From positions 1 to 41,054 of the forward strand of contig JAFTDN010000038.1 of NCBI GenBank assembly GCA_017454165.1: 41,054 nucleotides of DNA, read 5' to 3'. Shown piece by piece: positions 1-41,054 of this stretch (positions are counted from its first letter, which is position 1; every line of letters starts with the position of its first letter). Made by a program: the position numbers and the translations under genes. Under the pieces are notes generated by a model that worked only from the letters and a program-made list of their open reading frames with translations, was not told the DNA's origin and did no database searches. This DNA is from Bacteroidales bacterium (GTDB lineage: Bacteria; Bacteroidota; Bacteroidia; Bacteroidales; Tenuifilaceae).

Positions 1-2
1 CA

Positions 3-767
3 TGGGCAAGCGGCTACAACACCATGCAACAGCCATCGCAGCTCACCAACCCCTTTGGGCAGCGGTTGGAAATAGCAGCGCACTACCTGCTCAGCAGCCT
101 GTTCCACGGCCTAATGCTGTTCGGCGTGGTGGCCTACTCACACGACTACAACCAAGCCCTGCCCGTAACCGATGCCAGCGGTTTGCTGGTGAACAGCTAC
201 GAGCGCAATGGCGGCTGGGCTACCACCACCATGGGGCAGGTATCGGTATCGAAAAACATCCCCTACTTCGACCTAAAACTCGCCGCGCAATACACCGAGG
301 CGGCCAGCAATCTGGTGCATTTGGGAGAGGAGGACGAGCTGCAAATACAGCGATTCAGCACCTCGTTCACCGCCATGTCGAAATTCAGGCAAAGTCCTGT
401 AAATTTTGAGCTTGAGGCTCAATATGCTCCTGCCGTGCAGCACTTCGACCACGGCCATGCACGCTCAAACAGCCAAGAGCTTGGCGGACATGCCAAGCTA
501 ATATTGGGCAAAGGTCCGTGGGCGTGCACCATCACGGGTAAGTACGCCCGCACGACCGACACGCAGCACGAGCGCCAAGTGTTCGACGCCGACCTCAACA
601 TGCGCTATAAATTCAAAAAACTGGAATTAAAATTGATAGGCCGCAACCTGCTGCATATCAACAACTACGAGAGGCTGAGCGAAACGCTAAGCTCGGTGGT
701 ACAATCGTCGTCGGTGTATCGCCGCATACCTGGCCATCTGATGCTTGCGCTGGGATGGCAGTTCTGA
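3..767 (+). CDS. C-terminal part of an outer-membrane beta-barrel protein (TonB-dependent receptor-like), 5' truncated by the window
   Basis: The frame is open from the first bases of the window, so only the last ~254 residues are present; the first ATG at 24 is internal. The sequence alternates polar and hydrophobic residues in strand-like stretches (for example LKLAAQYTEAAS, VNFELEAQYAPA, DADLNMRYKFKKLELKLIGRNL) and ends in a barrel-type C-terminus, RRIPGHLMLALGWQF, with a terminal aromatic residue as expected for an outer-membrane barrel. This pattern is common at the end of Bacteroidota TonB-dependent receptors or outer-membrane proteins with an N-terminal carboxypeptidase-like domain. 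The plug and TonB box lie outside the window, so the substrate cannot be stated. The call as a barrel C-terminus is fairly secure; the receptor subtype is inference. Confidence 0.65.
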   Translation, partial: WASGYNTMQQPSQLTNPFGQRLEIAAHYLLSSLFHGLMLFGVVAYSHDYNQALPVTDASGLLVNSYERNGGWATTTMGQVSVSKNIPYFDLKLAAQYTEAASNLVHLGEEDELQIQRFSTSFTAMSKFRQSPVNFELEAQYAPAVQHFDHGHARSNSQELGGHAKLILGKGPWACTITGKYARTTDTQHERQVFDADLNMRYKFKKLELKLIGRNLLHINNYERLSETLSSVVQSSSVYRRIPGHLMLALGWQF

Positions 768-1067
768 TACCACGCCCGCGCATTCGCCATTGCGCTAACA
801 CGCAGCAATATAGCAACAAAACACATGGTCAGATGCATTTTTAATACAAAAAATGGTATTCGAACTTGAGGTTAAGGACAGATCTTCGCAGGATATGGTA
901 GCGTTCACGCTGTAAAACCTAGAATTTGCCACTGTCGATGCGCACTCTGCATTCCCAGCGAAGCTACAAACGCGTACCCGCCAAGAGCTCGACCGGCTTT
1001 TCGAACAACAAATGCAATAGTCCAATACCAGCATGACTGGGAAAAATTAGCAACATCAACAATAAAA
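768..1067. other. Intergenic stretch, no convincing gene
   Basis: About 300 bases between the barrel protein and the pyrG terminator. On the plus strand, 853-1019 reads as a short frame interrupted by one in-frame TAA (VFELEVKDRSSQDM, then after the stop LQTRTRQELDRLFEQQMQ). The second half has coding-like character and could be a decayed gene remnant, but I do not recognise the family. A 79-codon minus-strand frame (795-1034) is rich in Ser and Cys and looks like chance. No promoter or structured RNA was identified here. Confidence 0.3.
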
Positions 1068-1100
1068 ATAAAAGGCGTAAAAATAATTTCCGCCTTTTAT
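1068..1100 (-). terminator. Bidirectional hairpin terminator downstream of pyrG
   Basis: ATAAAAGGCG (1068-1077) pairs perfectly with CGCCTTTTAT (1091-1100) around a 13-nt A/T-rich loop. Read on the minus strand the stem is followed by a T-rich tail (bases 1060-1067 complement), as expected for an intrinsic terminator of the pyrG transcript, 50 bases after its stop codon. The A/U-rich flanks could also allow it to work on the plus strand. Confidence 0.8.
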
Positions 1101-1149
1101 TCTTAAAAGTCTATTATCTATACCTGCGCACAACACGCTAAACCTCCGG

Positions 1150-2775
<1,626 letters not shown>

Positions 2776-4668
2776 CTATTTATCGTGATTGTCAATGAGC
2801 TTTATCTTCTCCACGATGCGGGCTATGTCCTCCTTGGTTTTGGCAATTTTTCGCTCCACATCCCGAATCATGGGCTCGGCGTTCTTCGATTTCGCAAAGA
2901 AACCTATATTGTTCTCCCACAGCGCGATGTCGGCCTCAAGCTGCTTCATCTTGGCGAACAGCCGGTCGCGCTCCTGCCTGATGGCGTTGGCCTTTCTGGG
3001 GTTGTTCTGCGCCTCCTCCATCTTGGACTTTAGCTGGATGAGCTCGCGCTGGTCCTCCTCCACGTTGAGCGCCTCGAAGTGCTTGGCTATGGCTGCGCGG
3101 AATTGGTTCTGCACGGCCTCCTTGCTCTTCATGGGGACGAAGCCGATGCTGGCCCAGCGGCGCTGGAAGTCGCGCAGGGCGGCGATGGCCTGTTCGGCAT
3201 CGGAGGGACGCACGTAGGCCTCCACCTCGGCGATTAGTGCCTCCTTGGCGACAAGGTTGGCGGCATAGCTGGTGGCGTTGGCCGAGGCATTGGCGTTCTT
3301 GTTGGCAAAGAACTCATCGCAGGCCGAACGGAAGCGCTGCCATAGGGGCTCTTTGTGCTTGCGGGGCACGGGGCCAATCTCGCGCCAGCGCTTTTGCAGG
3401 GCGATGACCTCCTCGGTGGCCTTCTTCCACTCGGTGCTATCCTTCAGGGCTTCGGCCTGGATGCAGAGCTCCGTTTTGAGCTGCAGGTTGTTCTGCTGCT
3501 CCTCCTTGGCGGCGCTCCGGCGCATCCGTTTGCGCTCGAAGAAGGTGTTGCAGGCGGTTCTGAAGCGCTCGTAGAGCTTGGTGCTGTCCTTTTTCGGGGC
3601 GGGGCCTATGGTTTTCCACACCTGCTGCAGGGCGAGCATCTCGTCGGTCTGGGCCAACATCTCCTTCATTGAGGTGGGCTCAGTGGCCAGGATTGCCTCG
3701 GCCTTTTCGCATAGGGCCAGCTTGGCCTCCCTGTTGTGCCGCTGCTCCTCGCGCTGCTGGTCGAAGAAGGCCTGATGCCTCTTGTTGATTTCGTGGGAGG
3801 CGGCCTTAAAGCGCTCCCATATGGCGGTGCGATGCTCGTTGGGCACTGGGCCGATCTCGCGCCACTGCTCGTGGAATTTCTGGAGCTTGTTGAAGGCCTC
3901 CACCGATGAGGGCTCCAGCACCATCAGGTTCTCGGCCTTCTCGCAGAGCTCGGTCTTGGCCTCTAGATTGCGCTTCAGGTCCATGTCGCGCAGCTCGTGG
4001 TTGATTTTGAGCCAGTCGTAGAAGTTCTGCACATGCAGGTTGTAGCTCTCCCTCAGGTTTTTGTGCTCGGCCTGCGGCACGGGCCCCACCTCGCGCCACT
4101 GCTGCTGCAGGTTGCGGAACTCTTGGTAGGTCTGGTTCATCACCTCGTTGCTGCTCAGCAGGGCCTTTATCTGGTCGATGATGAGCCTCTTCTGCTTCAG
4201 GTTCTCCTGCTTCTGCTCTTCCATGGCGTGGTTGTGCTGCGCTAGGGCCTGACGGTACTGCCTCATCAGCTCCTTGAGCTGCACCTCGCAGTCGTCCACC
4301 TCGGGGGCGAAGTCCTCCTCGGCAGCGCCCTTCTCCACGAAGGCGCTGCGCTTATCGTCGAGCTCCTGCTTGTGCTTGCGGTAGAAGGCGCTCTTGATGG
4401 CCTCCACCGCCACGCGGGCCTGGGGGGCGGGGTGGTCGTGCACCAGCGCCTTGAGGGCCTGCACCATCTCGGCCTTCGAGAGGGCGTTGTAGTCCACCAT
4501 CGATATGGCCCGCTCTGCGGGGGGCTCATTGGGCTGTACCGCAGCAGCATTCTCAGGGGCTATGGGCTCTAGAGCTGGGTCGGGCGTAGCTTTGGCATCG
4601 CCAAAGTTCTGATTCTGAGAATCATTCAAATCGTTACCATTCATGGCATGAGCATTATGGGTATTCAC
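2776..4668 (-). CDS. DUF349 repeat protein
   Basis: A 630-residue cytosolic, charged, helical protein without a signal peptide. It contains five tandem DUF349 units, each ending in a variant of QQWREVGPVP...LRESYN: visible at roughly residues 185, 265, 345, 415 and 500 (WREVGPVP, WREIGPVP, WKTIGPAP, WREIGPVP, WASIGFVP). The N-terminal ~60 residues are low-complexity (N/D/A/P) and the C-terminus is a coiled coil (about 540-625). DUF349 proteins are widespread in Bacteroidota and their biochemical role is not established as far as I know; I therefore give no function. The start could be residue 1 (4668) or the Met at residue 9 (4644). It is upstream of pyrG by 12 bases. I could not find a clear TAnnTTTG promoter for it in the divergent region 4669-4800. 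Confidence 0.88.
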   Translation of the reverse strand: MNTHNAHAMNGNDLNDSQNQNFGDAKATPDPALEPIAPENAAAVQPNEPPAERAISMVDYNALSKAEMVQALKALVHDHPAPQARVAVEAIKSAFYRKHKQELDDKRSAFVEKGAAEEDFAPEVDDCEVQLKELMRQYRQALAQHNHAMEEQKQENLKQKRLIIDQIKALLSSNEVMNQTYQEFRNLQQQWREVGPVPQAEHKNLRESYNLHVQNFYDWLKINHELRDMDLKRNLEAKTELCEKAENLMVLEPSSVEAFNKLQKFHEQWREIGPVPNEHRTAIWERFKAASHEINKRHQAFFDQQREEQRHNREAKLALCEKAEAILATEPTSMKEMLAQTDEMLALQQVWKTIGPAPKKDSTKLYERFRTACNTFFERKRMRRSAAKEEQQNNLQLKTELCIQAEALKDSTEWKKATEEVIALQKRWREIGPVPRKHKEPLWQRFRSACDEFFANKNANASANATSYAANLVAKEALIAEVEAYVRPSDAEQAIAALRDFQRRWASIGFVPMKSKEAVQNQFRAAIAKHFEALNVEEDQRELIQLKSKMEEAQNNPRKANAIRQERDRLFAKMKQLEADIALWENNIGFFAKSKNAEPMIRDVERKIAKTKEDIARIVEKIKLIDNHDK

Positions 4669-4767
4669 AAATCGGGCCCGTAGGAGCCCTCAAAAATCTC
4701 ACGAAAATACACATTTCCTCCCTTATGCTCAAAAAAAATTGCGGCGCAAAAATTATTGTCGGAATGA

Positions 4768-4799
4768 TTTGGGCGGTTCAAACAAAACCTGTACCTTTG
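4768..4799 (+). promoter_or_regulatory. Bacteroidota-type promoter for the riboswitch/DUF4465 transcript
   Basis: TTTG at 4768-4771, a 20-nt spacer, then TACCTTTG at 4792-4799. This fits the -33/-7 pattern TTTG-N19-21-TAnnTTTG known for the Bacteroidota primary sigma factor. Transcription would begin about 4804-4808, just before the conserved riboswitch core. Confidence 0.85.
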
Positions 4800-4805
4800 C
4801 GCCCG

Positions 4806-4975
4806 ATTTGGTTCGGCCCCGATTAAAATAATGGGGAATTGGGTGTGACTCCCAAAGCTATTCATGTTGTAGGGCCATTGAAAGCGCAACGGCGCGGGCC
4901 TGCCGCTAAGAGTATCCCATTGGGGGAAGCGGAGCAGGCCATAGGCATAAGCCAGAGTACCTGCCAAGTTGAACA
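4806..4975 (+). ncRNA. Probable cobalamin (B12) riboswitch
   Basis: The stretch begins right after the promoter and contains, in the order seen in cobalamin riboswitches: GATTAAAA (4821-4828), GGGGAATTGGGTGTGACTCC (4833-4852), a degenerate ...GTTGTAGG (4866-4873) resembling the CTGTAA element, and a 3' B12-box-like ATAAGCCAGAGTACCTGCC (4947-4965). GTTC at 4811-4814 can pair with GAAC at 4971-4974 as the closing P1 stem. There is no protein-coding sense in this stretch. Inference: the RNA binds a cobalamin and controls the terminator at 5170. The recognition is by eye from remembered consensus blocks; a covariance-model search (Rfam Cobalamin) would settle it. Confidence 0.75.
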
Positions 4976-5169
4976 CGAGCATCGCGGGCTGCCCTCAGGA
5001 TATGAGCTGACGCGCATCGTTGCATTCAATGCACACGCACCAGCCCCGCCATTTCGGAAACCCGAAGCGAATGCCCAGAAAGATGAGGTTTAGAAACGAG
5101 AACAAAATCGCAACAAGCTGGTGTCAAGATACATAATGGTAAATAGCGGATTTCCTTATGATGCCGGCG
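4976..5169 (+). promoter_or_regulatory. Leader between riboswitch and terminator, with a possible anti-terminator hairpin
   Basis: No convincing reading frame. An imperfect hairpin lies at 5132-5160 (CATAA...TTATG with GG/CC and AAAT/ATTT pairs and two small bulges), just before the intrinsic terminator. A near-palindrome TGCATTCAATGCA is at 5021-5033. These could be part of the switching structure, but the exact expression platform is not determined by eye. Confidence 0.4.
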
Positions 5170-5204
5170 AGCATCCCCGATTTGCATTGGGGATGCTTTT
5201 TCTT
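5170..5204 (+). terminator. Intrinsic terminator in the leader of the DUF4465 gene
   Basis: AGCATCCCC (5170-5178) pairs perfectly with GGGGATGCT (5189-5197) around a 10-nt loop, followed by TTTTTCTT. It lies 205 bases after the riboswitch core and 46 bases before the start codon, the arrangement of a transcription-terminating riboswitch platform. Confidence 0.8.
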
Positions 5205-5249
5205 GTCCAAACGTAGCGCAAACACCAACCACATCAACCCCAATAACCC

Positions 5250-5993
5250 ATGACCACGAAAAATTTTTTCGGATTGCTCCTAGGAGCAATGGCGCTTAGC
5301 ACCATTGCGGCATCGTGCCAAAAGGACGACACGCCCGCAGACAACAGCTACATCATCACCTTTGAGAATGCCCAGCTGGGCGAGCAGGGCTACGCCAACA
5401 CCCAGAACTACACCGAGCAGGACGTTACCTTCGAGTGCAACTACGATGCCGCGTTTAGCTCGCACAATGGTTTCGCCATATCGCGGCTCACCGACCGCAG
5501 CACCCCGGGCTACGGCAACCAGCACAGCGTGTACGCCGCGCAGGGCGCGGGCGGCAGCAACAACTTCGCCGTGTACTTCCCCTGGGAGGGCGACCAGCCG
5601 TCCATCTGCCTACCAAAAGACGTTGAGCATCAAGTGGTTTCGGCCTACTTCTGCCTCACCACCTACACCTACCTGGCCATCGTGAACGGCGATGATGGCT
5701 ACGGAGCCGCCCGCAAGTTCGAGCTGGCCCAGAAGGACCACTTCGACGTTACGGCCATAGGCTTCGACAGGGCCAACAAGGAGGTGGGCCGCCTCACCTT
5801 CAGCATGGCCGACTACCGCGGCGAGCAGCCCGTGCTCTTCGACGACTGGCGGCTGGTGGACCTCAGCGCCCTGGGCCGCGTGAACCGCATACTATTCGAG
5901 ATCAGCTCCACCGATGTGGGCGCCTACGGCCCCAACACGCCGACCTACTTCGCCATCGACAACCTGAAGCTCGACCCAGCAACGGGCCACTAG
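5250..5993 (+). CDS. DUF4465 lipoprotein, probably B12-regulated
   Basis: A 247-residue predicted lipoprotein: a short basic start, a hydrophobic segment (residues ~7-20) and a lipobox-like SC at residues 22-23 (TIAASCQKDD). The body has the marks of DUF4465: an N-terminal ITFENAQLG, a central GYGNQHSVYAAQGAGGSNNF region and the C-terminal TYFAIDNLKL signature. Lipoproteins of this type sit on the surface or in the periplasm of Bacteroidota; from memory, some DUF4465 proteins (BtuH) bind vitamin B12. The gene lies behind a probable cobalamin riboswitch, which supports a role in corrinoid capture. No btuB gene is adjacent on this transcript; a perfect hairpin follows the stop. Confidence 0.8.
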   Translation: MTTKNFFGLLLGAMALSTIAASCQKDDTPADNSYIITFENAQLGEQGYANTQNYTEQDVTFECNYDAAFSSHNGFAISRLTDRSTPGYGNQHSVYAAQGAGGSNNFAVYFPWEGDQPSICLPKDVEHQVVSAYFCLTTYTYLAIVNGDDGYGAARKFELAQKDHFDVTAIGFDRANKEVGRLTFSMADYRGEQPVLFDDWRLVDLSALGRVNRILFEISSTDVGAYGPNTPTYFAIDNLKLDPATGH

Positions 5994-6013
5994 CCCCCAC
6001 CCATCCCCCAACG

Positions 6014-6041
6014 CCGATGCCCAGCCCACGCTGGGCATCGG
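6014..6041 (+). terminator. Hairpin terminator after the DUF4465 gene
   Basis: CCGATGCCCAGC (6014-6025) pairs perfectly with GCTGGGCATCGG (6030-6041) around a 4-nt loop, 20 bases after the stop codon. The following bases (ACGTTTA) are only weakly T-rich. It separates the B12-regulated unit from yidC. Confidence 0.75.
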
Positions 6042-6082
6042 ACGTTTACCCCCATAGCAGCACAAAAAAACAGCTCCCCCAG

Positions 6083-6112
6083 TTGGCCCGCCACAAAAAA
6101 TAGCTACCTTTG
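6083..6112 (+). promoter_or_regulatory. Promoter of yidC
   Basis: TTG at 6083-6085, a 19-nt spacer, TACCTTTG at 6105-6112. The match to the Bacteroidota consensus is exact at the -7 box. It places the transcription start near 6118 and leaves about 60 nt of leader before the ATG at 6178. This also rules out the in-frame GTG at 6112 as a start codon. Confidence 0.8.
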
Positions 6113-6177
6113 TGGGCTCGCAGCCGAGGGCTACCCCGCCCAAGCTACACAAACACACTAAAATAAGACACTTAAGC

Positions 6178-8052
6178 ATGGACAGAAATACCATCATAGG
6201 GCTGGTGCTCATATTCCTAATCATGGTGGGCTTTGGCTGGCTCAACGCCCCATCGAAGGAGGAGCGCATGGCCGCCGCCCGCATGGCCGACTCGCTACGG
6301 CAGGTGCAGGCCGAGGAACAGCTACAACGCGCCCAGAGCCAAACCGCCCTACAGGCCACCAGCACCACACCCACCGACTCGGCCACAGCGCGGGCGCAGC
6401 TGGGCGCATTCGCCGCAGCGGCACAGGGCTCCAACGACATGCGCACCATGGAGAACGACCTGATGCGTGTGCGCATAGCCAACCGGGGCGGGCGCATCCA
6501 CTCGGTGGAGCTCAAGGGCTACACCACCTACGGCGGACATCCCCTGGTACTGTTCAGCGGCGATGAGAACACATTCGGACTACAGTTCTGGGGCAACAAC
6601 AACAGCATAGAAACCAACCACCTATACTTCAGCCCCAGCACGCCCGACACCCTGCTGCTGGCATCCGATGCCGAGCAGCAGCTCATCATGCGCCTGCAAA
6701 CGTCCGACAGCGCGTACATCGACTACATATACACCATGCGCCCAGGCAGCTACCTGATGGATCTCGACGTGCGCTTCCACGGCATGGAGCGCAGCATCAA
6801 CACGCGGGGCGGCATGATCGACCTCAACTGGCTGATGCACAGCCCCCAGCTCGAAAAGGGCCTCACTAACGAGAAACAGTACACCACCGTGGGCTACATG
6901 TTCCACGACGGCGAGTACGAGGAGCTGAACGCCCGCAAGGACGGCGAGCAGCGCAAGGAGCTATCGACCAAGGTGAAGTGGGTGGACTTCAAGCAGCAGT
7001 TCTTCTCGAGCATACTGGTGGCCAAGGGCCACTTGGTGAGCACCACGCTGCTCATGGACGACCACCCCAAAGCGGGCTACGTGCGCACATTCGGGGCGCG
7101 CGTGGGCCTACCCTTCGATGGCAAGCCCGATGAGACCATAGGGCTGAGCTTCTACTTCGGCCCCAACCACTTCAAAACCATGGACGACTACGAGATGGGC
7201 TTCGAGAAGGTGATTCCGCTGGGCCGCAACATCGTTCGTTGGATTAACAAATACGTGGTAATCAACGTGTTCAATTGGCTCAACCGCTCCATATCGAACT
7301 ACGGACTTATCATACTGATACTCACGCTGCTGCTCAAAATAGTGCTCTTCCCCATCACCTACAAGTCGTACACCAGCTCGGCCAAGATGCGCGTGCTGCG
7401 CCCGCAGATAGAGGAAATCAACGCCAAGTACCCCAAGCAGGAAGACGCCATGAAGAAGCAGCAGGCCACCATGGCGCTCTATAAAAAGGTGGGCGTAAGC
7501 CCCATGGGCGGCTGCCTGCCCATGCTCATACAGTTCCCCATACTGATAGCCATGTACCGCTTCTTCCCCGCCTCGGTGGAGCTGCGGCAGCAGGGCTTCC
7601 TGTGGGCCGATGACCTGTCGGCCTACGACTCCATACTGAGCCTACCCTTCAGCATCCCATGGTACGGCGACCACGTAAGCCTATTCGCCCTGCTGATGGC
7701 CGTTACGCTATTCGTGCAGAGCAAGATGAACGCCGACCAGATGGGCAGCACCAACAACCAGATGCCCGGCATGAAGTTCATGATGACCTGGATGATGCCC
7801 ATCATGCTGCTGTTCATGTTCAACAGCTTCTCGGCGGGCCTCAACTACTACTACTTCTTGGCCAACCTCATCACCCTGCTGCAAACATTCGTCATCCGCC
7901 AGTTAATAGACGATGAAAAGGTGCTGGCCAAGCTACATGCCCACGCGCAGAAAGCCGCGCCACCCACCAAGAGCAAATGGCAGCAGCGGCTCGAACAGAT
8001 GCAGCGCCAACAGCAGGAAATGCAGCGCCAACGCATCAACAAAAAACGCTAG
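6178..8052 (+). CDS. yidC: Membrane protein insertase YidC
   Basis: YidC inserts and folds proteins in the inner membrane, alone or with SecYEG. From the ATG at 6178 the protein is 624 residues: an N-terminal membrane anchor (NTIIGLVLIFLIMVGFGWL, residues 4-22), a Gln/Ala-rich linker, a large periplasmic beta-rich domain (~85-350) and the C-terminal Oxa1 domain (~360-580) with the expected membrane segments and the motif GGCLPMLIQFPILIAMYRFF. The C-terminus ends in a long basic, Gln-rich tail ending INKKR, consistent with a ribosome-contacting tail. The upstream in-frame GTG at 6112 falls inside the promoter and is rejected. The next gene begins 41 bases downstream and may be cotranscribed. 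Confidence 0.97.
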   Translation: MDRNTIIGLVLIFLIMVGFGWLNAPSKEERMAAARMADSLRQVQAEEQLQRAQSQTALQATSTTPTDSATARAQLGAFAAAAQGSNDMRTMENDLMRVRIANRGGRIHSVELKGYTTYGGHPLVLFSGDENTFGLQFWGNNNSIETNHLYFSPSTPDTLLLASDAEQQLIMRLQTSDSAYIDYIYTMRPGSYLMDLDVRFHGMERSINTRGGMIDLNWLMHSPQLEKGLTNEKQYTTVGYMFHDGEYEELNARKDGEQRKELSTKVKWVDFKQQFFSSILVAKGHLVSTTLLMDDHPKAGYVRTFGARVGLPFDGKPDETIGLSFYFGPNHFKTMDDYEMGFEKVIPLGRNIVRWINKYVVINVFNWLNRSISNYGLIILILTLLLKIVLFPITYKSYTSSAKMRVLRPQIEEINAKYPKQEDAMKKQQATMALYKKVGVSPMGGCLPMLIQFPILIAMYRFFPASVELRQQGFLWADDLSAYDSILSLPFSIPWYGDHVSLFALLMAVTLFVQSKMNADQMGSTNNQMPGMKFMMTWMMPIMLLFMFNSFSAGLNYYYFLANLITLLQTFVIRQLIDDEKVLAKLHAHAQKAAPPTKSKWQQRLEQMQRQQQEMQRQRINKKR

Positions 8053-8093
8053 GTGCCAGAATACCGAAAGGAAAACATAAAGCGAGCTAAGAT

Positions 8094-9806
8094 ATGGCAA
8101 GCAAGAAGCTATTAATAAGAGATTTAACGCTGCGCGATGGCCAACAGTCGCTATTCGCCACGCGTATGACCCAGCAGATGGTGGACAGCGTACTGCCCCA
8201 CTATAAGGATGCCCACTTCTACGCCATGGAGGTGTGGGGCGGCGCGGTGCCCGACTCGGTGATGCGCTACCTAAACGAAGACCCATGGGTGCGCCTCGAA
8301 ACCATAAAGGCCGCCATAGGCGACACCTCGAAGCTCACCGCCCTCTCTCGGGGCCGCAACCTGTTCGGCTACAGCCCCTACCCCGAGAGCGTGATAGAGG
8401 GCTTCAACCGCAACGCCGTGCAGTCGGGCATCGGCATCATGCGCATATTCGATGCGCTGAACGACACCAACAATGTGGCCAGCACCATAAAGTACGTGAA
8501 GCAGAGCGGCGCACTGGCCGACTGCTGCATCTGCTACACGGTGGATCCTCGCTTCTCGCGGGGCGAACGCATAAAGGCCGCCCTATCGGGCCGCCGCCTG
8601 CCCAAACGCATATTCACCGAGGACTACTTCATACAGAAAGCCAAGATGCTGGAGAGCATGGGTGCCGACATGATTACCATAAAGGACATGGCCGGGCTGG
8701 TGCCACCGCATAAGGCGGCCAGCATCGTGTCGGCCCTCAAACGGCAGGTGCGTATCCCCATCGACTTCCACACCCACTGCACACCCGGCTACGGCCTGGC
8801 CTCAGTGCTGGTGGCCATAGTGAACGGTGCCGATGTGGTGGACACCAACCTATGGTGGTTCGCCGGTGGGCCCGCCGCCCCAGCCTACGAGCTCATCCAC
8901 ATATTCTGCCAAAAGATGGGCATCGACACGGGGGTGAATATCGAGGCCGTGGGGCGCATAGACGAGGGCCTGAAGCAGGTGCGCGAGGAGTTCCGCGCCA
9001 AGGGCATGGACAACTACGCCATGCCCATCGATTTCGACATCCGCAGCTACAAGCTGCCCGCCGCGGTCGATGCGCTGTTCGACCGCGCCATATCCGAGGC
9101 GCAAGCTGGCCAATTTGAGGCCCTACTCGGCACCACCCACGCCATAGAGGCACACTTCGGGTTCCCCCCCGCCAACGAGCGAGTGAAGGAGGCCGAGATT
9201 CCTGGCGGCATGTACACCAACATGCTGGCCCAGCTCAAGCAGCTACAGCTCGAAAACCTGATGGGACGCACCATGCAGCTCATACCCAGCGTGCGCGTGG
9301 CTGCGGGCTGCCCTCCGCTGGTAACCCCCACCAGCCAAATAGTAGGCGCACAGGCCGTGAACTGCGCCATCGATGAGAGCAAGGGCAAACCCATGTACAC
9401 CAGCACCAACACACAGTTTGTGAACCTGGTGAAGGGCGGCTACGGCAAAACGCCCATAGCCGTGGACCCCGAGTTCCGCCTGAAGATAGCCGGCGTGCGT
9501 GAGGAAACTCCCTATGACACATCGAGCTACACCAAGCAGCCCAACCCCACCTTCGCCGAGTACGGCGACGATGTGAAGCTGGTGAGCAACGAGAAGGAGG
9601 AGCTGCTGCTGGAGCTGTTCCCGCAGGTGGCCGGCAAGTTCCTCACCGACAGAATTGTGAGCAAATATGAGACCGAGCGGCAGGCCAAGCTGGCCGCCGA
9701 GGAGCAGGCCCGCGAGGCCGAGCGCGAGCGCTACCGCGCCCTGAGCGCCGAGCAGAAGGAGGAAATCCTGATGCGTGGCCTATCGGACTTCAACAACCTG
9801 TATTAG
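8094..9806 (+). CDS. Carboxyltransferase: oxaloacetate decarboxylase alpha / pyruvate carboxylase subunit B type
   Basis: A 570-residue cytosolic TIM-barrel enzyme of the pyruvate carboxylase/oxaloacetate decarboxylase/transcarboxylase family, moving a carboxyl group between oxaloacetate/pyruvate and a biotin carrier. Seen: RDGQQS at residues 14-19, the metal/Lys motif TIKDMAG with Lys197 (carbamylated in the family), and the metal-binding HTH at 226-228 in DFHTHCTPGYG. After the conserved carboxyltransferase C-terminal domain (to ~530) the protein ends in a charged coiled coil and lacks the biotinylation motif (no MKM), so the biotin carrier must be a separate protein not in this window. Which complex it serves (Na+-pumping decarboxylase, or another biotin-dependent complex) cannot be told here. 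A long hairpin follows. Confidence 0.88.
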   Translation: MASKKLLIRDLTLRDGQQSLFATRMTQQMVDSVLPHYKDAHFYAMEVWGGAVPDSVMRYLNEDPWVRLETIKAAIGDTSKLTALSRGRNLFGYSPYPESVIEGFNRNAVQSGIGIMRIFDALNDTNNVASTIKYVKQSGALADCCICYTVDPRFSRGERIKAALSGRRLPKRIFTEDYFIQKAKMLESMGADMITIKDMAGLVPPHKAASIVSALKRQVRIPIDFHTHCTPGYGLASVLVAIVNGADVVDTNLWWFAGGPAAPAYELIHIFCQKMGIDTGVNIEAVGRIDEGLKQVREEFRAKGMDNYAMPIDFDIRSYKLPAAVDALFDRAISEAQAGQFEALLGTTHAIEAHFGFPPANERVKEAEIPGGMYTNMLAQLKQLQLENLMGRTMQLIPSVRVAAGCPPLVTPTSQIVGAQAVNCAIDESKGKPMYTSTNTQFVNLVKGGYGKTPIAVDPEFRLKIAGVREETPYDTSSYTKQPNPTFAEYGDDVKLVSNEKEELLLELFPQVAGKFLTDRIVSKYETERQAKLAAEEQAREAERERYRALSAEQKEEILMRGLSDFNNLY

Positions 9807-9820
9807 GCAAGCGGCACCCC

Positions 9821-9865
9821 GCAGAGCAGATAAGGCCGACGGAACATCGTCGGCCTTATCTCTGC
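9821..9865 (+). terminator. Long hairpin after the carboxyltransferase gene
   Basis: AGATAAGGCCGACG (9828-9841) pairs perfectly with CGTCGGCCTTATCT (9848-9861) around a 6-nt loop; GCAG/CTGC further extends the stem. No long T-tract follows, but the 14-bp stem after a stop codon is typical of Bacteroidota terminators. Confidence 0.75.
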
Positions 9866-9934
9866 CCACCGAGCGCATCGCTTGCAAAATTTCACTATTT
9901 TGGGCGCACAATGCCACCACACACCGACCGAGCC

Positions 9935-10690
9935 ATGAGCATAAAAATCAAAATCATCATGGGGTTCATCATCTTGGCCTCGCTGCTGGGCATCTCGGGG
10001 ATGATCTCAATATACGAATTCACCAAGCTGGGCAACGCCGTAACCACCCTGCTCGACGACAACTTCCGCAGCATGGACTACGCCCGCCAAATGGAGGCCA
10101 GCCTCAAGGAGCACAAGCGCAACTTTCTGGAGGCCATAGAGCGCCAAGGCGCTCCCTCTTTCGAGCGCTACGACTCGGCCAAGGTGCGATTCGAGGAGAA
10201 CCTGGCCCTGGCGGCCAACAACCTCACCCAGCCCGATGAGTTCGCCTACGTAGACTCCATAGCGCAGTCGTACAGGCAGCTCATATCACTGTCGGACAGC
10301 CTGATAGCCTACCACCGCTTCGTCACCCTACGCAGCTACCTAGCCCAGGTGCTACCCCGGATAGAGGAGGTGGAGGGCGAAATACAGCAGCTACTGGCCC
10401 TGAACGAGCAAAAGCTCGTTCAGACGGCCACCATGCTCCACGGCAACCCGCTACGCACCATACTGCCAGGCCTGCTAGTCATAGTGTCGAGCATCGCCTT
10501 CTCCATCATATTCAACTACATGATCAACCACTACCTGCTCAACCCCGTGGTGCGCATCACCCGGGGCATAGACAACTACCTAAAGTACCGCCGCCCATTC
10601 GACGTCCCGCTTGAGGTGCGGGACGAGGTATTCTCCCTGCGCGAAGCGGTGCGCAGCCTGATAAAGAAGGTTCCCGCCAACCCGCAGTAG
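9935..10690 (+). CDS. Membrane sensor-like protein: four-helix-bundle domain plus HAMP, no output domain
   Basis: From the ATG at 9935 the protein has 251 residues; an in-frame ATG at 9911 would add eight non-conserved residues. Order: membrane helix 1 (residues ~3-26), an extracytoplasmic helical domain (~30-170) like the four-helix-bundle sensor of chemoreceptors (SMDYARQMEASLKEHKRN fits its first helix), membrane helix 2 (~175-205), then a HAMP-like segment (NPVVRITRGIDNYLKYR...LEVRDEVFSLREAVRSLI) and the end. Receptors of this type normally continue into a methyl-accepting, histidine kinase or cyclase domain; here there is none and no remnant of one before TrkH, which begins 3 bases after the stop. 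The ligand is unknown. The pairing suggests that it modulates the transporter, which is inference. Confidence 0.75.
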   Translation: MSIKIKIIMGFIILASLLGISGMISIYEFTKLGNAVTTLLDDNFRSMDYARQMEASLKEHKRNFLEAIERQGAPSFERYDSAKVRFEENLALAANNLTQPDEFAYVDSIAQSYRQLISLSDSLIAYHRFVTLRSYLAQVLPRIEEVEGEIQQLLALNEQKLVQTATMLHGNPLRTILPGLLVIVSSIAFSIIFNYMINHYLLNPVVRITRGIDNYLKYRRPFDVPLEVRDEVFSLREAVRSLIKKVPANPQ

Positions 10691-10693
10691 CCC

Positions 10694-12136
10694 ATGCGCC
10701 CGCACGTCATCCTCCGTTACGTGGGCCTAGTGCTCATGCTGAACGCAGCGTTCATCTTCGCGGCATTCCTCATCTCGTTCTTCCACCACGATGACGGACA
10801 GATACCGCTGCTGCTGAGCTGCATCATCACGCTGCTATGGGGCGTGTTCCCCATGCTGTTCGTGCCCAAAACCGTCGACCTGTCGAACCGCGAGGCCTAC
10901 CTAGTGATGGTGCTCAGCTGGATTATGTCGTGCGTGGTGGGCATGCTGCCGTTCCTGTTCTGGGGCGGCGAGTTCAACCTGATGTACGCCTTCTTCGAGA
11001 GCGTGTCGGGCTACACCACCAGCGGGGCTAGCATACTGAACGATATAGAGGCGCTACCCAAGGGCCTGCTGTTTTGGCGCTCATCGATGCACTGGATAGG
11101 CGGCATGGGCGTAATCATGTTCATGCTGCTGGTGATGCCCTCGCTGGGCAAGGCCCAAAAGACGCTCTCGCGCATGGAGGTATCATCGCTGGCCGGGGGC
11201 GACTTCAGGTACAAGACGCAGCGCATGCTGCAGATCATCCTCACAGTGTACATCGGGCTGACGTGCGCCTGCTGCGGTACGCTACTGCTGCTGGGCATGG
11301 AGCCGTTCGATGCGGTGAACCACGCCTTCTCCATCATCGCCACGGGCGGCTTCTCCACACGCAACGCCAGCATAGGGGCGTTCGACAGCCTGCCCATAGA
11401 GCTGGCCTCAGCGTTCTTCATGTTCGTGGCGGGCATCCATTTTGGGCTGCTCTACGCCACCATCACGTTCAAGAAAACCACGCTGTTCCACTCGCCCGTG
11501 GTGCGCTACTACTTCTTCAGCACGCTGCTGGGGGCCGTAGTGATAGCGCTCAACCTGCACTGGAACGGCCTTTACGATAGCTGGGGCGAATGCTTCAGGC
11601 AGGCCGGCTTCCAGGCCGTATGCATATCGACCACCACGGGCTTCGCCACGGCCAACACCGCCGTGTGGCCACCGCTGTCGATAGCCGTGCTCATTTTCTT
11701 CACGATACAATGCGGCTGCTCGGGGAGCACCTCGGGCGGGCTCAAGGTCGATAGGGTGGTAATCTTCTTCCAGTCGCTGCGAGGGCACATCCTGCGGCTG
11801 CAGCACCCGCAGGCGGTGATACCCATCAAGGTGGGACGGCGCATCATCAGCGAGGAGACGGCAACGGCGGCCATCGTGTTCATCATCATCTACCTGGGTA
11901 TCATCTTCCTGAGCACCATCCTGCTGGCGGCCTTTGGGGTCGATCTGATTACGGGCTTCACCGCCTCGGCGGCGGCCATGGGCAGCACAGGGCCGGGCTT
12001 TGGGCTGGTGGGCTCGGCCAGCAACTACTCGTGCCTGCCCGATGCGGCGCTGGTGGTGCTGTGCTTCGACATGCTGCTGGGCCGCTTAGAGATATTCGGG
12101 CTGCTGCTGCTGTTCCTGATGCGCTCGTGGCGGTAG
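10694..12136 (+). CDS. trkH: Potassium transporter, TrkH/KtrB family
   Basis: A 480-residue inner-membrane protein that mediates K+ uptake. It has the four-fold repeated M-P-M layout, and all four selectivity-filter loops can be seen: YTTSGAS (~residue 107), ATGGFST (~216), STTTGFAT (~312) and STGPGFG (~430), each with its central Gly. Membrane segments fill the rest. TrkH-type channels usually work with a cytosolic TrkA/KtrA regulatory subunit; none is in this window. Instead a HAMP protein lies immediately upstream (3-base gap), so the two are almost certainly one operon. The start ATG at 10694 is the only reasonable one. It converges with the DPP III gene, 47 bases away, with no clear terminator between. 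Confidence 0.94.
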   Translation: MRPHVILRYVGLVLMLNAAFIFAAFLISFFHHDDGQIPLLLSCIITLLWGVFPMLFVPKTVDLSNREAYLVMVLSWIMSCVVGMLPFLFWGGEFNLMYAFFESVSGYTTSGASILNDIEALPKGLLFWRSSMHWIGGMGVIMFMLLVMPSLGKAQKTLSRMEVSSLAGGDFRYKTQRMLQIILTVYIGLTCACCGTLLLLGMEPFDAVNHAFSIIATGGFSTRNASIGAFDSLPIELASAFFMFVAGIHFGLLYATITFKKTTLFHSPVVRYYFFSTLLGAVVIALNLHWNGLYDSWGECFRQAGFQAVCISTTTGFATANTAVWPPLSIAVLIFFTIQCGCSGSTSGGLKVDRVVIFFQSLRGHILRLQHPQAVIPIKVGRRIISEETATAAIVFIIIYLGIIFLSTILLAAFGVDLITGFTASAAAMGSTGPGFGLVGSASNYSCLPDAALVVLCFDMLLGRLEIFGLLLLFLMRSWR

Positions 12137-12183
12137 CGCACGAGCACCATGCCATGCGGTGAGGGCCGATGGTTCTACGATTG

Positions 12184-14196
12184 CTACAAGTAGCTGAACT
12201 GCTGCGAGTAGCGCATCATCTGCTCGGCGTAGCCCTCGGAGTAATCAACACGGGCATCCACCACCAGGCCGCTGGCCGAACGTACTGGCTCTATGCAGGG
12301 GTTCACGAAGCCTGTGTAGGGCGCATCGCCCAGAGCGGCGTAGCGGGCCAGCACCTCGCGGTGCAGCTGGGCATCCACGCGCACGGCATAGCGCTCCACC
12401 AAGTCGCGGCCCGAGGCGTAGTCGCCAGTTGATTTTATGCGCTGCACCTCTCGCAGCAGCTGGGCGAACAAGTCCCGAAGGCGGTCATAATTGTTGATGA
12501 TGGTGTAGGTTTTGCCGCCGCGCTGCCGCAGCTCCACCACCTGCTCGGGCTGTCCGTGCTCTAGGCACCAGCGGGCAATCAGCTGTCGGTTGCGCATGTG
12601 GGCCTGCTCGATGCAGGCCCCTGGCGCAATGCGCACCAGCTGGGTCATCAGGCCGTTGCGGATGTAGCGGTCGTACTCGGCGCGGGGCAGCTCCGCCGAG
12701 GGCACCAAGCCCAGCTCCTGCAGCTTGGGGTCGGCGATGTAGTAGAGGGCGAACAGGTCGGCGCGGGCCTCTTCGAGGGTCGAGGCGTAGTTTTTAAGCT
12801 CATCGCCGCGCACGCCCGGGGCCAGCTGCCCCGAACCATGGCCGAGGCACTCGTGCAGGTCGGTGTGCAGGCGGCTGGCCATGGCACCGTAGCGCTGGGC
12901 GCGGGCTATAAGCTCGGGCGAGAGGCCGAACTCCTGCTCGAATCCGCTGCCGAGCGCGGCCTGTTCGTGGGCGTGGGCCACGTTGGTGAGCGACACCGAT
13001 TTGGAGCCGTGCTGCTGGCGCAGCCAGTCGGCGTTGGGCAGGTTGATACCCAATGGCGATGCGGGGTAGCAGTCGCCGCCCAGCTGGGCCAGCGTGATGG
13101 CCTTGGCGCTAACGCCAGTAACGTGGGGCTTTTTGAACTGCGGGTCGATGGGTGAATGGTCCTCGAACCATTGGGCATGGCGGGCGAGCAGCTGGGTGCG
13201 GCGCGTGGCCTGGTCATCGCGTATGCTCACTACCGACTCCCATGTGGCCTTGTACCCGAGCGGGTCGGCGTAGGTCTCTATGAATCCGTTCACGAAGTCC
13301 ACCTTCGACTCTGTGTCGCTCACCCACAGCATGTTATACTCATCGAATGTACGCAGGTCGCCCGTTCGGTAAAAATCGGCCAGCATTTTGATAGTGCGTT
13401 GCTGCAAGGGCGATTCGGCCACGGTAGCGGCCAGCACAAGCCATTGCACCACGCGTTCGAGTGCATGGCCGTACATACCGCCCACGCGCCATACGCGTTC
13501 GAACAGCCGCCCATCGGGGCCTTTGGCGAGCTGCGAGTTGAGCCCCACCGAGATGGGCTGGGGGTCGCCTGGGCGCTGCATGGCGGCGTAGAACGCCTCG
13601 GCCTCGGGCTGGCTCACGCCGTGGTATAGGTTGCAGGCCGAGGCGGCCAGCATGTCGAACCCCGCTCCCTGCGCCATGCGGCGCGGCGCCACGGAGGGGT
13701 CGAACATGATGCTCAGCACACATCGCACCTCATCGGGCGATGCAACGTCACGGAGCATTGGCGCCACGAAATCCTTGCTAAGACCAGTGGGCGCAAACTT
13801 GTCGGTGGAATAGTGGTGGTGGATGCCATTGGCAAACCACAGGCGTTTGAGGTAGACCTCAAGTGCGCTCCACTGCTCAGAGCGGCGGTCGCCCGTGTAG
13901 GAGGCGTATATCCTCTCTAAACATCTTCTTATGAGGATATTATGCGCATAATTTTGGTCGTACACAATATCGCGCCCGCAAAGCGCGGCACGGCTAAGGT
14001 AGTAAAGTAACACGCGCTGCCTCGGTGCTAGCTCATCGAAACCATCTATTTGATAGCGAAGCACCTTGATGTCGGCGAAGCGGTCGACCAGCCATGGGTC
14101 GGTCGCTGAGGGGGCGGTTTGGGGTTGGAGCATGGTAGCAAAGGGTGTGTATGACGAGGTGATACAAAGGGGGAGATGGGTGTCGGGGCTACTCAT
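12184..14196 (-). CDS. Dipeptidyl peptidase III (M49 zinc peptidase)
   Basis: A zinc aminopeptidase removing dipeptides from the N-terminus of short peptides. With the start at 14196 it has 670 residues; an ATG at 14133 (MLQPQTAP) is an alternative giving 649. The M49 signature is clear: HECLGH at residues 448-453 (HExxxH zinc motif) and, 22 residues on, EEARAD at 475-480 carrying the third zinc ligand. Length is close to bacterial DPP III enzymes. No lipobox or convincing signal peptide is visible, so I place it in the cytosol. It lies just downstream of, and with the longer start overlaps by 8 bases, the 49-residue zinc-ribbon ORF, and so probably shares its promoter. The neighbours do not suggest a dedicated pathway; peptide salvage is likely. 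Confidence 0.93.
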   Translation of the reverse strand: MSSPDTHLPLCITSSYTPFATMLQPQTAPSATDPWLVDRFADIKVLRYQIDGFDELAPRQRVLLYYLSRAALCGRDIVYDQNYAHNILIRRCLERIYASYTGDRRSEQWSALEVYLKRLWFANGIHHHYSTDKFAPTGLSKDFVAPMLRDVASPDEVRCVLSIMFDPSVAPRRMAQGAGFDMLAASACNLYHGVSQPEAEAFYAAMQRPGDPQPISVGLNSQLAKGPDGRLFERVWRVGGMYGHALERVVQWLVLAATVAESPLQQRTIKMLADFYRTGDLRTFDEYNMLWVSDTESKVDFVNGFIETYADPLGYKATWESVVSIRDDQATRRTQLLARHAQWFEDHSPIDPQFKKPHVTGVSAKAITLAQLGGDCYPASPLGINLPNADWLRQQHGSKSVSLTNVAHAHEQAALGSGFEQEFGLSPELIARAQRYGAMASRLHTDLHECLGHGSGQLAPGVRGDELKNYASTLEEARADLFALYYIADPKLQELGLVPSAELPRAEYDRYIRNGLMTQLVRIAPGACIEQAHMRNRQLIARWCLEHGQPEQVVELRQRGGKTYTIINNYDRLRDLFAQLLREVQRIKSTGDYASGRDLVERYAVRVDAQLHREVLARYAALGDAPYTGFVNPCIEPVRSASGLVVDARVDYSEGYAEQMMRYSQQFSYL

Positions 14197-14338
14197 CGCC
14201 TAGGGGCAGCAGCTGCCCCTGCAGGCAGGCCAGCTCGGCCTCGACCCCAGCGGTGCGCACCTGGCTCTCAATGCTGGCGTAGACGGCCCAATTGATGGTG
14301 AACCCGCCCCCGCATCGGGGGCACTTTAGCTCTCTCAT
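14189..14338 (-). CDS. 49-residue zinc-ribbon-like protein, resembles the N-terminus of DUF2130
   Basis: Starting at the ATG at 14338 the product is MRELKCPRCGGGFTINWAVY... (49 residues). CPRC plus the following residues ('CPxCGxxFxI...A...IE.QVR...EAELA') look like the first ~45 residues of DUF2130 proteins, which continue for several hundred residues as a coiled coil and nuclease-like domain. Here the frame stops after LLPLGDE. Only one CxxC pair is present, so a complete zinc site would need a partner. An ATG further upstream (14443) would read through the promoter-like element and is rejected. It may be a decayed remnant or a genuine small protein; a -7 box 29 bases upstream favours expression. 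Confidence 0.5.
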   Translation of the reverse strand: MRELKCPRCGGGFTINWAVYASIESQVRTAGVEAELACLQGQLLPLGDE

Positions 14339-14366
14339 GGCTTGCGCTTTGGTGTGTACGGTATGG

Positions 14367-14374
14367 CAAAGGTA
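14367..14374 (-). promoter_or_regulatory. -7 box for the zinc-ribbon/DPP III transcript
   Basis: On the minus strand this reads TACCTTTG, an exact TAnnTTTG. The matching -33 element is not well placed (the nearest TTG is about 26 nt upstream and a TTTG only about 10 nt upstream), so strength is uncertain. Distance to the ATG at 14338 is about 30 bases. Confidence 0.6.
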
Positions 14375-14437
14375 AGCATTTGCCCAAAAATATCCCCTCC
14401 CAATTGGGGCATGTCGATAAATTTTGCTTTCTTTATG

Positions 14438-14508
14438 GCTCACCGCTATCCTCCCATTGTCCCCCTCTACCTCCCTATATTGCTACGCTTCACGAAATAG
14501 CGGTGAGC
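14438..14508. repeat. 12-bp perfect inverted repeat with 47-nt spacer upstream of the LRR gene
   Basis: GCTCACCGCTAT (14438-14449) and ATAGCGGTGAGC (14497-14508) are exact reverse complements. The pair lies between the divergent DPP III unit and the LRR gene, 44 bases before its start codon. The spacer is pyrimidine-rich on the plus strand and contains no recognisable TAnnTTTG box in either orientation. It could form a long-loop hairpin in the leader RNA, be a two-half-site binding site, or flank an invertible piece. Confidence 0.6.
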
Positions 14509-14552
14509 TCGATTTGTCATACTATCCGTCTCACCATCAAACACAACACACT

Positions 14553-17500
14553 ATGAATCAACTCATTAACAACCACAAATGGGATTGCGTACGCCTGCTG
14601 CTATCATGCGCGCTATTGCTGACGGGCTATTTGGCTAGCGGCGCCCCAGGCATCGTCGTACAAGTTTACGGCAGCAATGACGGAGCAACCCTTACGGGCA
14701 TCTCGCTGGAAGAGGCGCTGAGTACAGTTCAGCTTGACACCCTGACCGAGATTTCAGTAACCGGTGGCGAATTCACCACCGATGACTGGCTGTATCTGCG
14801 CGACCAACGCAACCGCCTAGCCATACGGCATTTCTCGATTAGCCCTGGCGTAAGCTGCGCCAACATCCCCAACACCACCGAGGGAAATCCCTACTTCCAG
14901 AATAGGGCAATGTTCATTGGCATACGCCCCAACATTGAACGCCTTGGCGACTGGGCCTTCGCTGGCCTCGATAGCATTTACTGTAACATCGATTTGGTTG
15001 AACACGTGGGCAATAGCACATTCCGGGGCTCTGGATTGATCCACTTCATGGCCCCTCTCCTACAATCGGTGGGCGACTACGCCTTTGCGGGCTGCGACTC
15101 ACTAAGCCGCATAATGCTGGGCTACAACCCGCCCACCGTAGGCGCTGGCGCGTTCGACAGAAAAACACAGAAGCACCACCAGCTGGAGCTACAAAACCCA
15201 CAAGGCACCCAGCTCCCAGCCGATACGCTACGCCTAGCGCAGTACCTCTACAGCCTCACTCCTGGCTGGGATGCCGCTAAGAGCACCTGGCACGGGTTCA
15301 AGCTGATACTAAGCACGAGCAGCGGCCTGGTGGTGAATCTGAACGATGACCCCACCCCGCTGATAGGCTCCGATCTTGAGGCGGCGATGCTCCCAGTGCT
15401 CTCCACCTCGCAGCAGATGCCAACCAAGATAACTGTGGTGAGCGGAAGGTTGTACTACCGCGACTGGTATTTTATGGGCTCGATGCCAACTATCAGCACG
15501 CTGCATGTCGGCCCAGGCGTTAACGCAGACATGCCACCTGCTGGCCATTTCCCCAACAACATTAAGGAGCTGGAGGTACACGACTACATCATACAAAGCA
15601 ATGCGTTTGAAGAGAGCGGGCTCCAAAAGGTAAGCCTGCCCAACGTGTGGATGCTCGACAAGGACGCATTCAAGAACTGCAGACAGCTACGCGAGGTGCA
15701 TATCCCTAACTGCCTAATCATAGGAGACTGTGCCTTTGTGGACTGCGCCGAGCTGACCACCATAACCGACACAAATCTACTTAAAATCACGGGCCGCGCA
15801 TTCGCAGGATGCTCCAGCCTAGAGCACATCGACCTGAACAACGTGAAGGAGAGCAACCTGCTGGCCTTCGCCTACTGCGACAGGCTGAAGGCCATAAGCA
15901 TGCCCAACCTGCAGAAGTTCGTATTCGAGCCAACGACGAGCACCTTCCCCCACAGCATCAGCAGCCTGACGCTGGGTAGCACCCCGCCCACATTCTACGA
16001 CAACAGCAACCTCTCCTGCGCCACAGACGATGTGAAGGATGCGTTCACAAAGCACTACCTCAACCTGCGTTACATCGCGCTGGCCGACCCTCAGGGCACC
16101 CCCCTTACGGGCGAAGCCCTCGCCACCGCCATTGCGGCCTACAAGGCCGATGCAGGCTGGGACAATGCCACGCAAAAATGGTATGGACTGACGCTGCTCG
16201 ATGGCACCCAGCAGCTATACCAGCTGAGCGCAGCTGGGCGGGGCTCGCTGATCGACATATCATACCAGCAGTGTGGAGCCGACTCCAGCGTGGTGGCGCA
16301 CTGGAGCATACTGCCCCACTACATAGAGACCATAGCCCCCACCGTGAGCGTGTACAAGACGGGCGACCCCAGCACCACCGTGAGCGCCAGCATCGATATG
16401 GCGATGCAGCAAATATCGTTCACCATGCCAGCCCACGATGTTACCATAGAGGTGAGCTACACGCCCAACGTGATGGAGCTCACGCTCAACGGCAGCACCC
16501 CGCTCAGCGGGCTCTCGCTGGCCGAGGCCCTACGGGGCATAGATCCGCTACAGGTGAACAGCCTGCACATAAGCAAGAGCGAGATGTTCGACACCGATGA
16601 CTGGCAGTACCTGATGCAGCTGTCCAACATAGAGGAGCTCACCATGCACCCTGACGATGTGAAGAACGTCCGCTCGTTTGCCGAAACCATGGTTACGCTA
16701 TTCAAGCTGCGCGTATTCGAGGCACCCGTGAGCACCATTCCCCCAGACTGCTTCAAATCCCACCCAAGCATTGAGCGGGTGAGCCTGCCCTATGTGACAC
16801 AATTGCATAAGAGCACATTCACCTATGCAAGAAAGCTCACAACGGTGCACCTGCACAGCACCACCACGGTTGATGTTGAGTCATTCATCAACCCGCTACT
16901 AAAAGAGATAGCACTACCAAAGGCCTCCCAGTTGGAGGCGTATTCATTCCTGGATTGCCCACAACTATCGCTGCTACAGCTGGGCCAAACGCCACCCACA
17001 GTGGGCACCCAGGCATTCTATGGCTGCCCCAGCCCACGCTACCTACAGCTGGTGGGTGCCGATGGCACCCCGCTCACAGGCGATGCCCTGACCACAGCCA
17101 CCAATGCCTACAAGTCCGATGCTGGCTGGGATGCCACCGCTCAAACCTGGCACGGCTGGACGCTGTACCACGAAGCTCCACAGCTCTACCAAATCAGCAC
17201 CACCTGGAACGACCAAATGGGAACCCTAATCGCATCGCCCTCCATGGCACCACAAGGTGCCAGCATTGAGGTAAATGCGGGACCCGCTGCGGGCTATGCG
17301 TTCACCGCTGTGCGGGCCTACCAAACTGGCAACCCCAGCGTGAGCATACCCCTCAGCCGCCTGCCCAACGGCAGCTACAGCTTCGAGCAGCCTGCCCACG
17401 ATGTTACCGTGGAGGGCACCTTCGAGGCCAACCACATGGAGCTAACCATCAACAACAGCATAACCCGCACGGGCAACACGCTGATGACGAGCATAGACGA

Positions 17501-18944
17501 TATTGCCCCCCTGTACATCAACAGCCTAGAGGTAACCAAGGCCAAGCTATTCGCAGATATAGACTGGTTTGGTCTAACCCTGCTGCCCAACCTCGAGCAC
17601 CTGAGGCTCAACAGCGGGGTGGATACCATAGACAATAACAATGGAGGGGTAATCTTCGACAAGCTCCGCACACTTACCATCGAACGGCTTAGGGTGTTCA
17701 ACTTCCAGGTAGATGCAGACTCCCTGCGCTCAGTGAGCCTGCCCCAGACGGAGATCATCGGCACTTATGACTTTATGTTCAACAACGCCCTGAACGAGGC
17801 GTACCTCCCCGAGGTGCGCACATTGGAACTTGGGGCATTTCAATACTGCGGCCTGACCGCGCTGAGCCTCCCCAAGGCCGACAGCCTGCTGGCGAGCTCC
17901 TTTGCAGAAAATACTCAACTCAGCACGGCGAGCCTACCGCTAGTTAAGAAGTTGGGACAGGGCGTGTTCAGAGACTGCCACACCCTGTCGTTCATGCAGC
18001 TGGGCACAACGCCCCCTGTAGTGGAGATCGATGCATTCTCTGGCTGCCACAGCCCACGCTACCTACAGCTGGTGGGTGCCGATGGCACCCCGCTCACAGG
18101 CGATGCCCTGACCACAGCCACCAATGCCTACAAGTCCGATGCTGGCTGGGATAATGGTACTCAGGCCTGGCACGGCTGGATATTGCTAGGGGCTCCTGCG
18201 GTAATAGCCTACGAGAGCATCTGCGAGGGCGAGAGCTACACCTGGGCTGGCCAAACCTACAGCCAATCTGGTGCCTACCTCGACCTGAGCGACATAGCCA
18301 ACCCCAAAACGCTGATGCTAACCACAATACCCGTAGCCCGCAAGAGCATTAGCACCGAAATCTGCGCTGGCGAGAGCTTCGACCTCGCGGGCACCACCTA
18401 CACCCAAAGCGGCCTCTACTCCCACACGCTGGTGAGCCAGCTCACGGGCTGCGACAGCATCGTTACCGTGAACCTGAGGGTGCTACCGCCCGCCCACGGC
18501 GAGCTGAGCCACACCGCCACAGGTAGCTACGAGTGGTACGGCACCACCTACGATGCCAGCGGCGACTACGTGCACACGCTCACCACCGCCAACGGCTGCG
18601 ACAGCACCGTAACGCTGCACCTGACCATCGTGGACAAGCCCTCGGGCCTACGCGACAACGCACTGGAAACCATAGCGCTACACCCCAACCCCACCACAGG
18701 CGAGCTGTGGGTAACGGTGCCTTCGACAAGCTCAGGCACCGCCCCGTCCGAGGTGCGGGTGTACAACGCAGGCGGTCAGCTTGTGCTGCGTGTGCCCACG
18801 CATGGGGCTTCGACAGGCTCAGCCCCCACGACAGGCTCAGCCCCCACAGCTGAGGGCCGCACCCGCATCGACCTGAGCCGCCTGCCAGCAGGTGTATACA
18901 TAGTGCGCACGGCCAACGCCGCCGCCAAGGTAGTGAGGATGTAG
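14553..18944 (+). CDS. BspA-type leucine-rich-repeat surface protein with T9SS sorting domain
   Basis: From the ATG at 14553 (1463 residues) there is a signal peptide (basic NNHKWDCVR, then LLLSCALLLTGYLASG, cleavage near residue 30). Repeats of the BspA/LRR_5 type ('LRSVSLPQ...I..YAF..C..L') fill most of residues ~100-1210, broken by InlB-B-like segments (around 570-630 and 890-950, e.g. GYAFTAVRAYQTGNPSV, HDVTIEVSYTPN). Near 1215-1370 lie two or more copies of a Cys-containing repeat (ICEGESYTWAGQTYSQSG, ICAGESFDLAGTTYTQSG). The C-terminal T9SS sorting domain starts near HPNPTTGELW (residue 1377) and ends in a typical KVVRM. The upstream in-frame ATG at 14424 is rejected because it precedes the signal peptide by 43 unrelated residues. 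Likely exported across the outer membrane and anchored or released; LRR proteins of this class often act in adhesion, which is not shown here. Confidence 0.9.
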   Translation: MNQLINNHKWDCVRLLLSCALLLTGYLASGAPGIVVQVYGSNDGATLTGISLEEALSTVQLDTLTEISVTGGEFTTDDWLYLRDQRNRLAIRHFSISPGVSCANIPNTTEGNPYFQNRAMFIGIRPNIERLGDWAFAGLDSIYCNIDLVEHVGNSTFRGSGLIHFMAPLLQSVGDYAFAGCDSLSRIMLGYNPPTVGAGAFDRKTQKHHQLELQNPQGTQLPADTLRLAQYLYSLTPGWDAAKSTWHGFKLILSTSSGLVVNLNDDPTPLIGSDLEAAMLPVLSTSQQMPTKITVVSGRLYYRDWYFMGSMPTISTLHVGPGVNADMPPAGHFPNNIKELEVHDYIIQSNAFEESGLQKVSLPNVWMLDKDAFKNCRQLREVHIPNCLIIGDCAFVDCAELTTITDTNLLKITGRAFAGCSSLEHIDLNNVKESNLLAFAYCDRLKAISMPNLQKFVFEPTTSTFPHSISSLTLGSTPPTFYDNSNLSCATDDVKDAFTKHYLNLRYIALADPQGTPLTGEALATAIAAYKADAGWDNATQKWYGLTLLDGTQQLYQLSAAGRGSLIDISYQQCGADSSVVAHWSILPHYIETIAPTVSVYKTGDPSTTVSASIDMAMQQISFTMPAHDVTIEVSYTPNVMELTLNGSTPLSGLSLAEALRGIDPLQVNSLHISKSEMFDTDDWQYLMQLSNIEELTMHPDDVKNVRSFAETMVTLFKLRVFEAPVSTIPPDCFKSHPSIERVSLPYVTQLHKSTFTYARKLTTVHLHSTTTVDVESFINPLLKEIALPKASQLEAYSFLDCPQLSLLQLGQTPPTVGTQAFYGCPSPRYLQLVGADGTPLTGDALTTATNAYKSDAGWDATAQTWHGWTLYHEAPQLYQISTTWNDQMGTLIASPSMAPQGASIEVNAGPAAGYAFTAVRAYQTGNPSVSIPLSRLPNGSYSFEQPAHDVTVEGTFEANHMELTINNSITRTGNTLMTSIDDIAPLYINSLEVTKAKLFADIDWFGLTLLPNLEHLRLNSGVDTIDNNNGGVIFDKLRTLTIERLRVFNFQVDADSLRSVSLPQTEIIGTYDFMFNNALNEAYLPEVRTLELGAFQYCGLTALSLPKADSLLASSFAENTQLSTASLPLVKKLGQGVFRDCHTLSFMQLGTTPPVVEIDAFSGCHSPRYLQLVGADGTPLTGDALTTATNAYKSDAGWDNGTQAWHGWILLGAPAVIAYESICEGESYTWAGQTYSQSGAYLDLSDIANPKTLMLTTIPVARKSISTEICAGESFDLAGTTYTQSGLYSHTLVSQLTGCDSIVTVNLRVLPPAHGELSHTATGSYEWYGTTYDASGDYVHTLTTANGCDSTVTLHLTIVDKPSGLRDNALETIALHPNPTTGELWVTVPSTSSGTAPSEVRVYNAGGQLVLRVPTHGASTGSAPTTGSAPTAEGRTRIDLSRLPAGVYIVRTANAAAKVVRM
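17031..17132 (+). repeat. 102-bp perfect direct repeat, copy 1 (inside the LRR gene)
   Basis: Bases 17031-17132 are identical to 18051-18152, exactly 1020 bases apart and in the same reading frame. The encoded unit includes PRYLQLVGADGTPLTGDAL and the following NAYKSDAGWD. Other copies of the same protein unit (around 15180 and 16090) have diverged, so these two look recently duplicated or homogenised. Confidence 0.95.
18051..18152 (+). repeat. 102-bp perfect direct repeat, copy 2 (inside the LRR gene)
   Basis: Identical to 17031-17132; see that entry. Immediately outside the repeat the sequences diverge (GATGCCACC versus GATAATGGT on the 3' side). Confidence 0.95.
18719..18840 (+). repeat. 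Cluster of TTCGACAGGCTCAG-type elements in the T9SS-domain coding region of the LRR gene
   Basis: CTTCGACAAGCTCAGG (18721-18736), TTCGACAGGCTCAG (18809-18822) and a shorter CGACAGGCTCAG (18829-18840) occur in frame and give the STSSG, GASTGSAPTTGSAPT stretches in loops of the sorting domain. TTCGACAGGCTCAG and its complement form a repetitive oligonucleotide found dispersed in many bacterial genomes; here the copies sit inside coding sequence. The same family recurs at 27481-27494 in the protease gene. Confidence 0.75.
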
Positions 18945-18994
18945 CACAACCATAAAAATCCGCCTTTCTACCATTTTGTACCTTGAATCCCTGC

Positions 18995-19025
18995 GGGGGG
19001 GGGGAACGAAGGTTCGCCCCCCCCC
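18995..19025. repeat. G10 / C9 homopolymer hairpin
   Basis: Ten G (18995-19004) and nine C (19017-19025) flank AAC GAAG GTTC G, so the runs pair with each other through a GAAC/GTTC stem and one bulged G. It lies 50 bases after the LRR stop codon and is followed by a T-rich TTCTTT. It may act as a first terminator; homopolymers of this length are prone to slippage, so the true length may vary between cells or reads. Confidence 0.8.
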
Positions 19026-19058
19026 TTCTTTGGCCACACGGCAAGGACCCACGCACTA

Positions 19059-19086
19059 CGCAACCACTAGGTTGCGATTTTTTTTG
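19059..19086 (+). terminator. Intrinsic terminator after the LRR gene
   Basis: CGCAACC (19059-19065) pairs with GGTTGCG (19070-19076) around a 4-nt loop and is followed by A and a run of about nine T. This is the clearest rho-independent terminator in the window. Confidence 0.88.
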
Positions 19087-19373
19087 CGATATGCAGCGGC
19101 GCCTTTCGCCCTCCATATCAGAAATAAACTACTGACATACAACGTATTAATTAATACATAGAAAATCATTCCGCCAAACACCCTATTAGCAGAAAATTTT
19201 TACACATACCGATAAGCCTGAAGAAGCATAGACCAAATATAAACATTTGTGCCATTGGCATTTGCAAAAGCCAACCAGGATGGCTAATTTCGTCCAAAAT
19301 TAGCAATGCCCCCAAAGGGGGTGCCCCGCACAAAGCAGCACAGCAACATGTCCAACACAAACCACTCAGCACT

Positions 19374-22300
19374 ATGAGCAACAGACTATTACCCCTACTC
19401 CTGCTGACCACGCTATCGCTCACAGCACAAGGGCAGCAGGAAGTGCGCATTGGCCAGCACCGCTACACACCGCCGGCCAACACCGATGCGCTCTACGCGC
19501 CCACCCGTTCGGAGGCAGCTACCAGCCCACGGCATCTGCTGATACAATTCAGCACGCTGCCAACCGCTATAGAGCGGAAACAGCTGTCTAACAATGGCAT
19601 ACGCCTGCACGAATACCATGGCAGCAACACCTTTGCCGCCACAGTGGACGTGCGGCAGATCCACAGCTCCCCCGCAAACGCAAACATCGTGGCGGCATTC
19701 ACCATGCAACCCGAGTGGAAAATATCGGCCCAACTGGCCGAGGGGCGTGTGCCCCCCCACGCGCTGACCGCCAGCGGGCAGCTGCTGGTGCTAGTGCACT
19801 TCTCCCCCACCATGACCGAGGCCGAGGTATCTGCTCAGCTACGCGGCCTAGGGCTCCGGGCGCAACGCATCGACAGCCGCTTCTTCACAATACACATGCA
19901 GCTAAGCCGCAGCGGCCTCAACCGGCTGGCCCAGCTGCCGTGGGTGCAGGCCATAAAACCCACGCCAGCCCCCCAGCAGCTCTACAACCGCACGGGGCGC
20001 GGCGTAATTAAGGCCAATGTGCTGAGCACCGCCCCCGAGCTGCACGGGCGCGGTCTGACGGGCCATGGCGTGCGAGTGGGAATATGGGACGGTAACGTGG
20101 CCCCGCATCCCGACTATGGAAGCCGCCTGCACCAACAGGAGTTCGAGATGTCGATTGAGGAATCGGGCGGGCACGGCATGCACGTGGCCGGCACGGTGGC
20201 AGGAGCTGGTCTGATCGACCCCGCTGCCATGGGCATGGCCCCCGAGGCCGACTTCTATACCTACAACTTCAACGTGCAGAGCAACGGCCTGTACGCCTTT
20301 GAGGAGATGGCCGAAGCCCGCGAGCGCTTCGGCATCAACATCACGCAGAACTCCTACGGCGTGTACATGGACAACTTCTGCGATGACATCAGCCCGCTTA
20401 CGTACAACGCCTTTGGCCAAGACGCGGGCATCGACCACATAGCCAACCTCTACCCCTCGCTGCTGCACCTATTCGCGGCGGGCAACGAGCAGCAATCGTG
20501 CGGATTTCAATACGGCAGCTCCACCACGCGCCTCAAGACCGCCCTGCTAGTGGGCGCGGTGAACAGCCTGAGCGGTATGACCGACTTCAGCAGCTGGGGG
20601 CCGATGGACGATGGCCGCCTGCTGCCCACCGTGTGCGCCATGGGCGAGGCCGTGTACTCCACCATGCCCGACGGCACATACGCCCGCATGGACGGCACAT
20701 CGATGGCCACCCCTGCGGCCTCGGGCCTGATGGCCCTGCTGGTGGAGCGCTACCGTCAGCTGCACAACGGCCATGAGCCGCTCTCGGCCCTGATGCGGGC
20801 CGTGGCCGCCAATACCGCCGATGACCGCGGCCGCCCTGGCCCCGACTACCAGTTCGGCTACGGTGTGCTGAACGGCGAACGCGCAGCGCAAACCATCGAG
20901 AATAGCTGGTACACATCTGGATACATATCGCAAGGCGATGCCGATGCCACACACACCATCGCGGTGCCCGCAGGCACCAGGCAGCTACGCGTGATGCTGT
21001 CATGGACCGACACCATAAGCACCCACGAGCACTATTTTGGGGAACCAGCCCTGGTGAACGACCTCGACCTGACGGTGAACGGCCACCAACCATGGGTGCT
21101 CGACAAAGATTTCCCCGACAACGATGCCACCCAGGGCCGCGATACCTTGAACAACCTAGAGCAGGTAACCATCGACCACCCCGCTGCGGGCAATTACATC
21201 GTGAAGGTGCACGCCAACCGGGTGGTGTCGAGCAGGCAGCAGTACGTGGTGGTCTACCACATCGAACGCGAGGGGCTGCGACTGGCCAGCCCTGTGGGCG
21301 GCGAGCGGCTTGCCCCAGGCGATGAAATGCTCGTTCGCTGGTATAATGCCGAAATGCCTGTTACCATTGAACTTTCATATGATGGGGGGCAGAGCTATAC
21401 CGCTATAGCTTGCGATGTTGCCCCCGAGCTACAGCAGCTCGCTATAGATATTCCTTCCGATGCTCCAGCCACTAGCAGCGCATTGCTGCGGGTGTCGGAC
21501 GGTAAAGGCGTGGCCGTAAGTGCGGCTCCGTTTACAATTGCGGGCGTGCCGCGCCTTACGCTTACTGCGCAGGGCGCTGGGTGTAGCATGGGCGGGTATG
21601 TTTTGAACTGGGACGATATTCCTGAAGCCTCCGAATATCAAGTGCTACGCGCCGATGTGGCTCAGGGTAGCTATCTGCATATAGCTACGGTTAGCAGTAA
21701 TCAGTATAGCATTGAAAATCAACATATAAGCAATAATGAGCACAACGTATTTGCCGTGCAGGCTGTGTACAACGGCATTGTAGGGCGGCGTTCGCTGGCC
21801 GTGCGGGTTAAATCCCCGCAACCTATCGAGTTGACGGGTAATACGCTGCCATTCAAGGAGATATTCGCCCTCGGCGTTCCGCAACATGTAGAACTGACGG
21901 CAGGGGCCAACCTGAGCGAGATTTACGGGGATATGCCCTCCTATTTCGAGCCCGAACTGGGCGAGCGCTATTACATGGTAACGCCCGATACCAATGCCCA
22001 TGATGGGGCAACGGTTGATGCCCCATTTGATGGCACCGAAAGCAATCAGGTGGTGCTGCGCTTGTGCAACATCGACCTGACGGGCATTGCAGCGGGAACC
22101 CCCATTATGCTGCATTTCAACACCATGAGCCGCCGGGGCAGCGACCCGCGTACCACCTCCATGCGCGTGCGCATCGATGGCCAGCCTGTGCCCGACATCG
22201 ATGGTGCTATATTGCATCATCCCAAGCAGATAGAGGAGAGCACGTGGACTACGCATTACTACGACCTGTCGGCCTACGTGGGCCAAACGCTGTCGATTGC

Positions 22301-25300
22301 CATAGAGGCCGCCATGCTCACCACTTACGATGGTATAGGCTTCGCCCATATTGTTATCGATAAAATGGCCCAGCAGCCCGACTTGCAAATAGCTGGTATG
22401 CAGTCAGTTCAGTCGGGGCACAACCTAGGAAACAACAATCCCGTGAGCATTACGCTGTTCAATCGATACCACCAAGCCCTGCACGATGTGCTGGTGAGCT
22501 ATAGCATAAACGGGCAACATGTTGTTACCGAAATAATTAAGGAAATAAAACCGTATCAGCAGCTCAGCTACACTTTTGGGGCCCGCGCCGACCTGAGCAC
22601 AGCGAACGACCTGGGCGAGCGGTTCTATATTGAGGCTATGGCCGAGATTGGCAATGACATCGACATCTCGAACAACACCGCACTGTGGGAGGTGAGCAGC
22701 TATGGCAATGCCTTTGTGCTGCCCTATGCCGAGCTTATCGATGCGGGCATATTCGACAAAAATAGCACCGATGCCAAAACCGTGAAGCGTGTTGATGGAA
22801 GCCTGTTATTTACTGACGATGGGGGAGCCTTTGGCAGCTACCGAACCAACAATCAGTCATCGGTCCGTTTCGTGCCAACGAACCCCGACAAGGTGATAAG
22901 GATTACGTTCCAGCAGTTCGACACCGAATATGAGTACGACGTGATGAGCATTTGGACCAATGCGCTGGGCTTCCCAGGCTATGTTGGCACAGAGCCCGAT
23001 TATATGCTTTCCGATGTGTGCGATGGGCGAGCATTCGTTTCGGGGGCCTCCGATGGCGGCCTATGCCTTACGTTCTATAGCGACGAAAGCTTTACCGCCG
23101 ATGGGTGGGTTGCCCTAGTTGAAGAGATTGACCCGGTGAACATGTTCGCCATACGGCTACACCCCATGGCCTACGAGCCCACGGGGCAAGTGCCCGTAAC
23201 CATCACGGTGAAGAACTTAAGCGATAGCCCAGTAGCCAATGTAGATGTAGCCTTCGTGCTCGACAACAACCGAGTGGAGGAGCAGATTCCCAGCATAGCT
23301 CCGCATGGATCTGTTGATTATACATTTACCGAATTTGCCGATCTCAGCGAGCTGGCCTATCACACCTTGTCGGTAATGGTGCTGAGCAGCGATGCAATGC
23401 CTATCGACAATCGTGTGGATACGATGATAATCAATGATATATATTGCAGAATTGATGAAATAGCCAATCCTGAGCGGGTGAATATCACTGGCGTAGAGAT
23501 GCTTGAGGGCGAATATTATAGCTTCTACGAAGCCGCCAGCACCCATGTCGATTATCAGACCGCCAGCACTTTCACCGCTTATATGCAGAATGCCGAGCTG
23601 GCTCAGCTCACGGTGTATATCGACAACCCATCGAGGAGCGATGCCATTGGCGTGGCTGTGGACTGGGACGATGATGGTAGCTTTGAACAGGTGGGCATGG
23701 CTACACTTCGGGCCGATGAGTACGTGTACACCATCGACTTAAACAATGGTATGCGGCCTGGCGAACATCGTATGCGCGTGGGGGTTATGAATGCATCGAT
23801 ACTCGACCCCTGCCCCGCTGGTGCAATTAGCTATGGGAGCATTAAAGATTTCACCCTAAATGTGATAGATGGCCCATATCCCATGCAGAACGATTTTGGC
23901 ATCGAGATAGAAGCCTTGATCTCGGGCGTGAACCTCATCGATGCTGAAATGCTGTCGGTTGTTATCACCAACAACTCGCCCAACGCCGCCGCCCCAGGCC
24001 TAGTGGAGGTCGATGTCGATGGAGTAACATTTACTGAAGATGTTACAGAGGCGGTAGTACCATTTGGCGTGCTGTATTACGACTTCGCTCAGAGCATCGA
24101 CCTGTCGGCAGCAGGCGAGCACCACGTAACGGCGAGGCTGCTTTCCCCCGACGATGACAGCAGCAACGATATGTCCGCAGTCGATATACACAACGTAGTG
24201 CCCGCCAGCGATGGCTTCTACGCAATCGAGATGCTGAACGCAGACGACGAGCACATCAACCTGGGGAATTTGAACGGCATTAGTTTCGATGCTATGACGT
24301 TTACCCTTGAGGCCTGGGTGAAGTTGCATCCCGCTTCGGTGAATAATATTTTCAGGGGCAAAGACGTGGTGGTAGCAGTCATGAACAGGCCCGAAATAGG
24401 CGTCGAGAATGCCGTGGTTGTGTCGTTTGGCGGGCAATCGGTGTTCTACACCGATAATGATGTTTTCGTCCCCAATATGTGGCAACATGTGGCTGTAAGT
24501 GTAGAACCAATTGAGCATCAAATGTTTGGCGAGTACCCCCGCCCCACCATCTATATCAATGGCGTGGCGCAGGAACTTTTCGAGGAGGATGCGCATATGG
24601 GATATATGTCGGAAACATATGATAAAGAGCTATTTGCGGCCCATCGCATGGGCGGTGTCATCAAGGCCATACGCGTATGGGAAACGAGCCGCACGGCCAG
24701 CGATATAGCAGCAGACATGTACCGCTTGGTACGGCAGCCTCATGGCGACCTTCCGTTCGGCTGCGTGGCCGAGTTTGCCCTCGATGAGGGCCCAGGCAAC
24801 AGCGCAGTGCATTCGGGCTACGACATTGCTACTCTAGTGAGCTCACGGGGCGATGCCGTATGGGCCGACCCCGCCGACTTGGTGGCCCGCATGAACTTCG
24901 AAGAGCAAACCGAGCCCGTGGTGCGGCACGATAAGCAAAGCTACACCGTTTTGCTCGATTCTCGGGCCAATCTATCGTCTGTTGCAGGGCATGTGCAACC
25001 CGCTTGGCCCAACGCCACCATAACCTACAACGGACAACCAATCGATGGCCCAGCCACCTTCGACTTCGGATCTGGAACTATTGCCCTACAGGCTCAGGCA
25101 CAGCTCTTTGGACGCAACATCGGCTATGAAATCAGCATAAGCGGCCAGCACGATGCCTCCAACGAATGCTCGTTGCTGAGGCTCGTGGCGCTGGGCGGGC
25201 ATGGCAGCTCCGATGCGCACGTGACACCCATCGCGGCCACTAACATCATAGAGCTATGGGGACTCTCCGACCTCACGGCGGTGGACATCGACTTTGAGGT

Positions 25301-27785
25301 ATCGCCCGGGGCTACGCTCCTATACAATGGCATGGCATACAGCAACGGAGATGCGCTCACCATCGACCTTTCCCAAACCGTCATGCTCACCGTGGTGGCC
25401 GCCGATGGCAAGCATCGCCAATGCTATTCGTTGGCCAATGTTCGCGCCAATTCCATTAGCGGATTGCAACGCTCTTACGGTGTAACTTATGGCATTGCGC
25501 CTTGGGCTCTTGGTGCTACAGCAGCATCGGGCCTGCCCGTTGAGTATGCCTCAAGCAATAACCGTGTGGCTACCGTATCCAACGGGCAGCTTCATATCGT
25601 GGGCGCAGGGGAGGCCATAATTTCTGCCTATCAAGATGGGGGCAATGGCTTTGGCCCTGCTGCCCCAGCAACATGCAATGTAACGGTGAATGTCAAAGCG
25701 ATTCTTGCTAAGCCGCTCGACCAGCACATATCGTACATCGATACATTGCCATCGATACAGATGCAATATACTGGTTTGGTGAATGATGCAGATACAATGC
25801 TGATACAAATACCTGAATATGAGTTGTTTGTTGATGGTGTGAAATATGACCCCTTAAAAGGTTATCTTCCCCAAGGTTCTCATGATTGGAGGCCCGTTGT
25901 AGCAAGCGGGTATCAGGGTAATTATTATGTATTTTTTGATCCTGCACGTGTCCATGTAGCTAGCTGGCCCGCCGTCAGTACAATCATTGCGGTAGAGAGC
26001 GGCGGCAATCCCGTGAGCGATGCTCACGTAACGCTGTGCTCCGCCGGTCGATGCATAGAGCATAGCACCAGTATCTCGGGCCAAACGCCAAGCATCGACC
26101 TCGAGGGCGGTACTACCTATAGCTACACCGCACAGGCCGATGGCTACGCCGCAGCTACAGGCAAATTTATAGCAGGGACAAGCCCAACCGTAAGCATAGA
26201 GCTGCTGGCGCTGGCCCACACGCTCACCTACACTGCCAATGCTCACGGTGCCATACACGGAAAATCCGCGCAGCGGGTACCCAACCATGGCACGGGACTT
26301 TCCGTAGAGGCCATCCCCGTAAGAGGTTATAGCTTTACGCGGTGGAGCGATGGCAGCACCCAAAACCCACGTACCGACACCAATGTGCAGTCCGATATGG
26401 CGGTTGAGGCCCAATTCTCCCTAAATATCTACACGGTGGAATACCTAGCCGATGCCAATGGCAGCCTCAGCGGCGAACTTGCACAAACAATCGATTTCGA
26501 AAAAAATGGCACACCGGTGACCGCCATTCCCAACGCCAACTACCACTTCGTGGGCTGGAGCGATGGCCGCACCGACAACCCCCGTACCGACATGGGCTCT
26601 GCCAACATGCAGGTGACGGCCCTGTTCGAGTACGCCCCTGAGGTGCTGATAGACCTGCCCTACGCGCAACATTTCGAGGACTCCCCCCTCATGGCGATGC
26701 CCGATGGCTGGTACGTCGAGGACAACCTTGCCACGGGCTCAACAGAGCGCTGGCGCGTACTGGCCGACTACATAGGCATGGCCCGCATGACCGGCAACTT
26801 TGCGCTCGTAGGCACCTACATCGGCGAGAACAGCGAGGCCAATGCGGCGCTGCTCAGCCCATGGTTCAACGTAAGCAACCTCACCGCAGCCGACACCCTC
26901 CACGTGGACTTCCGCTACATGTACGCGGGCTTCGCCCCCACGGCCCACTTCGGACTAAGCTACCGCACCCACCCCGATTCCGCGTGGACAGCGATGTGGG
27001 CAGCCTCCAACCACAACGAAACCCCGCTCGATGTGCTCAACGCAGCGCTCAGCCTCAACTGGCCCCCACTTGGCCAGGCCAACAAGCTACAGCTACGCTG
27101 GAGCTACACCGACCAGCAGGGCTACTGGGCCGCACTCGACAGCTTGCACGTATACGCAACAACAGGCAGCACACTCCACCAGCTCACCATCAACGTAATG
27201 GATAGCGAGGCCAAGCCCATAGAGGGGGCCACGATAACAATTGAGGGACGCACCCTCACCACCGATGCCATCGGCACCGTAAGCGATAGGCTACAGCCTG
27301 GCACCTACATCTACACCGTAGAGAAGGTGGGGTACGGCCCAGCGAGCGGTAGCGTAGCGCTGTCCTGCGACACGATGATAAAGGTAACGCTGGGCAAAGC
27401 CGCCGGACAGCGCAGCCCCGGGCTAAATCTACTAAGCGTACACCCCAACCCCACCACGGGCGAGCTGTGGCTAACGGTGCCTGAGCCTGTCGAAGGCACC
27501 ATCGAAGGCACCGCCACCGCCGAGGTACTGGTGTACAATGCCAGCGGCCAGCTGCTGCTGCGAGTGCCCACGCAGGGGGCCTCGACAGGCCCAGCCCACG
27601 CAGCGGGTCGCATCGGCATCGACCTGAGCGGCCTACCTGCGGGCATATACATAGTACGCATGGGTAGCAGCGCCGCCAAGGTGGTGAAAATTTCAAGACC
27701 ACAGCAACACCATTTAAAACAGCAGGGGCGAGCCAATCAGGTTCGCCCTGCTGTTTTAAAATGGTGTATAGACATCCCACCATGA
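19374..27785 (+). CDS. Giant secreted subtilisin-like (S8) protease with adhesion domains and T9SS sorting domain
   Basis: 2803 residues. Signal peptide (MSNRLLPLLLLTTLSLTAQG), a propeptide region (~25-205), then an S8 catalytic domain with Asp239 (GIWDGNV), His267 (GHGMHVAG), oxyanion Asn371 (AAGNE) and Ser443 (DGTSMATP). Further on: fibronectin/CARDB-like modules, a GEVED-like domain with the acidic loop DWDDDGSF at residue 1430, a LamG-like region (~1620-1770), Ig-like and MBG-like repeats (~1880-2200), two InlB-B-like repeats (~2280-2420, RWSDGSTQNPRTD and GWSDGRTDNPRTD), a cleaved-adhesin-like domain (~2425-2600), a PEGA/carboxypeptidase-regulatory-like repeat (~2602-2670) and a T9SS sorting domain from HPNPTTGELW (2690) to KVVKI (2773). 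A further 30 residues encoded by terminator-like sequence follow. All triad residues are present, so it should be active on the cell surface or outside. Middle domains are assigned by eye and less certain. Confidence 0.9.
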   Translation: MSNRLLPLLLLTTLSLTAQGQQEVRIGQHRYTPPANTDALYAPTRSEAATSPRHLLIQFSTLPTAIERKQLSNNGIRLHEYHGSNTFAATVDVRQIHSSPANANIVAAFTMQPEWKISAQLAEGRVPPHALTASGQLLVLVHFSPTMTEAEVSAQLRGLGLRAQRIDSRFFTIHMQLSRSGLNRLAQLPWVQAIKPTPAPQQLYNRTGRGVIKANVLSTAPELHGRGLTGHGVRVGIWDGNVAPHPDYGSRLHQQEFEMSIEESGGHGMHVAGTVAGAGLIDPAAMGMAPEADFYTYNFNVQSNGLYAFEEMAEARERFGINITQNSYGVYMDNFCDDISPLTYNAFGQDAGIDHIANLYPSLLHLFAAGNEQQSCGFQYGSSTTRLKTALLVGAVNSLSGMTDFSSWGPMDDGRLLPTVCAMGEAVYSTMPDGTYARMDGTSMATPAASGLMALLVERYRQLHNGHEPLSALMRAVAANTADDRGRPGPDYQFGYGVLNGERAAQTIENSWYTSGYISQGDADATHTIAVPAGTRQLRVMLSWTDTISTHEHYFGEPALVNDLDLTVNGHQPWVLDKDFPDNDATQGRDTLNNLEQVTIDHPAAGNYIVKVHANRVVSSRQQYVVVYHIEREGLRLASPVGGERLAPGDEMLVRWYNAEMPVTIELSYDGGQSYTAIACDVAPELQQLAIDIPSDAPATSSALLRVSDGKGVAVSAAPFTIAGVPRLTLTAQGAGCSMGGYVLNWDDIPEASEYQVLRADVAQGSYLHIATVSSNQYSIENQHISNNEHNVFAVQAVYNGIVGRRSLAVRVKSPQPIELTGNTLPFKEIFALGVPQHVELTAGANLSEIYGDMPSYFEPELGERYYMVTPDTNAHDGATVDAPFDGTESNQVVLRLCNIDLTGIAAGTPIMLHFNTMSRRGSDPRTTSMRVRIDGQPVPDIDGAILHHPKQIEESTWTTHYYDLSAYVGQTLSIAIEAAMLTTYDGIGFAHIVIDKMAQQPDLQIAGMQSVQSGHNLGNNNPVSITLFNRYHQALHDVLVSYSINGQHVVTEIIKEIKPYQQLSYTFGARADLSTANDLGERFYIEAMAEIGNDIDISNNTALWEVSSYGNAFVLPYAELIDAGIFDKNSTDAKTVKRVDGSLLFTDDGGAFGSYRTNNQSSVRFVPTNPDKVIRITFQQFDTEYEYDVMSIWTNALGFPGYVGTEPDYMLSDVCDGRAFVSGASDGGLCLTFYSDESFTADGWVALVEEIDPVNMFAIRLHPMAYEPTGQVPVTITVKNLSDSPVANVDVAFVLDNNRVEEQIPSIAPHGSVDYTFTEFADLSELAYHTLSVMVLSSDAMPIDNRVDTMIINDIYCRIDEIANPERVNITGVEMLEGEYYSFYEAASTHVDYQTASTFTAYMQNAELAQLTVYIDNPSRSDAIGVAVDWDDDGSFEQVGMATLRADEYVYTIDLNNGMRPGEHRMRVGVMNASILDPCPAGAISYGSIKDFTLNVIDGPYPMQNDFGIEIEALISGVNLIDAEMLSVVITNNSPNAAAPGLVEVDVDGVTFTEDVTEAVVPFGVLYYDFAQSIDLSAAGEHHVTARLLSPDDDSSNDMSAVDIHNVVPASDGFYAIEMLNADDEHINLGNLNGISFDAMTFTLEAWVKLHPASVNNIFRGKDVVVAVMNRPEIGVENAVVVSFGGQSVFYTDNDVFVPNMWQHVAVSVEPIEHQMFGEYPRPTIYINGVAQELFEEDAHMGYMSETYDKELFAAHRMGGVIKAIRVWETSRTASDIAADMYRLVRQPHGDLPFGCVAEFALDEGPGNSAVHSGYDIATLVSSRGDAVWADPADLVARMNFEEQTEPVVRHDKQSYTVLLDSRANLSSVAGHVQPAWPNATITYNGQPIDGPATFDFGSGTIALQAQAQLFGRNIGYEISISGQHDASNECSLLRLVALGGHGSSDAHVTPIAATNIIELWGLSDLTAVDIDFEVSPGATLLYNGMAYSNGDALTIDLSQTVMLTVVAADGKHRQCYSLANVRANSISGLQRSYGVTYGIAPWALGATAASGLPVEYASSNNRVATVSNGQLHIVGAGEAIISAYQDGGNGFGPAAPATCNVTVNVKAILAKPLDQHISYIDTLPSIQMQYTGLVNDADTMLIQIPEYELFVDGVKYDPLKGYLPQGSHDWRPVVASGYQGNYYVFFDPARVHVASWPAVSTIIAVESGGNPVSDAHVTLCSAGRCIEHSTSISGQTPSIDLEGGTTYSYTAQADGYAAATGKFIAGTSPTVSIELLALAHTLTYTANAHGAIHGKSAQRVPNHGTGLSVEAIPVRGYSFTRWSDGSTQNPRTDTNVQSDMAVEAQFSLNIYTVEYLADANGSLSGELAQTIDFEKNGTPVTAIPNANYHFVGWSDGRTDNPRTDMGSANMQVTALFEYAPEVLIDLPYAQHFEDSPLMAMPDGWYVEDNLATGSTERWRVLADYIGMARMTGNFALVGTYIGENSEANAALLSPWFNVSNLTAADTLHVDFRYMYAGFAPTAHFGLSYRTHPDSAWTAMWAASNHNETPLDVLNAALSLNWPPLGQANKLQLRWSYTDQQGYWAALDSLHVYATTGSTLHQLTINVMDSEAKPIEGATITIEGRTLTTDAIGTVSDRLQPGTYIYTVEKVGYGPASGSVALSCDTMIKVTLGKAAGQRSPGLNLLSVHPNPTTGELWLTVPEPVEGTIEGTATAEVLVYNASGQLLLRVPTQGASTGPAHAAGRIGIDLSGLPAGIYIVRMGSSAAKVVKISRPQQHHLKQQGRANQVRPAVLKWCIDIPP
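27478..27498 (+). repeat. TGAGCCTGTCGAAG element in the protease T9SS domain
   Basis: CTGAGCCTGTCGAAGG (27481-27496) is the reverse complement of the TTCGACAGGCTCAG family found at 18719-18840. It is in frame and encodes the loop PEPVEG at the same place in the sorting domain as the STSSG loop of the LRR protein. A degenerate relative (CCTCGACAGGCCCAGCC) occurs near 27582-27598. Confidence 0.75.
27710..27764 (+). terminator. Long hairpin terminator lying inside the protease reading frame
   Basis: CCATTTAAAACAGCAGG... (from 27710) pairs with the complementary arm ending ...CCTGCTGTTTTAAAATGG (to 27764), about 24 bp with one bulge and one G-A mismatch around a short loop. It has the form of a strong terminator with TTTT at 27753-27756. 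It is followed only at 27783-27785 by the first in-frame stop codon of the protease gene, so a transcript ended here would lack a stop. Confidence 0.85.
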
Positions 27786-27901
27786 CAAACGCATCAAATT
27801 TGTGCGATCACGGCACATCTCGATCGCTAGCCATGGGCAGTCAGCCCAATTCGCAATGCATGAATGCGAAAACACATGACCCTTTGTGCCATATATTTTG
27901 C

Positions 27902-27909
27902 TACCTTTG
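27902..27909 (+). promoter_or_regulatory. -7 box of the M16 protease gene
   Basis: TACCTTTG is an exact TAnnTTTG, 29 bases before the ATG. A TTTG at 27883-27886 is only 15 nt upstream, shorter than the usual 19-21, so the -33 part is uncertain. Confidence 0.65.
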
Positions 27910-27938
27910 CGTCCTCAAATCCATAAACCTTGTAATCC

Positions 27939-30806
27939 ATGAAGAAAATAGCTTTGCTAATGGGATTTATGCTCGTCAGCGCTGCGCTGTTTGCACAGTT
28001 AACGGAGTTCAAGCTCAAGAACGGGCTCACGGTACTAGTGAGCGAAGATCATAGCACCCCCTCGGTATTTGGCTGCGTGGTGGTTAGAGCGGGCTCGGTG
28101 GACGAGCCCACCGAAGCCACGGGCACCGCCCACGACCTAGAGCACGTGATGTTCAAGGGCAGCCAAAAGCTGGGTACCCTTAACTGGGAAGCCGAAAAGG
28201 TTCATTATGATAAGATTATAGCCCTATACGACCAGCTGGCCGCTACGCCCGAGGAGGGCCGGGCCGCCATCCAGCAGCAGATCAACGAGGAGAGCATCAA
28301 GGCCAGCACCTACAGCATCAACAACGAGTACCAAGACCTGATACAGGCCATAGGCGGCACGGCCCTCAACGCCTCCACGGGGCACGACGTAACGCAGTAC
28401 TTCAACGTATTCCCATCGTACCAGCTCAAAAAATGGCTCGAGCTCAATGCCGATAGGTTCGAAGCCCCTGTGTTCCGTGGCTTTCAGGCAGAACTGGAGA
28501 CCGTGTACGAGGAGAAGAACAAGTACAGCGATGACCCGTTCTCCAGCCTGAGCGATTTATTCCTGAAAGAGATTTTTGGAGAGGAATGCCCCTACTCGCG
28601 GCCCATCATCGGGTACTCTGAGCACCTCAAAACCCCCTCCATCAGCAAGCTCATCAAGTACTACAACACCTTCTACGTGCCCGAGAACATGGCGCTGGTG
28701 CTCGCTGGCGATGTGAACGTGGAGGAAGCCCGCCAGCTGGCCGAGCAGACCGTGGGCCGCTGGCCCAAGCGGCCCCTACCCCAGCGCACCGCCATACAGC
28801 AGCCCGTGCTCGAAAAGAACCGCATCGTAAAAAATAAGCTCACCCCCGTCCCCGTAGTGCTGATGGGCTTCAGCGGAGCCGCCAGCACCGATGCCGACCG
28901 CTACAAGCTCGAGGTGCTCGAGGGCGTGCTGAGCAACCGCACCCAGACCGGCCTGCTCGACAAGCTATCCCTTGATGGCGATGCCATGCAGGTATCCCTC
29001 AACATGGTATCGTTCCGACAGGCCGGCCTCATCATGGTGCAGGGCATACCCGTGTTCGACATGGCCCAGATGCGCTTCTCCTCGCTCAAAACACTGGAGG
29101 GCAACATCATGAAGACCATCAAGAGCCTGATGGACGGCCAGGTGGACGACTGGCTGGTGCAGTCGGTGAAGGACAACCTGATAATGACCTACGAGCTGAG
29201 CAAAGAGTCGCACACCAACAACGGCATGATTCTAGCGGGCGCCTTCGCCAACGGTATCAGCCTCGATGAGCTGCAAAGCTACCCCGAGCGCATCAAGGCC
29301 ATCACCAAGGACGATGTTATCGCCATGGCCAAGAAGTACTTCGACAGGCCCTACCTGTCGATGCAATCGCTGCAGGGCACGGCCAAGAAGGACAAAATAG
29401 CCAAGCCCAGCTATAAGGCCCTCACCCCCGCCAAGGGTCGTTCGGAGTACGCCAAGGCGTGGCTCAACGAGGAGGTGAAGGTGCCCGAATTTAAGCCCAT
29501 CGACTTCGCCAAAGACATCAAGCAGGGCGAGCTGGCCAAGGGCGCCAACATGTACTACGTGAACAACCCCCAGAACGATATCTTCTCGCTCACCATCAAG
29601 TACGGCGCGGGCACCAGCGACATACGCGGGCTAGAGCATGCCGTGGGCCTGATGAATCAGGCCGGCATCATGGCCCAGTACACGCCCTACGAGCTCAAGC
29701 GCGAGTTCAGCAAGCTGGGATGCACCGTGCAGTTCTACGCCTCCGACCACGAGACCTTCGTAACCATGCGCGGCAAGGAGGCCAACCTGGCCCGCGCCTG
29801 CCAGATGCTCTCGCGCATGCTGCTCATGCCCTCGCTCGATGAGAAGCAGATGAGCCGCATCATAGGCAACGCCATCGGGGCCCGCCAGGTGGAGGCCAAG
29901 AACAAGGAGGCGCAAAAAGATGCCCTGAGCGAGTACCTCTACCACGGTGGGGCCTCCGAGTACCTCAACCGCCTATCGAACTCAGAGATACAGGCATTCA
30001 GGGTATCGCAGCTGGCCGCCGACTTCATAAAGGCCACCCAGTACGAAACCGAGGTGCACTACGTGGGCAAATCCTCATTCGATGTGGCCAAGGCCACCAT
30101 ATCGAAGAACCTGGCCTTCCCCGCCAACCTCAAGCCCGCCATGAAGAGCGAGACCCCGCTGGCCAACTACACCGAGAACACCATCCTGCTGCTCAACAAC
30201 AAGGAGGCCCGCCAAGGCGATGTGTACCTATACGTGCACGGCGATGAGTACAACAAGCAGCAGCGCGCCGTGATAGACGCATTCAACCAGTACTTCGGCG
30301 GCGGCTTCAACGGCCTGGTGGTACAAGAGCTGCGCGAGCTACGCTCATTCGCCTACACCGCCAGCGGACACTACCGCTACCCCGACTACGACAAGGAAAC
30401 CTCCTACCTACGCGGCTACATAGGCACTCAGGCCGACAAGGTGAACGATGCCATAGAGGAGTTCGTGAAGCTCATAGCCGAGCTGCCCCAGCACCCCGAA
30501 CGCATCAACAACATAAAGGACTACCTAGCTTTGGCCAACATATCATCGACCCCATCGGTGCGCAGCAAGACCCAGGTGGTGGCCAACTGGCTCGACCAGG
30601 GCTACACCCAAGACCCCCGCATCGACCTGCTCAAGGGCTACAAGGCCATGTCGTTTGACAGCATCATGACCTTCTACAACCAGCACATCAAGGGCCGTCC
30701 CATAGCCATAGCAATAGTGGTGAACACCAAAAACATAGACAAGGAACGGCTCAAGAAGTTCGGCAAGGTAATAGAGCTCAAGCCCTCCAACGTGTTCAAA
30801 TACTAA
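27939..30806 (+). CDS. M16 (insulinase-type) zinc metalloprotease, secreted
   Basis: 955 residues, beginning with a signal peptide (MKKIALLMGFMLVSAALFAQ, cleavage after residue ~19), so it acts in the periplasm or at the outer membrane. The inverted zinc motif of the family, HxxEH, is intact at residues 65-69 (HDLEH), and the distal Glu is in ETVYEEKN (~residues 180-190). The protein has the duplicated layout of full-length M16 enzymes: an active N-terminal half (~25-480) and an inactive C-terminal half (~530-940) containing the conserved GGGFNGLVVQELRE segment. Such enzymes degrade peptides in a closed chamber. It has its own promoter and a strong terminator; no link to the neighbouring giant protease beyond position. 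Confidence 0.93.
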   Translation: MKKIALLMGFMLVSAALFAQLTEFKLKNGLTVLVSEDHSTPSVFGCVVVRAGSVDEPTEATGTAHDLEHVMFKGSQKLGTLNWEAEKVHYDKIIALYDQLAATPEEGRAAIQQQINEESIKASTYSINNEYQDLIQAIGGTALNASTGHDVTQYFNVFPSYQLKKWLELNADRFEAPVFRGFQAELETVYEEKNKYSDDPFSSLSDLFLKEIFGEECPYSRPIIGYSEHLKTPSISKLIKYYNTFYVPENMALVLAGDVNVEEARQLAEQTVGRWPKRPLPQRTAIQQPVLEKNRIVKNKLTPVPVVLMGFSGAASTDADRYKLEVLEGVLSNRTQTGLLDKLSLDGDAMQVSLNMVSFRQAGLIMVQGIPVFDMAQMRFSSLKTLEGNIMKTIKSLMDGQVDDWLVQSVKDNLIMTYELSKESHTNNGMILAGAFANGISLDELQSYPERIKAITKDDVIAMAKKYFDRPYLSMQSLQGTAKKDKIAKPSYKALTPAKGRSEYAKAWLNEEVKVPEFKPIDFAKDIKQGELAKGANMYYVNNPQNDIFSLTIKYGAGTSDIRGLEHAVGLMNQAGIMAQYTPYELKREFSKLGCTVQFYASDHETFVTMRGKEANLARACQMLSRMLLMPSLDEKQMSRIIGNAIGARQVEAKNKEAQKDALSEYLYHGGASEYLNRLSNSEIQAFRVSQLAADFIKATQYETEVHYVGKSSFDVAKATISKNLAFPANLKPAMKSETPLANYTENTILLLNNKEARQGDVYLYVHGDEYNKQQRAVIDAFNQYFGGGFNGLVVQELRELRSFAYTASGHYRYPDYDKETSYLRGYIGTQADKVNDAIEEFVKLIAELPQHPERINNIKDYLALANISSTPSVRSKTQVVANWLDQGYTQDPRIDLLKGYKAMSFDSIMTFYNQHIKGRPIAIAIVVNTKNIDKERLKKFGKVIELKPSNVFKY

Positions 30807-30836
30807 ACCACGTAGCACTCTTGCTACAAGCAGCTT

Positions 30837-30870
30837 AGGCCGCCCCCGCAGGGGGTGGCCTTTGTTTTTG
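30837..30870 (+). terminator. Intrinsic terminator after the M16 gene
   Basis: AGGCCGCCCCC (30837-30847) pairs with GGGGGTGGCCT (30851-30861; one G-T pair) around a GCA loop and is followed by TTGTTTTTG. Confidence 0.85.
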
Positions 30871-30896
30871 TGCCAAAAACCCGCTATCTTAGCGGG
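30861..30896 (+). promoter_or_regulatory. Probable purB promoter with an inverted repeat over the -7 box
   Basis: TTTG (30861-30864), a 20-nt spacer, TATCTTAG (30885-30892; one mismatch to TAnnTTTG). CCCGCT (30880-30885) and AGCGGG (30891-30896) form a perfect 6-bp inverted repeat centred on the -7 box, which could be an operator. The promoter overlaps the T-tail of the preceding terminator. Confidence 0.5.
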
Positions 30897-30927
30897 CCAA
30901 TACTAGAATAACCTATATTATTACACC

Positions 30928-32265
30928 ATGCTAAACGCAATATCCCCCGTCGACGGACGCTATAGCAACAAAGTACAGGAGCTGCAGCCCCTATTCTCTG
31001 AGATGGCCCTGATACGCTACCGCGTGTGGGTCGAGGTGGAGTACCTCATCGCCCTGAGCGAGATACCCATTGAGCCCCTGAGCGGGCTCACACAGGCCGA
31101 CATAGCCGCCCTGCGCGGCATTGCAGAGCACTTCGGGGCCGACCAGGCCCAACGCGTGAAGGACATCGAGCGCACCACCAACCACGACGTGAAAGCCGTG
31201 GAGTACTTCCTGAAGGAGCAGCTCGACACCATGGGCCTAGCCCGCTACCGCGAGTTCATACACTTCGGCCTCACCTCGCAGGACATCAACAACACGGCCT
31301 TCCCCGCCATGGTGCGCGATGCCGTGAACGATGCCTACCTGCCCTGCCTCGATGCGCTCGCCGCGCAGCTGAGCGGGCTGGCCCAGCAGTGGCGCGGCAT
31401 AGCCATGCTAGCCCGCACCCACGGCCAACCCGCATCGCCCACCCGCCTGGGCAAGGAGCTGATGGTGTTCGTGGAGCGCCTACGCGTACAGCGCGAGCAC
31501 CTGCTCCGAATACCATTCTCGGCCAAGTTCGGCGGAGCCACGGGCAACCTCAACGCCCACCACGTGGCCTACCCCGAGGTGGACTGGGTAGAATTTGCCA
31601 ACAAATTTGTGGACAATACATTAGGACTGCACCGCTCGCGCACCACCACCCAGATTGAGCACTACGACAACCTAGCCGCCCTGTTCGATGCCATACGCCG
31701 CCTAAACACCGTACTGATCGACCTATGCCGCGATGTGTGGGCCTACATATCGATGGACTACTTCAAACAACGCATAGTGGCCGGTGAGGTGGGCTCATCG
31801 GCCATGCCCCACAAGGTAAACCCCATCGATTTCGAGAACGCCGAGGGCAATCTGGGCATGGCCAACGCCATACTTGGCCATCTGGCCCAAAAACTACCCA
31901 TATCGCGCCTACAGCGCGACCTGACCGACTCCACCGTGCTGCGCAACGTGGGCGTACCGTTCGCCCACACGCTCATAGCCCTAAAATCGATACAGAAAGG
32001 GCTGGGCAAGCTCATAGTGAACCAGCCCGCCATAGAGGCCGACCTAGAGCGCAACTGGATGGTGGTGGCCGAGGGCATACAAACCGTGCTGCGCCGCGAG
32101 GGCTACCCCAACCCCTACGAGGCCCTAAAAGCCCTTACGCGCACCAATAGCCATGTGGGGCAGGCCGAGATTGCTGCATTCATAGACAGCCTCGATGTAC
32201 CCCCCGCCGTGAAAGACGAATTGCGCCGCATAAGCCCATCAAACTACGTGGGCGTGGACTTCTAG
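30928..32265 (+). CDS. purB: Adenylosuccinate lyase
   Basis: A 445-residue cytosolic enzyme of purine synthesis that releases fumarate from SAICAR and from adenylosuccinate. The N-terminus (SPVDGRYSNKVQELQPLFSE) and length match the E. coli-type subfamily. Visible are the substrate-binding TTNHDVKAVEYFLK and the superfamily signature loop GSSAMPHKVNPIDFENAEGN at residues ~290-309, with the flexible-loop Ser. Start ATG 30928 follows an A/T-rich leader. It is followed by an ABC exporter after 30 bases, opening a run of five closely spaced genes. Confidence 0.97.
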   Translation: MLNAISPVDGRYSNKVQELQPLFSEMALIRYRVWVEVEYLIALSEIPIEPLSGLTQADIAALRGIAEHFGADQAQRVKDIERTTNHDVKAVEYFLKEQLDTMGLARYREFIHFGLTSQDINNTAFPAMVRDAVNDAYLPCLDALAAQLSGLAQQWRGIAMLARTHGQPASPTRLGKELMVFVERLRVQREHLLRIPFSAKFGGATGNLNAHHVAYPEVDWVEFANKFVDNTLGLHRSRTTTQIEHYDNLAALFDAIRRLNTVLIDLCRDVWAYISMDYFKQRIVAGEVGSSAMPHKVNPIDFENAEGNLGMANAILGHLAQKLPISRLQRDLTDSTVLRNVGVPFAHTLIALKSIQKGLGKLIVNQPAIEADLERNWMVVAEGIQTVLRREGYPNPYEALKALTRTNSHVGQAEIAAFIDSLDVPPAVKDELRRISPSNYVGVDF

Positions 32266-32295
32266 AACATCTCAGCACAACCCTAAAAGATACGT

Positions 32296-34110
32296 ATGAA
32301 ACGGTTCTTCTCGCTTTTCCGATACCTCATCCCGTACAAGCTGGAGGTGGTGCTGAACTTGACATGCAACGTGCTGGGCGCGGTATTCTCGCTCTTCACG
32401 CTCACCATGCTCATCCCATTCCTGCAGCTGCTATTCGGCACGGCCCCCATGCTCGAGGTTAAGCCCGATTTCGAGCTCACGGTGTCGGGCATAACCGATG
32501 CGTTCTACTACTTCGTCAGCTCGGTGATACGCGAGTCGGGGCACTCCAAGGCCCTGCTCTACGTGGTGGGCCTAGTGATGGTGGCCTCGCTGCTCAAGAA
32601 CCTATTCACATATCTGGCCCTGTACTACTTAGCCCCCATACGCACAGGGGTAGTACGCGACATCCGCAACGACCTGTACGACAAAGTGCTCGACCTGCCG
32701 CTGGGCTACTACAGCGAGGAGCGCAAGGGCGACATCATCAGCAAGATGAGCAACGATGTTACCGAGGTGGAGGTGTCGGTGATACGTTCGCTGGAGATGC
32801 TATTCAAGGACCCCGTCCTCATCATCGTTCATTTTGTGGGGCTGCTGTTCATCAGCGCCCGGCTGACGCTCTTCGTGCTCATCATCCTGCCCATCACGGG
32901 GGCCATCATCGGTAAGATAGGCAAAACGCTGCGCCGCACATCGTTCGAGGGGCAGCAGCGGCTGGGCGACCTGCTGGCGCTGATAGAGGAAACGCTCGGC
33001 GGCCTGCGCATCGTAAAGGCGTTCAACGCCGAGCACAGCGTGGCCCAGCACTTCAGGGCCGACAACGAGCGCTACACCAAGCTCATCACTGGCATGGAGC
33101 AGCGCCGCAACCTAGCCTCGCCCCTGAGCGAGTTCATGGGTACCGCCGTGGTGGCCCTGGTGCTGTGGTTCGGCAGCAGGCTCATATTCTCGGGCAGCGA
33201 TGCCGTGGGCCCCGAGGCCCTCATCGCATTCATAGGCATCTTCTACATGATCATCAATCCGGCCAAATCGTTCGCCAGCGCCTACTTCAACATCCTGAAA
33301 GGGATGGCCTCAGCCGACCGAATCGAGAGCATACTGCGCGAGGAGAACCCCATAAAGATTAAGTCGGGCGCACACCAAATCACCGAGCTCCGCGACCGAA
33401 TCGAGATCCGCAACGTGAGCTTCCGCTACGATGAGCGCTACGTGCTGCGCGACATCAACCTGACCATCGCCAAGGGGCAAACCGTGGCCCTGGTGGGCCA
33501 ATCGGGCGCAGGCAAGAGCACCCTGGTGGACCTGATCCCCCGATTCTGGGACGTGAGCGAGGGCGAAATCCTCATCGACGGCGTGAACATCAAGGACTGC
33601 GACCTGCGCAGCCTGCGCGCCCTGATGGGCAACGTGAGCCAGGAGTCCATCCTGTTCAACGACACGTTCTACAACAACATCGCCTTCGGCGTGCAGAGCA
33701 ATGAGCAGCGCGTGCGCGAGGCCGCGAAGGTGGCCAACGCCCACCAGTTCATAGAGGCCACCCCCGAGGGCTACAGCACCAACATAGGCGACCGGGGCGG
33801 CAAGCTCTCGGGCGGACAGCGCCAGCGCATCAGCATAGCCCGGGCCGTGCTGCGCAACCCGCCCATCATGATCCTCGATGAGGCCACCAGCGCCCTCGAC
33901 ACCGAGTCGGAGCAGCTCGTACAGCAGGCCCTCGACAACCTGATGCAGCACCGCACGGTAATCGTCATAGCCCACCGCCTGTCCACCATCAAAAATGCCG
34001 ACCTGATCTGCGTGATGCACGAGGGCCGCATAGTGGAGCGCGGCAGACATAACGAGCTTATAGCCCTGAACGGGCACTACACCAAGCTGCACTCCATGCA
34101 GGCACTGTAA
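32296..34110 (+). CDS. ABC exporter, MsbA-like (transmembrane and ATPase domains fused)
   Basis: 604 residues. The transmembrane domain occupies ~1-330 with six membrane helices, followed by an ATPase domain with Walker A GQSGAGKST (401-409), the signature LSGGQ (504-508), Walker B IMILDEATSALD and the switch His in VIVIAHRLSTI. Homodimeric exporters of this build flip lipids (MsbA and lipid A) or export drugs and peptides; in Bacteroidota several paralogues exist, so the substrate cannot be fixed here. The gene lies 30 bases after purB and 12 bases before the TrmH gene, consistent with one transcript. No peptidase (C39) domain is fused, so it is not an obvious peptide exporter for the downstream maturation cluster. 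Confidence 0.92.
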   Translation: MKRFFSLFRYLIPYKLEVVLNLTCNVLGAVFSLFTLTMLIPFLQLLFGTAPMLEVKPDFELTVSGITDAFYYFVSSVIRESGHSKALLYVVGLVMVASLLKNLFTYLALYYLAPIRTGVVRDIRNDLYDKVLDLPLGYYSEERKGDIISKMSNDVTEVEVSVIRSLEMLFKDPVLIIVHFVGLLFISARLTLFVLIILPITGAIIGKIGKTLRRTSFEGQQRLGDLLALIEETLGGLRIVKAFNAEHSVAQHFRADNERYTKLITGMEQRRNLASPLSEFMGTAVVALVLWFGSRLIFSGSDAVGPEALIAFIGIFYMIINPAKSFASAYFNILKGMASADRIESILREENPIKIKSGAHQITELRDRIEIRNVSFRYDERYVLRDINLTIAKGQTVALVGQSGAGKSTLVDLIPRFWDVSEGEILIDGVNIKDCDLRSLRALMGNVSQESILFNDTFYNNIAFGVQSNEQRVREAAKVANAHQFIEATPEGYSTNIGDRGGKLSGGQRQRISIARAVLRNPPIMILDEATSALDTESEQLVQQALDNLMQHRTVIVIAHRLSTIKNADLICVMHEGRIVERGRHNELIALNGHYTKLHSMQAL

Positions 34111-34122
34111 ACACATAGGGGC

Positions 34123-34830
34123 ATGACCAACATCGACCAGTGCGCCCAGCGCTTCGCGCTAAATACGGAACGCCGCCGCCAGCTCATCGGCTTCCTGTCG
34201 GAGCTGGTGCTCGACCAGCGGCTGGCCCTGTTCCACCGTGTTCTCGACCAGCGCACCCGCCGCGTAGCGGTGCTGCTCGAGAACATCTACCAGGCCCAAA
34301 ACGCCAGTGCCGTGCTGCGCAGCTGCGAGTGCCTCGGTGTGCAGGACGTACACGTGGTGGAGCAACGCAACCAATTCGTGGTGGACAGCGAGGTGGACAT
34401 GAGCGCCTCGAAGTGGCTCACCATAACGCACCACGCCGACACGGCCCAAACCATAGCCACGCTGCGGCAGCGCGGCTACCGCATAGTGGCCACATCGCCC
34501 CACGCCACGGCCCAAACCCCAGAGAGCATCGACTTGGCCACCGGCCCCATCGCGCTGATGTTCGGCACAGAGCTATCGGGCCTCAGCCCTCAGGCCCTAG
34601 CCCTAGCCGATGAGCACCTGCTCATCCCCATGCACGGCTTCATCGAGAGCTTCAACATATCGGTGTCGGCTGCCATCTGCCTGTACACGCTCATCACGCG
34701 CCTGCGTACCTCGGGACTGCCCATGGGCCTATCGGCCCACGAGCGCGACGACCTGCTGCTGCGCTGGCTGCTGCAATCGGTGAAGCGCTGGCCCCTGCTC
34801 GTGCAGCGCTTCGAGCAGGACAAACAATAA
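34123..34830 (+). CDS. SpoU/TrmH-family RNA 2'-O-ribose methyltransferase
   Basis: 235 residues, a cytosolic SAM-dependent enzyme with the trefoil-knot (SPOUT) fold. Motif 1 is seen in NIYQAQNASAVLRSCECLG (residues ~47-65; the catalytic-type Asn/Arg), motif 2 in ALMFGTELSGLS and motif 3 in IPMHGFIESFNISVSAAICLY. The arrangement and length match TrmH, which methylates G18 of tRNA, rather than the longer RlmB. The target is inferred from similarity. It begins 12 bases after the ABC exporter. Confidence 0.88.
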   Translation: MTNIDQCAQRFALNTERRRQLIGFLSELVLDQRLALFHRVLDQRTRRVAVLLENIYQAQNASAVLRSCECLGVQDVHVVEQRNQFVVDSEVDMSASKWLTITHHADTAQTIATLRQRGYRIVATSPHATAQTPESIDLATGPIALMFGTELSGLSPQALALADEHLLIPMHGFIESFNISVSAAICLYTLITRLRTSGLPMGLSAHERDDLLLRWLLQSVKRWPLLVQRFEQDKQ

Positions 34831-34873
34831 GCGGCCCGCAGCCCGCGTTATCAACATAAGCCCCCAACGCACC

Positions 34874-36064
34874 ATGCTCACCACCCGACAGCTCTTCCTG
34901 AACCACGTAGCCCAAACCTCCGATGCCCCCCTGCTGCTCGAGATTGAGCGGGCCCAGGGCGTATTCATGTACACCCCCGATGGCCGCCGCTACCTCGACC
35001 TGATAGCCGGCGTGTCGGTGAGCAACGTGGGCCACTGCCACCCCCGCGTGGTGGAGGCCGTGCAGCGGCAGGCCGAGCGCTACGCCCACCTGATGGTGTA
35101 CGGCGAGCTGGTGCAATCGCCGCAGGTGGCCCTGGCCCAACGGCTGGTGGGGCTGCTCCCAAAGCATCTCGACTCGGTGTACTTCGTGAGCTCGGGCAGC
35201 GAGGCCATAGAGGGAGCCGTGAAGCTGGCCAAGCGCCACACCCACCGCCCCAACGTGGTGGCCTGCCGCAACGCCTACCACGGCAGCACGCAGGGCAGCC
35301 TGAGCCTGCTTGGCGGCGAGGAGCAGCGCCGCGCCTACCGCCCGCTGCTGCCCGGCGTGAGCCACATCGACTACAACAACGCCGACCAGCTGGATCGCAT
35401 CGACCGCCAAACGGCCTGTGTCGTGATGGAGGCCCTACAGGGCGAAGCTGGCGTGATAGCCCCCGCCCCTGGTTACCTACAGGCCGTGCGCCAGCGCTGC
35501 AACCAGGTGGGCGCGCTGCTCATATTCGATGAGGTGCAGACCGGGCTAGGCCGCACCGGGCGCATGTTCGCATTCGAACACCACAGCGTGGTGCCCGACA
35601 TCCTCGTGCTGGCCAAGGCCCTTGGCGGAGGCCTGCCCCTAGGCGCATTCGTGGCCCCCCGCGAGCTCATGTGGGCGCTCACCAACAACCCCGCCCTGGG
35701 CCACATCACCACCTTCGGGGGGCACCCCATATCGTGCGCGGCGGGCCTAGCCGCCCTCGACGTGCTGCACGATGAGAACCTGCTACAGGGTGTGGATCGC
35801 AAGGCGCAAATATTCATCAACGCGCTGGCGGGGCACCCCGCCGTGAAGCAGATACGCCACCAAGGGCTGCTGATGGCCGTGGAGCTGGGCTCGTTCGACA
35901 GGCTGCTGCGCTTCATCCACCACGGCGTGGAGCGGGGCGGATACATGTCCGACTGGTTCCTCTTCTGCGACACCGCCTTCCGCATAAGCCCACCCCTGAG
36001 CATCACCGAGCAGGAATGCCAGCAGGCGGCAGAGCTGATAATCAACGGGCTAGAACAATCGTAA
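34874..36064 (+). CDS. Class III PLP-dependent aminotransferase (acetylornithine/4-aminobutyrate type)
   Basis: 396 residues, cytosolic. The pyridoxal-phosphate Lys is Lys248 in LVLAKALGGGLPLGA; the upstream cofactor Asp is in LLIFDEVQTGLGRTG, the phosphate-binding GSEAIEGAVKLAK and the aromatic Y in the ACRNAYHGSTQG segment are also present. The family includes acetylornithine, ornithine, 4-aminobutyrate and putrescine aminotransferases, which cannot be separated by eye. It lies 43 bases after the TrmH gene and 12 before the next gene; there are no arginine-synthesis genes around it, so its pathway is open. Confidence 0.87.
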   Translation: MLTTRQLFLNHVAQTSDAPLLLEIERAQGVFMYTPDGRRYLDLIAGVSVSNVGHCHPRVVEAVQRQAERYAHLMVYGELVQSPQVALAQRLVGLLPKHLDSVYFVSSGSEAIEGAVKLAKRHTHRPNVVACRNAYHGSTQGSLSLLGGEEQRRAYRPLLPGVSHIDYNNADQLDRIDRQTACVVMEALQGEAGVIAPAPGYLQAVRQRCNQVGALLIFDEVQTGLGRTGRMFAFEHHSVVPDILVLAKALGGGLPLGAFVAPRELMWALTNNPALGHITTFGGHPISCAAGLAALDVLHDENLLQGVDRKAQIFINALAGHPAVKQIRHQGLLMAVELGSFDRLLRFIHHGVERGGYMSDWFLFCDTAFRISPPLSITEQECQQAAELIINGLEQS

Positions 36065-36076
36065 CACCAGCAGCCG

Positions 36077-36994
36077 ATGAGGACGAGCACCATAGCTCAC
36101 ACCGTGCTGGCCATGCTGCTGCTGGCCATGCCCCTGAAAGGGACAGCCCAGCAGCCCTCGCTGCCCGAGCAGGAGCTACGCCTCCGCACCCTGCTCGACA
36201 GCATGGCGCATCACCCCTCGTACAGCGGGCGCGACTCGCTCAACGCCACATTCCTACGCCTATTCGAACAGGCCATACGCCAGCCCAGCGCATTCGAACA
36301 TCCGTTCGACTCGCTGACCCACATGGGCCGCCTGCGCTCCGATGATGGGCGAGTGCGCCTCTTCACCTGGAACATACCGCAGGCCGATGGCTCGCAGCGC
36401 TTCTTCGGCTTCGTGCTGCACCGCCCCTCCAAGCGCGGCCCGCACACCACCACCGCCCTGCACGACCGCGCCGACTCCATAGCCCGCGAGCTGCAAACCA
36501 AGGCCCAGCTCACAGCCAGCTCGTGGTTCGGCGCGCTGTACTACCAAATCGTCACCGTGCCCCACAAAAGCAGGCCCCACTACCTGCTGCTCGGCTACAG
36601 GCCCAGCGGCCTGTTCGTGGCCCGCAAGGTGGTCGATCCGCTCACGTTCTCGGCCAGCGGGGCCCCTGTGTTCGGCCTGCCCGTGTTCGAGGTCGATGGC
36701 AAGCAGCAGCTACAGCGCATCGTGTTCGAGTTCTCGGCCCGCGCCTCCATGCTGCTCCGCTACGAGCCCAAGCAGCACCTGCTCGTATTCGACCACCTAT
36801 CGCCATCAGCACCTCGCCTTGCGGGCAACCCGCAGTTCTACGGCCCCGACTTCTCCTACGATGGATTCAGGCTCGACAAGGCCACATGGCGCTACGTGCG
36901 CGACCTCGACATGCGCAACCCGGCCAGCCCGCACCGAGGCGCTCGGCCCTCGAGCGATCCCCCGTTCGTGTACGAACGTAACTACAAGCGCTAG
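36077..36994 (+). CDS. Conserved secreted protein of unknown function
   Basis: 305 residues beginning with a signal peptide (MRTSTIAHTVLAMLLLAMPLKGTAQQ, cleavage after ~25). The mature part has a helical N-terminal third (EQELRLRTLLDSM...RDSLNATFLRLFEQAI), then a beta-rich region with RLFTWNIPQADGSQRFFGFVL, YLLLGYRPSGLF, RIVFEFSARASMLLRYEP and a C-terminal FYGPDFSYDGFR. Proteins of this form are found in Bacteroidota downstream of metabolic genes, but I do not know a function or domain number. It is the last gene of the purB run, 12 bases after the aminotransferase. Confidence 0.7.
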   Translation: MRTSTIAHTVLAMLLLAMPLKGTAQQPSLPEQELRLRTLLDSMAHHPSYSGRDSLNATFLRLFEQAIRQPSAFEHPFDSLTHMGRLRSDDGRVRLFTWNIPQADGSQRFFGFVLHRPSKRGPHTTTALHDRADSIARELQTKAQLTASSWFGALYYQIVTVPHKSRPHYLLLGYRPSGLFVARKVVDPLTFSASGAPVFGLPVFEVDGKQQLQRIVFEFSARASMLLRYEPKQHLLVFDHLSPSAPRLAGNPQFYGPDFSYDGFRLDKATWRYVRDLDMRNPASPHRGARPSSDPPFVYERNYKR

Positions 36995-37193
36995 GCCCCC
37001 GCCAAGCCCCGCAAATATCCAGACATGCCCTTTGCGCTTAAACGCAACGGGCCTGCTGAACGCCGCGCCATCCCCTCCATGAAGCATCCTTCCGAGAAAC
37101 GCAGGGAGGAGTATGCACCTGGCGCATTACGTTTAACGCTAAGCGCTATAAACCTAGCTATTATTGCTTGTAAATGTTAAAATCAAAATGAAG
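36995..37193. other. Intergenic region before the peptide-maturation cluster
   Basis: Contains a hairpin at 37027-37052 (GCCC, TTGCG ... CGCAA, GGGC with one internal mismatch) that could end the purB transcript, though no T-tract follows. The base composition falls sharply in A/T-rich sequence from about 37120 onward. No gene seen. Confidence 0.5.
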
Positions 37194-37225
37194 TTTGGAT
37201 GTGCATTGGGCATGCAGTATTTTTG
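37194..37225 (+). promoter_or_regulatory. Promoter of the peptide-maturation cluster
   Basis: TTTG (37194-37197), 20-nt spacer, TATTTTTG (37218-37225): an exact fit to TTTG-N20-TAnnTTTG. The start of transcription would be near 37231, about 30 bases before the first start codon. All six following genes are on this strand with small gaps or overlaps, so this may drive the entire cluster. Confidence 0.85.
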
Positions 37226-37259
37226 TATTTACCTGATAATCTAAAACCGTCTACGTGAT

Positions 37260-37532
37260 ATGAGCGCACAGAACGATTCGGTATTGGAGCTGCTGACTAA
37301 ACACCAGCTCGACAAGCAGACCATGGACACCTTCGCTGGTGGCTACACGATGCTCTACACCACTAAAAGCGGCATGGTATCCATCCGCTATTCTGACAAG
37401 GACTGCTCCATAAGGGAAATACGGCTGAAGGGAGACTGCAACGGCGGAGGATACTGGGTTTTCGCCCACGAATTGCCCCATGATGATAGAATTGTACTAG
37501 ACTCCTGCCTATGCCCATGCGACGAGGAGTAG
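37260..37532 (+). CDS. 90-residue protein with Cys-rich tail; candidate substrate peptide of the maturation system
   Basis: A small cytosolic protein without signal peptide. It begins MSAQNDSVLELLTKHQLDKQ, which looks like an amphipathic leader, has a central DTFAGGYTML and beta-like SGMVSIRYSDKDCSIREIRL, and ends in VLDSCLCPCDEE with three Cys and three acidic residues. It is first in the transcript behind a perfect promoter. Small genes next to ATP-grasp and SPASM maturases are usually their modified peptides, so this is a candidate precursor (inference). I do not recognise the sequence as a described precursor family, and no canonical GG cleavage site is evident, except the GG at residues 27-28. 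It overlaps the next gene by 22 bases (or 16 with the later ATG). Confidence 0.6.
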   Translation: MSAQNDSVLELLTKHQLDKQTMDTFAGGYTMLYTTKSGMVSIRYSDKDCSIREIRLKGDCNGGGYWVFAHELPHDDRIVLDSCLCPCDEE

Positions 37533-38350
37533 CATGGCTCCTGACGTTGCTGCTCCTTGCCTCCGTTTCACTGCGCGGGCAGAATGGTATTGATCCGCTG
37601 CATGGGCTCTGGCGCGATGCGCACAACTCCCAACGCTATTGGTGTTTCTATAGCAATGGGAGCTGTAAGGAGCAACGGGCTGGGGGCATGGTATACAGTC
37701 GTTATAGGTTCGAACAACGAGGCGATACCTGCCTCTGGGCTACAAGCTACCTGGGGCATGATGAGCATTACTACGTGGCCTTTCGTGGTGACACCATGGC
37801 CTACTACAGCGTGAAATCGCGTATAAATCGCTCCGACCTAGTACATGAATACGGCATGGCGGTGCGTGATTGCGGCTTTGGCCCAGCACCGCTGCGCGTA
37901 GCGCGGTACGCGCCCTCCCCCCCCTTGCGTATAGTGCTCCCCAAGGGATTTCGAGGCATGGCTGTGGTGGAGTTCGACAACCCGAGCGGGGCATATCTGC
38001 GCCCCAACGCACGCGGAGAGTTACTGCTCAATGTGCCCAAGAACGGGGTGCTCAGGGTGCGCAACCCGATAGACGCTTTTGCCATTGCATTCCGCGATTA
38101 TCGGGTATTCGAAGAGGGAAAGCCCCTCCCTGAACTGATTGCTCCCTATTGGCATAGCCCGCCCAGCAATGCCACGCAATTAGCCCCAAGCGATAGGACA
38201 GTGCGGGTGTTCGGGCTCAATGTGGCATCGCGCAATCAGCTGAGGGCCAAGCATGGGGAGAAGTTCGATGGCAATGTGCTATTGGTGGGCTGCGACCGCG
38301 CCGATAAGCTCAGCGTGGGGATAGAATATATGCAGGGATGCTATCCTTAA
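37511..38350 (+). CDS. Secreted protein A of the cluster, DUF6843-like C-terminal domain
   Basis: 279 residues (277 if the ATG at 37517 is used) with a signal peptide (RRGVAWLLTLLLLASVSLRGQ). The N-terminal half (~25-135) has a WCFYSNGSCKE...YSRYRFEQRGDTCLWATSYL pattern of a small beta domain. The C-terminal part (~137-210) reads LRIVLPKGFRGMAVVEFDN...GELLLNVPKNGVLRVRN, which aligns with secreted protein B (39523-40380) and resembles the domain family DUF6843 as I remember it (IPxGYxGxVxVxF...YxIPxSGIL). It starts inside the end of the 90-residue gene, a sign of translational coupling, and is followed by the ATP-grasp gene after 12 bases. Function unknown; by location outside the cytosol it is not an obvious partner of the maturases. 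Confidence 0.75.
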   Translation: MPMRRGVAWLLTLLLLASVSLRGQNGIDPLHGLWRDAHNSQRYWCFYSNGSCKEQRAGGMVYSRYRFEQRGDTCLWATSYLGHDEHYYVAFRGDTMAYYSVKSRINRSDLVHEYGMAVRDCGFGPAPLRVARYAPSPPLRIVLPKGFRGMAVVEFDNPSGAYLRPNARGELLLNVPKNGVLRVRNPIDAFAIAFRDYRVFEEGKPLPELIAPYWHSPPSNATQLAPSDRTVRVFGLNVASRNQLRAKHGEKFDGNVLLVGCDRADKLSVGIEYMQGCYP

Positions 38351-38362
38351 CCTACGGATGCT

Positions 38363-39262
38363 ATGGCTGTTTTAATCCTTTCAGATAGCACCGATCTAAC
38401 TACCTGCCAAGTGATAGATTGGCTACGTGTTTTAGGGCATGATTTTGTGAGGATGGGCATTTCTGAATTGCATACGAAGTGCCAACTTACCATTGATTTC
38501 ACAGGTAAAAGTGTACTGTATCATAAAGGGCAACGTATCGGGAGTATTTGGTTCAGGCGCAATGATGACGATGCATCAGTGTTGCGAACCATAAAATCCA
38601 ATATTATACGTAAACTAGCGCGGCGAAAAATAGAGGAAACACGCACTGTGAATAGCATTCTCGATTATGGAGATATATTTTGGCTGTCGCACCCTCGGTC
38701 GGAAAGCATCAACAAATTGAGGGTAATACAACGGGCTAATGCATTGCACATTAGAATTCCACCTACAATTGTAACGAACACCAAAAGGGATCTTATCAGT
38801 TTTATAGCCCAGCATGACATAGTCATTTCCAAGGCGGTTTCTGAAAACTTGTCCATCACGGATATAGGTAGCAGACAACTGTATAGGCAAGCTGTTGTAT
38901 TATTGGATAGTAATAATACACAATCTATTCCAAATAAATTTCATTCGTCCATGTTTCAAAAGTTTATCCATAAACAGTATGATGTCCGAATTTTCTTTCT
39001 AGATGGAAAAATCTATTCCATGGCAATATTTAGTCACAGCCATGATTATAGAGAGGCATATTCAAGTAACAGGAATGTACCATATACATTGCCAAATGAA
39101 GAGCAAAATAAAGTAGCAATATTGATGCGCGATTTAGGACTGAATATTGGCTGCATAGACATGATAATGGGAACTGATGGCCAGCTTTATTTGCTAGAAG
39201 TGAATCCCAATGGACAATTTGGAGACATGTCATTGGACTGCAATTATCATTTGGAACGATAG
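38363..39262 (+). CDS. gwsG: ATP-grasp peptide maturase, grasp-with-spasm system (GwsG type)
   Basis: 299 residues. ATP-grasp maturases use ATP to form amide or ester bonds on a ribosomal peptide. The N-terminus (VLILSDSTDLTTCQVIDWLR) and SIWFRRNDDDASVL match the pattern of the GwsG family, and the active region ends in IGCIDMIMGTDGQLYLLEVNPNGQFG, with the Asp and Glu/Asn metal ligands of ATP-grasp enzymes. The frame ends in CNYHLER-TAG; continuing past the stop gives VADWLIKNDLAYER and a TGA, which looks like the rest of the family's C-terminus (see finding). By eye the gene is very AT-rich (19 of 60 G/C in 38941-39000). The pairing with a SPASM maturase downstream makes the assignment firm; the substrate is inferred to be one of the two small neighbours. 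Confidence 0.85.
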   Translation: MAVLILSDSTDLTTCQVIDWLRVLGHDFVRMGISELHTKCQLTIDFTGKSVLYHKGQRIGSIWFRRNDDDASVLRTIKSNIIRKLARRKIEETRTVNSILDYGDIFWLSHPRSESINKLRVIQRANALHIRIPPTIVTNTKRDLISFIAQHDIVISKAVSENLSITDIGSRQLYRQAVVLLDSNNTQSIPNKFHSSMFQKFIHKQYDVRIFFLDGKIYSMAIFSHSHDYREAYSSNRNVPYTLPNEEQNKVAILMRDLGLNIGCIDMIMGTDGQLYLLEVNPNGQFGDMSLDCNYHLER

Positions 39263-39307
39263 GTAGCCGATTGGCTTATTAAAAATGATTTGGCATATGA
39301 ACGATGA
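39263..39307 (+). other. Apparent cut-off C-terminus of gwsG (read-through segment)
   Basis: In the gwsG frame directly after the TAG (39260-39262) the codons read VADWLIKNDLAYER followed by TGA at 39305-39307. This continues the helix ...NYHLER and ends overlapping the next gene's start (ATG at 39297), as is usual in a tightly coupled operon. I take it as former or still-used coding sequence rather than spacer. Confidence 0.55.
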
Positions 39308-39515
39308 GCTGCTAATATATATAGAATCCCATAAAGATGGGTTACCATACGGTTTTCATGACCTAAAAATAGAACAGCTATCAGTGGGAAAAGGTGATTT
39401 CATAGAAACTGAGGAGAATTCGTTTTACAACGGCATTCGTGTCGGAGTGGGACGGTTTTACAAACCTATATTATCCATTGCCGCAGATGCTACAACTGGC
39501 GAAATATTTAAATAA
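39297..39515 (+). CDS. 72-residue small protein in the maturation cluster
   Basis: From ATG 39297 (MNDELLIYIESHKDGLPYGF...) the product has 72 residues; an ATG at 39285 would add four. It has no signal peptide or Cys. The C-terminal third, GVGRFYKPILSIAADATTGEIFK, has adjacent Thr and nearby Asp/Glu/Lys that an ATP-grasp maturase could cross-link, so it is a second precursor candidate (inference, low). It has the same position relative to secreted protein B as the 90-residue protein has to protein A. No family recognised. It is strongly AT-rich. Confidence 0.55.
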   Translation: MNDELLIYIESHKDGLPYGFHDLKIEQLSVGKGDFIETEENSFYNGIRVGVGRFYKPILSIAADATTGEIFK

Positions 39516-39522
39516 TTTTTTT

Positions 39523-40380
39523 ATGGATATGGATAGAATCCTGCTGTTCGTAGCCCTGTTATTATCCACAAATACGACCAAATCACAATGTCCTAGTCCT
39601 AGTGGCCACACCTTTCCCGATTCCATCAGAGGCGAATGGATGCTGTGCGATGATACCACGCAGAGCATTATTTTCGGCGATTATGGAGAAATGATAACAA
39701 AAAACCAATTTAAATCTTATATTTCTTTTGTACGTTTAGAGCGGCATGGCGATACTACGTTCATGGTTGGCGAAACTGGCCATCGAACGGGCATCCGCAT
39801 CAACGGAGATTATCTAGAGGTGCATCCGTATAGAAAGATTACTGGTGTGCTTGCTCATGGCAACTGCTACGTGCGTTGCAGCTGCGGGCCGCAGCCCGTT
39901 AGGGCCGATGAGCATCATATCAAAATCATAGTGCCAGCTGGCTTCAGCGGGCGCATCGCAATTGCACTAGACCAGAAGCAAGGTGCTGCTACTGAGTACG
40001 ATGAGCAGGGAAACATCATGCTCAAGGTACCCCAAAGTGGGCTGCTAGAAAGCCAGGCCATTGCCGATGGCTTTGCCATATCGGGCGGTCGCTACCGCTT
40101 CTACGTGGAGCGTGACGGGCGGCTGGAGGCAATGCCCCATTCCAGTCGCACCGACCGTGGCCGTGCGCGGCTATACGCCGAACCCTTAGTGGGCATCATG
40201 TGCGGATTTAATGCTGGCATCAGCACTGATGCGGCCAGCAAAATGTTCGGAAAGGAAATTGTGGGCGAGGTGCTAATCATGTCGGTGCTCCCCCCCGATG
40301 AGGCCCGCAGGAGGGAAGCGGGCATACTCGGATGGGTTGGCCCAGAGTATGGCGAAAGCCCGTTGCTTAATGGTGAATAG
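39523..40380 (+). CDS. Secreted protein B of the cluster, paralogue of protein A
   Basis: From ATG 39523 the protein is 285 residues (ATG 39529 is equally possible); an ATG at 39439 would run through the preceding gene and is rejected. Signal peptide DRILLFVALLLSTNTTKSQ. The N-terminal half holds ...GEWMLCDDTTQSIIFGDYG and SFVRLERHGDTTFMVGETGH; the C-terminal domain IKIIVPAGFSGRIAIALDQK...GNIMLKVPQSGLL...YRFYVERDGRLEAMP aligns with protein A's C-terminal domain in order and spacing and is closer to the DUF6843-like consensus. The gap to the previous gene is 7 bases and to gwsS 3 bases, so it belongs to the operon. Confidence 0.78.
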   Translation: MDMDRILLFVALLLSTNTTKSQCPSPSGHTFPDSIRGEWMLCDDTTQSIIFGDYGEMITKNQFKSYISFVRLERHGDTTFMVGETGHRTGIRINGDYLEVHPYRKITGVLAHGNCYVRCSCGPQPVRADEHHIKIIVPAGFSGRIAIALDQKQGAATEYDEQGNIMLKVPQSGLLESQAIADGFAISGGRYRFYVERDGRLEAMPHSSRTDRGRARLYAEPLVGIMCGFNAGISTDAASKMFGKEIVGEVLIMSVLPPDEARRREAGILGWVGPEYGESPLLNGE

Positions 40381-40383
40381 CGC

Positions 40384-41054
40384 ATGAGCGATGACCTCAC
40401 ATTTATCCTCCACGCCAATTGCATTCCTGTCAGAGGGGCCGCAGAAAGCTTGATATATGACCTAGGCCGTGGCGAATGCCTTCCATTGGAGAATGGACTG
40501 TCCGACATATTAGAACGTAGCAATAGCAGCCGCATTACGGTGGGCGAGCTGAAATCATTCTACAACCATGAGCATGATGCTGGAATTACCGCCCTGTTCG
40601 ACTATATCGCACGCAAGGGCTACGGTTTTTACACCAGCACACCCCAATATTTTCCCCCTCTAGATTTAAGTTGGGCCTCCCCCTTCCCAATTACCAATGC
40701 CGTGATAGAGGCTCACAACTGGGATATTTCGAGTGCTGCGCTATCAGAAATTGTGGGCATAGGATGTCAGGCCATAGCATTAATATTCCTTGCCCACATC
40801 TCGTTAAGCAGCATAGAACAGCTATTTATATCCAAGATAAAGCATTCACAAACATCGTATGCCAGCATATACATGCCATATAATGAGACTATAAGCCGCA
40901 AAGATATAGAGAAGATATTGATACGCAATCAAATTATCAGCAATATTTCATTGCTAGTTGATTGCAAGCAACAAAGCCTCGGGCTATTGAATGAGCTACC
41001 CACATTGCTCCAGAGGAGGGTGCTACTTGTTGATGCCGAGGGATTAAGTTTAGG
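40384..41054 (+). CDS. gwsS: SPASM-domain peptide maturase, grasp-with-spasm system (GwsS type), 3' truncated by the window
   Basis: Only the first 223 residues are visible; the frame stays open to the window's last base. The start ATG at 40384 gives MSDDLTFILHANCIPVRG and is 3 bases after gene B's stop. The N-terminal block ILHANCIPVRGAAESLIYDL, then ITVGELKSFYNHEHDAGITA and YGFYTSTPQYFPPLDLSWAS, match the N-terminal part of GwsS proteins as I know them. The SPASM domain expected near the C-terminus (Cys clusters binding auxiliary Fe-S) lies outside. Among the visible residues there is no CxxxCxxC radical-SAM motif. The partner is gwsG. In pathway terms this protein should act on the same precursor. 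Confidence 0.85.
   Translation, partial: MSDDLTFILHANCIPVRGAAESLIYDLGRGECLPLENGLSDILERSNSSRITVGELKSFYNHEHDAGITALFDYIARKGYGFYTSTPQYFPPLDLSWASPFPITNAVIEAHNWDISSAALSEIVGIGCQAIALIFLAHISLSSIEQLFISKIKHSQTSYASIYMPYNETISRKDIEKILIRNQIISNISLLVDCKQQSLGLLNELPTLLQRRVLLVDAEGLSL

Follow-up and report, generated by a model that had tools for sequence, protein, structure and literature searches.

The window analysed here, i.e. the whole stretch of 41,054 nucleotides, is one entire contig of a draft genome (2.54 Mb, 190 contigs), and a grasp-with-SPASM (gws) operon occupies its distal end. An exact match to a Bacteroidota-type promoter (TTTG-N20-TATTTTTG, positions 37194–37225, plus strand) is followed on the same strand by six closely spaced open reading frames (ORFs): a small ORF (ORF1), an exported protein (A), the ATP-grasp ligase GwsG, a second small ORF (LPL), a second exported protein (B) and the SPASM peptide maturase GwsS. 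ORF coordinates and the pattern match thereby confirm the exact promoter, the tight packing and the gene order given in an earlier note on this DNA. The promoter pattern occurs twice in the 41-kb window versus 0.12 expected occurrences. Position 41054 is the contig end, and GwsS is truncated there. Up to this point no C39-type ABC exporter is found in the operon; C39 proteins are encoded elsewhere in the genome, one of them close to another gws locus on contig C150.

The operon forms a low-G+C compositional island. GC3 ranges from 0.33 to 0.68 in the operon versus 0.67–0.87 in the remaining contig, and is lowest in GwsG and LPL. G+C is higher in the exported proteins (0.57 for A and 0.53 for B) than in GwsG and LPL (0.39 and 0.38, respectively), which suggests that the two sets came from different sources. 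The sister species (G001) retains the same upstream gene run, which is followed by a different gene on the opposite strand; no gws operon is present there. Either gain in the present genome or loss in the sister species could account for this difference, but the composition of the operon favours gain. No close homologues of any operon gene were found.

The family search that the earlier note had proposed upholds its reading of the unit as a grasp-with-SPASM operon. GwsG (38363–39262, plus strand, 299 aa) has TIGR04192 as its best family (E 1.5e-53), with 182 bits versus a curated cut-off of 230, and the partial GwsS (40384–41054, in frame to >41052, plus strand) matches TIGR04193 over positions 2–189 of 342 (E 2.2e-22), with 80 bits versus a cut-off of 175. 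The low score of GwsS results from the cut by the contig end. In an 18-row alignment, the conserved residues of the catalytic region of GwsG are intact and loop deletions are present. A TAG at 39260–39262 terminates the GwsG frame 15 codons early; the frame then continues with VADWLIKNDLAYER, which matches the conserved C-terminal GwsG tail of relatives in a tail comparison. This read-through frame (39260–39307) ends with a TGA and so has an 11-base overlap with the start of LPL (ATG at 39297); relatives show such an overlap too. Either a nonsense mutation or an error in the assembly would explain the TAG. Given this premature stop and the incomplete GwsS, the present copy of the operon may not be functional.

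The truncation of GwsS falls ahead of its SPASM cysteines, which about 110 of 113 aligned GwsS sequences retain. A CxxxCxxC radical SAM motif is found in the first 200 residues of none of the 112 full-length GwsS proteins (L036–L055, L091–L106 and L115–L194). Although the C-terminal SPASM cysteines are kept, radical chemistry by GwsS should, on this basis, not be assumed.

The two small ORFs have no similarity to each other on direct comparison. ORF1 (37260–37532, plus strand, 90 aa) is the first gene of the operon, as precursor genes are in relatives, and consists of a leader (...HQLDKQTMDTFAGG) ending in GG and a cysteine-containing core. Its leader was scored with a position-specific matrix built from 103 precursor windows and anchored on the GG, which replaced a leader HMM from a gapped alignment (2 bits). 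Only seven of 1223 background GG sites score as high as ORF1, although composition-matched shuffles do so in 6% of cases; among real precursors ORF1 ranks at the 26th percentile. The match to TIGR04149 is weak and below the cut-off (E 0.23). No clear ORF1 homologue is present in 28 genomes, in keeping with the described diversity of precursors in such clusters (PMC8939145). The assignment of ORF1 as a GG-leader precursor of a ribosomally synthesized and post-translationally modified peptide (RiPP) is supported but not proven.

The second small ORF (39297–39515, plus strand, 72 aa; 76 aa from an alternative start at 39285) scores 15.4 bits with an LPL profile, while the best of 20,000 self-shuffles reaches 9.9 bits. 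It carries the signature ...GLPYGF...FYKPILSI (LP...KPIS in the family) and lies between GwsG and GwsS, the position of LPL in other gws loci. By profile, signature and position it is an LPL partner protein, and the identities of GwsG, the partial GwsS and LPL are established at the level of sequence comparison. An assignment of LPL as PqqD-like, or to any particular fold, was considered and dropped, the predicted model being too weak (pLDDT 71, pTM 0.29). Two fusions bear on its partners: an LPL-like domain is joined to the N-terminus of GwsS in another locus (L127:7995-9302; 38 bits), and an LPL domain is probably joined to the C-terminus of GwsG on contig C41 of the same genome (L036:8663-9739, minus strand; 16.8 bits, best shuffle 7.8). 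These fusions suggest that LPL is a partner serving both enzymes. Published work inclined towards the SPASM enzyme as the associate of LPL but left room for the ATP-grasp enzyme (PMC8939145).

Protein A (37511–38350, plus strand, 279 aa) adjoins GwsG upstream and protein B (39523–40380, plus strand, 285 aa) lies between LPL and GwsS. The two are homologous (BLASTP E 8e-15) and carry export signals, including a hydrophobic signal peptide in A, as the earlier note had recognized. Its DUF6843-like label holds for the C-terminal domain of B, which matches DUF6843 (PF20862) with E 1.3e-4 and 22.2 bits without reaching the Pfam gathering score of 27; A has no DUF6843 match of its own. Two of their three relatives in another genome (G004) match DUF6843 above the cut-off. 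The family architecture is an N-terminal domain lacking any Pfam match plus a DUF6843-like C-terminal domain. The residues invariant in four members are mostly Gly, Pro and aromatic ones; a small number are Asp, Arg or Asn, and neither His nor Cys is among them. The AlphaFold2 prediction for B, made from two sequences, has a pLDDT of 39 and supports no statement on fold. The sequence pattern raised the idea of a lipocalin-like N-terminal domain, which no tool supports.

The host genome contains no further copy of the A/B family, so that both of its copies lie in this operon, and G004 is the only other carrier among 27 searched genomes of the host's taxonomic family. G004 has three copies. Two form an unlinked tandem pair with housekeeping genes as neighbours; the third follows GwsS immediately and is split by a transposase gene of the IS1595 (ISXO2-like) type (L051:11372-13353). 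With the window excluded, a gws locus thus stands no more than a few kb from one of the three G004 copies; scaled roughly to the fraction of the genome covered, chance would produce this about 2% of the time. B matches the first member of the unlinked pair clearly best (109 bits) and A matches its second and first members about equally (84 and 81 bits), while A and B match each other with 59 bits only. The A/B split is probably older than the operon, since each protein is nearer to the unlinked pair than to the other; branch supports for the split are 64–79 only. Wider samples contain the two-domain family only rarely, and DUF6843 itself is found in about 6% of the genomes of the class. A search with the A/B profile gave 77 pattern matches and no confirmed one in 84,980 named genomes, and nothing below E 0.07 among PDB sequences. 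Neither GwsG nor GwsS was found within the few kb examined around DUF6843 loci outside the gws set.

We compared the operon with 116 gws loci, of which 36 are stretches from this genome, from relatives or from elsewhere in the phylum and the other 80 are named loci obtained through a GwsG alignment; a few loci were found twice, which leaves 109 distinct ones in the positional count. GwsS is present at 114 of the 116 GwsG loci. The usual order is one or more GG precursors, often an exported protein, GwsG, LPL and GwsS, often followed by a C39 ABC exporter and HlyD. This agrees with the published account of branch 5, where LPL immediately precedes SPASM enzymes and exported proteins of cluster 23 occur (PMC8939145). 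Almost every locus has an LPL-type protein, and each LPL match within the 80 named loci lies just downstream of a GwsG. By our own crude signal-peptide rule, 31 of the 42 gws loci that have a gene immediately before GwsG encode an exported protein there, versus 29% of background genes (p 2e-9). A cluster-23-like family is present in 43 gws loci, and the A/B family in two of about 117 (the window and the G004 locus). The same genome has three more gws loci (G000 contigs C41, C169 and C150), with different exported proteins where their neighbours are readable.

A gene of at least 120 aa between GwsG and GwsS is found in one of the 109 distinct loci, L092, whose order is precursor, exported protein 1, GwsG, LPL, exported protein 2 and GwsS. 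Its two exported proteins are paralogues of the cluster 23 type (45% identical). The window thus shows the layout of L092, built from an exported family unrelated to the one found there. Like A, the cluster 23/DUF6624-like proteins have an export signal and stand directly before GwsG, and in L092 a second paralogue stands between LPL and GwsS. No sequence similarity was found between them and A and B, however, which group only with the G004 copy at E 1e-4. In brief, the operon resembles grasp-with-SPASM systems (TIGR04192/TIGR04193; branch 5, PMC8939145) in its putative GG-leader precursor, GwsG, LPL ahead of GwsS, and exported protein. It differs from the usual case in that the exported protein is of another family and present twice, with one copy between LPL and GwsS, and in that the GwsG tail is absent. 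It likewise shares DUF6843 (below threshold in the C-terminal domain of B, and in the G004 relatives) but departs from PF20862 in the matchless A and in the extra N-terminal domain of both proteins. An exported protein just before GwsG, commonly of cluster 23, is the usual and already known situation; a two-domain DUF6843-like family in this slot, and its second copy between LPL and GwsS, are new. The earlier note had held DUF6843-type proteins to be undescribed for grasp-with-SPASM systems, and our literature search found no paper to the contrary.

Graspetide ATP-grasp ligases form ester or amide cross-links. We consider it likely that the operon is a horizontally variable branch 5 grasp-with-SPASM RiPP cluster in which A and B are dedicated envelope partners of its peptide. 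The 90-aa product of ORF1 would be the precursor, delivered in the cytoplasm by LPL to both GwsG and GwsS; GwsG would introduce ester or amide cross-links between side chains, and GwsS would act on the precursor via its SPASM domain. A C39-type ABC exporter, possibly in trans, would then remove the GG leader. A and B, exported by their signal peptides and taking the slot held by DUF6624-like cluster 23 proteins in other clusters, would work beyond the inner membrane in peptide binding, protection or release. Position, export signals and slot sharing make envelope-side partners of the exported peptide (in binding, immunity or release) the most likely role for the two proteins. That the genome's further gws loci carry other exported proteins also favours a locus-specific role. 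In favour of partners we count that both host copies lie in the operon and that one of three G004 copies directly follows GwsS; against it we count the unlinked tandem pair in G004 and the presence of the family at only two of about 117 gws loci. The literature searched contains no characterized product of any grasp-with-SPASM cluster.

The occurrence of the A/B family outside gws loci, and its rarity within them, means that A and B could instead be passengers, i.e. a pair of ordinary exported proteins of the DUF6843 type whose genes came to lie in the operon and which have no role for the peptide. The G+C of A and B above that of GwsG and LPL, and their closer relation to the unlinked G004 pair than to each other, fit such an origin. 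Against this, A and B occupy two separate, tightly spaced slots, one of them the usual slot for an exported protein; a third copy directly follows GwsS in another genome; and an unrelated exported family holds the same two slots in L092. We regard passengers as unlikely. Still less probable is an enzymatic function of A and B after export, in trimming the peptide or modifying it further. Such a role has been proposed for cluster 23, where conserved His/Arg residues were read as a hint of activity (PMC8939145), and A and B share its slot, but the four A/B members lack any invariant His or Cys.

A different question is whether this copy is decaying, the loss of the GwsG tail having ended peptide production. 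An in-frame TAG ahead of a conserved tail, with the frame running on to the ancestral stop, would be expected of decay, as would a GwsG score under the family cut-off together with loop deletions. The catalytic-region residues of GwsG and the other frames are intact, however, and a one-base error is possible in a 190-contig draft assembly; we therefore consider decay rather doubtful, if somewhat less so than passengers. The model of the earlier note, in which a cassette of a small ORF and a secreted protein was duplicated around the two maturases to give two products, is highly improbable. A and B are indeed paralogues, but the small ORFs are unrelated, one being precursor-like and the other LPL rather than a precursor, and the split between A and B appears older than the operon. 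That note had made its model depend on small-ORF/secreted-protein pairs recurring beside other GwsG genes; in the tabulated neighbours they almost never do, the exceptions being the G004 locus with its broken A/B copy and L092 with the same six-gene layout built from another family.

To return to envelope partners as the preferred reading, that the same pair of slots is filled by one exported family here and by an unrelated one in L092 suggests a common envelope-side job. We tentatively propose, at somewhat less than even confidence, that the A/B family is a second, unrelated partner family that has independently come to occupy the exported slots of a graspetide cluster. If so, function (that of a cognate partner of the exported peptide, or of an immunity protein for it) rather than descent would define the slot.

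Two further features of the window lie upstream of the operon. The sole other exact match to the TTTG-N20-TATTTTTG promoter is at 4768–4799, and two very long ORFs extend over 14424–18944 (1506 codons) and 19374–27785 (2803 codons).
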